Assembly: GCA_032139905.1 (NCBI GenBank)
Contig: JAQJDB010000007.1
Span: 682,001-746,000 of the forward strand
Origin: Nitrospira sp. MA-1
GTDB taxonomy: Bacteria; Nitrospirota; Nitrospiria; Nitrospirales; UBA8639
Reading direction: 5' to 3'
DNA length: 64,000 nucleotides
Part shown: in pieces, positions 1 to 64,000 of the stretch
Layout: each line of letters starts with the position of its first letter
Numbering within the stretch: the stretch's first letter is position 1
Position numbers and translations under genes: made by a program
The notes under the pieces: model-generated
Databases searched by the model: none
Told to the model about the DNA's origin: nothing
Seen by the model: the letters and a program-made list of their open reading frames with translations, nothing else

Positions 1-292
1 AGTAACCAATGAATTGCTTGAAAAATTATTCGAATGCCAACTGGTTCCCTTCCTGTTGCGCGGGGAAACTTCTCCATTGAGATTCCGGACTGATGGCAAA
101 AGGAACCGGAAAGGTTAGTTTTGAACCGCTCACATGACAAATGTCCCGTATGTTCCCGGAATGTTGACGGACCGGTCAGATGAATGCGCTGGCCGGTCTG
201 GGGAAGGGAGGGCAGACCAGGGTGACCAACAACAACCTTTGAGGGCGATGTGACGATCCTGATGTTGTATGATTCAAAAAGGAAATAATCTG

Positions 293-676
293 ATGAGATT
301 GATTAAAGATGGAGGGATGAAGCAAAGCTTTTATGGAGGAACCCTAGCCTTTGTGATGATTATGTGCCTCTCAGTGGTTGAACCCGGTCATCCTGGGACC
401 ATTCTGAATGGTGATCAACCCGACGCCCTGCCACCCTCCGAAGAACGACTTCAACAGGGCAAAGCCTTATATGAGGGGGTTGCCAGGTGTATGCATTGTC
501 ATGGCCAGACCGCCGTGCGACGACCTCTAACCAAACAAGAACTTTTTTCTATTATTCAATTGGGGGTACCGGGGACATCTCATATGCCTTTTAAGCATCT
601 GCTTTCCGATGAGGAGATTTGGTCTATCGTTTATTATCAACTCCATGGCATTTGCAAACACGGATGCACTGACTAA
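293..676 (+). CDS. Small monoheme c-type cytochrome
   Basis: Exported electron carrier. The N-terminal hydrophobic stretch (FVMIMCLSVV) looks like a signal peptide or anchor, followed by a short linker and one CxxCH heme site (CMHCH) near the middle. The remainder has the small class I cytochrome pattern, with a Met (SHMPF) and the closing helix DEEIWSIVYYQL, so heme binding in the periplasm is well supported. An upstream in-frame ATG exists at 269, but AAGGA about 9 nt before the ATG at 293 favours this start. It is convergent with the PEP synthase gene. The electron partner cannot be told from sequence. Confidence 0.85.
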   Translation: MRLIKDGGMKQSFYGGTLAFVMIMCLSVVEPGHPGTILNGDQPDALPPSEERLQQGKALYEGVARCMHCHGQTAVRRPLTKQELFSIIQLGVPGTSHMPFKHLLSDEEIWSIVYYQLHGICKHGCTD

Positions 677-698
677 AAAGACTGAAGGCCAGACTGGT

Positions 699-719
699 AA
701 ATGAAACGTGTATTCATTT
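699..719. terminator. Possible weak hairpin between convergent genes
   Basis: AAATGAA and TTCATTT form a perfect 7-bp stem around a 7-nt loop, between the end of the cytochrome c gene and the end of ppsA. It is AT-rich and lacks a clear T-tract, so terminator function is only a possibility. Confidence 0.25.
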
Positions 720-853
720 GGATGAGACCAACACACCTTGAATGAGGAAAAAATGGGAATGAACAATAATGCCCAAAGCCGGTTCACGTGATTCCTCAAA
801 GAACCCGTTTGGTAGTGGGGCCGGGAAACGTCCGGGACATCAGGAGGTTGAAT

Positions 854-3274
854 TTACTGACCCAAGGGCTCTTCCATTTCCAGGATCTTGACCGTGGTTT
901 TCAGGACAGCATCGGGATTCAGGGAGATACTGTCGATGCCCTGCTCCACGAGAAACTGGGCAAACTCGGGATAGTCACTGGGAGCCTGGCCGCAGATGCC
1001 GATCTTCCGCCCTTTGGCCTTCGCCGCTTTGATGACCTGGGTGATGAATGTTTTGACTGCGGGATTACGCTCATTAAACACGTGGGCCACGATTTCTGAG
1101 TCCCGGTCCACACCCAGTACTAACTGGGTTAGATCATTTGAGCCGATGGAAAATCCATCAAAGATTTCGGCAAATTCTTCTGCCAGAATGACATTACTCG
1201 GAATTTCACACATCACATAAATTTCCAAACCTTTATCGCCACGTTTCAGTCCGTGCTTGGCCATCTCTTCGAGAACCTTTTTGCCTTCCTCAACTGTCCG
1301 GCAAAAGGGAATCATGAGTTTCACGTTGGTGAGTCCCATCTCCTCCCTGACTTGTTTCATGGCCTGACATTCCAAGGCAAAGCCGTCCCGGTAGCGGGGA
1401 TCGTAGTAGCGGGATGCGCCACGAAATCCGAGCATGGGATTCTCTTCTGTCGGTTCATACGCTCTGCCGCCAATTAAATTCGCGTATTCGTTCGACTTAA
1501 AGTCGCTCATGCGGACAATCACATCTTTGGGGTAGAAGGCTGCCCCAATCATGCCGACCCCTTGGGCGAGTTTGTCGATGAAGTATTGTGTTTTGTCGGG
1601 ATAGGCGGTCGTGAGACGATCAATCTCCGCTTTCACGTCCGCATCCTTCAGGTTTCCATACTCCAGCAATGCCAAGGGATGGATTTTAATAAAGGTGCTG
1701 ATAATGAATTCTTCCCTGGCCAGCCCAACGCCTTCATTGGGAATGAAGGAAAGAGAAAAGGCTTCCTCCGGGTTTCCGACATTCATCATGATTTTGGTAC
1801 GAGAATGCGTCAAATTTTTCAGGGAAACCCGTTCCACGTCAAACGGAAGCCGACCTTCATAGACAAAACCCGTATCACCTTCGGCACAGGAGACCGTCAC
1901 CGATTGCTCGTCCTTGAGGGCTTCGGTCGCTCGCTCTGCCCCCACGATAGCGGGAAGACCGAGTTCCCGACTGACGATCGCCGCATGGCAGGTCCGACCT
2001 CCGCGATTGGTCACGATGGCGGATGCTTTTTTCATGATGGGTTCCCAGTCCGGATCGGTTTTGTCCGTGACCAACACGTCTCCCTCTCGAAAGTCCTGCA
2101 GGTTCTGGATATGGGTGATCACCCGGACCAAGCCCTGACCGATTTTCTCTCCCACGCTCCGGCCTTGAATGAGAACCTGTCCCCGCTTTGTCAGGTGATA
2201 GGTTTCCATCACATCGGGATCTTTTCTGGACTGAACGGTTTCGGGCCGGGCTTGGACAATGAACAGCTCACCCGTCTGTCCGTCTTTGGCCCATTCGATG
2301 TCCATGGGACAGGCCCGGCCTTTTTTCCCGCTGTAATGGTCTTCAATGAGGCAACCCCATCGGGCCAACTTGAGAATTTCCTCATCGTTCATGGCAAAAC
2401 GGTTTCGGTCATCAGGGGGGACCGGCACGTTTTTGACCATCTTGCTCCCGCCGATATCATAAATCAGTTTAAATTCTTTGCTTCCTGCAATTTTATGAAG
2501 AATAGGCTGAAAGCCCTGCTTGAGGGTTGGCTTGAAAACATAATACTCATCAGGATTGACCGCGCCCTGCACGACATTTTCCCCAAGCCCGTAGGAGGCG
2601 TTGATCAGGACCACATCAGGGAATCCGGTTTCGGTATCAATGGTAAAGAGGACGCCTGCCGAGGCCAGATCGGAACGCACCATTTGTTGCACCCCGATAG
2701 ACAGCGCGATTTGGAGATGGTCGAACCCTTTGTCGACTCGATAGGAAATGGCCCGGTCGGTGAACAACGACGCAAAGCACCGCTTGCAGGTTTCGAGGAG
2801 TGCCTGATGGCCCTGAACATTCAGATAGGTTTCCTGTTGCCTCGCAAAACTGGCATCGGGTAAATCCTCTGCTGTCGCGCTGCTTCGTACGGCGACGTCG
2901 GCTCCTTCGGTGGATTGGTCACTCAGGTGGTCATAGGCCTCCTCGATGGCCTGGACCAGAGCTGGTGGCAGGGTGGCTCCAATAATCGCTTGTCGGATGT
3001 GTCGCCCCCGTTGCCGGAGGTTAGACATATCGCCGGTGTCCAGGTCGCCCAGGATCTGTTGGATTTTGCTGTCGAGTCCGGCTTCACGAAGCACATAGCG
3101 ATAGGCTTCAGCCGTGATGGCGAAACCGTTGGGGATCTTGACCCCATGGGGAGTGAGCTCCCGGTACATTTCGCCAAGAGAGGCATTTTTGTCTCCTACT
3201 CGACTGATATCCTGCAAGCCAATTTCTTCAAACCAGAGGATGTAGGATTCAGATGTTGCGGTAACTGGCTTCAT
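854..3274 (-). CDS. ppsA: Phosphoenolpyruvate synthase (pyruvate, water dikinase)
   Basis: Makes PEP from pyruvate and ATP, releasing AMP and phosphate; the entry step to gluconeogenesis. The 806 residues match the usual length. Order: N-terminal ATP-grasp domain (residues 1-345, with VRSSATAEDLPDASFA), swivelling phosphohistidine domain with GGRTCHAAI (catalytic His430), and a C-terminal PEP/pyruvate TIM barrel containing GFRGASRYY and SIGSNDLTQLVLGVDRD. It lies last in a same-strand run after archease, rtcB and a zinc-ribbon gene, about 50 nt behind the latter. PEP synthase suits an autotroph that makes sugars from C2/C3 intermediates (inference). Confidence 0.97.
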   Translation of the reverse strand: MKPVTATSESYILWFEEIGLQDISRVGDKNASLGEMYRELTPHGVKIPNGFAITAEAYRYVLREAGLDSKIQQILGDLDTGDMSNLRQRGRHIRQAIIGATLPPALVQAIEEAYDHLSDQSTEGADVAVRSSATAEDLPDASFARQQETYLNVQGHQALLETCKRCFASLFTDRAISYRVDKGFDHLQIALSIGVQQMVRSDLASAGVLFTIDTETGFPDVVLINASYGLGENVVQGAVNPDEYYVFKPTLKQGFQPILHKIAGSKEFKLIYDIGGSKMVKNVPVPPDDRNRFAMNDEEILKLARWGCLIEDHYSGKKGRACPMDIEWAKDGQTGELFIVQARPETVQSRKDPDVMETYHLTKRGQVLIQGRSVGEKIGQGLVRVITHIQNLQDFREGDVLVTDKTDPDWEPIMKKASAIVTNRGGRTCHAAIVSRELGLPAIVGAERATEALKDEQSVTVSCAEGDTGFVYEGRLPFDVERVSLKNLTHSRTKIMMNVGNPEEAFSLSFIPNEGVGLAREEFIISTFIKIHPLALLEYGNLKDADVKAEIDRLTTAYPDKTQYFIDKLAQGVGMIGAAFYPKDVIVRMSDFKSNEYANLIGGRAYEPTEENPMLGFRGASRYYDPRYRDGFALECQAMKQVREEMGLTNVKLMIPFCRTVEEGKKVLEEMAKHGLKRGDKGLEIYVMCEIPSNVILAEEFAEIFDGFSIGSNDLTQLVLGVDRDSEIVAHVFNERNPAVKTFITQVIKAAKAKGRKIGICGQAPSDYPEFAQFLVEQGIDSISLNPDAVLKTTVKILEMEEPLGQ

Positions 3275-3326
3275 GCCGATGATTCTCCTTCTTTACTTTT
3301 CAAAACCGGTCAAAAGGCATTGCACC

Positions 3327-3710
3327 TTAATACACATCATAAGGGTCAAAGGCGGTCAGAGCCTCCCCCGGTGCTTGTCGACCATGAAGTGAAAGTGTTT
3401 TCCCGCAATTGGGACAGGTGAATCGTTCAACCTTCGTTTCATTCGAATAGTGACTGCTGATCATCACTTGAGGTGGCCACGTGCAGTGACAGAGTTGAAA
3501 GCCCAGGGATTGTCCCATGGCCGCATGACCAACCTGGATCATCCGTTCCGCTCCTTCAATCTTTTTTTGAATGGTTTTTCTTTGTTCGCCTGGCGGCAGG
3601 TGATCGTTCGCGGAATGGACGAGGGCGATCGCCTCCTTTAAGGAGGTCAACCCCTTCGTGAAGGCTTCCAAGACCTGGAGAAGGCTCTGTTCTCGTTGTG
3701 CGTGATCCAT
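3327..3710 (-). CDS. Hypothetical protein with C-terminal CPNC zinc-ribbon half
   Basis: 127 residues, not recognised as a named family. The first 75 residues are predicted helical and charged (MDHAQREQSLLQVLEAF). The C-terminal half has CHC near residue 74 and FTCPNCGKTL near residue 98, a plausible metal site. The reading frame is intact and sits between rtcB and ppsA on the same strand with short gaps, so co-transcription is likely. A role with RtcB in RNA repair would be guesswork. Confidence 0.7.
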   Translation of the reverse strand: MDHAQREQSLLQVLEAFTKGLTSLKEAIALVHSANDHLPPGEQRKTIQKKIEGAERMIQVGHAAMGQSLGFQLCHCTWPPQVMISSHYSNETKVERFTCPNCGKTLSLHGRQAPGEALTAFDPYDVY

Positions 3711-3784
3711 AACAAATTCCCCTTTTGTTGATGAATGATGCGAATGCGACGTCCTGGTTTTAGTCGTTTGAGATGGTCGAGCCC

Positions 3785-5215
3785 TTAGCCCTTAATACAG
3801 ATTAACGGGCGCATTTTCGCCACCTTACGGGCCAAGTGCGCCTGTTCGGCCGCATCCACCACGGCGGTGACGTTTTTATAGGCACCCGGTGCCTCTTCGG
3901 CCACTCCTCGCGCCGAAGGACTTCTGATGAGGATTCCCTGAGCTGCTAAATCTTGAATGACTCTGTGGCCCTTCCATTGGCGAGTGGCCTGATGTCGACT
4001 CATACTCCGTCCTGCCCCATGACAGGCCGATCCAAAGGCCAGACCCATGCCTTCTTTCGTTCCTACCAGAAGATAAGAGGCTGTGCCCATGGTTCCACCG
4101 ATGAGGACCGGTTGACCGAAAGGTTGGAGGTCAGGAGGGATATCGGCATGTCTGGGACCGAACGCACGCGTGGCACCTTTCCGATGGACAAAGATGCGTC
4201 GACTCCGGCCGCCGATCTGGTGCTCCTCCACTTTGCATGTGTTATGTGACACATCGTATAGCAAGGGTAAGGCCGCCTGAGGAAAGATTTCTACAAATGC
4301 CTGACGGACTAAATGGGTGATAATTTCACGATTGGCTAAGGCGCAATTCATCGCCGCCCGCATGGCCCCTAAATACTCCTGGCCCAGGGGAGAGTCGATC
4401 GGGGCACAGGCTAATTCGCGGTCCGGCAACGTTATGCCATATTGGCTTGCCGTCACCACCATTTTCTTGAGGTATTCGGTGCCGATTTGATGCCCAAGCC
4501 CTCGTGAACCGCAATGAATGCTGACCAGAATATCCCCGGCCTGGATACCAAGTTTTTCCGATAAAGGGTCGTGGTAGGTTTCCACGACCTCTTGAATTTC
4601 CAAATAATGATTCCCGGATCCTAATGTACCCATTTCGTCCTGCTGGCGTTTCTTGGCATGGTCAGACACACACCCGGGTTTTGCCCCGGTCATGCAGCCA
4701 TGTTCTTCAATGCGCGATAAATCGTTTGCTGTCCCATAGCCTCGTTGGACTGTCCATTGGGCACCGCCAGCGAGCATGTCATCCATTTCCTTGGGTTTCA
4801 GGCGCAATTGCCCTGTACTACCCACGCCTGCGGGCACCTTCGCAAATAAGAGGTTCGCCAGTTTTTCTTTCAGGGGGGTGATATCGTCTGTACGCAAACC
4901 GGTGTAGAGGGTCCGTACGCCGCAGGAAATATCAAACCCGACACCGCCGGCAGACACCACTCCTCCCTGTTGAGGGTCGAAGGCGGCGACTCCGCCTATC
5001 GGAAACCCGTACCCCCAATGCGCATCGGGCATGGCAAACGAGGCTTGGACAATTCCCGGGAGTGTGGCCACATTGACGACCTGTTCATAGACCTTAAGAT
5101 CCATGTCGCGAACGAGTGACTCATCGGCGTAAATAATTCCCGGCACGCGCATCTTTCCCTTTTGAGGGATGTGCCATTCATACGCAGAGACTCGGGATAG
5201 GAGATTCAGGTCCAT
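3785..5215 (-). CDS. rtcB: RNA-splicing ligase RtcB
   Basis: GTP- and Mn-dependent RNA ligase joining 2',3'-cyclic phosphate or 3'-phosphate ends to 5'-OH ends. The 476 residues carry the full signature: GVGFDISCGVR (metal ligands Asp95 and Cys98), GSGNHYLEIQ, SIHCGSRGLGHQIG, DVSHNTCKVE, RKGATRAFGP, and SACHGAGRSMSR with His399 as the guanylylated nucleophile. The archease gene lies directly upstream on the same strand, the usual partner arrangement. In bacteria this pair repairs RNA or tRNA after nuclease damage. Confidence 0.98.
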   Translation of the reverse strand: MDLNLLSRVSAYEWHIPQKGKMRVPGIIYADESLVRDMDLKVYEQVVNVATLPGIVQASFAMPDAHWGYGFPIGGVAAFDPQQGGVVSAGGVGFDISCGVRTLYTGLRTDDITPLKEKLANLLFAKVPAGVGSTGQLRLKPKEMDDMLAGGAQWTVQRGYGTANDLSRIEEHGCMTGAKPGCVSDHAKKRQQDEMGTLGSGNHYLEIQEVVETYHDPLSEKLGIQAGDILVSIHCGSRGLGHQIGTEYLKKMVVTASQYGITLPDRELACAPIDSPLGQEYLGAMRAAMNCALANREIITHLVRQAFVEIFPQAALPLLYDVSHNTCKVEEHQIGGRSRRIFVHRKGATRAFGPRHADIPPDLQPFGQPVLIGGTMGTASYLLVGTKEGMGLAFGSACHGAGRSMSRHQATRQWKGHRVIQDLAAQGILIRSPSARGVAEEAPGAYKNVTAVVDAAEQAHLARKVAKMRPLICIKG

Positions 5216-5298
5216 ACGGTTTTTCGCAAAAGGAAGAGTGGATCAATCGGTACCCCGACCTAGTCGGTTACCATGCCTGCAATATTCAACTCCCAGGA

Positions 5299-5742
5299 CT
5301 AGACATCAACGACACATTGGGCAACCCAACCGTTTCCCTCAATCCGCCTGACAAACAGCTCGGTATAGGTCGCCCCCTTTATTTCTACGGCTGGTTCATG
5401 TTTCATGCGATCGACTGGTTCCCCATATGCGATGCCCTTCAGATGACGATCGGTGATGGTGACGTCAAACCACGCAAATACCATATGCCCGCATGCCATT
5501 TCAAAGATGAGGGCATTCAGCCAATCGACCAGTAAGAGCTCATCATCCGGTGCTTCGCAGGTGAAGTGGCGTTCCATTTGAGCAGCCACCCGTTGGGGAT
5601 CCGTGACCACAGCCGTCAGCGCTAACGCAGACTGTTCAAAGGCTTGGGCCTTCGTGATTCCAAACCCGCGAATGCCCATATCCGCTTCATGGGGAAAATG
5701 TTCCCACCGTGTTGAAGACTCAAGGCCGTCCATGCGTGTCAT
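5299..5742 (-). CDS. Archease (RtcB activator)
   Basis: 147 residues with the archease hallmarks: the N-terminal HEADMGIRGFG, central LLLVDWLNALIFE, and an acidic C-terminal end. Archease promotes guanylylation and multiple turnover of RtcB. The gene precedes rtcB by 83 nt on the same strand, which supports both identity and partnership. No signal peptide or membrane segment is seen. Confidence 0.95.
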   Translation of the reverse strand: MTRMDGLESSTRWEHFPHEADMGIRGFGITKAQAFEQSALALTAVVTDPQRVAAQMERHFTCEAPDDELLLVDWLNALIFEMACGHMVFAWFDVTITDRHLKGIAYGEPVDRMKHEPAVEIKGATYTELFVRRIEGNGWVAQCVVDV

Positions 5743-5919
5743 TCCCCTGTTATCATCCTGAGTTTATCGTGAAGGATCTGTGCCCGGGTTGATGGCGCTA
5801 GGGCTCAGCCAGGTACTTCCGTGGACCTGGCCCTGAACCCCTCCGACTACGCTCAGAGCAGGCTTGCCGAATGGGGCAGGATGACCAGGAGCGGGAATCC
5901 ACCTGTCCTTCTGTTCTTT

Positions 5920-6114
5920 CTAATCCAGCAGGAAAGAAATGTTGGCGTTAATTCGATATTTGGAACTCTTGTTATTTTCCACTTTGGCTTCCATATCCTA
6001 GATGTAAATTGATTTTATGCCGTGCACCCTTTTAGCTGCCTGGATCACGGCGTGCGAAGCCGCATCCTCCCAACTCTTGTCTGATTCGGCTAACACTTCG
6101 ATAACTTTTAACAT
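5920..6114 (-). pseudogene. Dodecin gene interrupted by an in-frame amber codon
   Basis: Dodecins are about 65-70-residue flavin-storing dodecamers. The reading from 6114 gives MLKVIEVLAESDKSWEDA and AAKRVHGIKSIYI, a clear dodecin N-terminal half, then TAG at 5998-6000. The same frame resumes with DMEAKVENNK and YRINANISFLLD before a second TAG at 5920-5922, exactly the expected C-terminal half. Relatives commonly have Lys or a similar residue at the stop position, so a single AAG-to-TAG change would explain it. Either a fresh pseudogene or amber readthrough. The start has AAGGAG 17 nt upstream. It lies 73 nt behind a cytochrome c gene. Confidence 0.85.
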
Positions 6115-6187
6115 GTCCGATATGGCTGAATCTCCTTGATGGGAAAATGAATGGTGGACACCCGATTTAGCTGCATTCGTCGAGTTT

Positions 6188-6589
6188 TTACCCGTGAGTC
6201 TCCGGTAAAGGGTAAAGGTTGGCGATGGGGTTAAATGGAGCAAGAAATCTGATATATCGCAATACATCCCAGCGCTCATCTTCCGTCAACCGCTCTGACC
6301 ACCCATGCATAGGAGAAAATATTGCTCCAAAAGTGATCACATTCATTAATTCCCAATCGGTTTTCGATCGTGATTCCAAGGAGTGAAAGTTTGCGGGCTG
6401 TACCAACAAAAATTTGGTGTCCGGTCCATCACCAGTCCCTTTTTCTCCGTGACAATTCGCGCAATGTTTTTCAAACAGAACTTTCCCGTTCTGAGGGTTG
6501 CCTGGAACTTCCTGGCTTAATCCCAAAATGGGCAAGGCCATTATGAGGATGAAACTCAGCAAACCAATGTGTTTGTGTGGTTGATACAT
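6188..6589 (-). CDS. Monoheme cytochrome c, SPMHGW type
   Basis: Exported cytochrome. The hydrophobic leader (GLLSFILIMALPILGLSQ) is a signal peptide; one heme site CANCH follows near residue 44, and the motif IFSPMHGW near residue 95 probably supplies the axial Met. The closing helix is DERWDVLRYIRFLAP. The chosen ATG has AGGAGGAC 5 nt upstream; an alternative start at 6610 lacks one. It resembles the cytochrome at 51558-52007, which shares SPMHGW. It is third in a minus-strand run with a zinc-ribbon gene and another cytochrome c. Confidence 0.88.
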   Translation of the reverse strand: MYQPHKHIGLLSFILIMALPILGLSQEVPGNPQNGKVLFEKHCANCHGEKGTGDGPDTKFLLVQPANFHSLESRSKTDWELMNVITFGAIFSPMHGWSERLTEDERWDVLRYIRFLAPFNPIANLYPLPETHG

Positions 6590-6667
6590 CATGTCCTCCT
6601 GCTTGTTCATCTGTAGGGATGTGGATTACCTGGCCTCTATGGATAGCTAGTACCTTCACAGTCATTT

Positions 6668-7105
6668 TTATGGCTCCTGAATAGATTCCAGGTATGACAA
6701 CAGTTGCCAGATTCGCCCTCGTACCTGGTCGGCCCACTCGGTTTCAATCGAGACTTCGTCATCCGGTATCCGGAACCAGATTCCAAACACCGGCATATCA
6801 CGGGTGCCATGGCTCGGAATGTGATCACGTCCATCGATCATGCGGTAGGCCTGCCAAAAGGGGAATGAGCCCCTATGGTTGGCTGATAACCTGGTCAGAT
6901 TCGCCGGCTTGGTCTTCAAAGACTCAGAAAGAGGGCCATTTCCTCTGGCCTGACTACCATGGCAGGATGCGCAAAATTTTTGAAAAAGCTGTTTGCCTCC
7001 GGCTATGACATTCTGTTCCTGGGCCCATCCCGAACTCATTCCCATGCCTATAACAAGCAATGCGAGGCTCCCGTTCCGCAGAACAAGTGTAAGGAGATGA
7101 TTCAT
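6668..7105 (-). CDS. Monoheme cytochrome c
   Basis: Exported cytochrome c with signal peptide (SLALLVIGMGMSSGWAQ, cleavage after AQ likely) and one heme motif CASCH. A later Met (RDMPVFGIWF) is the likely sixth ligand. The chosen ATG has AAAGGA 7 nt upstream and overlaps the stop of the preceding zinc-ribbon gene by 4 nt (ATGA), so translation is probably coupled. The downstream neighbour is a second cytochrome c, suggesting a small periplasmic electron-transfer unit. Confidence 0.88.
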   Translation of the reverse strand: MNHLLTLVLRNGSLALLVIGMGMSSGWAQEQNVIAGGKQLFQKFCASCHGSQARGNGPLSESLKTKPANLTRLSANHRGSFPFWQAYRMIDGRDHIPSHGTRDMPVFGIWFRIPDDEVSIETEWADQVRGRIWQLLSYLESIQEP

Positions 7106-7323
7106 GGGGTATCCTTTGCGTGACTGAAACATTCACCCAACCTCTTGGGGAGTCGGTTGCTGACATCCTGTTGGCGTGGAGCGCGATTTGCCAAAGTTTG
7201 CGGATCAGATATTTCTCCACAATTCAAACATCGCCATTCATGAATCCAGACAGTGTGATGAACATTTTCCAGATTCAAACAGGCATCAATGACCATTAAA
7301 CCATGACAGCGAGGACATTCCAT
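7102..7323 (-). CDS. Small zinc-ribbon protein
   Basis: 73 residues with two Cys pairs, MECPRCHGL at the N-terminus and WRCLNCGE about 30 residues later, forming a probable zinc ribbon. The sequence between (DACLNLENVHHTVWIHEW) is typical of small proteins seen beside cytochrome genes. The 3' end overlaps the next cytochrome start by 4 nt, so this is the first gene of a coupled operon. Function unknown; nucleic-acid or metal binding are both possible. Confidence 0.75.
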   Translation of the reverse strand: MECPRCHGLMVIDACLNLENVHHTVWIHEWRCLNCGEISDPQTLANRAPRQQDVSNRLPKRLGECFSHAKDTP

Positions 7324-7921
7324 TGAGTCACCTCCTGCAGTCAGCGTGTTGTTAAAGCAATAAATGAGTGGCGTATTTCATTTGTGTCTATCAATTTACA
7401 ATTTTTTGGCAAAATGACGTTTTGGTTCCCCCCTGATTGAGAAGGTAGTATCAAACTTTGTGCCAGTTACTGATTTGTGGTCTAAAAGAATACGTTTCAA
7501 AAAGAGTGGATTGGAGAAAGGGAATCATATTCCGTTGAGAGGGTGGAGAAACGTTGAAGGCCGTCAGGAAGAAAAAGTGATAAATTTTTGTTTGTGGATC
7601 TCGATCTGCTTGAGTAAAAGTTAGGAAAGAAGGGAAATATTCATAAGGATAGCAAAGGAAGTGTAGCATCTTTCCCCACACCTCTAGAATTGGACGTCCC
7701 AGTCTTCCTCACCGGGGGTTGCATCTTTCGATTCCATCATACCCATAGTGGGAGTGGTGAGATCCATTTAAGGAAATTCGCGGACCGATGCCCAATGCAA
7801 TTCATTAGTAGGGCAGGCCTAATGAAGGGGGATAACTGCAGAGCTGTACCTTTCTGGGCAAAATGAATATGATTGGGCCCTGTGAGGTGCTTGAAAACTG
7901 ACCCCTAAGGGAAAAGCTTTC
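7324..7921. other. Intergenic region between divergent units
   Basis: About 600 bases between the cytochrome operon (minus) and the PAS remnant (plus), so it should hold divergent promoters. A 76-codon minus-strand frame at 7451-7681 has no recognisable motif and a poor composition, and was not called. No other structure seen. Confidence 0.5.
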
Positions 7922-8278
7922 ATGTCTCAGTCAAATAAGCCCCCAAAATCCAAGAGGCGAACTGAACAGTCCGGGAAAGGCGACCCTTTCATCAAGAAAG
8001 CCACTCTCGGGCGTCTAGTCGGGATGCAATCCCCAGGCCCACCAACACATCCCAGGCTTTCCTCCAGGGATAAAAAATCTTCTCGTTCTTCTTCTGATGT
8101 CAAAAAACCTCAGGATGGTTTACCCGTCGAGGGAATAGGGGTATCGCCGGCAGGGGTTCAACCTCTTCCGGAGATGCAAAATGAGGAATTATGCCGGACT
8201 CGACTCGAGCTTGAAGTCGCACGTGATCGTTATGCCGTATTCAGCGGCGGGGATGGATTTCCAGAGTGTCAAGAATGA
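7922..8278 (+). pseudogene. 5' remnant of a PAS-type sensor kinase gene
   Basis: 118 codons. The first 80 residues are a low-complexity basic and Pro/Ser-rich leader (MSQSNKPPKSKRR). The last 30 (ELCRTRLELEVARDRYAV) match the helix that enters a PAS domain in sensor kinases of the type RLELEAARDRYADLYDFAP. The PAS core is missing: the frame departs into FSGGDGFPECQE and stops. The gene directly upstream of the NarL-type regulator was therefore probably its sensor and has been truncated. A short functional product is possible but less likely. Confidence 0.6.
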
Positions 8279-8367
8279 CAGTAGGGGAGGGAATAACGCA
8301 TGAAGAAAAAGGAGTTGGGAGTGTCTTTTCGAGTACGTCAAAGGTATTGCAGCATAGGGCATTGGGT

Positions 8368-9015
8368 ATGGTAACCAAACCTCGTGTCATATTAGCTGAT
8401 GACCATTCCTTGGTCTTGGAAGGCCTGGCTAAACTGGTTGAGGAGGATTGTGATCTTGTGGGGAAAGTGGAGGATGGGCGGGCCCTCCTTCAGGCTGCTC
8501 AAAAGCTGGAACCGGATGTGATTGTCTTAGATATTTCCATGCCAAAATTAAATGGACTGGATGCGGGCCGCCAATTGAAGAAATTATTTCCAACGATTAA
8601 GTTGATTTTTCTGACCATGCATGCGGATCCGCTCTATGCGAAGGAAGCCTTTCAAATCGGGGCTTCCGGGTTTCTCTTAAAACGGTCTGCGGCTTCCGAA
8701 TTGATGCTCGCGATCCATGCGGTCATGAAAGGACAGTTTTATGTGACGCCGGCCATTGCCAAAGATTTTCTGGGTACGTTCAGTCAAGAAATGTCGTTTC
8801 CCCACACCGAGACGGATTTGTTGACGCCCCGACAACGGGAAGTGCTACAGCTCATCGCCGAGGGCCACACCAACAAAGAAATTGCGACGATCTTGAATGT
8901 GTCTGCCAAAACCATTGAATTTCATCGAACCCAGATAATCCGGGAGTTAAATCTTCATAGCACGGCGGAGTTAACGAGGTATGCGATTGTCCATGGCCTC
9001 GTTTCACCTGAATAA
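8368..9015 (+). CDS. NarL/FixJ-family response regulator
   Basis: Two-component transcription regulator. Receiver domain at residues 1-125 with acidic pair Asp11-Asp12, phosphoacceptor Asp55 in VIVLDISMPKLNG, switch residue Thr (FLTMH) and Lys in FLLKR. A LuxR-type helix-turn-helix follows (LTPRQREVLQLIAEGHTNKE). The frame is open back to 8266, overlapping the PAS remnant, but family alignment starts at MVTKPRVILADDH. Its cognate kinase next door appears truncated, so it may be an orphan now driven by another kinase. Confidence 0.93.
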   Translation: MVTKPRVILADDHSLVLEGLAKLVEEDCDLVGKVEDGRALLQAAQKLEPDVIVLDISMPKLNGLDAGRQLKKLFPTIKLIFLTMHADPLYAKEAFQIGASGFLLKRSAASELMLAIHAVMKGQFYVTPAIAKDFLGTFSQEMSFPHTETDLLTPRQREVLQLIAEGHTNKEIATILNVSAKTIEFHRTQIIRELNLHSTAELTRYAIVHGLVSPE

Positions 9016-9180
9016 GCCATTCTTCGGATTTTCCAAGCCAGGGATGTTTTATCGTAGAACCTGGAATATCCCGAGTTCTTTTTTTTGTTCCGATCGTTAT
9101 CCTATCTTTTTTTGGTCATCAAACTCCAAGCATCTGATGGTTTCATCTTTGAGACCCGTTTATACAAAAGAGGCGTGCTC

Positions 9181-9693
9181 ATGAATCACTTTTCTACATC
9201 TTCCATATTGACGAAAGACCTGATGAACTCCGAAGCCATCCCCCTCACGCCCAGGACATTGGTTACGACATTGTTTCACCATATCCTCCTCTGCCTGTCC
9301 CAAGCCGGTTTGTTGGTGCGTTCGGTGTGAACGTGTGCATGATTCGGAGGACGGGTCATCTCAGCGAAAAAGGTGGCGGGATATCGAAAAATGGCGTGAA
9401 GGGTTGGACGTGGTGAAGCGGCATCGTGTGTATGGCCTTCTGGTTGATATGCAAATGTCCATTAGAGAGGTCGGACCATGCTGGGTGAATCGCGATGGTT
9501 GGGGCATCAAATGCGGGTGTTGATGATGTCGGGTGGTTCTGACGAACGTGTCCTCCGCAAACTGTTCCGGGAAGGAGCGCAAGGCTGTATCTTAAAACCG
9601 TTTCATCTCACATCTCGCAAGCAAGTCTGTCGCGAGATCATTACGAAAATGGAGATTGAGGAACAGGTCCCCCATTATTTCCATGTGGCCTGA
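9181..9693 (+). pseudogene. Frameshifted receiver-domain remnant
   Basis: Pieces of a response-regulator receiver appear in successive frames. CLSQAGLLVRSV (to 9330) resembles the first receiver helix, EGLDVVKRHRVYGLLVDMQM (near 9400-9460) carries the phosphoacceptor strand with Asp, and MRVLMMSGGSDE plus GAQGCILKPFHLTS (9478-9690) carry the later strands and conserved Lys. The frame changes at least twice. The fragments are collinear with one domain, so this is a decayed gene rather than three small ones. Confidence 0.6.
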
Positions 9694-9782
9694 TCAAGGC
9701 GCGGATCCTAATTGAAAATTGAACCCCTATGCGGGAGGCGGAAAATCCGTGGGAGAGGAAAGTATGAAGTCAGATGAGGTCG

Positions 9783-9926
9783 ATGGCATCAAAAAAAAAC
9801 GGGAAGAGTGTAATCTGCGCTCATCAACGCATGGTGGATAATCATTACAACGAAGAAGGCAGGAGAATCGGGAACCTGGTGTGTCGGGAATGTGGTGAGG
9901 TCATTCATGATCCAGTTGAAGCCTGA
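9783..9926 (+). CDS. Small 47-residue protein with a CREC zinc-ribbon half
   Basis: A short frame starting MASKKNGKSVICAHQRMVDN and ending GNLVCRECGEVIHDPVEA. Cys12/His14 and the Cys34-x-x-Cys37 pair could form a small zinc site. The ATG has GAGG a few nt upstream. There is no family assignment; the tidy Cys pattern and intact frame are the only support. Confidence 0.5.
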   Translation: MASKKNGKSVICAHQRMVDNHYNEEGRRIGNLVCRECGEVIHDPVEA

Positions 9927-10584
9927 TAATGGAGGCGTTCTCTCCTGACATGTGATCTGGTCTGCATAAAAGTCAAAACCCGTAATACTTCTGATGACAC
10001 ACGAAGTTGAATTTGCCAAATAAGGTGAAAAGGTGAACAGGCTGGTGAAAGCCCAAAGTTATTCCATCAGGCTGGGCTTCGATGGGTCTGATGTGCCGAC
10101 ATTTGAGCCTCACTTGTCGGTACAGGAAATCAATTGTGCTGATTCTGCTCGGATTCCCGACTGTCTTGAGGGGAGATACACCTTTAAAGGGCTCAATCCT
10201 GCCTGGGTTCCTCATAATTAATCTTGGGTGTGACCAACGGGTCTGATTCCCGCATTCTCCCAATCGTTGTTGCAAACTTCAACAGTTCCCCAACATTCCC
10301 TGTAGCGTTTTGGCCAAGGGACGATCTTCCGCTTTTTGCCAACCTCTCAGAAACCACTATAAAAAAAGGGAATTGCTCAGAGCCTTTCCCCTGGCATAAC
10401 CCTCGCTAGAAAAAGATGAGCGGGACTATATCCATTCAGGGACAGGTGAAATGTTTCTATGGCAATGGAAGTGCCAGTGAAGAAAAGTGAGAAAAAGTTA
10501 AGCCATTAAACGGTGTGTTTTTCTATGGAAATGAGCCAGAGGGGCTGGTAACGACTTTCTGGCTCACAGGTGAAAGGTAATCGT
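9927..10584. other. Intergenic region
   Basis: About 660 bases with no convincing coding frame; small frames in both strands lack recognisable motifs. The end must carry the promoter of the SpoIIAA-like gene. Confidence 0.4.
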
Positions 10585-10941
10585 ATGTATCGGATTTTAG
10601 ATGAAAGTGCAGAAGGAAGTGTGGGAATACGGTTTGAGGGTAAATTGTCGACCGAAGAGTATGATCTATTGAATACATACTTGGAAACGTTGATGCAGGA
10701 GGTTGGGCCGATAAATTTCTTATGTGATATGGCAAGCTTTGAGAGCCTGAATGGGCAAGCCTTTTGGGAAGAGATGATCGATCATCTTCAACACATTCAT
10801 GAGTTTCAGCGAATTGCGTTGGTGGGGAATCGACGGATGTTGAAGGGGGAACCAAAAATTTCTGTTCCTTGGCCCAAGGTCCAATTGAAATTTTTTACAC
10901 CAGATCAAACCGATGAGGCCTGGCATTGGGTAAAGGGGTGA
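10585..10941 (+). CDS. SpoIIAA-like (STAS-fold) protein
   Basis: 118 residues starting MYRILDESAEGSVGIRFEGK. The pattern of an N-terminal beta strand, KLSTEEYDLL helix, LCDMASFESLNGQAFWE and the closing TDEAWHWVKG fits the SpoIIAA-like family of single-domain proteins. These bind lipids or act as anti-anti-sigma-like adaptors in some bacteria, but no partner is encoded here. The start was chosen because GAAAGG lies about 7 nt upstream; a GTG at 10570 is possible. Confidence 0.75.
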   Translation: MYRILDESAEGSVGIRFEGKLSTEEYDLLNTYLETLMQEVGPINFLCDMASFESLNGQAFWEEMIDHLQHIHEFQRIALVGNRRMLKGEPKISVPWPKVQLKFFTPDQTDEAWHWVKG

Positions 10942-11160
10942 GATCCACAAAGCTCTTACCAATTGGCTTGCGCTGGGCCGCAGAGGAATCGACCGGGAAT
11001 GAGTGTGTGGCAGTTCCGGGTGGACAGCCGATAAGGTTGAAACCCCTCCTTTTCTTTGGTCGACGGGGTTATGGCTCAACGAGATCCTTCGTTTCGCCCA
11101 AGAGGACAGAGTAAGGCGTCATGTCTGGAACGGTAGGACCTAGGGACTTTTTCCTGGTTT

Positions 11161-11178
11161 ACTAGGGAAATTCCTAGT
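11161..11178. promoter_or_regulatory. 18-bp inverted repeat upstream of the sugar-nucleotide transferase
   Basis: ACTAGGGAAATTCCTAGT: ACTAGG and CCTAGT are perfect arms around a 6-nt AT-rich centre. A related half, CCTAGGGACTTTTTCC, lies just upstream. Spaced dyads of this kind are typical of dimeric regulators such as NarL-type response regulators. Position, about 95 bp before the gene start, fits an operator or activator site. The binding protein is unknown. Confidence 0.45.
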
Positions 11179-11273
11179 TCCTTCCCTCTTTGGAATGTTT
11201 TACAAAAGTTTCTGGGAAGAAGGGGAAAGACCCTATTTTTCTTTGGCATTCAGGACCCAAGGAGGGGAACAAC

Positions 11274-12254
11274 ATGCTGAGTACCCAGGTTAATCATTTG
11301 TGGTCCGTTGTCTTAGCTGGGGGAGAAGGGGAAAGGACCCGCCCGTTTATCGAGCAATGGTTGGGCGGTCATAAGCCCAAGCAGTATTGTACATTTGTCG
11401 GAAAACGCTCCATGCTCCAACATACGCTGGACCGGGCAGACCGATTAGTAAATCCCGAACATAAAGTCACGGTGATCGGGCGGAATCATCGGGAGTTTTT
11501 GAATGAAGCCATGGAGAGAGAGAAGTCCGGACACGTCATTGTTCAGCCACATAATAGTGGAACAGCCGCAGGAGTGTTCCTTCCGCTGACCTTTGTTCGG
11601 GCATGGGACGCTGATGCCACAGTAGCCATTTTCCCATCCGACCATTTTGTCTTTCCAGAAGCTCGTTTTGTCGAGACGGTCAGGCGTGGGATCCGCGCAA
11701 GTCATTTTCTCCAGGATCGGTTGATCCTTTTTGGGGTTTCTCCTTCACATCCTGAATTGGACTATGGGTGGATCAACTTGAGCGAAGTCCTGGGCTGGAG
11801 CAGTGGGTCTTGTATTCGCCTGGCCGGTTCTTTTCTTGAAAAACCAAACATCATTGAAGGGAAGCAGGCAATGGCAAATGGAGCGCTTTGGAATACGTTG
11901 GTGATGGTGGGAAAAGTGGCAACCCTCTGGAAACTTGGTTGGGAAAACCTTCCGACTATGATGGAGCGGTTTGAACGCTTAGGAACGGTGATTGGGACCG
12001 TTCACGAAAATGAGACGCTTCATGAGATCTATCGGGACATGCCTGTCCTGGACTTTTCTCGTGAATTGCTGCAACGGATTCCTAAGCATCTGGGAGTGAT
12101 GGAATTCGAAGAAGTGCTGTGGAGCGATTGGGGACAACCCGAACGTATAGTCCAGACCCTTAAAACTCTGGGGAAAGAGCCTGCATTTCCTTCCGATATT
12201 TTACAAAGGTCTTTGGCTCCCATACAGACAATTCCTCATGTGGAGGTGGCCTAA
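11274..12254 (+). CDS. Mannose-1-phosphate guanylyltransferase-like nucleotidyltransferase (copy 1)
   Basis: 326 residues. Predicted to make a sugar nucleotide such as GDP-mannose from a sugar-1-phosphate and NTP. The nucleotide loop is an atypical VVLAGGEGERTRPFIEQW instead of the usual GGxGTRLWP, followed by HKPKQYC (conserved PKQ), FPSDHF (metal Asp), and FLEKPN. The end is EVLWSDWGQPERI. No isomerase domain is present. GGAGGGGAAC lies upstream of the ATG. The stop overlaps the next gene's start (TAATG), so the two are translationally coupled. A close paralog is at 26335-27321 and a broken one at 45321-45887. Substrate specificity is inferred. Confidence 0.85.
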   Translation: MLSTQVNHLWSVVLAGGEGERTRPFIEQWLGGHKPKQYCTFVGKRSMLQHTLDRADRLVNPEHKVTVIGRNHREFLNEAMEREKSGHVIVQPHNSGTAAGVFLPLTFVRAWDADATVAIFPSDHFVFPEARFVETVRRGIRASHFLQDRLILFGVSPSHPELDYGWINLSEVLGWSSGSCIRLAGSFLEKPNIIEGKQAMANGALWNTLVMVGKVATLWKLGWENLPTMMERFERLGTVIGTVHENETLHEIYRDMPVLDFSRELLQRIPKHLGVMEFEEVLWSDWGQPERIVQTLKTLGKEPAFPSDILQRSLAPIQTIPHVEVA

Positions 12255-12559
12255 TGGCGAAAAAACGATCGGTTCAACCATCCGATGAGACACCCAGACA
12301 GTCTCCTTTCGCCGCCAAGCGAAAGAGCGTATCGAGGAAAAAGACCTCTATGAGAGAGGACCCTTTGGAGGTTCAGGAGAGTATGATCCCTGGCGATACC
12401 GATTCTATGAACTCTCAACCTACCAATGGGAATGTGCATGCGCGGATTGCCCGGCGGGCGTATGAATTATTTCACTCTCGAGGGGGGCACCATGGACAGG
12501 ATCTCGATGATTGGTTCGTTGCCGAGCAAGAGATAGAGGCCAATGATAGATCATTATAG
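12254..12559 (+). CDS. DUF2934-family protein
   Basis: 101 residues. The first 55 are basic and disordered-looking (MAKKRSVQPS, KRKSVSRKKT). The C-terminal domain, ARIARRAYELFHSRGG then DLDDWFVAEQEI, is the DUF2934 signature. The ATG shares a base with the stop of the upstream nucleotidyltransferase. DUF2934 has no established function. The same domain ends the receiver protein at 31712-32272. Confidence 0.85.
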   Translation: MAKKRSVQPSDETPRQSPFAAKRKSVSRKKTSMREDPLEVQESMIPGDTDSMNSQPTNGNVHARIARRAYELFHSRGGHHGQDLDDWFVAEQEIEANDRSL

Positions 12560-13429
12560 CCCAGGAGGTCTATCAATTAGCTGAGTTGCAGAATACTGGT
12601 TGCACTTCTTCCTCTTTTGATCTGAATGACGGGCCCGTTTCCTAAAATATTTTTCCCTGTTTCTGTCGGTAGATTGGCGTTGATCCAAAATGATGTCGCT
12701 TTCATCCTTTCTAAAGAGGAGGTGTTTATTTGATATCCAGGAAGATGTTCTGTGGTTTCATTTTCATATCGTGGGTTCTACCAATCGGTGGGCTTTGCAA
12801 GTCTTATTTGGTCTCAAGATCAGGGACGTGACCAACTCCAGGTTCAGGATTACCTTTAACAACGGGAAAAAGGATTCATTCCCAAAATCAACGGGAAATG
12901 GCAAACCTCCATCAATGGGAAGAGGACGTGATATGTGTCGTCAAGGACGGGAAATTGTAAGGCCCAATTCCGGCTGAAATGGATGAACAAAAAATCCATG
13001 AGCCAAAGATTACTGCGCAGAACAATGAGAGCCAAACGTTCATCACGTAAGCATTGAAAGGTTCCGGCCCGTTATCGGTTTCCCCTCATGTGCGGAACCC
13101 CTTCCCGGATTTTGTTTGATTGATTGAGAGGCTGACTTGTGGGGATGTTGGACGCATGATGCCTCTCACCTGCTTATCCCTCCCTTCTTTTTCTGGTACA
13201 GCATTCTATCTCCGGAGGTGAAAAACATGGGGCAACACCCACTGGACCATGCGTAGCTTTATGTAGGTCAAAAAATGGTCTGGTAAGGCGAAATGGCTCT
13301 AAATGCAGAAGTGGGTTGAGAATGATCCACAATGAATTTCCTGTTGAGTCGCGGGGGATAGATCTGCGGAAATACGAGTAAGTCTTGGCCCACTGCAATT
13401 TCATGCAGACTCACTCAACTCATTTTGTC
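12560..13429. other. Long intergenic region
   Basis: About 870 bases between the DUF2934 gene and marC. A 95-codon plus-strand frame (12690-12977) and a minus-strand one (13174-13404) have no recognisable motif, and were not called. This may be decayed sequence; nothing specific can be read. Confidence 0.4.
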
Positions 13430-14065
13430 TCATCCGGCCAAAGCCGGGAACAATCCTTTTAACCCGTTGGCAATAATCTCTACCGCGATGGCTGCCAGGA
13501 TAAGGCCCATGATGCGTGTGAAAATATTAATGCCGGTCACGCTTAAACGTTGTGAGATCAGGGGGGCCAGGTGTAAAGCCATCCATAGGCAAAAACCAAT
13601 AATTATGATGATCAAACCTAGCAACAATTCATGTCCCAGGTTGGTGCCTTTATATGCTTCAACCACAACTGTGCTAATTCCACCGGGCCCGGCCAGCAAT
13701 GGGGTTGCTAACGGGACGACGGCAATATCGTGTTTCTTGTTGGACTCTTCCGCTTCCTCTTTGGTTTGCACTGTCGGGCTCAATTCTGCTTGAAGCATGG
13801 AAATAGCCATGAGTAGGATGAGGATCCCGCCGCCTACTCTAAAAGAACTCACACTGATCCCGAAAATTTCGAGTATCCATTCCCCAGCGATTAAGGCCAT
13901 TAACAGAATCAGTGTCGCAGAGAATGCCGCAATCTTAGCAATCTTCTTCCGAGCGGCCTTCTCTTTTCCTGGTGTGAGTGCGATGAAAATAGAGAGAGCG
14001 CCTAAAGGATTGATCACGGCTAAGAGCGCCACGAAGATTTTTACGTATTCGGTGTCATCAAGCAT
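13430..14065 (-). CDS. MarC-family integral membrane protein
   Basis: 211 residues with about six hydrophobic helices. The N-terminus (VKIFVALLAVINPLGALSIFIAL) carries the NPLG motif of the MarC/UPF0056 family, repeated in the second half as LATPLLAGPGGIST. Inner-membrane protein; transport of small molecules has been proposed for the family, but no substrate is established. It stands alone on the minus strand. Confidence 0.93.
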   Translation of the reverse strand: MLDDTEYVKIFVALLAVINPLGALSIFIALTPGKEKAARKKIAKIAAFSATLILLMALIAGEWILEIFGISVSSFRVGGGILILLMAISMLQAELSPTVQTKEEAEESNKKHDIAVVPLATPLLAGPGGISTVVVEAYKGTNLGHELLLGLIIIIIGFCLWMALHLAPLISQRLSVTGINIFTRIMGLILAAIAVEIIANGLKGLFPALAG

Positions 14066-14541
14066 GCGTTATCGATATCCATTCATGACCAACCGTTTCG
14101 CATCGTAGGCAGGTATCCAAAGGGTGGCTGAAAAATTATGGGACTTCAACGGACATGAGGCTGATTGATACGACGGACAAGGACGGTATTGTTATGATCT
14201 ATTCTCAAGAAAGATGCTCCGCAATTCCACCCCACCGCATTGTAACCATTGAGGAGTGACTCTGCACCTGGCATGTTCCTCCCGGCTGGTTCAGGAGAAT
14301 GAGGAAGGTCCTTGAAGACTAACTGAGTCGATGTTGTGGGTGTTTCTTCATGGAGATCTGTCGGAATTTGAGGAAGACGACAGGCGGTTTTCGCGCAACT
14401 TCCAGAATGGAAGAGACGTTCTCAAGCGGAGGAGGGAAGATTGATGAATCAGTCCTTGGCCACTGAGTAGAGAATGAGGGTGTCATAGGATAGACTAGGC
14501 CGTTCAGGTCGCATTCCAAGTAAAAATTTGAAAGGAGCCCA
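14066..14541. other. Divergent intergenic region
   Basis: About 475 bases between divergently transcribed marC and a universal stress protein gene, so both promoters should be here. No gene, clear dyad or repeat was recognised. Confidence 0.4.
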
Positions 14542-15483
14542 ATGATGAAAGTGCTGCTAGCGGTAGAGCAAACTCGTATTTCTGTAGGAGCTATTCGAAT
14601 ACTCACCAGGTTATCTCTTCCCGTTGGTTCACATCTGTTTCTACTCCATGTCCATCCCGTTCCTCAAAAGATCATGGGGCTGGCAAAGGAAAGGATTTTG
14701 AAAATCTCTCAGCAGGTTCAAGAGGTTCAGGGAGAAGTCCATGAACGGGCGCGGCGGTTTTTGGGCAAGGTCGAGAACACGTTGCGGCGGCAGGATGTGG
14801 TGTTTCACTCTATGGTGAAACATGGATTTCCTGGAGAAGAGATTTTAAAAACCATTCGCACCAAAGGCATTGATCTGGTGGTTCTCGGTACACGGAGCTA
14901 TTCCAAAGCCGCCGGATTTTTTCTCGGCAGTGTGAGCCAATGGGTATTACAGGAAGCTCCATGCTCGGTATTGATTGCGCGAAATACGCCGCACAAATTA
15001 CTGAATGATGGAGGGATGAAAATCCTACTGGCCACTGATGGATCCTCCGATTCACGGGCGGCAGTCGATTTTGTCAAAGGGATGGGTTTGCCGGATTCCT
15101 CGCATATGATGATTCTCCATGTGATCAAAAAACACATGTATGAAACCGAACGGGCGTTGACTACCGGCAGGGAAAATGAAAAGGAATTTGCAAAGCTGGC
15201 AGAAGAAGTTTTGGAAATACAAGAGCAACAGGGGATGAAACTTCTTGAGCAGACTTCAGCGGTACTCTCTTCCCCTGACCTCACGACGCAAAAAAGGTTG
15301 GTCTATGGAAATCCTGCGACCGAAATATTGAAAACGGCGCGAATGATGAAGGCGGATCTTATTGTAATGGGGTCCCAAGGATCGACGGGGGTCAAGCGGA
15401 TGATTTTGGGCAGCGTGTCCAACAAGGTGGTCCGTAGCGCCGGATCCTCGGTGGCGGTCATTCGCAGCAAAAGGAAAAAATAA
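14542..15483 (+). CDS. Tandem-domain universal stress protein
   Basis: 313 residues made of two UspA domains. Each ends with the ATP-binding pattern: VLGTRSYSKAAGFFLGSVSQ in the first and VMGSQGSTGVKRMILGSVSN in the second, both followed by a CSVLI- or SVAVI-type strand. Cytoplasmic stress-response protein; likely ATP-binding rather than enzymatic. AAAGGAG precedes the ATG ATG start. It is one of three tandem Usp genes in the window (also 21526 and 34447). Confidence 0.93.
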   Translation: MMKVLLAVEQTRISVGAIRILTRLSLPVGSHLFLLHVHPVPQKIMGLAKERILKISQQVQEVQGEVHERARRFLGKVENTLRRQDVVFHSMVKHGFPGEEILKTIRTKGIDLVVLGTRSYSKAAGFFLGSVSQWVLQEAPCSVLIARNTPHKLLNDGGMKILLATDGSSDSRAAVDFVKGMGLPDSSHMMILHVIKKHMYETERALTTGRENEKEFAKLAEEVLEIQEQQGMKLLEQTSAVLSSPDLTTQKRLVYGNPATEILKTARMMKADLIVMGSQGSTGVKRMILGSVSNKVVRSAGSSVAVIRSKRKK

Positions 15484-15678
15484 TTTCTGGAAGCGTGAGC
15501 AAAAAAGCTGTCTTCTCGTATGAGTCATATCCTGGTGCCGCCCGTTGGTGCCAACAGAAGTGGACAGGAGAATAGTTCCGTTTCTCACTTCCTCACACGA
15601 CCCCGTATCAACTGGCGCCGTCGGCATTGCAAAGGGGTATGACAATATTTATATGTAAATACAGTAAAGGCACGTATC

Positions 15679-18384
15679 ATGAGCATTCGAAATTTCAAGT
15701 ACCTGTTTAAGCCTCGTTCTATTGCCGTGATCGGTGCGTCAAATCGGCCTCATCGAGTAGGACGTGTCGTGATGCAGAATCTGTTGAAAGGGGGATTCGA
15801 AGGTCCTCTACTGCCGGTGAACCCGAAGTATCAAGCGGTGTGTGGAGTGCTGGCGTATCCCGATGTGCAGGCCTTGCCGATGAGTCCCGATCTAGCCATT
15901 CTGTGCACCCCTCCCCCGACGATCCCCCGGCTGATTCAAGAATTAGGGGAACGGGGAGTCCGGGCTGCGGTCATTCTGACAGCCGGCATGAGACCGAAGC
16001 CATCAGAAAAGGAAAGCGACACCGAATGGACGATCATGCTTGAAACTGCACGAAATTTTGGTATGCGTCTTCTTGGTCCGAATACAATCGGTCTCCTGAT
16101 TCCCGGGCTGCATTTGAATGCCAGTTTTGCCCATATGGAAGCTCTTCCCGGATCGCTGGCGTTTGTTTCTCAGTCTGGTGCACTCTGCACGGCTGTGTTG
16201 GATTGGGCTCGCTCTCAAGGAATCGGCTTTTCCCATTTTTTGTCTCTCGGGGATAGCGCTGACATCGATATGGGCGATGTTCTGGATTATCTTGGCAGCA
16301 ACCCCGATACCCGGGCGATTCTTCTGTACATTGAATCCATCACACAGGCGAGAAAGTTCATGTCTGCAGCCAGAGCCGCCGCTCGCAATAAACCGGTGTT
16401 AGCAATCAAAGCCGGTCGACATCCGGAAGGGGCGACGGCCGCCAGTTCACATACCGGAGCACTCATCGGTCGTGACGAGGTGTATGATGCGGCATTCTGC
16501 CGGGCCGGAATTTTGCGGGTGTTTGAAATCGATGAACTGTTCGATGCGGTGGAAACGCTGGAACGAGCCGGCCCGTTGCGGGGAGAACGATTAGCGATCG
16601 TCACGAATGGGGGCGGGCCGGGAGTTCTGGCTGCCGATGCTTTTGCCGAAGGGGGTGGTTCTCTCGCCCGCTTGTCTGAGGCCACGATTCATGAACTCAC
16701 AACGTTGTTACCGGCGAGCTGGTCTCACGGAAATCCTGTCGACATCGTCGGGGATGCGAGAGCGGAACGTTATGCTCAGGCCTTGACCAGTATTCTGAAG
16801 GCTCCGGATGTGGATGCGATCATCGTGGCCCATGCCCCCACGGCAGTGATCACCAGCGAGGAGGCCGCATTGGCGGTGGTGAATGCGGTTCGCGCTTCGT
16901 CCTCCAAAAAAAATGTATTCACCAGTTGGCTCGGAGGCCAAACAACCGTTCAGGCCCGCCAACTGTTTGCCGAAGCCCGGATTCCAACGTATGACACTCC
17001 CGAAAAAGCCGTGCGGGCGTTTCTCCATCTCATAGACTACTCTCAACGCCAAAAAACGTTAATGGAGACCCCGCCTTCTATTCCTCATGAATTTCGCCCG
17101 GCTGTCTCTTCCGCGAGGTTGGTGATCGAGCAAGTCCTTGAGCAGGGGCGGTCTTTGCTGAATGAATCGGAAGCCAAGGCAATCCTCACCGCCTATGGTA
17201 TTCCAACAGTGGAAACACATATTGCGTCGACGGCTGAGAAAGCCATTCGTTTGGCGGAGCAGGTCGGGTTTCCGGTTGCGTTGAAAATTCTTTCTCCGGA
17301 CATTACCCATAAGACAGATGTGGGTGGAGTGGTGCTTGATGTGGAATCTTCTCAAGCCGTTGAAACCGCATTTCAGGGGATGAGGGATCGATTGCAACAC
17401 ATTCATCCAGGGGCGGAGATGCGTGGAGTCACGGTACAGGCGATGGCGCGACGGCCCGGCGCCTACGAATTACTCATTGGCGCGACGGTTGATGCCGCGT
17501 TTGGCCCGATCATTGTCTTCGGACAGGGAGGGATTGCCGTCGAACTGTTGGACGATCATGCGATGGCGCTTCCGCCTTTGAATATGAAATTAGCGAACGA
17601 TCTGATTCATTCGACCAGAATTGTCTCATTATTACAGGGCTTTCGGACACGCCCAGCCGTTGATCTTGAAGCCCTCTGCCTGACCTTGATTCAAATTTCT
17701 CATCTGGTGCAGGACTTTCCAGAAATTGTTGAGCTGGATATCAACCCGCTTCTCGCCGACAAAAATGGGGTGCTGGCGTTGGATGCCAGGATGAAGATTG
17801 CGTCTTCTCGCTTATCGGGTCCGCACCATCTTGCCATTCGACCCTATCCGCAAGAGCTTGAGGAATGGATCACGCTCCAATCCGGTGAAAAACTCTTCTG
17901 CCGTCCTATTCGGCCTGAGGATGAACCTGCCCATCATGAATTTATCGCCCGATTAACCCCGGAGGATATCCGATTTCGCTTTTTCGGGCTTATCCAAGAA
18001 TTGCCGCATTCTCAAATGGCACGCTTTACGCAAATTGACTACGATCGGGAAATGGCGTTCATTGCCATTTGGCCGTCCGAAGGAGAACGTCCTGAAACAC
18101 TTGGCGTGGTTCGGACTATCAATGATGCCAATAATCAAAATGCGGAGTTTGCCATTGTGGTGCGCTCGGATATGAAAGGGCAGGGCCTGGGGAGACAATT
18201 GATGGAAAAAATGATCCGATATTGTCGGAAACGGGGAACCGAGCGACTGGTCGGACAAGTCTTAACAGACAATACCGGGATGCTGGAGTTGGCGCAGCGA
18301 ACCGGATTTACCAAAAAACTTACCGTAGAGGGAGATGCAATGGAGATTACCTTGAATCTCACTTCCGGAGGAGCGTCTGAATAA
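15679..18384 (+). CDS. ADP-forming acyl-CoA synthetase fused to a GNAT acetyltransferase
   Basis: 901 residues. Order: CoA-binding domain (RSIAVIGASNRPHRVG), succinyl-CoA-ligase-like domain with FVSQSGALCTAVLDWA and SSHTGALIGRDEVYD, ATP-grasp beta domain (ESEAKAILTAYGIP, PVALKILSPDITHKTDVGG), then a C-terminal GNAT domain (FCRPIRPEDEPAHHEF, MKGQGLGRQLMEKMI). The layout is that of the Pat/PatZ lysine acetyltransferases. In enterobacterial Pat the catalytic His of the ligase part is lost, but here His258 in SSHTG is kept, so the ligase half may be active on acetate or another acid. No strong ribosome site precedes the ATG. Confidence 0.93.
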   Translation: MSIRNFKYLFKPRSIAVIGASNRPHRVGRVVMQNLLKGGFEGPLLPVNPKYQAVCGVLAYPDVQALPMSPDLAILCTPPPTIPRLIQELGERGVRAAVILTAGMRPKPSEKESDTEWTIMLETARNFGMRLLGPNTIGLLIPGLHLNASFAHMEALPGSLAFVSQSGALCTAVLDWARSQGIGFSHFLSLGDSADIDMGDVLDYLGSNPDTRAILLYIESITQARKFMSAARAAARNKPVLAIKAGRHPEGATAASSHTGALIGRDEVYDAAFCRAGILRVFEIDELFDAVETLERAGPLRGERLAIVTNGGGPGVLAADAFAEGGGSLARLSEATIHELTTLLPASWSHGNPVDIVGDARAERYAQALTSILKAPDVDAIIVAHAPTAVITSEEAALAVVNAVRASSSKKNVFTSWLGGQTTVQARQLFAEARIPTYDTPEKAVRAFLHLIDYSQRQKTLMETPPSIPHEFRPAVSSARLVIEQVLEQGRSLLNESEAKAILTAYGIPTVETHIASTAEKAIRLAEQVGFPVALKILSPDITHKTDVGGVVLDVESSQAVETAFQGMRDRLQHIHPGAEMRGVTVQAMARRPGAYELLIGATVDAAFGPIIVFGQGGIAVELLDDHAMALPPLNMKLANDLIHSTRIVSLLQGFRTRPAVDLEALCLTLIQISHLVQDFPEIVELDINPLLADKNGVLALDARMKIASSRLSGPHHLAIRPYPQELEEWITLQSGEKLFCRPIRPEDEPAHHEFIARLTPEDIRFRFFGLIQELPHSQMARFTQIDYDREMAFIAIWPSEGERPETLGVVRTINDANNQNAEFAIVVRSDMKGQGLGRQLMEKMIRYCRKRGTERLVGQVLTDNTGMLELAQRTGFTKKLTVEGDAMEITLNLTSGGASE

Positions 18385-18540
18385 AAGAGTGGGGTTGCTT
18401 GCGAGATCACTGCTCGATGAATGGAAGATCAGGAGAAAGAGGCCTGGGCATGGCTTGAAGCAGAGCCGGCAGCATAGGTCAAACGGCAATGGGTTGAACA
18501 CACCTATCCAATATTCGAATATTGCATATGGTTCAATTAG

Positions 18541-18604
18541 CAAAGAATCGTAATGGCATGGGACGCCCGTATCTCATGCGCGTCTCGGGAGGTCGGATTC
18601 TTTG
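18541..18604. other. Nested inverted repeat
   Basis: Outer arms CAAAGAATC (18541-18549) and GATTCTTTG (18596-18604) are a perfect 9-bp inverted repeat. Inside, GCATG (18556-18560) and CATGC (18575-18579) form a second stem. It lies between the acyl-CoA synthetase and the phospholipase D-family gene. It could be a terminator, a REP-like element or an RNA structure; no T-tract follows. Confidence 0.4.
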
Positions 18605-18729
18605 TTTCTTGATAGAAGCAAAAAGAATTGTCGATGAAGGTCGTTGGTTCAAATGGTGCCCAATGCGGAGTGTAACCGGTGAGCCCGAATGCGCTTGAGA
18701 CGCAGGCCCAAGGCCGATGTGAAGGGACA

Positions 18730-20184
18730 ATGACTATGGGCGCCGCCGTACAGCTTCCCAACCGTGAGCGCGCCGCGATATTACCCATTCGCTCACTTGC
18801 AAACCAGGCTTTCTCGCGCGCCGCCGGCGCACCTCTGATCGAAGGCAACACCATCCGACTGCTCCAAGACGCGTGCGAGAATTACCCGGCGTGGCTCGAT
18901 GCAATCCGCGGGGCGAAACGGTACATTCATTTCGAAAACTACATCATTCGCGAAGATGATGCGGGTCGAATGTTTGCCGACGTACTCGTTAGTAAAGCCC
19001 AGGAAGGCGTGCGGGTGCGTCTCATTTACGACTGGATGGGCGGATTCGGTAGAGCGTCGCGCGCTTTTTGGAACCGCTTGCGCGCGGGCGGCGTGGAAGT
19101 GCGTTGTTATAACCCGCCGCGCTGGGACTCACCTTTTGGCTGGCTTAGTCGTGACCATCGCAAGACGATCTCGGTGGATGGCGAGGTGGGTTTTGTCACC
19201 GGCCTGTGCGTTGGGCAGATGTGGGTCGGTGTGCCTGAAAAGAAGATTGAACCGTGGCGCGATACCGGCGTGCAAGTGCGCGGACCGTCGGTGGCCGTCA
19301 TTGAGCAGGCGTTCGCAGATGTCTGGGCGATGATGGGAGAGCCGATCCCTGAGCGCGACCTGGTCAAACCAGACGTGCACGCGCAAAAAGGCGAAACGGC
19401 CCTTCGCGTTGTGGCTGGCGTGCCGGCCACGGCGGGGATGTTTCGCGTCGATCTCCTGATGGCGGCCCTTGTGAGAAAACGTCTCTGGTTGGTCGATGCG
19501 TATTACGCCGGGACGACCTCCTATGTGCAAGCGTTGCGTGCGGCAGCGAGCGACGGCGTTGACGTGCGCCTGCTTGTGCCGAACGCAACCGATATTCCCC
19601 TTCTTAGGCTGTTGTCCAGAGCGGGTTATCGTCCCTTGTTGGAAGCGGGTGTGCGAATTTTTGAATGGAACGGAACGATGCTGCACGCGAAGACGGCCGT
19701 CGCCGATGGACATTGGGCTCGCGTCGGTTCGACGAATCTCAACCTCGCCAGTTGGTTAGGCAATTGCGAGATGGACGTCGTCGTTGAAGACGAACCTTTC
19801 GCCCGCCTCATGGAGCAGACGTATCTGCAGGACTTGGAGAACGCGACCGAGGTGGTTTTAGATGCTCACCGGAAGTTGCGTGCGCCGAATGAGCAGCGCC
19901 ATCCGCATCCAATACTCTCCAGCGGCGGCGGGAGCGGCGGGCGTGCCGCTGCAGGCGCTCTCCGCCTCGCCAATACCGTGGGCGCGGCGTTCACGAACCG
20001 GCGTGTGCTCGAACCACTTGAAGCGCGTATCACGGTGACGGCGGGGGTGATGCTACTGACGTTGGGGATTCTCTTCTCGTTCTTCCCGCCCCTGTTAGCC
20101 TATCCACTCGTCCTAGTCTTCACTTGGATCGCCGGCGCGCTACTCTACAGAGGCTACAAGCTGTACCGCGGCAAAGCTCAGTGA
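18730..20184 (+). CDS. Phospholipase D-family protein (cardiolipin synthase-like)
   Basis: About 484 residues with two HKD motifs: [12 protein letters not shown] in the first half and [20 protein letters not shown] in the second, each followed by the usual Gly/Ser-Thr-Asn. This predicts phosphatidyl transfer, as in cardiolipin synthesis. A C-terminal hydrophobic pair ([19 protein letters not shown], then [14 protein letters not shown]) would anchor it in the membrane; cardiolipin synthases more often have N-terminal helices, so the arrangement is unusual. ATGs at 18730 and 18736 follow AAGGGA; an upstream ATG at 18679 is possible. GC content is higher than in neighbouring genes, suggesting transfer. 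Confidence 0.88.
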
Positions 20185-20286
20185 GTCCAGCAAAGTAGAT
20201 ATTCGTCGATCCGCCCAGAAGAGGCGTCCAAGCGGGCGCGCCGATGAGAAGTGTGATTCGGCTGGAGGTGGAGAAGGCGGTAGCTG

Positions 20287-20490
20287 TTGACGACCACTAG
20301 ACAGTTGACCCATATCACCACTGAAGTCCTGACGCGATTGGCCCAACTCGTGGATAGCGGGACAATCAAGGTTCAAATTGGCAAGATATTTCTCTTGAAA
20401 AGGATCGTGTTGAGGCAGGGGAGAACGCTGATCCGGTGGACGAAGAAGACCTGCGCGGGACAAAATTGGCATGGATTGTCAACACGGGGA
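20287..20490 (+). pseudogene. 3' remnant of an MDR-type (quinone/alcohol) oxidoreductase gene
   Basis: The readable stretch EVLTRLAQLVDSGTIKVQIG then KIFLL matches the C-terminal part of medium-chain dehydrogenase/reductases, where it is followed by a helix and HxRGKIVL. Here the ending is lost or shifted in frame, and no Rossmann domain is found upstream. The 127-codon frame that contains it runs on into low-quality sequence. Likely a truncated relic. Confidence 0.45.
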
Positions 20491-20573
20491 CGGCATAGGG
20501 GTGAGCGTCATCGGGAACCAACAATCTCCAGGGAAAGGAAGGTTGACGTCGAGCGCCCTGTCTTGTCGGTAAC

Positions 20574-20602
20574 TAGGTCGAAACGTTCTTTCGCTCGACC
20601 TA
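20574..20602. other. Perfect 8-bp inverted repeat upstream of the hydrolase gene
   Basis: TAGGTCGA and TCGACCTA flank a 13-nt centre that itself contains GAAA-like and TTTC-like arms. It lies about 95 bp before the hydrolase start. Operator or terminator are both possible; no T-run follows. Confidence 0.35.
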
Positions 20603-20696
20603 TCGGCCGTTTTCGAGCCCTGTCGCTCTTAGCAGGCGGGGCTCGAACTGATGCCGGTGATGATTATTAAAATATTATCGGATTACAGGAGGAATC

Positions 20697-21425
20697 ATGT
20701 TCGGAACCATTCGCAACATCGAAGGTGAAAAGATCGACTACACCTTTCACCCGGGCGATAAAAGTCGGAAGGTCATCGTGGTTCTCGGGCACGGCGTCAC
20801 GGGCAATAAGGATCGCCCATTTATCGTCGCGCTGGCAGAAGCCCTCTCACACGACGGAATCCCGTCGCTCAGGCTGTCGTTTTCCGGCAACGGTGATTCG
20901 GAAGGTTGCTTCGAGGACTCCACGATCTCCAAGGAAGTAGAAGACCTGCGCTGCGTGTTCGACGCGCTTGACGGATGGAACATCCTGTATGTCGGCCACA
21001 GCATGGGTGGAGCCGTCGGCGTTCTGCTGGCCGGCAAAGACACACGTCTTGTCGGACTCGTTTCACTAGCCGGCATGGTCCATACGGACGCGTTCGCCCG
21101 GCGGGAATTCAGTGACGTCACACCGGGTGTGGGCTTCATGTGGGACGAGCCGGCGTGCCCGCTGTCGCAGGCTTTCATCGCCGACACCGCAGCCATCGGT
21201 ACCGTTATCACCTGTGCTCCGTCGATCCGGATTCCCTGGCTGCTCGTCCATGGAACCGAGGATGACGTTGTCCCCCTCCAGGACTCGCTCGATATCTTCG
21301 CAAGAGCCAATGAACCCAAGCAGCTCGTACAGATTGAAGGTGCAGACCACGTGTTCTCCGAGCATACACCGGACATGATCAGGATCGTACATGAATGGGT
21401 TCGGGAACAGGTCGGACGCGCGTAG
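20697..21425 (+). CDS. Alpha/beta hydrolase
   Basis: 242 residues with the serine-hydrolase triad: nucleophile in GHSMGG, acid in HGTEDDVVP and His in GADHVFSEH. The oxyanion-side motif LGHGVTGNKDRP precedes. Cytoplasmic; no signal peptide. The family includes esterases and acylaminoacyl-type hydrolases; the substrate cannot be told. AGGAGG lies 7 nt before the ATG. It sits between the GC-rich phospholipase gene and a Usp gene and shares their base composition. Confidence 0.92.
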   Translation: MFGTIRNIEGEKIDYTFHPGDKSRKVIVVLGHGVTGNKDRPFIVALAEALSHDGIPSLRLSFSGNGDSEGCFEDSTISKEVEDLRCVFDALDGWNILYVGHSMGGAVGVLLAGKDTRLVGLVSLAGMVHTDAFARREFSDVTPGVGFMWDEPACPLSQAFIADTAAIGTVITCAPSIRIPWLLVHGTEDDVVPLQDSLDIFARANEPKQLVQIEGADHVFSEHTPDMIRIVHEWVREQVGRA

Positions 21426-21525
21426 TCCGGTTTTACTTCGGATGAAGGAGCGATAAAACGTGAAGTGGTGGCTATGTCACGGCCATCGGATGTGTGATTA
21501 ACTGTCTGGAATGGGGTAAATTGCG

Positions 21526-22488
21526 ATGAAACTCTTCAAACATATTCTCTACGTATCCGAAGTGTCCGAAGCACAGGAACCGTCGATAGCTCGGGCTGTG
21601 TCAGTGGCGGAAAACAATCAAGCGAACCTGACGGTCATTGATGTTATTCCAGCCCCCACGGCGGGCATCGGGATGCTGCCCGGCGGACACACCTCCGCTG
21701 AATTACAGACAGCCATGGTGAGCGAGCGCCGAAAAGGGCTGGAGTCCCTGGTCGAGCCTTATAAGGAACGCCTCAGTATCCGGTTGGAGGTGCTGGTGGG
21801 CAAAACATATCTTGAAGTTATTCGGGCTATTTTACGTCACAAGTACGATTTGTTGATCAAGCCTGCTGAAAATCCAAATTTCATCGAACGGCTGTTTGGC
21901 AGTGACGACATGCAACTGCTTCGCAACTGTCCCTGTCCGGTATGGCTTACGCGCTCAGAGGATAAGTCGGATTACGCGTGCATTCTGGCAGCTGTCGACA
22001 TCGACCCGGATATGCTTGACGAACCAGAACAAAACCTCAACCGGCAGATTCTTGAACTTTCCAGTTCGCTCGCGATATCAAAATTCGCCTCACTGAATGT
22101 CCTTCATGTTTGGGATGCCCCATTCGAGAAGAAGGTGCGGTCATGGAGCGACAGTGAAGCCGTCCTGGCTTATGTTGATGGGGAACGTTCGCGACATGAA
22201 AGCGCGTTTACCCGCCTTGGCAAGCAGTTAAGAGACCAAATAGGCACAGAGGCCTACGCCCATCTTTCGCCTCAATTCCATTTGCGCCGAGGAATACCCT
22301 CCAGGGTCATCCCGCAAACCGTGAAGGAGTTGGAAGCCGATCTGGTGGTCATGGGAACGGTCGCTCGAACAGGCATCGCCGGATGGCTCATTGGGAATAC
22401 CGCAGAATCTATTCTTGAACAGTTGCAATGTTCCGTGCTCGCCGTTAAACCCTCCGGCTTTATCTCCCCGGTCAAGCTGGCCGAGTAA
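21526..22488 (+). CDS. Tandem universal stress protein, UspE-like
   Basis: 320 residues, two Usp domains. The second carries a full ATP-type motif (VMGTVARTGIAGWLIGNTAE) and CSVLAVKP. The first has a weaker version (NPNFIERLFGSDDMQLLRN, then CPVWL), the UspE pattern of one degenerate and one intact site. Likely a cytoplasmic stress regulator. It follows the hydrolase by about 100 nt on the same strand. Confidence 0.92.
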   Translation: MKLFKHILYVSEVSEAQEPSIARAVSVAENNQANLTVIDVIPAPTAGIGMLPGGHTSAELQTAMVSERRKGLESLVEPYKERLSIRLEVLVGKTYLEVIRAILRHKYDLLIKPAENPNFIERLFGSDDMQLLRNCPCPVWLTRSEDKSDYACILAAVDIDPDMLDEPEQNLNRQILELSSSLAISKFASLNVLHVWDAPFEKKVRSWSDSEAVLAYVDGERSRHESAFTRLGKQLRDQIGTEAYAHLSPQFHLRRGIPSRVIPQTVKELEADLVVMGTVARTGIAGWLIGNTAESILEQLQCSVLAVKPSGFISPVKLAE

Positions 22489-22507
22489 GAGGCGCCAAAC
22501 CTGGCCC

Positions 22508-22552
22508 CACGGTAAGACCGTGGCCTTGGGCGGCACACTACGGATCGTGCCG
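22508..22552 (+). terminator. Possible double hairpin after the Usp gene
   Basis: CCACGGT-AAG-ACCGTGG is a perfect 7-bp stem with a 3-nt loop, followed by CGGCAC and GTGCCG 6-bp arms and then TATTATG. The position 20-65 nt after the stop fits transcript termination, but the T-tract is poor. Confidence 0.35.
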
Positions 22553-22750
22553 TATTATGATGCGAATATTTTCTGACTGATGCCAAACAAATCGGGCTTG
22601 AGATCAATGGATCAATGTAACTCCATTCATGCCACTTTCGATATGGAGGGTGTCGAGCGACTTCTTGTGGTGGGCATGGTTTTCTTGTCTTATTATGATA
22701 ATGATCGGGCCAAGCCGCCATTATGAACCCTGATTAAAAATCGGCGGCAG

Positions 22751-23971
22751 TCATGCCGGAGTTTCTAATGGCCTGGATTGCTTTTGGAAAGGCTCTTTGG
22801 CTGAATTTTTGATAGGAAAACTGTTCTCCCGAGAATCTGCATTCATCATGTCCTGAAGAAGACTTTCGGCTTGTTGGTAGGATTGATCCGGATTGTCCGC
22901 TATCAGAAGAAAATGCCCCATTTTACGGCCGGGGGCGACGTGTGTTTTTCCATAAAGGTGAAGCCGGACCTGCGGATGAGCCAGAAGTCGATCCCACCTG
23001 GGCGGTCCGTTTTGCCATAGATCTCCGAGGAGATTCACCATCACGACGGGATGCATGAGGGAGGTATTTCCCAATGGTAATCCGCAAATGGCGCGGAGAT
23101 GTTGTTCGAATTGGGACGTCACGCAGGCCCCAAACGTGAAATGTCCACTGTTATGAGGCCGGGGAGCGATCTCATTGATCAACAAGGTGTCGTCCTCGAG
23201 AAGAAACAGCTCCACAGCCATGACTCCGCAGTAGTCAAGCGCTTCTGAGAGGGAAACGGCAAGCTCCTCCGCCCGTAACCGGATCGTGTCCGCCACCCGG
23301 GCCGGAACGCGTGTGGTATGGAGGATGTTCTGCCGATGAGCATTCTCAGCCAGGGGATAGAGTTGAATATCTCCCTGAAGACTGCGGCCCAGCACGACCG
23401 ATAGTTCCATCTTGAAGGGCGCGACGGCTTCCAAAACAGACGGGACTTCCTTTAATTCTCGCCAGGCTTCATTCAGATGTTCCGCGCCGGCAACCCGGAT
23501 TTGGCCTTTACCGTCATATCCTGAACGGCGCTTCTTTAAAATAGCCGGGAATGCCACATGCTGAGCCGCTGCGGTCAAGGTGGCGTGATCTTTGATCGAG
23601 GCAAAAGGAGTTTGTGGAAAGCTGTGATCTTGAAGAAATTCTCGTTGAACCAGTCGATCTTGGATGAGAGCGAGCACGGAAGAGGATGGCCGGGTCGCTT
23701 GACCCGTTTCAATGTCGGCAAGAAGCATCCAAGGCACCAGTTCGGTCTCAATAGTTACCACATCAACCTGAGAGACAAAGTCCATCACGCGCTGTGTGTT
23801 CGTGAGTTCTGATTGCACAAAAAAATCCGCAACCTGGGCGGCCGGACAATTCTCAACGGGATCTAACACGCCAATCCGATACCCCATCCGGCGGCCTTCC
23901 ATGGCCAGCATGCGACCAAGTTGGCCTCCGCCCAATATCCCGATCGTTCCACCCGGAAGGATGATATTCAT
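22751..23971 (-). CDS. purK: N5-carboxyaminoimidazole ribonucleotide synthase
   Basis: Uses ATP and bicarbonate to carboxylate AIR in purine synthesis. 406 residues: N-terminal nucleotide fold ([20 protein letters not shown]), ATP-grasp core with [14 protein letters not shown], and [14 protein letters not shown] near the metal site. The start overlaps the purE stop by 4 nt (ATGA), so translation is coupled. The tail after residue 370 ([17 protein letters not shown]) is an extra low-complexity end. Confidence 0.97.
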
Positions 23972-24468
23972 ATAGGTTTCTCCAGTGCAGGGGTGTGTCG
24001 TTGGTCATAATAGGCCTTGAGTCGTTGGCCGATGCCGTGATCAGATACGGCAAGGATAGCTGCTGCCTGCAATGCGGCATTGACCGCTCCATCCTCGCCG
24101 ATCGCATGGGTCGCAACCGGAATGCCCTTTGGCATTTGGACAATTGATAAGAGCGAATCAAAGCCTTGCAGGGTTCGAGACCGCACCGGTACTCCGAGAA
24201 CCGGAAGAATTGTTTTTGCCGCGGCCATTCCCGGCAAGTGTGCGGCTCCTCCTGCTCCGGCAATGAGCACGTGGATGCCCCGGCTTTTGGCCGATCCGAC
24301 ATACTCAAAGAGGAAATCAGGTGTGCGGTGAGCTGACACAATCCGGCATTCATGGGGAACGGCCAATTCCGTGAGGATCAGACTTGCGTGTCGCATGGTC
24401 TCCCAATCACTGCGGCTCCCCATGATAATCGCCACGAGTGGATTGGATTTATCAGATTCAGTATTCAT
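23968..24468 (-). CDS. purE: N5-carboxyaminoimidazole ribonucleotide mutase
   Basis: Converts N5-CAIR to CAIR, the step after PurK. 166 residues of class I PurE type: [21 protein letters not shown] with the catalytic His, and [13 protein letters not shown]. The pair with purK, overlapping by 4 nt, is the usual bacterial arrangement. Cytoplasmic octamer expected. Confidence 0.97.
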
Positions 24469-25337
24469 CGATTAGGTTGAACCCCCAAAAATATTCCCCC
24501 TTTAAACGCAGCCACCCTAACCGCCCAGGCTCCGTGAACAGATCATGAGCCGGCAGTTCAGGGTAATGAATGGTGAATTCTTCTGCTATGAGCCTGAGCC
24601 TTTTTTCCCCGGCTCCGGCTCTGTCCGTATTTGTCTCACTGCCCTCTTCTCAGTCCGCCCTACTGTACCCTGCTTCACCATGATAATTCCATATTTTCTG
24701 CACCGTCGGCCACCAATACTTCCGGTTGAACGGTTCCATGTGCGTGGTCCCAGGTTATTTGAATATCCTTTGTTCCCATAAACCGGCATCGGTACTCCTC
24801 ATCAGCAGGTCCTGGCTCACATACCCTGTCCACGCTTTTGTCCCCCGATTGGAAATGAATTCGCATTTGATCGGACCAAATACACAATCGCTGCAAGGCG
24901 TTTGCCTGGTATAGAGAGTTGGTGTTGGCGTATATTTCTCTTTTTGGTCACTATGCCGGCCGGGAAGACTCTAGCCAATTCCAGCCCACACGTTAAAGCC
25001 CGGCCTACTGCCCACGCAATTATTCGGCCTCGCGTCGCTGGTCCAGCAACCGTCCTACTCAGTTTTCGGAACCTTATCCCGATGAAGGGGGAATGCGACG
25101 GGATTTTTGGGGCGCGAGGATGGGCGAAACGCTGTCTTAATGTTTGAAAAATTCCGAGGGATAGTAACGCAAGCCCTGGAAGACCATGTCATCCAGAGTA
25201 AAACGAAGCATCTCGCAAGGTCTTGATGTTTCCAAAGACTTCATCGTTCCTTCGCTGTTGAATCGAAATAACAGATTGGTGAGGATTCGGTTTATCACAA
25301 AAAATTCATCCCTCCCTAAATGGGAAAATTGCAGCAT
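24469..25337. other. Long intergenic region upstream of purE
   Basis: About 870 bases. It holds the purE promoter. A 66-codon minus-strand frame at 25137-25337 starts directly after the stop of the ferritin-like gene and might be a tiny downstream gene, but it lacks known motifs. Other frames look non-coding. Confidence 0.4.
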
Positions 25338-25841
25338 CTACACATGATGTGGACCCGGTTTGCCATCCTCCTGACTTCGATGGCGACCGGGCCGACCGGC
25401 TCGGAATCGGCCAAGCGGCATTGCTCCTCTTCCGGACTGACCGCCTCGAGCAACACAGCGCTCAAATGCTGGGAGATGGTGCTGTCGTGAGACAGCCTGC
25501 AGGCGTTGGAATAATATCAGAACTTCGGGCACCTTCGTCTGCCTGAGAAACCGGTCATACATCGCGATATTGTCGTGTTCACCTTGAACGCCGGCTTGAC
25601 AGGCCTCGAGTATAGACGACGGAGGCTCAAGCTTCTCTTCCCAGTCATCTTTGGGTAACGGAATTTTAATGTGCCCGCACAGAAGTTCAAGCGCTCGCGC
25701 ACGGGTTTCCTCCGCGTTTACGATATTGCTGAACGGCCGTATTTCACCGAATGTGTTGAGCACGAGGCGATAGAACGCCCGCCCCTTGTATTCATCCATT
25801 AGCGCTTCCAGAACCATCGCCTTGGTGTTGGCATCAAGCAT
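25338..25841 (-). CDS. Ferritin-like-domain protein
   Basis: 167 residues starting MLDANTKAMVLEALMDEYKG, preceded by GGGAGGTG at good spacing. Glu/His residues on successive helices (DEYKGRAFYR, NAEETRARAL, GEHDNIAMYDRF, SRQHHLPAFERC) give the four-helix carboxylate pattern of small ferritin-like proteins, so a di-iron or peroxide-related role is plausible. The last 35 residues (GRGAMPLGRFRAGRPGRHRS) are Arg/Gly-rich and do not look like the family; a recent frameshift near the 3' end is possible. Confidence 0.75.
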   Translation of the reverse strand: MLDANTKAMVLEALMDEYKGRAFYRLVLNTFGEIRPFSNIVNAEETRARALELLCGHIKIPLPKDDWEEKLEPPSSILEACQAGVQGEHDNIAMYDRFLRQTKVPEVLILFQRLQAVSRQHHLPAFERCVARGGQSGRGAMPLGRFRAGRPGRHRSQEDGKPGPHHV

Positions 25842-26334
25842 GTGAATCACCTCCCATCTTTTGACTAGGCGGGGAAACTCACCATCGACCCGTCCAAGGC
25901 GTAGTGATTTCCTCCCTTCTACCTTGGTGCTTAAAACATGCCAACGATTTCCACCCCTTGATGTACATGTCCCCAGATGAACGCTCAGACGATTGTTGGA
26001 GGAAGACTCACCCGCCACTTTATATTGGGCTGGTCCTTTTCACGCTTTCTAGATATTCCATATTCCACGAAAAGAACTGTAGATATTTGCCACGTCCGTG
26101 CAAAATTTTTTGTAGCCAAATGGGTCATCGGTTTGGGGATGGGAAAATGATGCCTGCCGTCAGATGCCCAATAGAAAAGAAATTTTCGTAATGGTACCGA
26201 ACTTGAAGAGAATGTAGGAAATACCAATCAAGTGAGCGAAACTATTAGAAGAACTGAAAGATCTTTACCCTGTTTGCGTTCGCAGAACCAAAAGCTTTGA
26301 GAAGGGTTTTTTGTTTGCTGAAAAAGGGGACTCC
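25842..26334. other. Divergent intergenic region
   Basis: About 490 bases between the ferritin-like gene (minus) and the second nucleotidyltransferase (plus). Promoters of both should lie here. The inverted repeat found before copy 1 of the transferase is not present. Confidence 0.4.
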
Positions 26335-27321
26335 ATGAAAGACCAAAACACGGCAAAGGGAGAACGCTGGTCAGTGATCTTGGCTGGAGGAGAAGGGGAG
26401 CGAACGCGTCCGTTTATTGAGCAGTGGCTGGGGTATCACAAGCCCAAACAGTATTGTTCGTTTGTGGGCCATCGTTCCATGTTGCAACATACGTGGGATC
26501 GTGCGGACCTCTTGACGCATCCTGAACACAAAATAACCGTCATTGCTCAGAACCACTTTCGAGAAGTGGTAACTCAGTCGGCGAATCGATCCTGTGGCCA
26601 GGTGATTGGACAACCTCGGAACTGTGATACGGCTGCCGGGATTTTTCTTCCCTTAACGCACATTCGGGCTCAGAATCCCCATGCGACGGTGGCACTGTAT
26701 CCAGCAGACCATTTTGTATTCCCCGAAAATCGATTTATGGACACGGTTGAAAAGGCTATTCAGGCGACCACCATCTTTCAAGATCGAATTATGCTCCTCG
26801 GTGTCAGGCCCACATCTCTTGAGCTCGAGTATGGATGGATCGAACCAGGAGGACCCCTGGGATTAAGTGGCGGACTGTGCGTGAGACGGGTGCATGCCTT
26901 TCTCGAGAAGCCAAACGCTAACCAGGGGCTAGCCGCTCAGGCCAAAGGAGCCCTTTGGAATACCTTTATCATGGCCGCCAGAGTGGAGACTTTCTGGAGA
27001 TTGGGATGGAAATGTATGCCGGAGATTATGGAACGATTTGAACAATTGGAAAAAGTTATAGGCATACCTCAGGAAAGTCGGACTCTTCGTGAAATCTACC
27101 ATGATATGCCGCGGCGGAACTTTTCATCCGATCTTTTGGGTTGTGCCCCTGAATCGGTTGGAGTGCTTGAACTCAAAAATGTTCTGTGGAGCGACTGGGG
27201 TCGGCCCGATCGTATCGCTGACACTATTCGCGCCATAGGAAAAACGCCGGCTTTTGGATTGGAATGCCTGATGGAATCGCGTCGTGCACGCAATGAGAAT
27301 CAGCTGACAGAGGTCTTGTGA
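26335..27321 (+). CDS. Mannose-1-phosphate guanylyltransferase-like nucleotidyltransferase (copy 2)
   Basis: 328 residues, same family and layout as the gene at 11274-12254: VILAGGEGERTRPFIEQW, HKPKQYCSFVGHRSML, YPADHFVFPE, FLEKPN and NVLWSDWGRPDRI. Identity along the whole length is high by eye, so it is a duplicate with the same likely role. No DUF2934 gene follows it, unlike copy 1. An upstream start at 26311 is open, but the family begins near MKDQNTAKGERWS. Confidence 0.85.
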   Translation: MKDQNTAKGERWSVILAGGEGERTRPFIEQWLGYHKPKQYCSFVGHRSMLQHTWDRADLLTHPEHKITVIAQNHFREVVTQSANRSCGQVIGQPRNCDTAAGIFLPLTHIRAQNPHATVALYPADHFVFPENRFMDTVEKAIQATTIFQDRIMLLGVRPTSLELEYGWIEPGGPLGLSGGLCVRRVHAFLEKPNANQGLAAQAKGALWNTFIMAARVETFWRLGWKCMPEIMERFEQLEKVIGIPQESRTLREIYHDMPRRNFSSDLLGCAPESVGVLELKNVLWSDWGRPDRIADTIRAIGKTPAFGLECLMESRRARNENQLTEVL

Positions 27322-27563
27322 TGCGAACGAGTCAACAATCAGAGAGCCGTGAAGACGCAACCCATCCCATTTCCCTCGGGCTAAAGAAAAGCCGTTGTCT
27401 CTAAAAAGAGAGGGGCTAAACTATCCAGCGGAGATCTATTCCACTGAATTCCAAAATGAATTTCCCATAACAGATGTTGGAAATGACAAGTGGTTAAACG
27501 AAAAATCCCAATTTATTCATTCGGGGAGAGGGATGATGATTCACATTCATCAAGGAGGTTGCT

Positions 27564-28082
27564 ATGTCTCATGCTATCCGAATTCTAGGACTGACGAGTG
27601 TGTTGACTGTTGTGATGATGGGGGGAATGTCTGCGCCCGCGATGAGCGCTGGTTCCGGCCCGGCAGATGGCTATGATCTTCATGTCCAAGCGCCGCATCT
27701 CATGGCCAACGGAGAGATTGGTGGTCCATTTCACCATTTCTGTAAGGGAATTTCAGACACCATTTTTCAGTGTCTCTTGTTTGAGACCACCGAGGCCAAT
27801 GCTCCGCTCGTCGCTGTGGAATATTTCGTGGCCAAGAAGGCTTCCAGAACGCTTCCGTTAATCCAATGGCACCGGTATTTCCATGATCATCAGGAGGAGA
27901 TTAACACTGGTCGCCTGTTTATCCTTGATGTCGATGATGAGAACAAGAAAAAAGAAATTGCCGAAGCTGCAGGCAAAACCGATGGAGTCATTTATCACTT
28001 GTGGCAAAAAGGACAGGCGTTCCCGGATGGAACCGTGACCTTCCCACAATCGATTGGTGTGCAGTTTCCTCAACCAAACTAA
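27564..28082 (+). CDS. DUF1264 (OBAP-type) exported protein
   Basis: 172 residues. The leader (ILGLTSVLTVVMMGGMSAPAMSA) is a signal peptide with cleavage near AMSA. The mature part has the DUF1264 pattern: LHVQAPHLMANGEIGGPFHH, FCKGISDTIFQCLLFE, and IQWHRYFHDHQEEI. Relatives include plant oil-body-associated proteins; the bacterial function is unknown. AAGGAGG lies 7 nt before the ATG. Confidence 0.9.
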   Translation: MSHAIRILGLTSVLTVVMMGGMSAPAMSAGSGPADGYDLHVQAPHLMANGEIGGPFHHFCKGISDTIFQCLLFETTEANAPLVAVEYFVAKKASRTLPLIQWHRYFHDHQEEINTGRLFILDVDDENKKKEIAEAAGKTDGVIYHLWQKGQAFPDGTVTFPQSIGVQFPQPN

Positions 28083-28096
28083 TTAGTAATGACTGG

Positions 28097-28125
28097 ACGG
28101 GGAACCTCAAAAATCCCCCGTTCCT
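28097..28125 (+). terminator. Possible hairpin terminator
   Basis: ACGGGG and CCCCGT form a 6-bp stem around a loop containing AAAAA, 15 nt after the DUF1264 stop, followed by TTCCTT. Modest strength. Confidence 0.4.
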
Positions 28126-28228
28126 TCCGGATGTGACTGTGATAACAAAAAAGGAGTCTGGGGCCTATCTCTAGCGAAATCATGAGGGTTAATGGATCAA
28201 ACAATCTATGCTTTGTGAGGTATAGGAA

Positions 28229-28717
28229 ATGAATACACGACAGTTTGGCATATTAGTCATGACGACTCTTCTGGCCGGGGTGGTGGGTGGAGCGCTGTCC
28301 AACCTTGTTTTCCTCAATGCCGCAGTGTCAGCAGAGGAATCCGAGCACCCAAAGAAAGTTGTTACGGCGGAGGAATTCCGCCTTGTGACGAAGGATGGCC
28401 AACCCCGGGCCACGCTGCTTCTGTGGAATGGGGAATTGCCGGCTTTGACCCTCGCCGATGAAACCTGTCATAACCGTGTGTTCCTCGGTGTCTTTAATGA
28501 AGCACAGCCGGCATTGATCCTTAACGATAAAGGCTGTAAGCAACGAGCGGCTCTGGATCTGCAGCCGGATGGATTGCCTTCCCTCACTCTCAGAGACAAG
28601 AATGACGTTCCACGCGCACGGCTCCGTGTGTTGCTGGATGGAAGTCCTGTGCTGACCCTCTTTAATCAGAACGGCCAGATTGCCTGGTCACCGCCCTTAC
28701 CCTCCTCCGAACCGTAG
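28229..28717 (+). CDS. Exported protein with four or five short internal repeats
   Basis: 162 residues. A hydrophobic N-terminus (TTLLAGVVGGALSNLVFLNA) is a signal peptide or anchor. The rest consists of about 24-residue units: DGQPRATLLLWNGELPALTL, NRVFLGVFNEAQPALILND, KQRAALDLQPDGLPSLTLRD and VPRARLRVLLDGSPVLTLFN. Each has an R-x-x-L strand, a Gly-x-Pro turn and a LTL strand, suggesting a small beta-repeat fold. No named family recognised. It lies between the DUF1264 and cupin genes. Confidence 0.75.
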   Translation: MNTRQFGILVMTTLLAGVVGGALSNLVFLNAAVSAEESEHPKKVVTAEEFRLVTKDGQPRATLLLWNGELPALTLADETCHNRVFLGVFNEAQPALILNDKGCKQRAALDLQPDGLPSLTLRDKNDVPRARLRVLLDGSPVLTLFNQNGQIAWSPPLPSSEP

Positions 28718-28848
28718 AGATCGACTAGGGAACGGGATCCTCTTGTGTGGTAGGGACCAGGATATCCGCGAGGAACAAACGGACGTTTCAAACACTTGAC
28801 TCAGTCCATCTCAGACGAACGCGTTGCGTGAAGTTCTTCTTAAAAAGA

Positions 28849-28885
28849 AATGATAATCATTCAATTTCAATACTTCTATTGAAAT
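28849..28885. promoter_or_regulatory. Fur-like site plus perfect 9-bp inverted repeat before the cupin gene
   Basis: AATGATAATCATT (28849-28861) is a perfect palindrome and matches the core of the Fur box. Directly after it, ATTTCAATA and TATTGAAAT (28864-28885) form a perfect 9-bp inverted repeat around CTTC. Both sit 18-54 bp before the cupin start, where a metal-responsive repressor would block transcription. Which protein binds is inferred. Confidence 0.6.
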
Positions 28886-28902
28886 CAAAGGGGGAGAGAC
28901 CA

Positions 28903-29232
28903 ATGAGCAAAGAAAAATTTCACCACACCGCTAAAATGCAGTGGGAGAAACTTCAAGAATTCCCGGGGCCCGCAGACGTCAAGATTGTTCGAGAAGACCC
29001 ATCCCTTGGCGCCAAAACCATGCTTGTTCGGATTCCTGCCGGCGGCCGGATTACGCCTCATAGCCACCGTGGCATCGTTCAGCATTTTGTTCTTGAGGGA
29101 CAGTACGAGACGGACGGCCAGGTCTGTGAATCGGGCAGTTATCGGATGATGCCCGAGCATTGTAATGTGTCTCCCATTTCAACCAAAGACGGAGTGACCA
29201 TCCTCATGATCTATGACCCGGTTTCCAACTAA
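28903..29232 (+). CDS. Cupin-domain protein
   Basis: 109 residues, single cupin barrel. Motif 1 is IPAGGRITPHSHRG with His ligands, followed by HFVLEGQYETDG and RMMPEHCN, as in the ChrR/anti-sigma-type cupins that bind a metal ion. GGGGGAG precedes the ATG. The frame is open upstream to 28747, but the Fur-like palindrome lies inside that extension, so it is not coding. Likely cytoplasmic metal-binding stress protein. Confidence 0.85.
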   Translation: MSKEKFHHTAKMQWEKLQEFPGPADVKIVREDPSLGAKTMLVRIPAGGRITPHSHRGIVQHFVLEGQYETDGQVCESGSYRMMPEHCNVSPISTKDGVTILMIYDPVSN

Positions 29233-29359
29233 GCCCGTTATATCCGGTAACTTGGCTACGGGGTGACTTTTTGTATGATGGAATTTTATGAACAATGCGT
29301 AATGCTTGCTGTCTGTCTATGGATGCCGAAGTTTTTCCATTTTAATTTGAGGAGGTCAT

Positions 29360-29794
29360 ATGGCTATTCAAGGTGTCCCAGCCTCAGGGTTTAAGACTGT
29401 CGGACAGATTGTGCCAACCAATGAATTGAAATTCGGTAGGAAATTGAATGCCCTGGCGGCGGCGGTCGAGTTACTTTCTCATCATACCCCGGGAGGGCCG
29501 GTCGTGGACGAAAAAAACCATTTTATCGGCTTTATTAGTGAATTTGATGTTCTCCGTGCTTTGGAAGCAGGAAAAGACCTGAACAAGATGACGGTCGAAG
29601 ACGTGATGAAAAAAGATCATATTTCAATTACTGATACGACATCGATCAAGGATGCCGTGCACCTCATGGAAGAGCAACGATTGTTGAGTCTGCCGGTAGA
29701 GCGAAACGGGGAGGTGATGTATACCGTGACAAGGCATGATCTGTTGAGGGCCTGGATTGGATTAGGATTGGGCATAGAAGATGGGAATGAGTAG
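29360..29794 (+). CDS. Tandem CBS-domain protein
   Basis: 144 residues forming a CBS pair. Repeat 1 contains GGPVVDEKNHFIGFISEFDV and repeat 2 DAVHLMEEQRLLSLPVERNG. CBS pairs bind adenosine nucleotides and act as energy sensors or regulators. It is similar in layout to the CBS gene at 52048-52473. GGAGGTCAT precedes the ATG. Confidence 0.93.
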   Translation: MAIQGVPASGFKTVGQIVPTNELKFGRKLNALAAAVELLSHHTPGGPVVDEKNHFIGFISEFDVLRALEAGKDLNKMTVEDVMKKDHISITDTTSIKDAVHLMEEQRLLSLPVERNGEVMYTVTRHDLLRAWIGLGLGIEDGNE

Positions 29795-29964
29795 ATCAAT
29801 GGATTGGCGATCACTCCCAGTATGGGAAAACCCACGTAGTCTATAAGACGGACATGTTTATTGAGGGGTAAATCTCAGAGATCCCGGAGCGGGGGAGGGG
29901 TTGGATCATACTGAGAGTGGAATGTGAGCCTTCCTGGTCTTTGTGAGGGCATGAGAGGTGGTTT

Positions 29965-30255
29965 ATGAATTCAGAATCTAACAGCTATGTCACCGTCAGG
30001 GTTTTTGAAGCTTCAGATCCCTGTGAATGGGAACTTCTGGGGCCGGATGGAACGGCCATTGAAGGATGGCATCTTCTGTCGGTGGGGCGTGACCATTCGG
30101 GGAGGTACTCGCTTCAGGTGACCTTTGATCAATTTCATTGTGTCAATGCGGTGGGCCAAAAGGTCAACATACATCTGAGTGGGGTTTCCGCTCAGATGTT
30201 GGAGAAAGAACCATCCCCTCCGAGTGCCCGTACCCATCGGCTCCCACAGCATTGA
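29965..30255 (+). CDS. Hypothetical protein
   Basis: 96 residues starting MNSESNSYVTVRVFEASDPC. Not recognised. The pattern of alternating polar and hydrophobic residues suggests a small beta domain (YVTVRVFEA, YSLQVTFDQF, KVNIHLSG). The tail is charged and Pro-rich. GAGAGG precedes the ATG. No hydrophobic segment. Confidence 0.55.
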   Translation: MNSESNSYVTVRVFEASDPCEWELLGPDGTAIEGWHLLSVGRDHSGRYSLQVTFDQFHCVNAVGQKVNIHLSGVSAQMLEKEPSPPSARTHRLPQH

Positions 30256-30535
30256 TGAAGAAGTTAAGCGGATGGAAGAGGGGGAGGGTCGAGAACATTC
30301 ACATAGAGTCTAAAATACTTCGCAAGTAGATCATTCCAGGTAACAAGGGTTTTTCACAGCTGCACTGGCAGGTGTCTTTTTATAGGCTGAGTAAAAGGAG
30401 CATTGAGAGGGTAACTATGCTGGTGTTCGTGAGAAAGGGAAGATATTGAATTTTAAGAAAAAGAGAGAGAAATGTTTTAATGACTACCTCTTAAGTTGCA
30501 AGAGATAAGCAATCCTTTAATCAGGAGGGATATAT

Positions 30536-31009
30536 ATGCGTGCATTGGCATATTTGTTGATAGGAGTATTGGGTGGGATGGGCGTGATGAGCCTTAGCCA
30601 AAAGGGAGGACCAAGTCCCACTACGATGTTGGCCCCAGTGAGTTATGCGATGACGTCTGCCGAGCAAGCTTCTGAATTAGCAGATGAGAACCCCTGGACG
30701 GGTGCCGATTTATTAGAGATGGCGCAGCTCTATGATCAACAGGCCGATGAGCTTCAAAGTGAGGCGGTGAGATTGGAACAGCGAGCCATAAGCCTTGCAA
30801 AAAAGCCTCATATGGATCCCAAAGGCTTTACCAGGACGGGATGGATGCTGATCGCTTCGTCGCGATGGAAGTCGGCAAAAGAGTTGCGAGAAATGGCCGC
30901 CATGCATCGTTCGGAAGGACAACGGCTCCTGGCATTGGAAAAAAACGGTGAGGTCCCCACTGAAGACTTGGATAAGGAAGGGAAAGCCTCTCAGAAGCAT
31001 GGCTCATGA
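30536..31009 (+). CDS. Exported hypothetical protein, helical
   Basis: 157 residues. The leader (YLLIGVLGGMGVMSL) is a signal peptide or single anchor. The mature part is mostly helical with LEMAQLYDQQADELQ, VRLEQRAISLAKKPH, WKSAKELREMAAMH and SEGQRLLALEK. AGGAGGGATATAT precedes the ATG. A broken paralog is at 43678-44132. Function unknown; perhaps a periplasmic stress protein. Confidence 0.75.
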   Translation: MRALAYLLIGVLGGMGVMSLSQKGGPSPTTMLAPVSYAMTSAEQASELADENPWTGADLLEMAQLYDQQADELQSEAVRLEQRAISLAKKPHMDPKGFTRTGWMLIASSRWKSAKELREMAAMHRSEGQRLLALEKNGEVPTEDLDKEGKASQKHGS

Positions 31010-31264
31010 GTTGTGATGTTTTTTAGGTTTATTTTAGGTTAGGATCCCCTGGGTTCGTGTTTTGTCCTTGTCTACCCTGCTTTCGCAAAGAGTTTTATTG
31101 GCACTGATCACCCGGGGGCCCGTGGTCGTGCCAAAGACAATCTTTTGATACCACCATTATTTATTCAGCATGACCATGGCTGCGGAAATGGGAGCGGCAG
31201 GAAATTTCCTTGCTCTATCTCTAGATGACCATTCTAAGAACAGTCAGAACAGGGAGGACATAAA

Positions 31265-31369
31265 ATGGATGCCTTAATATTACTGGGTGGGTTGGCGCTC
31301 ATGATCGGGGTGATCGGCTTTATTGTTTTGGTGAAAGGCTGGAAAAAGAGACCCCCTGGACCTGAATAG
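31265..31369 (+). CDS. Single-pass membrane peptide, 34 residues
   Basis: MDALILLGGLALMIGVIGFI then VLVKGWKKRPPGPE: one hydrophobic helix, a positive cytoplasmic tail. AGGGAGGA sits 6 nt before the ATG. Good ribosome site and clear topology make a real gene likely; role unknown. Confidence 0.6.
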   Translation: MDALILLGGLALMIGVIGFIVLVKGWKKRPPGPE

Positions 31370-31711
31370 GCCGGTGGCGCAGAGGCAACCATTTGCCCAT
31401 TGGGAATCACGGGATGGCTGGTAATGGTGTTTGATAGAGCAGAAGATACGGGTCTGCCAAAAATACATATCAGGGTATGAAAATTATGTGTAGAGATTCC
31501 GTCAATAGAGGTTGCAACACTATCCTGATATTGGGCAATTGGCCTCTATGAGGAATTTCCCTTTCTAGATAGCCACTCACAGTGCTGTGTCATTAGCTGA
31601 GAAAGTTCACTGATATATTTACGAATTGAAAATGGTATAGAATTTGTACCATCTACCATGAAAGAGTGGCTGAGCAGTTCCTTGGGATTTTGAGAGGGAG
31701 GTTATATCTTG

Positions 31712-32272
31712 ATGATTATGATTGTGACATTTCACGAGGATTTTCGAGGAAGGATTTCTACTTTTCTCTCTGAGAAAGGCTATGAAGTCTGTGTTCCTCC
31801 TCATAGACAGGATGTTATTCCCCTGGTAAAGGAAAAATCCCCCTTAGTGGTCGTGTTGGATATGTATGTGGCGGAACCTAATGGACTGGACGTGCTCAAG
31901 GAGCTACGAGCCCAACATTATCAAGGAAAAATTGTGGCGCTGGCTGGAACCTCGGTGCGTTCCTTAATGTCACAGGCATCTCAGCTTGGCGTGGACCAGG
32001 TGATTGGAGGATTTCAAGGCGCTGGCGGGGCTCTGAATCTTGATCAGGTGGAATCGGCTATCAAAATGGCATTGCGCCCCGGCATAGCTAAACGCGCATT
32101 TGAATTGTACGAGGCACGGGGCCGGACGCCGGGGAATGACTTGGAGGACTGGTTTGGAGCTGAGCGACAAATTTTCCGTGTCGAAAAGTCTGTGTTAGCG
32201 GCAAAGCCAACAAAAGCTGAAACTACAAAAGGCTTGAAGAAGCCAACAAAAACAAATAAGACATCATCCTAA
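31712..32272 (+). CDS. Receiver-like domain fused to DUF2934
   Basis: 186 residues. The N-terminal half is receiver-like: VVVLDMYVAEPNGLD holds the expected Asp50, followed by KIVALAGTSVRSL. The C-terminal half, AKRAFELYEARGRTPG then DLEDWFGAERQI, is DUF2934. The tail is Lys/Thr-rich (KKPTKTNKTSS). No DNA-binding domain is present, so it probably signals by protein contact. An upstream TTG at 31709 is possible; GAGGGAGG precedes. Confidence 0.85.
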   Translation: MIMIVTFHEDFRGRISTFLSEKGYEVCVPPHRQDVIPLVKEKSPLVVVLDMYVAEPNGLDVLKELRAQHYQGKIVALAGTSVRSLMSQASQLGVDQVIGGFQGAGGALNLDQVESAIKMALRPGIAKRAFELYEARGRTPGNDLEDWFGAERQIFRVEKSVLAAKPTKAETTKGLKKPTKTNKTSS

Positions 32273-32861
32273 AGATCTCGATCGCAACACTTTGGTGAAT
32301 TCTGCGCTGTGCTGTCTTGTGCGTGTCATCGAGAGTCCAAACAAGAGTCCAAGCAAGAGTGTTGCCTTCTCACCCTTCAACTCAAAAGCTGTTCATCGCT
32401 TGCAGCCGGAACTCTTTGTGAATCTGGCCGGAAGAAGTCCTAAGGGTTGACGGTATCCCTGGCGATCAAACCGTTTAAGAGAGAGTTTACCCTATCGAGG
32501 TTTCAATGTGGCGCATTTTGGGTCAGTAGTTTCTTGGCCCTGTAGAGGAATGCATCATTGGAGGCGTCCCGCTTCCTCTACCCTATAACCCGGATATGGT
32601 GCGAAAGGGCTCCTGATGCGGAGTGGTTTGGAAGGATGTAGGTGTGGGTAAGACTGGTGCAATTTTTGCTGTTATAACAATTTCATACGTAAGGCTGCAA
32701 ACAAAAAAGAAAGCACCCTGAAAGTTCCAACATCCAACTCAATCTTAACGGTCGGACGTCTCCAACATGTCTTGCAGATGCCATCAGGAATCAGGAAAAC
32801 CGGATTTTCCACTTAATTTTTCTACTCACAAGGTTTTCAACGCATTTCGCTTGGGATCAAG
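32273..32861. other. Intergenic region before malQ
   Basis: About 590 bases without a gene, presumably holding the promoter of malQ. A short repeat of CAAGAGTCCAA/CAAGAGTGTT appears near 32341-32360. No RNA structure recognised. Confidence 0.4.
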
Positions 32862-34403
32862 GTGAATCTGACAAGAGGCAGTGGAATCTTATTGCATCCG
32901 ACATCCCTCCCAGGAGCATGGGGAATCGGGGATTTAGGGCCCGCTGCCTGTCAGTTTGTTGATTTTCTCATTGCAGCCGGTCAGAGTTGGTGGCAGATGT
33001 TGCCACTGGGACCGACCGGGTATGGCAATTCTCCCTACATGTGCTTTTCCGCCTTCGCAGGAAACCCCCTACTCATCAGTCCGGAAAAACTTGTGGAGGA
33101 TGGATTTGTCTCCGCATCCAATGTGGGGCCGCCTTTGTCTTTTCCGGCGGACCATGTGGATTACCCTCTGGTCCTTGCGCATAAGCGCCTAATCTTCGAA
33201 AAGTCTTTTGAGCAGTTTAAAGCCAATCCTCCAGCTGAACATCGCCAAGCCTTTTTGTTGTTCCGTGAGAAACATGCTTCCTGGTTAGAAGACTTCTCTC
33301 TTTTTATGTCTTTGAAAGAAAGCTATGCGGGGCAACCATGGACTCGATGGGATACGTCACTGATCGTTCGAGATCCTCAAGCCCTGCAGGACTGCAGTCG
33401 TCGCCTCAGGGATAAGATTGAGTATCATCAGTTTCTTCAGTACCTGTTTTTTCACCAATGGTCCGCCCTGAGACAGTATGCTCATGCCAGGGGGGTCAGA
33501 ATTATCGGAGACCTCCCGATTTATATTGCTCATGATAGTTCAGACGTCTGGGCGCATCCTGATTCATTCTATTTGGATGATCAATGTCAACCGTCCGTAG
33601 TGGCCGGGGTGCCGCCGGACTATTTCAGCGAAACAGGACAACGGTGGGGGAATCCGATTTACCGGTGGGACGTGAGAGCTGGGTCCGGGTACCATTGGTG
33701 GACCGATCGATTTCGTGCCAATCTTGCTCTTGTCGATATGATTCGATTGGATCATTTCCGGGGGTTTGAAGCCTATTGGGAGATCCCGGCTTCTGAACCT
33801 CATGCTATCCATGGTCGCTGGGTGAAAGGGCCGGGAGGCGAATTGTTTGCAGCCGTGAAAACCGCACTGGGTGATTTGCCTGTGATCGCGGAAGATCTTG
33901 GTGTGATCACCCCCGAGGTCGAGGCGTTACGGGATTCTTGTGGATTTCCCGGCATGCGAATTTTACAAATGGCCTTCGGCAACGATCCCAAAGCCCATCA
34001 TTATCGACCCCATCACTATACCCAGAATTCCATTGTTTATACGGCTACTCATGACCATAATACGACGGTCGGGTGGTTTACCGCTGAACCGGGGAAGGAA
34101 ACCACCCAATCCAAAGAGGAGATCAAGGAGGAGCGTGTGAATGTGTTGCGCTATCTCGGGACTGACGGTCGAGATATTCATTGGGATGTGATTCGACTGG
34201 CCATGAGTTCTGTTGCCCAACTCGCCATGGTTCCGTTTCAGGACGTTTTGGGATTGGGGAGTGAATGCCGGATGAATCGCCCCGGCACGCTCAAGGGGAA
34301 CTGGGAATGGCGGGTTCACCCTGGTGAGATGACAGAGAATGTTGGGAACCGACTTCGTGACCTGACAGGTTTATTTGATCGGCTGCCAATACCCATGCCT
34401 TAG
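32862..34403 (+). CDS. malQ: 4-alpha-glucanotransferase (amylomaltase)
   Basis: Transfers glucan chains between maltooligosaccharides; GH77. 513 residues, standard length. N-terminal GILLHPTSLPGAWGIGDLG, GDLPIYIAHDSSDVW, nucleophile Asp297 in IRLDHFRGFEAYW, acid/base Glu344 in VIAEDLGVITPEV, and Asp398 in THDHNTTVGWF. The GTG start leads straight into the family N-terminus. It begins a plus-strand group with Usp and P-type ATPase genes; its functional partner is probably the GH13 enzyme at 40121. Confidence 0.97.
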   Translation: MNLTRGSGILLHPTSLPGAWGIGDLGPAACQFVDFLIAAGQSWWQMLPLGPTGYGNSPYMCFSAFAGNPLLISPEKLVEDGFVSASNVGPPLSFPADHVDYPLVLAHKRLIFEKSFEQFKANPPAEHRQAFLLFREKHASWLEDFSLFMSLKESYAGQPWTRWDTSLIVRDPQALQDCSRRLRDKIEYHQFLQYLFFHQWSALRQYAHARGVRIIGDLPIYIAHDSSDVWAHPDSFYLDDQCQPSVVAGVPPDYFSETGQRWGNPIYRWDVRAGSGYHWWTDRFRANLALVDMIRLDHFRGFEAYWEIPASEPHAIHGRWVKGPGGELFAAVKTALGDLPVIAEDLGVITPEVEALRDSCGFPGMRILQMAFGNDPKAHHYRPHHYTQNSIVYTATHDHNTTVGWFTAEPGKETTQSKEEIKEERVNVLRYLGTDGRDIHWDVIRLAMSSVAQLAMVPFQDVLGLGSECRMNRPGTLKGNWEWRVHPGEMTENVGNRLRDLTGLFDRLPIPMP

Positions 34404-34446
34404 GAATCCTAAAAAATAAAAGCCTTTGCGAGAAAGGGAGCTGACA

Positions 34447-35433
34447 ATGAAAATTTTAGTGGCGGTTGATCCTTCCGAACATACGCAGGAGGCCATTCGA
34501 TTTGTGAAATCGGTGGATTGGCCAAAGACATCAGAAATGTATCTCATTCATGTGATCGAGATGAAACATGCGTCTTCTCTGATACCGTCGGATGGGCCTT
34601 CCAGTTGGGATCGGGTCATTTCCGAAGCAAGAGGGAAACTGTTCACTAAAGCGAAGGGTCTTCTTAAGCAGACGCAGAAGGAGATTCTTGAAGAAAGCGC
34701 TGTGACCATTAAGTCCCTGGTGATGGAAGGGCTTCCGGGTGCGCAAATTTTACAGGCGGTGGAGGACTATCAAATTGACCTGGTCATCTTAGGAACCCGT
34801 GGTCTTTCCAATGTGAAACGGTTTCTTCTAGGGAGTACCAGTGATTGGGTGATGAGGGAAGCCCCGTGTTCAGTGTTATTGGTTCGTGAAAAACTCAGTA
34901 AGGTGACGATGGGAAAAGCCGCCGCCAAAATTCTTCTGGCCACCGATGGATCATCCGTTGCGCTCAGTACTGTGGATATGCTCGGTCTGTTGGCTTGTAA
35001 GACCCCTCCAAAGGTGACGGTGGCGCATGTGGTGGGAAAGCCTGTGTATTTGGAAGGTTGGTTTGGGAGAAAAGGAAAACCCGCCTTTAAACAATTAGCG
35101 GGACAATTCTTGGAGAAATCTCACAAAGAAGCGGCCAGCCATCTGGAAGAGTTGAGCCAAAGAGTCAAAGACCTCGGCATGAAAGTCGATACTGTCTTGA
35201 CCAAAGGAGACCCTGCTGAAGAAATTGTCAAAATCGCCGAGCGTTCAAAACCCAAATTGATCATGGTGGGATCAAAAGGATTTAAGGGGGGGAAGCCCGT
35301 CCCATTGGGAGATGTGGTCAGAAAAATCGCCCGCCATGCCCCATGTTCGGTGTTTCTCATCCGCCCTGGCAGATGGGTTGATGGCCGCCCCCTTTCTCCA
35401 GAAACACTCAAGACCATCAGGGTGTTTCCATAA
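34447..35433 (+). CDS. Tandem universal stress protein
   Basis: 328 residues with two Usp domains. Motifs: MKILVAVDPSEHTQEAI, ILGTRGLSNVKRFLLGSTSD and CSVLLVRE in the first; KILLATDGSSVALS, VGSKGFKGGKPVPLGDVVRK and CSVFLIRP in the second. The second motif is slightly off the usual G(2x)G(9x)G spacing. GGGAGC lies just before the ATG. Followed closely by the P-type ATPase gene. Confidence 0.93.
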   Translation: MKILVAVDPSEHTQEAIRFVKSVDWPKTSEMYLIHVIEMKHASSLIPSDGPSSWDRVISEARGKLFTKAKGLLKQTQKEILEESAVTIKSLVMEGLPGAQILQAVEDYQIDLVILGTRGLSNVKRFLLGSTSDWVMREAPCSVLLVREKLSKVTMGKAAAKILLATDGSSVALSTVDMLGLLACKTPPKVTVAHVVGKPVYLEGWFGRKGKPAFKQLAGQFLEKSHKEAASHLEELSQRVKDLGMKVDTVLTKGDPAEEIVKIAERSKPKLIMVGSKGFKGGKPVPLGDVVRKIARHAPCSVFLIRPGRWVDGRPLSPETLKTIRVFP

Positions 35434-35487
35434 GGAGGCAGAGAATTCTGAGCCTGCTTCTCATGCGTTCTCTTAACTTCAATTGAA

Positions 35488-38223
35488 ATGAGCACGATGC
35501 CTGTATCCGATAAAAAAAGGTCAGACATGTGCTGGCATGCCTTGGATGGTGAATCCGTTCTCAAGGCTGTGGCCGGTCAGGTTGGGGGGTTAACTCAGGA
35601 TGTGGCTGCCGAACGTCTGGCCCTCTATGGCCCCAATCGTTTACGCCCGCCTAAAAAACAAACCTCCTGGCAGCGGTTTCTCGCCCAGTTTCACAATATT
35701 CTCATTTATATTCTGCTGGGAGCAGGTGTTGTAACCGCCATTCTCGGTCATTGGGTGGATACCAGCGTGATTTTTGGCGTCGTGGTGATTAATGCCGTCA
35801 TCGGATTTCTTCAGGAAGGCAAAGCCGAAAGGGCGATGGATGCCATTCGCCGGATGTTGTCCGTGAAAGCCTCCGGCCTTCGTGATGGAGCCCGGTGCTC
35901 CATTCCGGCGGAAGATCTTGTGCCTGGGGATATTGTATTTCTCCAATCAGGGGACAAGGTTCCGGCAGACCTGCGTCTTCTCAAGGTGAAAGCGTTGCGT
36001 ATTGAAGAAGCCGCCTTGACCGGTGAGTCTGTGCCGGTTGAGAAGCATATACAACCGGTTCCCGAAACCGCGTCCATTGGTGATCGAAAAGGCATGGTCT
36101 ATTCGGGAACTCTGGTGACCTATGGAACAGGGACCGGAGTGGTCGTCGCAACCGGAGATGCCACAGAAATTGGACGGATCAGCGCCATGCTGGCGGGAGT
36201 GCAGACCTTAACCACCCCGCTTCTCAGAAAGATCGGAGAATTCGGGAGCCGGTTAAGTCTGGCCATTATCACCGGAGCGGTAGGTGTGTTTTTCTTTGGA
36301 ATTTTTTTCCGGGAGTATGGTTTCAGTGACATGTTTCTGGCGAGCGTGGGACTTGCCGTTGCGGCCATTCCTGAAGGTCTTCCCGCGATTATGACCATCA
36401 CGCTCGCTATCGGGGTTCAAGCGATGGCCCGACGCCAAGCGATTATTCGCCGGCTGCCGGCTGTGGAGACCTTAGGTTCCGTCACGGTTATTTGTTCAGA
36501 TAAAACCGGCACTCTTACACGAAACGAAATGACGGTACAAACATTGGCGACCGCAGCGTATGCCGTGGATGTCAGTGGCGTCGGATATGATCCTCATGGC
36601 GGATTTTCTCTGTTTGGCAACACGGTCGTGCTGACTGATCTTCCAGATGTGATGGAACTCGCTCGAGCCGGAATGTTGTGTAACGATGCGGATCTGGCTC
36701 AGGTGGAGGGGGCCTGGCAGGTCAACGGGGATCCGACGGAGGGGGCGTTGATTACCCTCGGGAGAAAAGCCGGATTGGATTTTCGATTCGAACATGAGAT
36801 GTGGCCACGGACGGATGTGATTCCCTTTGAATCGCAACACCGGTTTATGTCGACGTTGCATCACGACCATGCCGGGCATGGGTTTATGTATATCAAGGGT
36901 GCCCCTGAACGGGTTTTGGAGATGTGCGCGTTCCAGCGGAGTCTGGGGGAGGATCATCCTTTGAATAGCCGGTCGTGGCAGGATCGGATTGAGCAGATGG
37001 CCGGGCAGGGACAGCGAGTGTTGGCCGTGGCCTTTGCCTCTACCAATCATGAACATCGAGAGTTACGGTTTCAGGATGTGGAGCAGGGTCTGACCATGTT
37101 GGGGCTCATCGGTATTGTTGACCCACCCCGGGCTGAAGCCATTGAAGCGGTCCGACAATGCCAGCAAGCCGGGATTCGGGTCAAAATGATTACCGGGGAT
37201 CACCTGGTGACGGCGAGAACAATTGGCTTACAGATGCATATCGGAGATGGAAAACAGGCCATTTCGGGACAGACACTGGAAACGTTGAGTGATGAGGAAT
37301 TGGCGGGTGTTGTGCGGGATATTGATATATTTGCCCGGGCAAGTCCCGAACATAAATTGCGGTTGGTGGAAGCCCTCCAGGCGGGTGGGGAAGTGGTGGC
37401 CATGACTGGAGATGGTGTGAATGACGCGCCGGCGCTGAAACGGGCGGATGTGGGAGTGGCGATGGGAGTAAAGGGAACGGAAGTGGCCAAGGAAGCGGCG
37501 GAAATGGTGCTGGCCGATGATAATTTTGCCTCCATTGCTCATGCGGTCGAGGAAGGCCGTCGGGTTTATGACAATATTCAAAAATCCATCTTGTTTATTC
37601 TGCCCACCAATGTCGCCGAAGCCGGAGTGATTGTGGCCGCCATTTTATTAGGGACCATGTTGCCGATTACGCCGGTACAAATTTTGTGGGTCAACATGAT
37701 CACCGCCGTCACCCTGGCCTTGGCCTTGACCCTCGAACCCCCTGAATCGGATGTCATGCGACGTCCTCCTCGAAATCCCCGTGAAGCCATTTTGTCACGG
37801 TTTCTCCTGTGGAGGATCGGCTTTGTATCAGTCTTAGCCGTAACGGGCACGTTTGGCCTGTTCCTCTGGGAGTGCGACCGGGGGACCTCAATTGAAACCG
37901 CGAGAACCATAGCCGTCAACATGTTGGTGGTTTTTGAAGCCTTTTATGTCTTGAATGCGCGGTCTTTTTATGGCTCGGTTCTTTCCCCCAAAGGATTGTT
38001 TCAAAACCCCTATGTTCCGCTCACCATAGGTATGGTCTTAGGGATTCAAGGGCTATTTACCTATACCGAAGTGATGCAGACGTTGTTTCATACCACCGGG
38101 ATTGATGGATTCGCGTGGTTTCGAATTGTTGGCATTGGCCTGGTGATTTTTTTGCTGGTTGAGTTCGAGAAGTATGTGTTTCGGAATTTGCTGAAACTGA
38201 GAACTCCCGACCTGAAAACGTGA
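35488..38223 (+). CDS. P-type cation-transporting ATPase (P2 type)
   Basis: 911 residues. N-terminal cation-ATPase domain, actuator loop with LTGES (178-181), channel helix [15 protein letters not shown], phosphorylation site [14 protein letters not shown] (Asp338), hinge motif [13 protein letters not shown], and C-terminal membrane helices. This matches the P2 calcium/sodium-potassium-like group rather than heavy-metal P1B pumps: there is no CPC and no metal-binding N-terminus. The exact ion (Ca, Na or another) cannot be decided. Inner membrane. It starts 54 nt after the Usp gene, so the two are probably cotranscribed. Confidence 0.95.
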
Positions 38224-38309
38224 CGGATGGGTCCTGACTCGGTACGGTTGTTAAGATGGCGACCGGGAAGGATCCTCTCGAAGGATCAATTTCAACTACC
38301 CGATATGAG

Positions 38310-39060
38310 GATGAATGGCTACAAATCAGAGGAATGATTTGACGCGACAGGCAAACGCATTCCAAAGCTAGCGGGTTTGAAACCTAAGGGTGATCGGCGA
38401 AGGGGTCCGAATCCTCATGCCAACGGTGGGTTGTTGCTCAAAGATTTCAAGAAGTCTGATTGTCAGGTTTACGCAGTGGAGGTCCCTCCCCATAAGGCTG
38501 TGGCTGAAGCGATGCGGGTGATGGACCCATTTCTCCGCGATGTCATGAAACGCAACATGGGTAATCGGAATTTCCTGGTCTTTCGTCCGGGAAAAACCGT
38601 GTCCAACCGCCTCCATACCCTGCTGCTAAAAGGACAATCGGGTCTGCAGATTCACAAAATAGATGCGGCTATCAAGCTCCCATAAAGCTTCAACCTCAGA
38701 GCAAGCATTTGCATGGTCTGTCCGACAAGAGTTTGATACCCTGCTGACGACGGATAAACCGCTTTTTTTGCCTTTCTTGGATATCCCTGGTGGATTCATC
38801 GCCTGATATATCGGGAACCAACCATAAAAATATCCACGTTCGAGGCTATAAAGAAGAAAGCCCGTCGACCACCCCCTTTTTGATATAGTTGTTCTTCACG
38901 ATCTTGACCGGTATCATCTCGTGGCTGATGTGATTGATCGTGTGCCGAACCCGGATATCTTGCGGCAGGCTATTCGGGGTAAAAAGATCGATCATAAACC
39001 GTACGTTGCCAGGTACGGGTAAGATAGGCCGGAAATTAAAGATTGGAAGTGACAGTATGA
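38310..39060 (+). pseudogene. Decayed xylulose-5-phosphate/fructose-6-phosphate phosphoketolase
   Basis: Phosphoketolase fragments read in order through three frames. FDATGKRIPKLAGL then KGDRRRGPNPHANGGLLLKD (38345-38440) and RNFLVFRPGKTVSNRLH (to about 38615) are the middle of the enzyme. After an apparent deletion of roughly 200 residues come IKLQPQSKHLHGLSDK, EFDTLLTTDKP, NHKNIHVRGYKEE, FDIVVLHDLDRYHLVADVID and YG*DRPEIKDWK, the C-terminal domain. At least four frameshifts or stops separate the pieces, and the thiamine-binding part is missing. The gene is certainly dead. Confidence 0.85.
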
Positions 39061-39215
39061 GTTTTACTTTCACATGCAAGATAACGAGGGTCGTTTGGAT
39101 TTATTGCCTGTTCGGGTAACATAACTCAGCGATAAACATCTTTGTGGTATCGACTCTCATGTTGATGACCTGGATGTTTACCTGAGTGTGATTTTGACAA
39201 GAACAAAGGAGACGT

Positions 39216-39641
39216 ATGATGGAGCGCCGAGACATTTATATTACCGAATTCGATCTGAATAGACTCACTGAATTATTAGGCGTCTGGCAAACGTTCAAAG
39301 GCAGCAAGAGTACCAGTATTCATCTGGAGGGGTTATCAGAGGAGTTGGACCGGGCGAATATTGTTGACCCGAAGGACATTCCGCCTGATGTCGTGACAAT
39401 GAATTCACGCGTCCGATTGTCAGATACGAGTAAAGATGAAGATCTGATCTATACGTTGGTTTTCCCGCGTGATGCCGATGCTGAGGCAGGAAAGATTTCT
39501 ATTCTTGCACCAATTGGAACTGCCATTCTCGGGTACAAGGTGGGGGATATTATTGAATGGCCGGTTCCGTTAGGAATACGAAAGGTGAAAATTGAAGAGG
39601 TCCTCTATCAACCTGAAGCCGCCGGAGATTTCCACCTTTAA
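39216..39641 (+). CDS. GreA/GreB-family protein, Rnk-like
   Basis: 141 residues. The C-terminal domain, with VVTMNSRVRLSDTSKDE, YTLVFPRDAD, ISILAPIGTAILGYKVGDII and EWPVPLG, is the FKBP-like domain of GreA/Rnk. The N-terminal half is short, without the long GreA coiled coil, which matches Rnk (nucleoside diphosphate kinase regulator). It may bind RNA polymerase. Start: ATG ATG at 39216/39219 preceded by AAAGGAG. The C-terminal tail (YQPEAAGDFHL) is normal. Confidence 0.88.
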   Translation: MMERRDIYITEFDLNRLTELLGVWQTFKGSKSTSIHLEGLSEELDRANIVDPKDIPPDVVTMNSRVRLSDTSKDEDLIYTLVFPRDADAEAGKISILAPIGTAILGYKVGDIIEWPVPLGIRKVKIEEVLYQPEAAGDFHL

Positions 39642-40120
39642 CCGGCTCCGGGCTCGATCGTTTCAACATGAACCGCATGGGAGCGTTTTACGGCAAAGAA
39701 GTCAAATGTGGCCATCAGTAGGCCGGCATCCATTTGAAGGGAATTCGGTTTGGATGCCCAATGAAAAATGTCCGGTATGGCGATGATGGAGATGCCTGTC
39801 CCATATTTTTCATCCCTGGCTCAGATCCTTTGCCGTCGTCTAAGAATAACAACTCAGGTGAGCTGGCCTGGTCGAGAGCAACGCTGTATGGTTTATCATT
39901 GTTGGCAGGATAGGGGTTTTCCGTTAACCCCGCCCGTTGTCATCGTGGATCTATTCGATTGTATCCTTTGTGTAAATTCCCCAATAATAACATTGGCCGT
40001 GACGAGGGATGGAATCCCCGATAGTCCTTTTGGGAAAGGAAGCACCTCTCCCGGCAAACACATTCCTGATCGTGTGGAATCCCCTAGGACGCTTGAGTAA
40101 GACGGATAGGATTCACCTTT
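39642..40120. other. Intergenic region
   Basis: About 480 bases without a recognised gene. Short Cys-containing readings near 39700-39800 could be gene debris but cannot be assigned. Confidence 0.35.
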
Positions 40121-41659
40121 ATGAAACCGCGATCTTCGGTTTTTTCATCTCGCCCGCATCCCCATCTTTATGAAATTAATACATGGGTGTGGTTGCACGA
40201 CCTCTCTCAGAAAATGAACCGAACAATTCGCCTTGGCGACGTTCCGGATCAAGAATGGGATGAGCTTCAGGCAAAGGGGTTTGATTGCGTGTGGCTCATG
40301 GGCTTGTGGGAGCGCAGTCCTCTTGGCCGGCGGATCGCTAGACAACACTCCGATTTGCAACAGGACTATGCCAAAGCTCTTCCCGATTGGCAGGAATACG
40401 AGGTCGTGGGTTCCCCCTATGCTATTCGGGCGTATCAGCCTGATCCTGAGCTGGGGTCCTGGGAGCAATTGAAGGACGTATTAAGAAAACTGCATGACCG
40501 CGGAATCAAATTGGTTCTGGATTTTGTGCCCAATCATACCGCATTGGATCATGAGTGGACCACCAGACACCCGGAGTATTATGTTCAAGGAACTTCCAGG
40601 GATGTCACAAACTTCCCCTCGCAATTTTTTCCCATCGACACCTCAAAAGGCATTCGATATCTGGCACATGGCAAGGACCCCAATTCCCCTGCTTGGACGG
40701 ACACCGCACAATTAGACTACTTCAATCCTGATACGCGAAAGGCGCTGATTCGCGAATTGCAACATGTTGCCAAATATTGTGATGGCGTTCGCTGTGATAT
40801 GGCCATGTTGGTGCTCAATGAGGTGTTTGCACAGACGTGGGAAAATCATGTGAAGGGCGATGTCTGCCCTTCCGGGGAGTTCTGGACAGAAGCCATCTCC
40901 CTCCTGCCGGATTGTATGTGGATTGCCGAGGTATATTGGAATCGTGAATGGGAGCTTCAACAACTTGGTTTTCAGTTTACCTACGACAAAATCTTGTATG
41001 ATCGGCTTCGACATTCGACCCCACACGAGGTCGCCCTGCATCTTCAGGCTGATACGATCTTTCAAAGCAAACTAGTGCGGTTTTTGGAAAACCATGATGA
41101 GCCGAGAAGTGCTGTGGCGTTCGGTAACGTCCGTCTCCCTGCGGTCGGGGTTCTGATGGCCACATTGCCCGGCATGCGTTTGTATCATCAAGGCCAACTC
41201 AGTGGAAAACGAATCCGGATTCCGGTTCAACTTTGCCGAGCCCAGGACGAACCCCCTGATGAAGCGACCGTGGCGTTTTATGACCGAATTCTGGCGATCA
41301 CCAATGAAGACGTGTTTCATGCCGGGAAATGGGCCATGCTCACTGTCCATTCGGCCGGCGACGATTCTTTTAGTAATGTCGTGGCGTATCAATGGACAAC
41401 CGAGCGGGTTTGGAAACTCATCGTGGTGAACCTGAGTCCCATGGTGGCCCAAGCTCATATTCGCCTGAACGGAGAGTCTGAGATTGAGCCGGGCACTTTC
41501 CCCGACTACACCATGTATGACCAGTTCAACGATTTATCCTTTGAGGGGAGCCGAAAGGATCTCATCAAAAGCGGATTGTATGTCCGTCTCGATCCATTCG
41601 AGTGCCATATTTTTTCTATGGAAGATGGGGTAATTAAGTCTGCTAAAAGGCAAAGTTAG
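40121..41659 (+). CDS. GH13-family glycoside hydrolase (alpha-amylase fold)
   Basis: 512 residues. Region I DFVPNHTALDHEW, region II GVRCDMAM (nucleophile Asp226), region III WIAEVYWN (acid Glu270), region IV FLENHDEPR (Asp327). All three catalytic acids are present. A C-terminal beta domain follows (VWKLIVVNLSPMVAQ). No signal peptide, so it acts in the cytoplasm, probably on glycogen or maltooligosaccharides alongside MalQ. Exact specificity (alpha-amylase, trehalose-related or other) cannot be set. The ribosome site is weak. Confidence 0.93.
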   Translation: MKPRSSVFSSRPHPHLYEINTWVWLHDLSQKMNRTIRLGDVPDQEWDELQAKGFDCVWLMGLWERSPLGRRIARQHSDLQQDYAKALPDWQEYEVVGSPYAIRAYQPDPELGSWEQLKDVLRKLHDRGIKLVLDFVPNHTALDHEWTTRHPEYYVQGTSRDVTNFPSQFFPIDTSKGIRYLAHGKDPNSPAWTDTAQLDYFNPDTRKALIRELQHVAKYCDGVRCDMAMLVLNEVFAQTWENHVKGDVCPSGEFWTEAISLLPDCMWIAEVYWNREWELQQLGFQFTYDKILYDRLRHSTPHEVALHLQADTIFQSKLVRFLENHDEPRSAVAFGNVRLPAVGVLMATLPGMRLYHQGQLSGKRIRIPVQLCRAQDEPPDEATVAFYDRILAITNEDVFHAGKWAMLTVHSAGDDSFSNVVAYQWTTERVWKLIVVNLSPMVAQAHIRLNGESEIEPGTFPDYTMYDQFNDLSFEGSRKDLIKSGLYVRLDPFECHIFSMEDGVIKSAKRQS

Positions 41660-42250
41660 AAATACGGTTCAGAGTGTTTGAAATTACATGAATCGATGTG
41701 AGCCCCTTCCGAAAGTTTGTAGTCGAAAATTTAGTAGCTCATTATCCCCGCAGTCTTTGTTCGTCAGGTTCCCTTCCTTGGTCAGTAACAACAGCCTTTC
41801 CTTTTCCGTCATCCTCGCGGGTTGGCAGTTGGGAGCCATCCCAAAATTCTCCTTACCTCCTTACGCCTCACAACTTCCGTAAGACGGATTGTCGATTACA
41901 CTTGCCCGGCATGATGGCGTGGAGATGGCCTGATCCCAAAGCCCTACCCCCCATGCTTTATTAAGAGGGTTCAGTCTGAAATCGAGTATGTGCCTCATTG
42001 GCTACCGAACCCATGCATTCCCGAATGTATTCTGATCGGATGTGGTTTCACCTGACGTCCAACATGATTTTGACTCATGATTGAAGATTCAGGAATTTAA
42101 TATACATCTAAAAATTTTAATAATGAATAAAATATTATGTATTTGTCTATGTAACTTTCATCCATATTAAATACCTCTATGCAATCACCAAATCCATCAA
42201 TCAGAGTAACCCGGACGGTAATCCCGTCACCCACAAAGGAGGAGATGCCA
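41660..42250. other. Intergenic, AT-rich at its 3' end
   Basis: About 590 bases. The last 150 become very AT-rich (around AATAAAATATTATGTATTTG), similar to the stretch at 45890-45960. No gene called. Confidence 0.4.
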
Positions 42251-42491
42251 TGATTTACCAACCAACATATTCTTATCGTTGGACGCTCGCCGTAATGGTC
42301 GCAGGAATTTTTTCCATAAGTTCTGATTAGGTAGTGGAGGACTGAAGGACCGGTTCACATGGCTTATTGGTGTGGCGGATGAGACCGACTGGACTTTGGC
42401 TTGTGCCACTGAAGTTGGAGAAATGGATGTGGAGCGGACTTTAGTCAAGACTGAGGATAAGGAAGATGAACCTGATTGGACTCTCGCTTAA
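42251..42491 (+). pseudogene. Possible broken small exported protein with DWTLA repeats
   Basis: MIYQPTYSYRWTLAVMVAGI resembles a signal peptide but stops at 42328-42330. A second frame then reads LIGVADETDWTLACATEVG and KTEDKEDEPDWTLA to a stop at 42491, with the octamer DE(T/P)DWTLA twice. One frameshift would join the two parts. No family known; the idea that this is one gene is inference. Confidence 0.3.
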
Positions 42492-42628
42492 TTGATGAGA
42501 GGTGGGGTGGGTAGGTTTTAACAACCACCCTCCCAATTCTGTCTTGATCGGCAGATGGGATTTTAGCACCACTTTTTCTTTGATCCTTCAGGTAAGAACC
42601 TAATTCCAATTGTAAAGGAGATCTATCC

Positions 42629-43505
42629 ATGAATACCGATAATCAAACCACGCAATGTCGAAGACGTCGCATTTCAACCCTTGCTCCAGGCTATCAGTCC
42701 TCAACAAAAATGACGCAGTCGATGATTTTGGTATACCTGGTAATGATCATCGTCCTCTTGGACGTGTTGAGCGGGTGTAACGGCCCCTCTCCGTATCGAT
42801 TGCAGGCACATTTTGCAATGTGAACCTGAAGGCTCTCAAATAATCAAAGGAAAAATCTCTACTCACTCCCAAAACCGACTACCGGTAGGCATGGCCATCG
42901 TCATGCATCCCGACTCCTCACACGATCCACTCGCGGTCACTGAGGACTCGTGGCCTCAGTTCGCGGCCAGAGTGAAACGGGAAGTCCAGGGGCATTTTCC
43001 TGTTTCTATGTATGAGGTTGTTCGCGTGGATGGGATACCATCCGGAGAAAAGGTTTCTCTCCTTTAAGGAATGGGAGGAAATAGTCCGATTGATATGGTT
43101 TTAATTGTTCTACCCACAGCTAAAGAGGTCAAGAGCCCTGCTAAGTTTGATCTTCTTCCGGAAGTAAGCATGCTGACTGGATATCAGACTGAAAATCACG
43201 CCACTGTGGAATTAGGTTTGTTAGATCTTCAATCTGGGAAATTGTTACTACAGTCACAGGGGAATTCTTATGCCACGTTGGATCAGCTGGACGTTCCATT
43301 GTCATCGAATCGTTATCCACGAGTGAGAGGATCCGCGATGACCAGCACGATTTATCCGGAGGAGGATAAGGCGTTTGAAACGCTTAGGATGGTTGCATTG
43401 GAAGAGGCTCTTAACCACGCTGTTATGAAGCTAACGGGTGAGTGGCATGATAGCCAAGGGGGATTAACTCTCAGTGAGTTTCCTGGGGCTGGAGAGGCAT
43501 CCTGA
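42629..43505 (+). pseudogene. Broken lipoprotein gene
   Basis: AAAGGAG precedes MNTDNQTTQCRR; residues 28-50 are a signal peptide ending in the lipobox LSGC. The frame then stops at 42823. The next frame, from about 42813, continues with CEPEGSQIIKGKISTHSQNR, GMAIVMHPDSSHDPLA and ARVKREVQGHFPVSMYEVVR to TAA at 43065-43067, and resumes in the same frame as MGGNSPIDMVLIVLPTAKEV to 43505. So one frameshift plus one in-frame stop split a lipoprotein of about 290 residues. No family recognised; the distal part may still be translated. Confidence 0.65.
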
Positions 43506-43537
43506 GGATGCGAAAATATGGAAAGAACGATGAGAGC

Positions 43538-43578
43538 AAGCCATGGGGAGAGGCCCCCGTGGCTTGAAGCCGGTTTTC
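43538..43578 (+). terminator. Rho-independent-type terminator
   Basis: AAGCCA-TGGGG and CCCC-(C)G-TGGCTT form a strong, GC-rich stem of about 10 bp around a short loop (43538-43565), followed a few bases later by TTTTC. It lies 33 nt after the broken lipoprotein gene. Confidence 0.55.
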
Positions 43579-43677
43579 TATATCGGAGGAGCTAGTTTGA
43601 ATTCTGATGAGTTTGCAATGTTTTAATTATGCAAGGTTGCTTTGGATCTCACAACACATGAATAAGGAGAATAGTTT

Positions 43678-44132
43678 ATGCGAGCACCAGCCTATGTATT
43701 GATAGGGGTTTTGGGATAAATGGGGCTGATGGTCTTCTTCCAAGATATGGGGGGAAATCTTTGCTGGTGACACCCGTAAATTATGCGATGCCAGTTCCGG
43801 TAACTGAAAATCCGAAGCCTTGGAACAGTAACGATCTGTTGGAGATGGCCATTATCTATGACCAACAAGCTGATAAACTGCAAAGTGGGGTGACTCGGTT
43901 GGAGCAACGGGCAATTTCCCTTGCCCAGAAATCCCACATGGAATCCAAAGGGTTTCGCCGGACTGGCTTAATGCATATCTCGGCATTACATTGGGAAGCA
44001 GCCAGAGAATTACGGGAATTAGCCACGATGCATCGGGCGGAAGGACAACGCTTGTTGGCATCAGAAAAAATGATGGAAACCAGAGGTAGGGGTTGCAGCA
44101 GAAAGGGAAATTCCCCTCGATTCTGTGAATGA
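43678..44132 (+). pseudogene. Broken paralog of the exported protein at 30536
   Basis: MRAPAYVLIGVLG matches the leader of the intact copy (MRALAYLLIGVLG), then TAA at 43717-43719. After a further frame change, MLVTPVNYAMPVPV, LLEMAIIYDQQADKLQSGV, RLEQRAISLAQKSHM and HRAEGQRLLASEK follow the intact copy closely. The ending differs (TRGRGCSRKGN). The signal peptide is separated from the mature part, so no exported product can form. Confidence 0.8.
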
Positions 44133-44221
44133 GATTTGAGCCTTCCCCTCTAAAAAAGTTGTTTTCATTCGCACGCATTCTAAGTGACTTTCGGACGAGA
44201 GCAAGGTAGAAAGTGCATTGA

Positions 44222-45136
44222 TTATGGGGATCCAGAGTTCCGAAAAATCGTTTTTCTAGCTGAGTCCACAATGGCCAATACGCCGGGATGTTTCAGGCGA
44301 CGTTCGACCGAAAGAGCATAAAATTGTTCTCGAACGTCTTGAACTTGACCTATTTTTTGAACAAGGTATTGCCGGCATATTTCCTTCGCCACGACGTTAG
44401 ATCCGGGGAAAACTCCTTTTCCCGCCTGACCAAACGCTTTCATGGTTGCACCATCTTCAAACTCTCCCACCAACCGGGGGGTTATCCCAACCCGGGAGAA
44501 CCACTCATCCATTCCTCGACGAAGCATGGAATTAACGGTTGGAAGGAGAAACGGTGCCCCATCAAGGGATTCCGGAAATTTTTTTTGATACTTGGCGGCG
44601 AGTTTTTTTGATGCAAACAATGTCACGCCGGATTCCCCGAGTAAATGACTGTGTCCCAAAATCCGCACCGTAGAAGGGATGGCCGTATCAGCAAGCACAA
44701 TGTCCAGGGAATGGAGAGCTAATTCTCCCAACAGTTGTTCCAAGCGGCCTTCCCAACACACCATTTGAAGAGGATCCGATAAAGCAAAGGCGGATTCCAA
44801 AAGTTTATACGCGACCATTTTAGGAACCACTTCGGCGATACCCACCACCAATTTTACCGGCCGATGACTAGGCCGACCTTTAATGGTGTTTGAGAATTCC
44901 TGTCCGAGAGAAAAAATCTCTTGGGCGTATCGGTAGGCCATCTGTCCTACGTCGGTTAAGACTAACGTCCGTCCCACGCGATGAAACAGTTTTTCTCCTA
45001 ATGTATCTTCGAGGGTTCGAAGCTGAGCGCTTAACGCCGGCTGGGATAAATTGAGTTCTTCGCAGGCTCGCTTAATAGTTCCTTCCCGGGCTATGACCCA
45101 GAAATACAGCAAATGATGATAATTCAGCCATTCCAT
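44222..45136 (-). CDS. LysR-family regulator, NhaR-like
   Basis: 304 residues. The N-terminal winged helix (MEWLNYHHLLYFWVIAREGT, LNLSQPALSAQLRTLED) matches the NhaR group, which activates sodium/proton antiporter genes in response to Na+. Residues 90-300 are the periplasmic-binding-like effector domain, with PVKLVVGIAEVVPKMVAYKL. No antiporter gene lies next to it; its neighbours are broken genes and the HlyD operon. Target unknown. Confidence 0.92.
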   Translation of the reverse strand: MEWLNYHHLLYFWVIAREGTIKRACEELNLSQPALSAQLRTLEDTLGEKLFHRVGRTLVLTDVGQMAYRYAQEIFSLGQEFSNTIKGRPSHRPVKLVVGIAEVVPKMVAYKLLESAFALSDPLQMVCWEGRLEQLLGELALHSLDIVLADTAIPSTVRILGHSHLLGESGVTLFASKKLAAKYQKKFPESLDGAPFLLPTVNSMLRRGMDEWFSRVGITPRLVGEFEDGATMKAFGQAGKGVFPGSNVVAKEICRQYLVQKIGQVQDVREQFYALSVERRLKHPGVLAIVDSARKTIFRNSGSP

Positions 45137-45320
45137 GGGTCACAGCTTACAATCAGGTATTCAATGATTCAAGGAATTACTGTGAATTTGTCGAAGCGCC
45201 TATGAAAAGTCTCTAATACGGAAAAGGGGAAAGGCTTGCGCGATGAAAAATTCAAGGAAGCTCTGAAAATCTCGGGATCATAATTCTCAGGCAAAACGGG
45301 CAGTCCGAAAGGAGGGTCCG

Positions 45321-45887
45321 GTGAGAACCAACGCATATCATGTGTATTGGTTTATTCTTGCTGATGGAAACGGGAGTCGAAGGCAGCTTTTCAATAAACA
45401 GTGGATGGATCAGGATATACCCAAATAGTATTACTCTCTTGTGGGGGGAGCGGTCGTTGTTTCACACACCCTGCAGCGGGCTGACCAATTTAACCATCGG
45501 GAAAAAATCACTGTCATATCTCAGGCTCACAAGGAATTTGCCTCACATCAAATGGCCCTTCACGCTGGGAGTGCCTTGCTCATGCAACCAAGAAATTGCG
45601 ACACGCGACCAGGTGTGTCCCTGGCGCTTTCCTATCTCAAGTTTTTGGATCCTGATGCGATAGTTATCATCCTTCCATCCGACCATTTCATCTTCCCCGC
45701 ACAGCGGTTTCGGCGTCTGGTCAACTCTTCAGTCAGTGCCCTGACAAACCATTCCGATCAATTTATCCTTCTCGGAGTCCTGCCCAGCACTCCAGAGACA
45801 GAATGCGGTTGGGTTCAACCAGGCAGTCGAGTTGACAGGCTGCATGGCCTGCCTGAGCAACACTTGGACCGCATCTGTATTGGGTAA
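45321..45887 (+). pseudogene. Broken third copy of the sugar-1-phosphate nucleotidyltransferase
   Basis: Read from GTG at 45321: VYWFILADGNGSRRQLFNKQ then WMDQDIPK, TAG at 45426-45428, and YYSLVGGAVVVSHTLQRADQ. This lines up residue by residue with the intact copies (VILAGGEGERTRPFIEQW, PKQYC); the stop replaces the conserved Gln of PKQ. Later pieces ITVISQAHKEF, LMQPRNCDT, IILPSDHFIFPAQRF and LLGVLPSTPETECGWVQPG follow. The last third is gone. GGAGGG precedes the GTG. Confidence 0.85.
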
Positions 45888-46177
45888 ATGTACGCACATT
45901 TAAAAAATTTATATTTTTCAAAATTATAATGTATTTGTATATATATAGCCGGAATGTTTTAAATAGACATTGGACGTTGGTGACAAAGTGAGTGGCAAAG
46001 TGTAATGGGGAAAAACGATGTGCTCGTCACTTGGCTTAACAATGCGGAGGGTCTAGACTTAATTTATATCTTTGGCATATGCCAATCAGGAATAACACCT
46101 TTGGCAGATTCCCCCATTCTCAATGTTTCGGCTAAGTAAGAATGATGACCCGAAAGTCCTCAGTAAGCACCTAACTC
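45888..46177. other. AT-rich upstream region of the HlyD operon
   Basis: About 290 bases. The first 80 are strikingly AT-rich (TTTAAAAAATTTATATTTTT, TTGTATATATATAG), then sequence returns to normal. This is the likely promoter region of the HlyD-TolC-ABC operon, and may be a site for a nucleoid protein. Confidence 0.45.
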
Positions 46178-47605
46178 ATGGACCTTACCCCCATTCCAGT
46201 TAAACAGACTCCCACTCAAGTTGTTTTTCCGCACAAGGTTCACCCGCCTCGTGTCCCTGACCGTCATACGCATTTTGAATCGTGGGCAGCCGTGAAGATT
46301 CCCAAGAAACTGTATACCGGAACCCGAATCCTCATCGGTTTTTTTCTTGTATTCATCCTGATTCTGGTTTTTGTCCCCTGGACTCAAACCATCAAGGCTC
46401 AAGGGCAGTTATCGGCCTATTCTCCTGCTGAACGCCCGCAGGAGATTCATGCACCTCTTGAAGGCCGTATCCTGACTTGGCATGTCAACGAAGGCATGGC
46501 GGTGAAAAAACAGGATTTGCTCCTTGATCTCGTGGACGTCGATTCCAAATTCCTGGCCCCGGATCTCCTCACACGGCTGGACGAATCCATTCAGGCCCTG
46601 GAAGAAAGGCGGGAGACCACGTTGGCTCGTGCCGATTTCTTGGGCAGACAACTCAAAGAAATGACCCCACTGACCGAAGCCACCACTCGATCTGCCGAAT
46701 CCCGTGTCCAGGAAGCTTCAAGGCGAATCCAAAGTATGGTTCAGCGCCAGGCTGCCGCGAAGGTCGCCGCCCAAACTGCTCAACTGAATTTGCAACGTTC
46801 ACAAATCCTGGAAGCCGAAGGGCTTCTTTCTCGGCGAGAACTGGAATTAGCCATTCAAGCTGAAGCCGCCGCTCAAGCTGAACGCAAAGCCAGTGACGCC
46901 GCATTTCAAGAAGTGTCTCAATCACGACTGGCCCTCACCCATGGACGAGTCCAAATTGAAGCCGAACTTGGCCAACGCATTCTGAACATTCGTTCCCAAA
47001 GGGCTGCAGCCCTGGGAGAGGCTGCTCAGGCGTCGAAGGAGTTGGCGGACCTGGCTTTAACCCGCTCCAATGCAGCCCAGCGACGAACAGCCAGCCGTAT
47101 CACCGCGCCCATGGATGGCACAGTGGTCCGAATGGCACGAGTGGGAGCAGGTGAAATTGTGAAGCAAGGGGATTCGTTATTCACCATCGTCCCGGATAAG
47201 GCCACCCGGGCCGTGGAAATGTGGGCAGAACCGTTGGATGCGCCCCTTCTGAGGCCAGGAAGGAAGGTCCGACTGATGTTTCATGGCATTCCGACTATCC
47301 CACTTCCTTCCTGGCCCGAGCTAATGGCTGGAACGTTCGATGGCACCATTCTGGTGGTTGATCAAACCCCGGATTCACAAAAACGATTTCGCTTTTGGGT
47401 TGTTCAAGATCCGGAGGCCGCTGCGTGGCCACCGCAAAGTCAGGTTCGGCAAGGTACTCAGGTCATGGGATGGGTTCTGTTAAACCGGGTACCTCTTTGG
47501 TATGAATTGTGGAGGCGTGTGAATCTCTTCCCGGCTGACTATCAAGGACAATCAACCTATCTTCCCGAGACGTTTCTCCCCAAGGCCGGACGTCCGGGGA
47601 AATAA
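46178..47605 (+). CDS. HlyD-family membrane fusion protein
   Basis: 475 residues. One membrane helix at about 51-70 (ILIGFFLVFILILVFVPW), a short barrel strand TIKAQGQLSAYSPAERPQEI, first lipoyl half (LEGRILTWHVNEGMAVKKQD), a long coiled coil of about 170 residues (LEERRETTLARADFLGRQL onward), second lipoyl half (ITAPMDGTVVRMARVGAGEI), and a beta barrel. This is the periplasmic adaptor linking an inner-membrane exporter to TolC. First gene of an operon with tolC-like and ABC genes. Confidence 0.93.
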   Translation: MDLTPIPVKQTPTQVVFPHKVHPPRVPDRHTHFESWAAVKIPKKLYTGTRILIGFFLVFILILVFVPWTQTIKAQGQLSAYSPAERPQEIHAPLEGRILTWHVNEGMAVKKQDLLLDLVDVDSKFLAPDLLTRLDESIQALEERRETTLARADFLGRQLKEMTPLTEATTRSAESRVQEASRRIQSMVQRQAAAKVAAQTAQLNLQRSQILEAEGLLSRRELELAIQAEAAAQAERKASDAAFQEVSQSRLALTHGRVQIEAELGQRILNIRSQRAAALGEAAQASKELADLALTRSNAAQRRTASRITAPMDGTVVRMARVGAGEIVKQGDSLFTIVPDKATRAVEMWAEPLDAPLLRPGRKVRLMFHGIPTIPLPSWPELMAGTFDGTILVVDQTPDSQKRFRFWVVQDPEAAAWPPQSQVRQGTQVMGWVLLNRVPLWYELWRRVNLFPADYQGQSTYLPETFLPKAGRPGK

Positions 47606-47666
47606 TTACGGCTCCAGCGGATACACGGCAGTCAATTCTGAAAACTATTGTAAGGAGGGAGAAGGC

Positions 47667-49112
47667 ATGCCACGAAATCTCATGACACTTTCCTACCTGT
47701 TCGCAGGCGCGGTTCTTGTATGGTCTCCTCTACCCGATACATTCGCGCTGGAGACCACGACTTCCCGGTACGATGCGGTCACACGATCACTTCGCTTAGA
47801 AACCGTGCTGTCGTTGGTTGAGACACAACATCCACTGTTGCATGGGAGTCGGACTGAAAAACTGGAAGCGCAAGGGAAATTACTGAAAGCTCTTGGTGCA
47901 TTTGAACCCATCCTGGTCAATGATTTGGAGGTGGAGCGACTGGTCAAAGACGGCAAAACCAAAAGTGTGGGGTTCAACGACACCATGATTCAGATGCGGC
48001 ATCCCTGGGGACTCCAAGGATTTGCCGGATGGCGAACCGGTCTGGGAGATGTGGAGGTGGCTGATCTCGGAGTTAACCAGACCAATCAACCTCTGTTAGG
48101 CCTCGTGTTTCCCTTACTACGAGGATTGGGCACCAATCCAGAAAAGGGGGAACTGGAAAAATCCAAACTGGCAGAACAGGAAGCCACTCTTCATATTCAA
48201 CAAACCCGCCAAGATCTGTATTTGGGTGCTGCTACCCAATATTGGAGATGGGTGGCCGCCTGGAAAGCTGTGGATTTGCGCCAACAAGCCTTGGAAGTCT
48301 CCAAGGTTCGCCTTCAACAACTGACCCGACAGGCTGAAGCCGGTGCCGTCGCGGAATTTGATGTCACCGAAGCCCACCAGGAAGTCCAACGCCGACTGGA
48401 GAATGTCATTAAAGCCAAACGGGAAGCCGAACAGGAACAGTTCAAGCTGTCCCTCTTTGTCTGGGACCATGGTTCCCCTATGGTCTTCGGTTTGCAGTCG
48501 GTCCCAGACTTTCCTTCTCCCACTTCGACTTCAGGTAACCAATCTCGGGAAACTGATGTTGATCTGGCACAACAACGCCGGCCGGAAATTCTTCAAATTA
48601 CACTTGAGGCGGCGCGAAATCATATTGATCTTGGTGTCGCCAAAAATAATTTGCTCCCTGATCTTCGGGCAGAGGCTGAACCAACCAGGAAACCCGGAGA
48701 ATTTGTGCTGGGTCTGGGTTACCGCTTCGGGCTCCAACTCAGCTTTCCATTCTTACAAAAAGATGCAACAGGCCAACAAATGCAAATGAAAGCCAAGGCG
48801 GAACGATTACTGTGGGATCAGCAATACCGTATGCAACAAGTGGCGTTGGATATCGACAATGCCAACTCGGCTTTATTACGAGCGGAAGAACGGATGCAGG
48901 CGGCTTCTCAAGCCCTCATCTACGCCCGCTCTCTTGTGAAAGGCGAAAGAACCCGGTTTCAGGTGGGGGCCACTAATTTACTTTTTGTGAATCTTCGGGA
49001 ACGAAATGTAGTGGATGCAGAAGTCATCTATATCCAGGCCCAAGCCGAATATCATCAGGCCCAAGCCTTTTATCAATGGGCCACCGGCCATTGGACCCAG
49101 CCCGTGGCATAG
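47667..49112 (+). CDS. TolC-family outer-membrane channel protein
   Basis: 481 residues. Signal peptide MPRNLMTLSYLFAGAVLVWS ending near TFA. The mature protein has the outer-membrane efflux pattern of two similar halves with long helices: RLETVLSLVETQHPLLHGSR, QQALEVSKVRLQQLTRQAEA, EFDVTEAHQEVQRRLENVIK, DLAQQRRPEILQITLEAARN, KNNLLPDLRAEAEP and a closing YARSLVKGERTRFQVGATNL. AGGAGGGAG lies before the ATG. It provides the outer-membrane duct for the HlyD partner 62 nt upstream. Confidence 0.92.
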   Translation: MPRNLMTLSYLFAGAVLVWSPLPDTFALETTTSRYDAVTRSLRLETVLSLVETQHPLLHGSRTEKLEAQGKLLKALGAFEPILVNDLEVERLVKDGKTKSVGFNDTMIQMRHPWGLQGFAGWRTGLGDVEVADLGVNQTNQPLLGLVFPLLRGLGTNPEKGELEKSKLAEQEATLHIQQTRQDLYLGAATQYWRWVAAWKAVDLRQQALEVSKVRLQQLTRQAEAGAVAEFDVTEAHQEVQRRLENVIKAKREAEQEQFKLSLFVWDHGSPMVFGLQSVPDFPSPTSTSGNQSRETDVDLAQQRRPEILQITLEAARNHIDLGVAKNNLLPDLRAEAEPTRKPGEFVLGLGYRFGLQLSFPFLQKDATGQQMQMKAKAERLLWDQQYRMQQVALDIDNANSALLRAEERMQAASQALIYARSLVKGERTRFQVGATNLLFVNLRERNVVDAEVIYIQAQAEYHQAQAFYQWATGHWTQPVA

Positions 49113-49139
49113 CCACCAACAAGAACCGGCGTATTCTTA

Positions 49140-50795
49140 ATGATCTCCTCCGAGTCTGTCCGGAGCATGAACAAAAAAGTCCTCCAGCATGTGGGGGTTT
49201 TTCTCAAACAGGAGCGCCAACTTCTTCTGACGATTCTCATGTATTCGTTGGCCGTTGGTGCATTTTCACTTATTATTCCGCTCACGGTCCAGGAGCTGGT
49301 GAATACCTTTGCGTTGGCCATCCAACCGATTATGGTTGTCACGCTGGTCAGTATTATGGCCGGGGTCCTCGCATTTGTCGGAGTGTTCAAGGTCCTTCAG
49401 TTTTACGCCACAGATCTTCTTGAACGGCGAATTTTTGTTCGCATGACTCTGGCCTTTGCCCGAACATTTCCCTCTATACAAGAAACACATTTCCGCGGCG
49501 AATATGCCAGCCGGTTTTTCGAAATTGTTTTTATGCAACGGGCCGTTGCCGGTTTATTGGTAGACCTTACCAACGTGGTGGTGAGTGGGTTCATTGGCAT
49601 GACGTTGCTTGTCCTGTATCACCCGTACTTTCTGGTTTTTGATCTCCTTCTCCTCCTGGCTGTAGGAATCATCGGAGTATTAGGCCAAGGGGGACTTCAC
49701 ACTACCCTGCACATGTCGGAGACCAAATATGCCACCTATCATTGGTTTCAGGAAGTGGCGGACAATCTCAGTCACTTTAAATCCAGCCAGAGTCGGGATC
49801 TCATCTTACAGAAAGCCGATTCCCTGGCCCACGCCTATGTCCATGCGAGAGAGTCCAGGCTCAGGGTGCTGATAAGGCAATACATTGGGTCTATTTCTCT
49901 TCAAGTCCTTCTGCATACGGGTCTGTTGGGGACAGCGGGGTGGCTGTTGAGTAACGGGGAGCTGACCTTAGGCCAACTCGTGGCTGCGGAAGTCATCATC
50001 GCGACACTTCTTGTTAATTTGGATTCGGTCGTTAAGCGCACCTATGTGATTTTTTATTTTTTAACCGCGTTAACCGAGATTCAACATATTTTTTCTCTTC
50101 CCAAAGACCATCAAACTTCAGCTCAGTTCGTCAGCTTTCCAGAGGTTTCCCCCAAAGGGATCGGGCTTTCTATCTCCCATGTTGGCGGTTTGCCTCCTCC
50201 CTGGCCACATGCCTTTGAACTCACCATAGATCTGAAGCCTGGAGAAAAATGGGCATTGGTGACCGTAACGGAATCCCAACGATTACAGGTTTCTAGACTG
50301 TTAGCGGGTTTGGATGATCCACCACACGGAACTATTCGCTACAATGGGATTGATATTCGTGACCTTCATCCTGATGCCGTGAATGGCATTCGTGGTCTGG
50401 TGTTGAGTAGGGATTTATCACTTTTTGAAGCCACGTTCTTGGAAAACATCACATTGGGACGAAAGGACCTGTCAACCGAGGATTTACTGTGGGTTTTAAA
50501 TTTTGTTGATTTGCAGAAAGAAACAGAGACTTTCCCAGAAGGTTTGCAAACGATGGTTCAATATGGTGGGAAAAATTTTTCACCCAGTCAGACTATTCAA
50601 ATTTTATTAGCCCGGGCCTTGATCGCTCGCCCGAAACTGCTGGTGGTCGATGGTGGGCTTCATGAAATTCCTTCACCTCAACGTGAGACCATTCTTGGCA
50701 GGATCTGTGCGGCTGAGAGCCCATGGACAGTGGTAATTGTCACCACTGATCCCAACGTCAAAACGTTTGTCCAGCAAAGTGTATCATTACACTAA
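49140..50795 (+). CDS. ABC exporter-type protein with a degenerate ATPase domain
   Basis: 551 residues. Residues 20-310 contain several hydrophobic helices of an ABC exporter membrane domain. Residues 335-551 have the nucleotide-binding fold (DLKPGEKWAL, HGTIRYNGIDIRDLHPDAV, SLFEATFLENITLG, ILLARALIARPKLLVVDGG) but every catalytic motif is altered: Walker A reads VTVTESQRLQVS with no GxGKS, the Q-loop Gln is replaced, the signature is FSPSQ, Walker B ends VVDGG without Glu, and the switch His is Thr. It should not hydrolyse ATP normally. No peptidase domain. A start at 49167 is an alternative. Downstream of HlyD and TolC genes by 28 nt. Confidence 0.88.
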   Translation: MISSESVRSMNKKVLQHVGVFLKQERQLLLTILMYSLAVGAFSLIIPLTVQELVNTFALAIQPIMVVTLVSIMAGVLAFVGVFKVLQFYATDLLERRIFVRMTLAFARTFPSIQETHFRGEYASRFFEIVFMQRAVAGLLVDLTNVVVSGFIGMTLLVLYHPYFLVFDLLLLLAVGIIGVLGQGGLHTTLHMSETKYATYHWFQEVADNLSHFKSSQSRDLILQKADSLAHAYVHARESRLRVLIRQYIGSISLQVLLHTGLLGTAGWLLSNGELTLGQLVAAEVIIATLLVNLDSVVKRTYVIFYFLTALTEIQHIFSLPKDHQTSAQFVSFPEVSPKGIGLSISHVGGLPPPWPHAFELTIDLKPGEKWALVTVTESQRLQVSRLLAGLDDPPHGTIRYNGIDIRDLHPDAVNGIRGLVLSRDLSLFEATFLENITLGRKDLSTEDLLWVLNFVDLQKETETFPEGLQTMVQYGGKNFSPSQTIQILLARALIARPKLLVVDGGLHEIPSPQRETILGRICAAESPWTVVIVTTDPNVKTFVQQSVSLH

Positions 50796-51354
50796 CGCGT
50801 GGTTGAGGAATGTTGTTGAATAACCGCGAAGCATGAAGCATGGGCATCACAAACGAATTTGCCTCCGTATGTAGAGGTGGCAGCCGGTTCTCTAGTTAAT
50901 GAACCACTTGATAGGCCCGGGGGACTTGGAGGTGGGTGTGGTGGCGGTCGGCGAACATGCGCCATGCCGGTCTCGTGGGTTTCCGTACCTAAGACGATCG
51001 ATTTGCCCGCTATTTTTTGGAGTGAGACTACCAGTTAGACGAGCCCGTCAAATACTGTACACGTGTGGCTGGTGGCGCATGAAGCCGCCAGGGCCGGACA
51101 GTTTCAGGTGATCTTCAAGTCTCCACCCCGGCAGGCCTCCTTGACCAACTGAATTGTCGACCATCATATCCTGTCAAGGCAATCGTGTCGACAGACCGGC
51201 TAGTCATGTCTGGGGAAATTCAGAGTTTTGGTTTCTTTGCCACATTTGGCGTATAAGGAGAAGGCGTGTTCAATACATGTTCGGTGAAAATGGTGGTATT
51301 CATGCCGAAGCATGTTGGGGCTCTTTTTTCTAGGAAAGATTCTGAAGACCTTCG
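50796..51354. other. Intergenic region between convergent units
   Basis: About 560 bases after the ABC gene, facing the FmdB-type gene. A 70-codon frame at 50899-51111 lacks support. No convincing terminator or gene. Confidence 0.4.
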
Positions 51355-51519
51355 TTAAATTTTCGAACTGGTCCTCGTAACAAATCGTCTAATTAATTGC
51401 TCTCGTTCTTTGCTTCCGCATGAGAGACATGTCGCGGCCTCGGTTTCATGTTCCTTGAGCCTTAAGGCCAGAAGGCATGCTTTGCCACACCAGAGACATT
51501 TGTAATCGTAATGAGGCAT
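51355..51519 (-). CDS. FmdB-type zinc-ribbon protein
   Basis: 54 residues from MPHYDYKCLWCGKACLLALR. Two Cys pairs, CLWC and CLSC, separated by a charged stretch (LKEHETEAAT), match the short FmdB-like zinc-ribbon proteins. The longer open frame to 51642 overlaps the cytochrome gene. No close ribosome site. It follows the cytochrome c gene by about 38 nt. Confidence 0.8.
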   Translation of the reverse strand: MPHYDYKCLWCGKACLLALRLKEHETEAATCLSCGSKEREQLIRRFVTRTSSKI

Positions 51520-51557
51520 CACGGCAAATCCGTATGAGGTTTCCTCCACTTTAAACT

Positions 51558-52007
51558 TTAGATCCTGGGTTGGTAGGGGGCTAATTGCCGGATATAGTTG
51601 ATCACCTCTCGAATCTCCTCTGAACTTAATCGATCCCACCAACCATGCATGGGGCTAAAGACCAAGCCCCAAATAACAATCGCACGAAGGTCTAACTCAC
51701 TTTTGGCTGTGGATTGCGGAGAATGGAAATCTGTGGGGGGCACGATTAATGCGGATGAATCCGGGCCCCTTCCGTCGCCGGCCTTCCCATGACACCGGAG
51801 GCAATGCAGACGATACATTGTTTCTCCCGCATCGATCGTTGTGGTCTGTTGAGCCTGGACTTCTCCCGGCCATAACAGAAGACAGGCCCAGGTGAGGAGG
51901 GGGAAAAGAAGGCTGAGAGGAATTGGTGCTTTTTGTATTGAGTGAACCCACTGAACCTCAAAGAAGTACGATGTTGTCGCATCTTGCAACGTCCCTTCCC
52001 TTTCCAT
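51558..52007 (-). CDS. Monoheme cytochrome c, SPMHGW type
   Basis: About 149 residues. A hydrophobic stretch (PLSLLFPLLTWACLLLWP, ending VQAQ) is the signal peptide, but it begins some 25 residues in, so the true start may be further inside. One heme motif CLRCH, then VFSPMHGWWDRL and EEIREVINYIRQLAP. It closely resembles the cytochrome at 6188-6589. It lies between a CBS gene and the FmdB-type gene on the same strand, with gaps of about 40 nt, so all three may be one operon. Confidence 0.85.
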   Translation of the reverse strand: MEREGTLQDATTSYFFEVQWVHSIQKAPIPLSLLFPLLTWACLLLWPGEVQAQQTTTIDAGETMYRLHCLRCHGKAGDGRGPDSSALIVPPTDFHSPQSTAKSELDLRAIVIWGLVFSPMHGWWDRLSSEEIREVINYIRQLAPYQPRI

Positions 52008-52047
52008 AGACCCAAATTGCAACACTTTTCGTGTGCTCCATTTTCAC

Positions 52048-52473
52048 TTAGTCTTTTTGCTCTAATCCCAGATCTACCCATGCATGCAAAAGATTCTGCC
52101 GGGTCAGGCATCCTATCATCAAACCATTTTCCTCTACTGGAAGTACCAGAAAAGTATGGTCTTTCATGATTTTGACAGCCTCCGCTAATGTGGTGGAAAT
52201 AGGAATTGCGATGGGGTCCGGCACCATGATCTCCTCAGCGGTTAATTGGCTGACATCTCGTCCCGCTTCAAGCACGGCCAGCACATCAAATTGGCTGATG
52301 AACCCAACACAGTGCCCATTAGGATCAACAACTGGCCCGCCTGGAAGGGAAGACGCGAGGAGTTCTTTTGTAATGGCCAATCCATTCTGATCGTGATGAA
52401 AAGAGAAATCATGGAGTGTGGCGATTTGCTGGATTGTTCTGAGGCCGACTGTGGCTATTGCGTGAAGACTCAT
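52048..52473 (-). CDS. Tandem CBS-domain protein
   Basis: 141 residues from MSLHAIATVGLRTIQQIATL, with GAGGAG upstream. Repeat 1 has GGPVVDPNGHCVGFISQFDV, repeat 2 EAVKIMKDHTFLVLPVEENG. It resembles the CBS gene at 29360-29794 and is thus a paralog. Predicted to bind adenosine nucleotides. First of a minus-strand group with cytochrome c and FmdB-type genes. Confidence 0.92.
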   Translation of the reverse strand: MSLHAIATVGLRTIQQIATLHDFSFHHDQNGLAITKELLASSLPGGPVVDPNGHCVGFISQFDVLAVLEAGRDVSQLTAEEIMVPDPIAIPISTTLAEAVKIMKDHTFLVLPVEENGLMIGCLTRQNLLHAWVDLGLEQKD

Positions 52474-53239
52474 GCGTTTCTCCTCTCTCTCTTTCACTCA
52501 TAACCCCACAAAAGTCTTTTCACACGGATGGAGTGAATGAAAATTTAAACGGTTTGGGGCGAAATCAGGTATGACTTCCATTTCGAATATACAACCCTCC
52601 AACCTCCAAAGCTGTTCCATCACTTAAAGTGATGGATAAAAACTCCTGATTCTTTATGCGAGAATTGACCTCCCCTGACCATCTGGATGGCTCAACAGAC
52701 AGGATGGTTTTTCCTCAAATTTTCACTTTTAACATTTCCGCGTTATCGGGGTGTATGTGTTGTCCTTTGTCTTTAAAAGGTTGAACCATGTGGATGGTAT
52801 CTTTCTCGTAAGAATCATGAAATCAGGAGCTCTGCATGTACAGTAATTGAAGCAAGCCTCGTGCCTTTATGGGCAACCTTCTTCTTCTGTCATCCCCGCC
52901 GGTTGTCAGTGGAGACATTCTTTGTGTCACTGGTGTTCCCCCTGACTGCCGTGCCCCAGGCTGCATTCGCCGTGGGCACCTGGGTGTCGCATGCTTATCA
53001 TCTGACAACTACCTGAAAGTTTTATGGCTTTGTGGGCGGCCACCGGGTTTGATCTAACCAGATGTTGTGATTGCAGCCATAGCGCTACCGCCTTCCAGAT
53101 TTGTTGCTGTGGTTTCAGAGGCAAAGTTTATCCCTTTGGGGTTTCTATAATTACTTCATTCTGCTAAAAAGAGGGCGAATCTTGCATTTTCCTACAAAAG
53201 AAATGAGACAAGAAGCTCGTCAACAACACACTGCCAAGC
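52474..53239. other. Intergenic region at the edge of the giant-protein cassette
   Basis: About 770 bases without a supported gene. Short frames at 52823-53057 look accidental. This region separates normal-composition genes from the GC-rich cassette. Confidence 0.4.
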
Positions 53240-53785
53240 GAGCAAGAGAAATTCCGCATCATGGCCGATACGATGCCCGGCGTGATCTGGATTGCTGGAA
53301 TGGATACGCGCGGCACGTATTTCAATAAGTCATGGCTGATGTTTACGGGGCGAACTCTGGAGGAAACGCTGAGGACGACGTGGACGGAAGCGGTTCATCC
53401 CGATGACCGTCAGCGCGGGAAGGATGGCCAATATTGTTGAGGCTTGCATATGGGTGTGCCATCGCGCACAGAAGAGGGGGGCCCTGGCGGATACTTAGGG
53501 TCGTGCGTTGATGTCACTGATCTCAGACGGTGCAAAGGGGCTTTGCAAGAGCAGCAAGACGAACTGATTATAGTTGTGCAGGAGCGCACCTCCTCCCTGC
53601 TGGTGACCAATGCCTGCCTGCAACAGGAGATCGCCGAGCATAGGCAGGCCGAGCATAAGCTGCGTGAACAGCACGCCCAACTCCGGGCGTTGGCGTCAGA
53701 GGTCTTAGAGGCCGAAGAGCGGGAACGGCGGTACATGCCCGGTGGTCTTGCAATGCAAGGCCTGACCCTTAACACGTTCCTTTAG
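53240..53785 (+). pseudogene. Remnant of a PAS-domain sensor kinase
   Basis: EQEKFRIMADTMPGVIWIAG and EETLRTTWTEAVHPDDRQR are the PAS core, ended by TGA at 53438-53440. The same frame continues VPSRTEEGGPGGYLGSCVDV, TDLRRCKGALQEQQDELI, VQERTSSLLVTNACLQQEIA and LRALASEVLEAEERERR, the PAC motif and the start of a UhpB-type dimerisation helix. About 25 PAS residues and everything after the first kinase helix are missing. No catalytic domain remains. Confidence 0.75.
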
Positions 53786-53865
53786 ATTCCACAAGAAAGC
53801 AGGAATGTGCAACTTGACCAAAATTGGATGCTCAACAGGCCATTCGCCTTCCGCAGAGAGAAACA

Positions 53866-54090
53866 ATGGGAGCTATGTCAACTCATACTTCAAACACGGA
53901 AACGAATGAGAAACCGACGAACAAGAAGCAGAAGAAGGAGATCGAAGACGATATCATCGGCAAGCTGACGCACTACTCCGAGTTAATGCGGGATTGCAAC
54001 AGCATCAAGACGAGCATGAACTTCCATCTGGATGCAAAACAAATCAATAGCGACGACAAGGTCGAGATTCAAATGAAACTCCTTGCATGA
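53866..54090 (+). CDS. Small charged protein, first in the giant-protein cassette
   Basis: 74 residues from MGAMSTHTSNTETNEKPTNK, highly charged and probably helical (KQKKEIEDDIIGKLTHYSEL, FHLDAKQINSDDKVEIQMKL). Not recognised. Starts at 53824, 53866 or 53875 are all open. Its position suggests it belongs with the downstream cassette, but the 98-nt gap leaves this open. Confidence 0.55.
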   Translation: MGAMSTHTSNTETNEKPTNKKQKKEIEDDIIGKLTHYSELMRDCNSIKTSMNFHLDAKQINSDDKVEIQMKLLA

Positions 54091-54188
54091 ACTCTCCCTC
54101 CACCGCAAAGTGCTCGAGTTCACATAGCACACAACACGTCACCCATAACAAACTCGGTTGAATGGCTGGGAAAGAAAGGAATCCTCCT

Positions 54189-54665
54189 ATGGCACTTAAA
54201 TTTAAATACGCCCTGGTCGAGATCAACAGCAAACCCGTATTGGTGGACAAAAAAGCGTTTGCTGAGGCCTCCCAGGCCCTAAGGGACGCCTTGGCAAAGG
54301 TATCGGCCATCACCAAAGAAGTGAAGGAGAAAGGATTCGCCTTGCAGACCCCGGAAGGGATGATACCTGTCAATCTTGGGTCGGCGAGTGATTTTTCTAA
54401 ATGGGTAACCAATAAATTAGAAATAAAGAATTTCGATCTTGGAAAAGAGGTAGCAGAACTCCCCAGCCCAGCTAGGGACGTGGCAAATATTTTAATTAAT
54501 ACCGACCTTGTGCTCTATTCTGCGGCGCTGTTCTATACTGGCGAACCCTTGAAGAAACTCTACGGTGAGCTGGTGATTGGGTTCAAACTACCGGAGGATG
54601 CTATGGATTTCCCACTCGCATTGAAGGAGATCGTGATCGCGGTGGACAATTATCCAAAAGGTTAA
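54189..54665 (+). CDS. Hypothetical protein, cassette member
   Basis: 158 residues from MALKFKYALVEINSKPVLVD. No signal peptide or membrane helix. The middle is helical (FAEASQALRDALAKVSAI), then LGSASDFSKWVTNKLEI, then VANILINTDLVLYSAALFY and FKLPEDAMDFPLALKEIVIA. The last part resembles the small beta-strand segments of the DUF6603 protein that follows 77 nt later. Base composition is more like the host than the GC-rich genes after it. Unknown family. Confidence 0.65.
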   Translation: MALKFKYALVEINSKPVLVDKKAFAEASQALRDALAKVSAITKEVKEKGFALQTPEGMIPVNLGSASDFSKWVTNKLEIKNFDLGKEVAELPSPARDVANILINTDLVLYSAALFYTGEPLKKLYGELVIGFKLPEDAMDFPLALKEIVIAVDNYPKG

Positions 54666-54751
54666 ACTATAAAAATAAAAAAGTTCGTAGAGGAACAAGG
54701 CGATAATGGCTCCAGACAAATCCTCCAACCGAGGTCATCGCTTTGGCAAAC

Positions 54752-57700
54752 ATGACTGACTCATCTGGAGATCCTTTCAAAGAGTTCGAGAGTCCCGTCG
54801 CGCTGGGGGAGTGGCTCGCAGAGCAGGACAAAGAAGGCTTCGCGACCCTCTGGGAAAAGTGGCGGAGTGATGTGACGGGAGTGCCCATCGAACTCGCGAC
54901 GATGGATCGCAAGCTTGTCTTCACTTATACGGGTATGGGGGTCGTTAAGCCGCCGCTCAAGATCGACGTAAAGGGGGATCTTCTGGAGCAGACCTACGCA
55001 CTGCTGACGGTGGTTCAGCAATCCGTTAGCCGTCTTCCCCGGGAAACAGACACCGGTACACTCGTTTTGCCGACGACTGAGCCCGGTCTCATCGGGTTGC
55101 CGCCGGCGAAGTCCGTGAGATCCGGACTGCCGGCGGAATCCCTCCCTTCGCCGCCTGGGTTTGAGCCGTCGCCAATCCCCAGCCCTCTGTTGGACCACAG
55201 AATTCCGTCGGTGATACCTCTCCCACTGCCCGCCGTCGATGGACCGGTTCGGCCCGGCCTGCCCGAGCCGGCTGCCGTGACTGCAGTCATATCGGCGTCC
55301 ACGGTCTCGACTGTGCGCCTGTTGCCCGACGAGGCCCCATCCGCCGTTGTGCCCCTACCTGCGTCGGCCGGCCCGGTCACGGTCTTCCCGACTCTCCCGA
55401 CACCCGAGACGCAGGTAGCGTCGGCCACGAAATTGCCACAACCCGAGCGGACCGCCGCGTTCGTTCGGGCCGGACGGTATCTGCTCCCTCTTGAGCCGTT
55501 CCCGGCGGACAAGGGCGGTGGTAAGAACCTCGCGGATGCGATCAAAAGCCTGGACAAAGATCTCACGTTGCCGCTGGCCGTTGACGAGGTTCTGGGCCAT
55601 CTGACAGTCCGCAGGGGGTTCATGGTGCTCAGCCGCCAGTTCAAGGGTATTGTACTCGAAGTCGAGCTGGATGACCCGGTTCAAGCCGTCATCCGGCTGG
55701 CGATAGGGAAAGCGAACAAAACTTGGAGCTTTGAGGGGGAGGTTTTCCTCGCACGCGGTGCCGAAAAACCTCCGCTGATCTTTACCCTTTCAATCCATTC
55801 CGAAAGTCAATCCAAGTGGCTGGTGATGGCCCTCGATGGGGAGGTCAATTTGGTAGACGATCTGTTCATTCCCATGTTCGGCGATAAGGTTTCCGTTCCA
55901 AAGGGGTTCAGCGTTGCCGTGAAGAACCCGGTGCTGGTCATGGTCAAGACCAAGCAGACGAAGAACGGTAATCCGAACACGAAGGCACTGGTCAGCGTGA
56001 ACCTGGGTATGGACGTAGACTTCGCCGAACTACCTTTCGTGGGTGAGGCGATAAAATCGCAGGAGGCCGCCAAGATGACCCTCGGTGTTCAGTATGCCTC
56101 CGGGCCTTTCCTCCGCGACGAAATCGCCGCTATCAATTCGGTTCTCTCCAAGGAGCTGCAGCTCACGGCGCCCGAAGGCGAACCCTTTAGCGGTCTGCTG
56201 CTCTCGGCCGCTATTCAGGTGACGGGGGAGTCTTACCCGATGAGCTTTCCCTTAGGCGGGGGAGAGAACAAGGCAAAAGCTACAAGCCATCCCAACGGGA
56301 CTCTCGAATTAGGCGGCTCAGACCAAAAAGAGAAGCAAACCAAGACGATTAAATGGTTCAAGCTCAACCGGTCGATCGGTCCGGCGTATCTGGAGCGTGT
56401 AGGCGCCGGATATTGGGACGATGAAGTCCAATTCCGGGTCAGCGCGAACGTGCAGGTGTCGACCCTCACTTTCTCAGTTGAGGGTCTCGGTGGTTCGTTG
56501 CCTTTGAAATTGCCCTCCCAGCCCAGCTTTAACCTCGATGGCCTCGGTCTCAGTTTGGCGGCTGACCCGGTCAGCATCTCCGGGGCGTTGCTCCGTTCCT
56601 CCACCGCAAGCGGGGCAGATCAATACGACGGCATGGCCCTGATCAAGGCCGCTGACTTTACGATCACGGGCTTAGGTTCGTACACCACTATAGGCAAGGA
56701 CCCGTCCTTCTTCATCTTCGCCGTTCTGCACAAAGACCTGGGCGGACCGGCTTTTTTTCATGTCACCGGCCTTGCGGCGGGCTTCGGCTTCCACCGGGCG
56801 CTCAAACTGCCGCCGATCGACGAGGTACAAAATTTCCCGCTTGTCCGGGGAGCGTTCGACGAGACGTATTTTGCAGGCTCCAAAAACCCCGTTCAGACCG
56901 CCCTGACCAAGCTACGGGACTACATCCCGTCGTCACCGGGCGGGTATTGGTTCGCGCTGGGTGTCCGTTTCAGCTCGTTCGAGATGATCGAATCCTTCGT
57001 GCTCCTTGCGTTCAGTTTCGGCAAGGAGGTGGCCATCTCGGTACTCGGCCTGTCACGGCTCAGCATTCCGAAGGGCGCCAAGAAACCGGTCGCCTACGCC
57101 GAGCTCCAGCTCAAGGCCGAGCTCAACTTGACGACCGGTACCCTTAAGGTCGAAGGGCGTTTATCGGAGAATTCCTTCATCCTTGACGGCAAGTGCCGGT
57201 TAGCAGGAGGTTTCGCGTTCTACACTTGGTTCTCCGGTAGCCACGACGGCGACTTCGTGGTTACGATCGGCGGCTACCACCCTCGCTTCCTTAAGCCCGA
57301 TCATTATCCTGTGGTGCCGCGGGTCGCGATCGATTGGCCGATCTCCGCCGAGCTTCGCGCTACCGGCGAGCTCTACTTCGCGCTCACGCCTTCGTGCCTG
57401 ATGGCGGGCGGCAAACTGGCGGCGGTGTTCAAGTCCGGCGGACTCAAGGCGTGGTTCGATGCCTACGCCGATTTCCTGCTGCAGTGGCAACCCTTCTATT
57501 ACGAGGCCGACGTCGGCGTCAATCTCGGTGTGTCGTACACCTTCAAGATTTTCGGTTGCAGGACCACCCTCAAGGTCGAGCTGTCGGCCGATCTTTCCCT
57601 ATGGGGCCCGCCGTTTGCCGGCCGGGCGCACATCACTTGGTTCATCATCTCGTTCACTGTCAAGTTCGGCCATCAGGAACGCAAGAAGCCGGATCCCCTC

Positions 57701-58474
57701 ACTTGGGCCCAGTTCGAAGAAACGTTACTTCCAACCAACCCGTCGCTCATCACGCTTCGGGTGAGCGCCGGGCTTATCAGCCAGGGAACGGTCGATGGCG
57801 CTGACTGGCCAGTCGTTAATGCCCATCAGCTCGTCTTGACGACTTCCTCGGCCGCCCCCGCGACGACGATCAAGTTGAATGGGACGGACAAGTACACGCC
57901 AGAGAATGACCTCGACGCAAACGGAATTCAACGGAAGTATGGCGTCCAGCCGATGGACGTGCGGGAACTGACATCGAACTACGATGTCGTACTCAGCCGA
58001 CTCGATGGCGGGGCCTACACGAAAGAGAACGTCATTTCAAAGGTGGTGCGGCAAGGCGTCCCGACCGCCATGTGGGGTCCGGACAAGCCGAAAGAGGGAC
58101 CCAGCTCCGACGTCATCGCCGGCGCCCAGACCGGCCTCAGTTTCACGATCAAGGGGGCCGACCCGACCCACGAGCTCTTGCCGGTCGATCTGAAGAAACT
58201 GGCCTACGAGGATCTCGGCAAGGACATCAACTGGCGGCCGGACCTCAAGGCACCAGAGCCGATTGAAGCGCACGGATCTCACACCTTGATGAACACCATC
58301 GAGATCGGAGGGTCGGAGGCTTGCCGGCAACGCATCCTGGACGCGCTGCAGGCCGCGACCCCCGCTGTTCGGCTCAACACGATCGACTTGCGGATCCTGT
58401 CGAAGACGGCGGACCGCTTGTACCAGGCATCACCGCGGATGGCCTGTCTGGGTCAACCGCTCGAGAAGAAATGA
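54752..58474 (+). CDS. Giant DUF6603-type protein
   Basis: 1240 residues. Residues 1-100 are a small domain (FKEFESPVALGEWLAEQDKE). Residues about 105-250 are a Pro/Val-rich low-complexity linker. Residues about 250-1010 form a long beta-rich body; the segment YWFALGVRFSSFEMIESFVL, LSRLSIPKGAKKPVAYAELQ, GDFVVTIGGYHPRFLKPDHY, LYFALTPSCLMAGGKLAAVF, KAWFDAYADFLLQWQPFYYE and DLSLWGPPFAGRAHITW recalls DUF6603, a family without known function. The last 230 residues are a separate domain. No signal peptide or membrane helix. TTG at 54743 is an alternative start. GC-rich relative to the host. Confidence 0.8.
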   Translation: MTDSSGDPFKEFESPVALGEWLAEQDKEGFATLWEKWRSDVTGVPIELATMDRKLVFTYTGMGVVKPPLKIDVKGDLLEQTYALLTVVQQSVSRLPRETDTGTLVLPTTEPGLIGLPPAKSVRSGLPAESLPSPPGFEPSPIPSPLLDHRIPSVIPLPLPAVDGPVRPGLPEPAAVTAVISASTVSTVRLLPDEAPSAVVPLPASAGPVTVFPTLPTPETQVASATKLPQPERTAAFVRAGRYLLPLEPFPADKGGGKNLADAIKSLDKDLTLPLAVDEVLGHLTVRRGFMVLSRQFKGIVLEVELDDPVQAVIRLAIGKANKTWSFEGEVFLARGAEKPPLIFTLSIHSESQSKWLVMALDGEVNLVDDLFIPMFGDKVSVPKGFSVAVKNPVLVMVKTKQTKNGNPNTKALVSVNLGMDVDFAELPFVGEAIKSQEAAKMTLGVQYASGPFLRDEIAAINSVLSKELQLTAPEGEPFSGLLLSAAIQVTGESYPMSFPLGGGENKAKATSHPNGTLELGGSDQKEKQTKTIKWFKLNRSIGPAYLERVGAGYWDDEVQFRVSANVQVSTLTFSVEGLGGSLPLKLPSQPSFNLDGLGLSLAADPVSISGALLRSSTASGADQYDGMALIKAADFTITGLGSYTTIGKDPSFFIFAVLHKDLGGPAFFHVTGLAAGFGFHRALKLPPIDEVQNFPLVRGAFDETYFAGSKNPVQTALTKLRDYIPSSPGGYWFALGVRFSSFEMIESFVLLAFSFGKEVAISVLGLSRLSIPKGAKKPVAYAELQLKAELNLTTGTLKVEGRLSENSFILDGKCRLAGGFAFYTWFSGSHDGDFVVTIGGYHPRFLKPDHYPVVPRVAIDWPISAELRATGELYFALTPSCLMAGGKLAAVFKSGGLKAWFDAYADFLLQWQPFYYEADVGVNLGVSYTFKIFGCRTTLKVELSADLSLWGPPFAGRAHITWFIISFTVKFGHQERKKPDPLTWAQFEETLLPTNPSLITLRVSAGLISQGTVDGADWPVVNAHQLVLTTSSAAPATTIKLNGTDKYTPENDLDANGIQRKYGVQPMDVRELTSNYDVVLSRLDGGAYTKENVISKVVRQGVPTAMWGPDKPKEGPSSDVIAGAQTGLSFTIKGADPTHELLPVDLKKLAYEDLGKDINWRPDLKAPEPIEAHGSHTLMNTIEIGGSEACRQRILDALQAATPAVRLNTIDLRILSKTADRLYQASPRMACLGQPLEKK

Positions 58475-58489
58475 TGAGGAGAAGCAAGC

Positions 58490-59980
58490 ATGGGCGGTGA
58501 AGCCGAGCTCGAGGGTGAAATCCGGTTCTTCCAGTCCTGCATCCCGAGCCTCCCTCCGGGGGACTACAGCGTTAAAGTCGACCAGACGCTGCGCATGGGG
58601 GAGGAGGCCAAGTATGACGAGGAGCTGAAGTTCACGATCGCTGGTCCCCGGTTCTCGCTTGCGCCTTCCGACATCTATTCGGTCTTTCCCCCTCGTGGAG
58701 AGACCGGGGCGTACGACAACGCTCTGCCACATATCGTCTTCACCCGCAAGACGATCCCGTGGGAGCGGACCATCCACGACAAGCCCCAGGACCCCAAGGC
58801 CCCGTGCCCGTTCGCCGCGCTACTGGTTGTGAGCGACAAGGACGATATCCGAACGGAGTCGCAGCGCGAGGAGGACAAGAAGGCAAACAAGCCGCCGTTT
58901 GGCGCCGTGCGCTCGGCAAAGGTTTCGGAGCTCCTTGACCCTGGCAGCGAAGTTCGTGGCCCGAAGGGCGTCAAGATCAACGACAAGTACGAATCCCCGG
59001 ACGATCTGTGCAATGTCGTCGACCTGCCCTCGAACCTCTTCCAGTCGATCGTACCTGCGAAAGACGACTTGCCGTATCTCGCCCACGTACGCAAAGTCGA
59101 CAGCGAGAACAAGGAGACCCTCTCACGGCTCGGCGACGGTTGCTATTCCGTCATTGTCGCCAACCGGTTCCCCGAAACGACTGTGAAGACGCCCGTCACC
59201 AAGGTTGAGAATGGCAAGGTGGTTCCCGTCACTGAGGTCCTCTATGACGGCAGGGAGGCCCCCGTTTTCGAGGAGAAGGAGGGTCAGAAGAACACCGCGT
59301 ACCTGGTTTCTCTCGAAGGGTTTGACGGCTACTTACATGGTGGTAAGACGATTTCCGAGAAGACGGTACGGCTTGCGGTGCTGGCCAGTTGGAGCTTTAC
59401 CTGCCGCGGCAGGAACGACTTCAAGGTGTTGATGTACAACCTCGACCCGTTAAAGGGCAACCATGATGGGTCGGACGGGCGCCTGTGCATTCCGCCGCCG
59501 GAGCCGGCGGCCAAGGACAACGCTTCCAAGACCGTCGCTGACGCCTTTGAGCATGGCTATGTCGGCCTCAACCACACGGTCCGGATCGGTGAGAAAACGG
59601 TCTCGTGGTATCGCGGTCCGCTCGTCCCCCTGAACATTGAGAAGCACGAGGATTACCCGTTCTACCCGTGTGCCGACGCCGCCCTCGGGTACGACTACAA
59701 GAGCGGGTTGTTCGAGACGACCTACGCCGCCGCTTGGCAGCTTGGACGCCTACTTGCCCTGCAAGACCGTCTCTTTACAAAGGAGGTCTATCTCTATCGC
59801 CGGGAGGTCACACAGGTGATCGCTGAGGAGATCAGGACGGAGGCGACGCGCCACAAGTTCAAAATCACCGATGGCAAGACCGACGCCCTCATGCTGGAAC
59901 GTCACGCCCTCCGGCAGCTTATGTCGGCGGAAGGTCAGCGCGCCGTCCGGTCTCTTTCTGGGAAGGGCTCTAACTCGTAA
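58490..59980 (+). CDS. Hypothetical cassette protein, 496 residues
   Basis: Starts 15 nt after the DUF6603 gene, with AGGAG before the ATG. The N-terminus (IRFFQSCIPSLPPGDYSVKV, then ELKFTIAGPRFSLAPSDIYS) resembles a small immunoglobulin-like beta domain, followed by VFPPRGETGAYDNALPHIVF and IPWERTI, then CPFAALLVVSDKDD. Later sections include a region with SRLGDGCYSVIVANRFPE and GYVGLNHTVRIGEKTVSWYR, and a C-terminal helix LLALQDRLFTKEVYLYRREV. No catalytic motif, signal peptide or membrane helix is recognised. Family unknown to me. Confidence 0.7.
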   Translation: MGGEAELEGEIRFFQSCIPSLPPGDYSVKVDQTLRMGEEAKYDEELKFTIAGPRFSLAPSDIYSVFPPRGETGAYDNALPHIVFTRKTIPWERTIHDKPQDPKAPCPFAALLVVSDKDDIRTESQREEDKKANKPPFGAVRSAKVSELLDPGSEVRGPKGVKINDKYESPDDLCNVVDLPSNLFQSIVPAKDDLPYLAHVRKVDSENKETLSRLGDGCYSVIVANRFPETTVKTPVTKVENGKVVPVTEVLYDGREAPVFEEKEGQKNTAYLVSLEGFDGYLHGGKTISEKTVRLAVLASWSFTCRGRNDFKVLMYNLDPLKGNHDGSDGRLCIPPPEPAAKDNASKTVADAFEHGYVGLNHTVRIGEKTVSWYRGPLVPLNIEKHEDYPFYPCADAALGYDYKSGLFETTYAAAWQLGRLLALQDRLFTKEVYLYRREVTQVIAEEIRTEATRHKFKITDGKTDALMLERHALRQLMSAEGQRAVRSLSGKGSNS

Positions 59981-59994
59981 CGCACGGAGTGATG

Positions 59995-60939
59995 ATGGCA
60001 GAGGACACAGCAAGCAATTCCCCACCGAAGAGCGACTTCGAGCGCCGGCTCACCAAGGGTATCGACCTCAGTGTTCCGGACGACATTGCCGGCTGGCTGG
60101 GCCGAGGGTTGCTGCTTTATGGAGTTCCATTCAACTACCTCGTCCCGGATGAGCGGATGCTGCCTCCGGAGTCGATCCGGTTCTTCTATCTCGACCAGGC
60201 CTGGGTCCAGTGTCTGCTCGAGGGGGCTGTGAGTGTCGGCCGCGGGACCGAGCGTGATGAGATGGTCGATCAGGAACTCAGTAACAGCTTTCTCGCCCGC
60301 GCCTCTGAAGCGGGCGCCTCGCTCCGGGATCGTGGCCGTGCGGACTCTGACGACGACGAAGCCAAGGCGAGCGAGCTCACCAAGCTCAACTGGCCACTCA
60401 CCGGCTTTCTGCTGCGGTCGTCCGTGGTCGCGGGCTGGCAGGGGCTCGAGGTGGTCGCCTCCGAGGGGTTCGACTCCACGATCGAGAAGCCGATCGGTGT
60501 TCTGAAGGCGCTTCGAATCGACCGCCTCGGCCCCGACGTTCTGCTGTGTCTCTACAATGGCGTGATCAAGTTTATCGAAGTCAGGCAACCCCTTGAGGGG
60601 TTGCACTTCGGCGCATCGCCAACGCCCAAAGGGGGGTTCCAGAAGTTGAGCGTGCGGCGAGTCAATGCCCCGGCAGGCGAACAACTCCCCGGGCCGAAGG
60701 CGAAGGTCAAGAAGGGCGATGCCCTCGACGTGCCGATGCGCCCAGGCGTGAACCGGGTGGTTAAAGTGAAAGAGCTCGCCGAGAACCTGGAGAAGAAACT
60801 CAAGGGCATGGGGGCCATGGACAAGGAAGGTGAGTACAGCCTCTTCACCGCCGCCGAGTTCGGCCTGCAGATGGTGGAGAGTCCCGGCAGGGTCAGGTTC
60901 GAGGCTGCTGGAATGAAAAAAAATGAGCGCAAATCCTGA
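59995..60939 (+). CDS. Hypothetical cassette protein, 314 residues
   Basis: Starts about 14 nt after the previous gene; GTG and ATG codons at 59989 and 59992 are alternatives, and CGGAG sits just upstream. MAEDTASNSPPKSDFERRLT, then LFYGVPFNY-like LLLYGVPFNYLVPDERMLPP and IRFFYLDQAWVQCLLEGAVS. The middle has FLLRSSVVAGWQGLEVVASE and LKALRIDRLGPDVLLCLYNG. The tail is Lys-rich (ENLEKKLKGMGAMDKEGEYS). No known family. The stop overlaps the next start by 17 nt, so translation is coupled. Confidence 0.7.
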   Translation: MAEDTASNSPPKSDFERRLTKGIDLSVPDDIAGWLGRGLLLYGVPFNYLVPDERMLPPESIRFFYLDQAWVQCLLEGAVSVGRGTERDEMVDQELSNSFLARASEAGASLRDRGRADSDDDEAKASELTKLNWPLTGFLLRSSVVAGWQGLEVVASEGFDSTIEKPIGVLKALRIDRLGPDVLLCLYNGVIKFIEVRQPLEGLHFGASPTPKGGFQKLSVRRVNAPAGEQLPGPKAKVKKGDALDVPMRPGVNRVVKVKELAENLEKKLKGMGAMDKEGEYSLFTAAEFGLQMVESPGRVRFEAAGMKKNERKS

Positions 60940-63900
60940 TCGTTATCTTCTCGTTCCGATGAGTGTCGATGCCCTCCTGGTCGGCAAGGAGGCCCATCTC
61001 ACCACAACTTGGTCCGACATCTCGCCGCGCTTTGCGGACATCTTGCAAAAGTGGAGCTACCTTGGTGTCAACATCGTCGGCCTCCTCGACAAGTCGAAGT
61101 GGACGCCGAAGCCAGGGGTTCACCTCCACTGGGCTCTACCCGAGGCCATGGCGCGAGCATCCGAGGACGGTGGGACCGAATCCGGCTACCCCCTCATCCC
61201 CAATCGCTGGCTGGTGGAGCGGTTCGTCGAATCGAGCGATGGTTCGGTGGCGGTGTGTAGCTGGCTGGTGGAGAGTGACGCGCTCGACGGCGACCAGGAA
61301 GGAAGTCATGAAAAGCAAATCAGCATCTTGGACCTGAAGGCCGCGAAGCTCGTTACGCGGTTAGGGGCGTGCAAGAGGCTCGCCGAAGGAGGGCCGTGGG
61401 AGCCGAAGGAGGAGCCGTTCCGGATTGAGCTCACGGCCCTCGGCTGGGGCGATCCCGCCTTTGCAACGTACTATCCGGCTTGCAAAGGTGTCCTCGGGTT
61501 TCACGACCCGGCCCCTCCGACGCTGGGCAAGGGGCAGCGCCTGGGGTACCTCGTCGTCGGCTGGTACTCGGAGCGTGCGAAGGACCCGCTTCAGCGACCC
61601 CTGCCTCCGCTCGAAGTAAAGCTCGGCGAGAAGTCACGGAAGAGAACTCCGATCGAACAGTGGAATGCGAGGCTGACCCAGCAGAAGTGGTCCTGCGAGC
61701 CTCAGTCCAAGGAGCCCGCCGAGCCCGCGACGCGAACGGCCTGCCACGGTGCTGTTGTCGACATCGCGTGGCGCGGGCCCGATCAGCGCTACGCCACGGG
61801 GGCGCCCGACCCGGACGGCTACAGGGTCGCCGTGGGCAACTCGTCGATCGAGGCGCTGTCGGCTCTGTTGCGCCCGGCCGAGACCGACCCGGCCAATACC
61901 GACACCGTTCTCCAGGGCTTGCAGCATGGCATTCTGTCCAGGGAGTTGGATCCGATAAGACTGAGCGACGAACTGCACCTCCGCCGATTCGGCGCGTCTG
62001 ACGGCGGAGCCGCGTTTGCCATTCAGGAGCGCCGCGCCGCCAAGGTTGGCGAATCGGCACCGCCGGTGGAGGTCCCAGAGCGGCTGGAGGCGGCGCTCGA
62101 GAAGCTGAACAGCACTGCAGAGAGCCTGGCACGGAGGCGGCGGGAACTTGCGGCCGAGCGCCAGCAGCTCTACGGCGCCTGGTGCCTCTGGGCGAATGAC
62201 TACCTCGACCGGGAGGGTCCCGAGCCGGCAGAGAATACACCGCTTACCGATCGAAAGGTCGCTCTCGAGCAGGCCGTCGAGAAGTCAGTGAGGGACCTGA
62301 CGAATCTCGAGAATGACCTCAAACTATCGAAAACCGCGCTCGACAAGCTGCTTGCCGACGGCTGTCCGGACCTCGAAGTGGCCGACGCCACCTTCGTTCC
62401 GTTCTACCAGCCGAATGAGCCGACGGTGGTGATCTCGGGCGACGGCCTGGGTCGGGCATCCCGTTTCCAGGCCAACGCGAAAGACGAAGCACTCCCGTGC
62501 CGGCTGCCGGAGGCGCTTGTCGACTCGCTGCTCATCGACATACCCAACGGCCGAAAGGGAAACGTCGTGCGCGCGCGCCAACTGTTTGTCCTCAAGCGCG
62601 ATGTGCCCATCGGCTCCGCCTTTGGAGAACTGATCGACAGTCTTCTCCGCGAAGCGATGCTGCTCGAGACGGTGAATGTCGAGCGCATCGGGCGCAAGGC
62701 GTACGAGATGGCAGGGCTCAAGAGTACACCGAGACTCGAGGAGCTGCTTGAGGACATCAGGGCGTTCGTGGAGCGCGCATTGCGACGGCCCTCGCTTCCG
62801 CGCGAGTCGCAGTACACGAGGCTGGCGGAATACGCCGCCGCTCCAGGACCGGCCAGCCAGAGTGTCTGGACTCGCAATCCGTGGTTGCCGTTCCAACTAC
62901 AGTGGGAGGTCGAATGGGAGTCGGAATACAAGCCCGTCAATTGGAGTCCGACCAAGAACTGGGAGCTCAGTCAAGAGTCCGGCGACCTGGTTCACCGTAG
63001 GGGTGCCACCAACGGCGGCGGGTCGCAAGCGTCGCGGGAGCTGTCCAGCTTCAGTGGCTGGACGATCTTGAACCCGGACTCTACGCACCTCCTACGCCGA
63101 AGTCTCCAGGAGAGCGGATCGGAAAGCCGCGATTCGGCCGATATGAAGGCGTTCATCGCTCGCCTCGCTAGCCCGTCGGTTCTATCGCAGACTCTGGGCG
63201 GCTTCAATGAGGCGTTGCTACAGCTCGATACCGCGGTGCAGCTCCCGCCGGTGAGCCCGGCATTCCTTGTTTCCGGCGAGGGTGAGCCTGAAGACCCCGT
63301 CGGCCAGCTCGTGGCGACGGCCCAGTTGCTCTCCCCCGACACAGGCAAGTCTCTCTTCCCGGTCCGCTCCGGAACCCTCCGTCTTAAGAATCTCTGGATC
63401 GTCGATGCCTTCGGCCAGACCCTGAAGTTAAAACCGGAAGACCTGAATCGTCCCAAGCGCCCGGTGCGCCTGCTGCCAGCCGATGGCGCCCCGGAGAAAC
63501 TGGCGTTGCCGCCGCGCCTCAGCCAACCGGCTCGATTGCGCTTCGTCTGGGAACCGGCCTTGCCGACCGCCGTGGATGCTGCAGCCGCGAGCCCGATCCA
63601 TGGCTGGCTGGTCCCGAACCGCCTCGACAGGAGTTTCCTTGTCTATAACGCCGCAGGGAAAGTCCTCGGCGCCATCCAGAAGACCCTGCGCGTCAATGCA
63701 GTGGCGACCGGTGGGGCACCCGATCGAGGCAGCAAGGCATTCTTCTGGGTGCCGGTACCCAACGACAGTTCGCCGGACTCATTGAGCTTCTACCAGGATT
63801 TGGCGTCCGACGATTCGTCTGTGTGGGAGTCGAAGCGGCCGGACTCCCTGAGCGAAGAGGACGCGACCCTCGCCGCGTTCGTCGATTATCTCCTCGCGCT

Positions 63901-64000
63901 CGAGATCAACCCCGGGAACGAGTTCCATGCTCTGGTGGAGCGCCTGCTCGGAAGCAAGAACACGGCAAATCCGCAGGACGACCCTCTGTTGTCGATCCTC
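60923..64000 (+). CDS. Giant cassette protein, truncated by the window end
   Basis: At least 1026 residues with no stop before the window ends. N-terminus MSANPDRYLLVPMSVDALLV, then LQKWSYLGVNIVGLLDKSKW, KPGVHLHWALPEAMAR and LIPNRWLVERFVES, a motif set I associate with uncharacterised large bacterial proteins. Residues about 380-480 form a coiled coil (LEAALEKLNSTAESLARRRR, VEKSVRDLTNLENDLKLSKT). Later come YLLVSGEGE-type beta segments and TLRLKNLWIVDAFGQTLKL. No signal peptide, membrane helix or catalytic motif. It overlaps the upstream gene by 17 nt. Confidence 0.75.
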   Translation, partial: MSANPDRYLLVPMSVDALLVGKEAHLTTTWSDISPRFADILQKWSYLGVNIVGLLDKSKWTPKPGVHLHWALPEAMARASEDGGTESGYPLIPNRWLVERFVESSDGSVAVCSWLVESDALDGDQEGSHEKQISILDLKAAKLVTRLGACKRLAEGGPWEPKEEPFRIELTALGWGDPAFATYYPACKGVLGFHDPAPPTLGKGQRLGYLVVGWYSERAKDPLQRPLPPLEVKLGEKSRKRTPIEQWNARLTQQKWSCEPQSKEPAEPATRTACHGAVVDIAWRGPDQRYATGAPDPDGYRVAVGNSSIEALSALLRPAETDPANTDTVLQGLQHGILSRELDPIRLSDELHLRRFGASDGGAAFAIQERRAAKVGESAPPVEVPERLEAALEKLNSTAESLARRRRELAAERQQLYGAWCLWANDYLDREGPEPAENTPLTDRKVALEQAVEKSVRDLTNLENDLKLSKTALDKLLADGCPDLEVADATFVPFYQPNEPTVVISGDGLGRASRFQANAKDEALPCRLPEALVDSLLIDIPNGRKGNVVRARQLFVLKRDVPIGSAFGELIDSLLREAMLLETVNVERIGRKAYEMAGLKSTPRLEELLEDIRAFVERALRRPSLPRESQYTRLAEYAAAPGPASQSVWTRNPWLPFQLQWEVEWESEYKPVNWSPTKNWELSQESGDLVHRRGATNGGGSQASRELSSFSGWTILNPDSTHLLRRSLQESGSESRDSADMKAFIARLASPSVLSQTLGGFNEALLQLDTAVQLPPVSPAFLVSGEGEPEDPVGQLVATAQLLSPDTGKSLFPVRSGTLRLKNLWIVDAFGQTLKLKPEDLNRPKRPVRLLPADGAPEKLALPPRLSQPARLRFVWEPALPTAVDAAAASPIHGWLVPNRLDRSFLVYNAAGKVLGAIQKTLRVNAVATGGAPDRGSKAFFWVPVPNDSSPDSLSFYQDLASDDSSVWESKRPDSLSEEDATLAAFVDYLLALEINPGNEFHALVERLLGSKNTANPQDDPLLSIL

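What the first reader, a model, noticed from the sequence alone, without database searches (positions are those of the whole stretch)
53866..64000. GC-rich cassette of giant soluble proteins of unknown function around a DUF6603-type protein
Six co-directional frames, with gaps from 98 nt down to a 17-nt overlap, encode proteins of 74, 158, 1240, 496, 314 and more than 1026 residues. None has a signal peptide, membrane helix or recognised catalytic motif. The largest resembles DUF6603; the last has a central coiled coil and the VHLHWALP / PNRWLV motifs. Coupling of the last four genes implies fixed stoichiometry, so a large cytoplasmic complex is plausible. Composition differs from the host genes, and a dead sensor kinase marks the left edge, so lateral acquisition is likely.
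Basis: partly seen in the sequence, partly recalled or inferred. Interest (0 to 1): 0.8.

Follow-up and report, generated by a model that had tools for sequence, protein, structure and literature searches.

The report
Mobile giant-protein module with swappable enzymes
The window holds one copy of an apparently undescribed gene module, found in at least nine bacterial phyla, in which three conserved giant proteins travel together and are combined with interchangeable enzymes and phage-fibre-like or lectin-like proteins, which looks like a modular protein-delivery particle whose function nobody has yet tested.

Summary
The operon runs past the window end: DUF6603 protein (1240 aa), M1 (496) + M2 (314), W (1333 aa; VHLHWALP/PNRWLV), Kelch adaptor (554) and a secreted beta-propeller (~617). 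M1 and M2 are two halves of what is one ~750-aa protein in about half of relatives. The genes lie in an 18.1-kb insert (w53732-71842) that cuts a sensor-kinase gene intact in a congener. Of 80 genome loci found through DUF6603 alone, 79 also carry M and 75 W, mostly co-directional, across at least nine phyla; the tree is phylum-mixed. The gene directly upstream of DUF6603 varies (class-3 lipase, MBL, EEP, C70-type peptidase, HNH, LanM-like), even between modules with 60-70% identical DUF6603 cores; in one clade an alpha/beta-hydrolase lies inside the DUF6603 giant. The gene after W carries exchangeable LamG, tail-collar, S74 or Kelch ends. W's predicted structure matches no known fold beyond its coiled-coil hairpin. 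Best reading (inferred): a horizontally mobile, polymorphic effector particle. Export, target and toxicity are untested; anti-phage defence and an enzyme scaffold remain open. No held paper mentions DUF6603.

The parts
53100..53731 (+). remnant of a PAS-HisKA_3 sensor-kinase gene cut by the insert (left edge; intact 396-aa homologue in congener G252)
   Evidence: DNA homology to G252 stops at w53731; intact ORF in L131:3587-4777
53866..54090 (+). 74-aa ORF of unknown kin, first ORF of the insert; membership in the module not shown
   Evidence: no relatives in the fetched loci
54189..54665 (+). 158-aa protein in the slot directly upstream of DUF6603; host-like GC3, homology to the small upstream proteins of other modules not shown
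54752..58474 (+). DUF6603 giant (1240 aa): Pro-rich N-terminus, then an all-beta core of about 24 long antiparallel strands
   Evidence: PF20248 E 3e-149; model pLDDT above 90 over much of model residues 370-650; structure hits
58490..59980 (+). M1, N-terminal part of the M protein (LPHIVF..IPW signature)
59995..60939 (+). M2, C-terminal part of M; fused to M1 as one protein in about half of relatives
60923..64000 (+). W, 1333 aa (continues to w64924), unmatched fold with coiled-coil hairpin; VHLHWALP/PNRWLV motifs. Followed outside the window by the p554 adaptor with Ig-like and Kelch parts (w64921-66585), secreted beta-propeller p629 (start about w66582, to 68435), p353 tail-fibre-like membrane protein (w68743-69804) and patatin (w70545-71687); insert ends about w71842

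Best explanation
A horizontally mobile, polymorphic effector module. Three conserved giants (DUF6603, M = M1+M2, W) form a large complex; an adaptor encoded next to W carries an exchangeable recognition end (Kelch here; LamG, phage tail-collar, S74-type fibre or propeller elsewhere); an exchangeable enzyme, usually encoded directly upstream of DUF6603 or built into it, is the active cargo. Proposed mechanism: the adaptor end binds a target surface, the W-M body joins adaptor to DUF6603, and the long amphipathic beta-sheet of DUF6603 engages lipid so that the enzyme acts on or across the target membrane. Shown: gene set, conservation, mobility, exchange of enzymes and recognition ends, DUF6603-M fusion, enzyme in cis or trans. 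Inferred: complex formation, release from the cell, lipid contact, target and toxicity. In this copy no enzyme sits upstream; the co-inserted patatin-like phospholipase downstream is the candidate cargo.
For: Search by DUF6603 alone returned 80 loci of which 79 carry M and 75 W, 78 on one strand, DUF-M gap median 3 nt; same order on Streptomyces, Embleya and Paenibacillus plasmids. Enzymes: Lipase_3 9, Lactamase_B 7, Exo_endo_phos 4, DUF4135 2, Hcp 2, Peptidase_C70 1 among 70 upstream proteins, HNH weakly in another. Enzyme type changes at least 11 times on the tree for 7 states; modules with 60-70% identical DUF6603 cores carry unrelated enzymes. In the Hydrogenophaga/Hahellaceae clade an AHSxxG...GTP alpha/beta-hydrolase-like stretch (PGAP1 E 9e-5) lies inside the DUF6603 protein, while sister proteins lack that stretch and most have a Lipase_3 gene directly upstream. 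Adaptor ends: LamG 7, Tail Collar 6, Kelch 5, S74 5, Gp10_C 1 of 47. DUF6603-M fusion in L099. Phylum-mixed tree, 25 changes where 8 would do. Amphipathic strands in the DUF6603 core; Foldseek best hits are the ApoB100 beta-belt and large outer-membrane barrels.
Against: No signal peptide, holin or dedicated secretion gene was recognised in the core, so release is unexplained. No immunity gene recurs next to the enzymes. DUF6603 structural matches are weak in global terms (TM 0.14-0.17 by query length for the top hits, rmsd 13-40) and may reflect only a long beta-meander. Many loci have no recognisable enzyme upstream, and this copy lacks one. p158 could not be linked to other small upstream proteins. 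No functional data were found in the held literature.
Confidence: 0.42

Rival explanations
1. Anti-phage or anti-mobile-element defence system: the giants form an intracellular sensor, the variable enzyme (nuclease, lipase, phospholipase, protease) is the abortive effector.
For: Enzyme menu (HNH, PLD, patatin, lipase, MBL) overlaps that of known defence effectors (general knowledge); TIR-NACHT (L042) and CHAT/CATRA (L025) genes lie near some modules; mobility and hot-spot insertion fit.
Against: No significant PADLOC match for eight module proteins; defence models hit only scattered flanking genes, each family in 1-2 of 86 proteins (no baseline); phage tail-collar, S74 and LamG ends are unusual for cytoplasmic sensors.
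Confidence: 0.2
2. Cargo of known contractile injection systems (T6SS or extracellular CIS): the giants are exported effectors or extensions of such a machine.
For: Hcp homologue directly upstream of DUF6603 in Hydrogenophaga; VgrG/PAAR-like genes about 9 kb from the P. polymyxa module; tail-collar and Gp10-like ends; one sheath gene elsewhere in this genome.
Against: VipB absent in 25 of 32 tested genomes, including this one and the Hydrogenophaga with Hcp; no sheath match in 13 of 44 (drafts, no matched controls); no sheath or baseplate gene found in the module.
Confidence: 0.12
3. Intracellular or surface enzyme scaffold or lipid-handling particle (lipoprotein-like), with enzymes that process lipids or nucleic acids and no antagonistic role.
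For: Amphipathic beta-sheet core resembling ApoB100 locally, many lipase and phospholipase partners, no recurrent immunity genes.
Against: Peptidase, HNH, EEP and MBL partners are not lipid enzymes as a group; swapping of enzymes and recognition ends is typical of conflict systems.
Confidence: 0.16
4. Unrelated neighbours brought together by chance.
For: None beyond the absence of known domains.
Against: Same gene set in at least nine phyla, fusions, near-zero spacing.
Confidence: 0.01

Closest known systems
Pfam DUF6603 (PF20248)
   Same: The 1240-aa protein is a clear member (E 3e-149).
   Different: Pfam assigns no function and covers one domain; the window's M and W proteins match no family in Pfam, NCBIfam, PHROGs or PADLOC.
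Extracellular contractile injection systems and T6SS
   Same: Modular logic: conserved body, exchangeable fibre-like ends and exchangeable enzyme cargo; occasional Hcp homologue.
   Different: No sheath or baseplate gene in the module; many carriers lack VipB or any sheath match.
Polymorphic toxin systems, Rhs and Tc complexes (from general knowledge)
   Same: Large non-enzymatic proteins combined with variable enzymatic partners and recognition domains.
   Different: No Rhs/YD or Tc component was identified; no immunity partner recurs. Similar logic only; no membership claimed.
Type-B DUF6603 modules of Nitrospirota (this work; L031, L042 and others)
   Same: DUF6603 plus an M homologue (hhalign probability 94%, E 1e-7); PLD or fibre-like partners.
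   Different: A different 1350-1830-aa partner without detectable homology to W, and a ~587-aa extra protein.

Membership tests
DUF6603 (PF20248) | full-length match to the Pfam model over its cut-off | tested here: met
   498 bits against a cut-off of 27, model positions 2-453 of 502
DUF6603-M-W module (defined here) | DUF6603, M and W adjacent on one strand | tested here: met
   window has all three; 74 of 80 database loci carry all three
DUF6603-M-W module (defined here) | adaptor gene next to W with variable C-terminus | tested here: met
   p554 (Kelch) directly after W; c0 family in 55 loci
DUF6603-M-W module (defined here) | exchangeable enzyme directly upstream of, or inside, DUF6603 (frequent, not universal) | tested here: not met
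   window copy has p158 (no match) upstream; a patatin lies downstream inside the insert
T6SS effector or extension | host carries T6SS sheath VipB | tested here: not met
   no VipB in G000; 7 of 32 genomes tested have it
Extracellular contractile injection system | sheath, tube and baseplate genes in the locus | tested here: not met
   no such match among the module proteins in Pfam or PHROGs; the only sheath found in this genome is about 755 kb away
Known anti-phage defence system | match to a PADLOC model | tested here: not met
   no significant match for eight module proteins
Outer-membrane beta-barrel | signal peptide and closed membrane barrel | tested here: inconclusive
   no N-terminal hydrophobic stretch in 79 of 80 relatives; core aligns with porins at Z up to 14.3 (275 residues, rmsd 13.6), barrel closure could not be inspected
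ApoB-type lipid-binding beta-belt | lipid binding by an amphipathic beta-sheet | not testable with these tools
   only local structural similarity (Foldseek E 1e-6, TM 0.16) and amphipathic strands

The most novel reading that the evidence does not exclude
A previously undescribed, phage-unrelated class of protein-delivery particle: built from DUF6603, M and W, non-contractile, spread by horizontal transfer through at least nine bacterial phyla, and loaded with interchangeable lipases, nucleases, peptidases or phospholipases and interchangeable recognition fibres.
Probability: 0.35. Interest if true: 0.95.

Novelty: categorically new. Interest (0 to 1): 0.8.

Why it matters
The module is common (124 DUF6603 relatives confirmed in one genome collection, from soil, marine, cyanobacterial, actinobacterial and gut-type bacteria), yet no held paper mentions DUF6603 and its W protein matches no known fold. 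If it is a delivery particle, it would be a new, non-contractile way for bacteria to act on other cells with exchangeable cargo and recognition parts. If it is a defence or lipid system, it is still a widespread multi-protein machine without an assigned function. The gene order, enzyme swaps and fusions make direct experiments possible in harmless, cultivable strains.

Tried and rejected
Chance adjacency: rejected. Frameshift or assembly error between the 496- and 314-aa frames: unlikely, a two-gene split occurs in 37 of 80 loci. p158 as a homologue of the 115-190-aa proteins upstream of DUF6603 elsewhere: looked plausible by eye, not supported (hhalign probability 0.8%). Those small proteins as Hcp relatives: not supported. 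Phage origin of the core: no match in phage records or viral contigs. Homology of W to the type-B large protein: none detected. Direct or inverted repeats of 11 nt or more at the insert edges, and a tRNA in L002 around the left edge: none. Sequence search against solved structures: no relatives for DUF6603, M or W (W only coiled-coil matches). VIA and Foldseek with W: only coiled-coil and other weak matches. PADLOC scan of flanking genes: scattered hits, no baseline, not interpreted further. Sheath frequency in module genomes was not compared with matched controls, so it is used only to show that contractile systems are not always found. Literature: DUF6603, PF20248 and the W motifs occur in no held paper.
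Full report
WHAT IS THERE. The six frames of the finding are real. The window is G000:C7:682001-746000, so the operon could be followed past its end. The last frame is 1333 aa (W, w60923-64924), followed with a 4-nt overlap by a 554-aa protein (w64921-66585; N-terminal part without a Pfam match, an Ig-like region by eye, then Kelch) and a beta-propeller-like protein with a signal peptide (best start about w66582, to w68435). A 353-aa membrane-anchored protein with phage tail-fibre-like repeats (PHROG tail fibre, E 8e-9) and a patatin-like phospholipase follow at some distance. GC3 is 0.71-0.78 from DUF6603 to the propeller and 0.48-0.56 for p353, patatin, p158 and flanking host genes.

THE INSERT. 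DNA homology with congener G252 ends at w53731, inside a sensor-kinase gene that is intact there (396 aa, PAS-HisKA_3 by eye), and resumes at w71843 before pcm. Five congeners have the same CBS-domain gene and pcm 1.1-5.2 kb apart; G252 has about 39 kb of other DNA there, so this is an insertion-prone site. Of 21 genomes of the genus only this one has a full DUF6603 match (one other has a weak partial one), and of 198 sampled Nitrospirota only two have W. Lateral acquisition is therefore well supported. No flanking repeats or tRNA were seen.

THE MODULE ELSEWHERE. tblastn on plasmids showed DUF6603, M and W together in Streptomyces clavuligerus, Embleya, another Streptomyces and Paenibacillus polymyxa, with the 496- and 314-aa frames as one protein. 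A scan of 84,980 species genomes with a DUF6603 alignment gave 124 relatives; the best 80 were kept. Neither M nor W was used in that search, yet 79 loci have M and 75 have W; the five without W lie mostly at contig or flank limits. 78 have the genes on one strand, the DUF6603-M gap has a median of 3 nt, M is in two parts in 37, and in 20 loci W lies upstream. Hosts include Bacteroidota, Cyanobacteriota, Pseudomonadota, Bacillota, Actinomycetota, Acidobacteriota, Chloroflexota, Myxococcota, Thermodesulfobacteriota and SAR324. The DUF6603 tree mixes phyla under starred branches (for example Undibacterium with Flexibacter, Cylindrospermum with Actinomadura and relatives). The nearest relatives of the window copy are a Terriglobia MAG (53% identity) and Tateyamaria; both share the Kelch-type adaptor, and Tateyamaria also the secreted propeller.

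EXCHANGEABLE PARTS. The gene directly upstream of DUF6603 is often an enzyme, and its kind varies: Lipase_3, metallo-beta-lactamase fold, endonuclease/exonuclease/phosphatase, DUF4135 (LanM-like), AvrRpt2-type C70 peptidase, HNH (weak), and in Hydrogenophaga an Hcp homologue. Modules with DUF6603 cores 60-70% identical carry different enzymes, and at least 11 switches are needed for seven states on the tree (labels combine Pfam hits and sequence clusters). In the Hydrogenophaga and Hahellaceae group an alpha/beta-hydrolase-like stretch (VAHSASG...TVGTPHIGTP; PGAP1 E 9e-5, 1.6 bits below Pfam's cut-off) lies inside the DUF6603 giant; sister giants align on both sides of it but lack it, and most of these have a Lipase_3 gene directly upstream. 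In L099 DUF6603 and M are one protein. These cis/trans exchanges and the fusion are the best evidence that enzyme, DUF6603 and M work in one complex. Next to W, an adaptor family (55 loci) has variable ends: LamG, Phage Tail Collar, Kelch, S74 chaperone, Gp10-like, propellers.

STRUCTURE. The DUF6603 core (980 residues modelled) has high confidence over its centre and consists of about 24 long antiparallel strands, many amphipathic. Foldseek ranks the ApoB100 beta-belt first (E 1e-6), then large outer-membrane proteins; VIA gives porins Z 14 with rmsd about 13. This shows a long beta-meander, not a proven barrel or lipid groove. W (1025 residues modelled, pTM 0.78) has no match beyond its coiled-coil hairpin.

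WHAT IT IS NOT. It has no match to known defence proteins, no sign of phage origin of the core, and does not depend on T6SS: VipB is absent from this genome and from 25 of the 32 tested, including the Hydrogenophaga with the Hcp homologue. A contractile sheath gene exists once in this genome, about 755 kb away, and none was found in 13 of 44 carriers, so a contractile machine does not look like a general requirement, with the caveat of draft genomes and no matched controls.

RELATED TYPE B. Many Nitrospirota have a second kind of DUF6603 module with an M homologue (hhalign E 1e-7) but a different giant in place of W, in L031 with a PLD protein upstream. DUF6603 also occurs on a haloarchaeal plasmid.

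MECHANISM AND CONFIDENCE. The most likely reading is a polymorphic effector particle: adaptor end for recognition, W-M body, DUF6603 for lipid contact, enzyme as cargo. The gene-level facts are shown; assembly, release, lipid contact, target and effect are inferred. Anti-phage defence is the main rival, because its effectors use similar enzymes, followed by a lipid-handling or enzyme-scaffold role. The absence of recurrent immunity genes argues against a purely anti-bacterial toxin. No held paper mentions DUF6603, PF20248 or the W motifs, but most subscription journals and preprints could not be searched, so the novelty claim is limited to that.

Noticed in passing
window 52048-53731 and w71843 onward; G252:C1:98752-139284: The interval between the CBS-domain gene and pcm is an insertion hot spot: 1.1-5.2 kb in five congeners, about 39 kb of different DNA in G252, the DUF6603 module here.
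   Followed up: partly
outside the window, w70545-71687 (L002:19546 to L003:688): Patatin-like phospholipase with GGGYR, GVSGGS-like (SVSGGS) and DGG motifs inside the insert but with host-like GC3; possible cargo of the module, no homologue next to the other modules fetched.
   Followed up: partly
L115:2146-2634 and L120:2034-2516: Hcp homologue directly upstream of a 3600-aa DUF6603 protein in Hydrogenophaga genomes in which no T6SS sheath (VipB) was found.
   Followed up: partly
L031, L042, L036, L041 (Nitrospirota): Second type of DUF6603 module with an M homologue, an unrelated 1350-1830-aa protein and a ~587-aa protein (LQPLSR...WLLARQWQ motif); PLD upstream in L031, TIR-NACHT near it in L042.
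   Followed up: partly
L028:14243-19768: Embleya DUF6603 protein appears to be extended at its C-terminus by a beta-propeller-like region.
   Followed up: no
L100, L103, L105, L108, L109, L111: Lipase_3-type modules carry, further upstream, Gly-rich collagen-like proteins and a conserved ~200-aa protein (clusters c2, c5, c11) in both Bacteroidota and Hahella.
   Followed up: no
L026: Paenibacillus sonchi plasmid has M and a W split into two frames but no DUF6603: a decaying or incomplete module.
   Followed up: no
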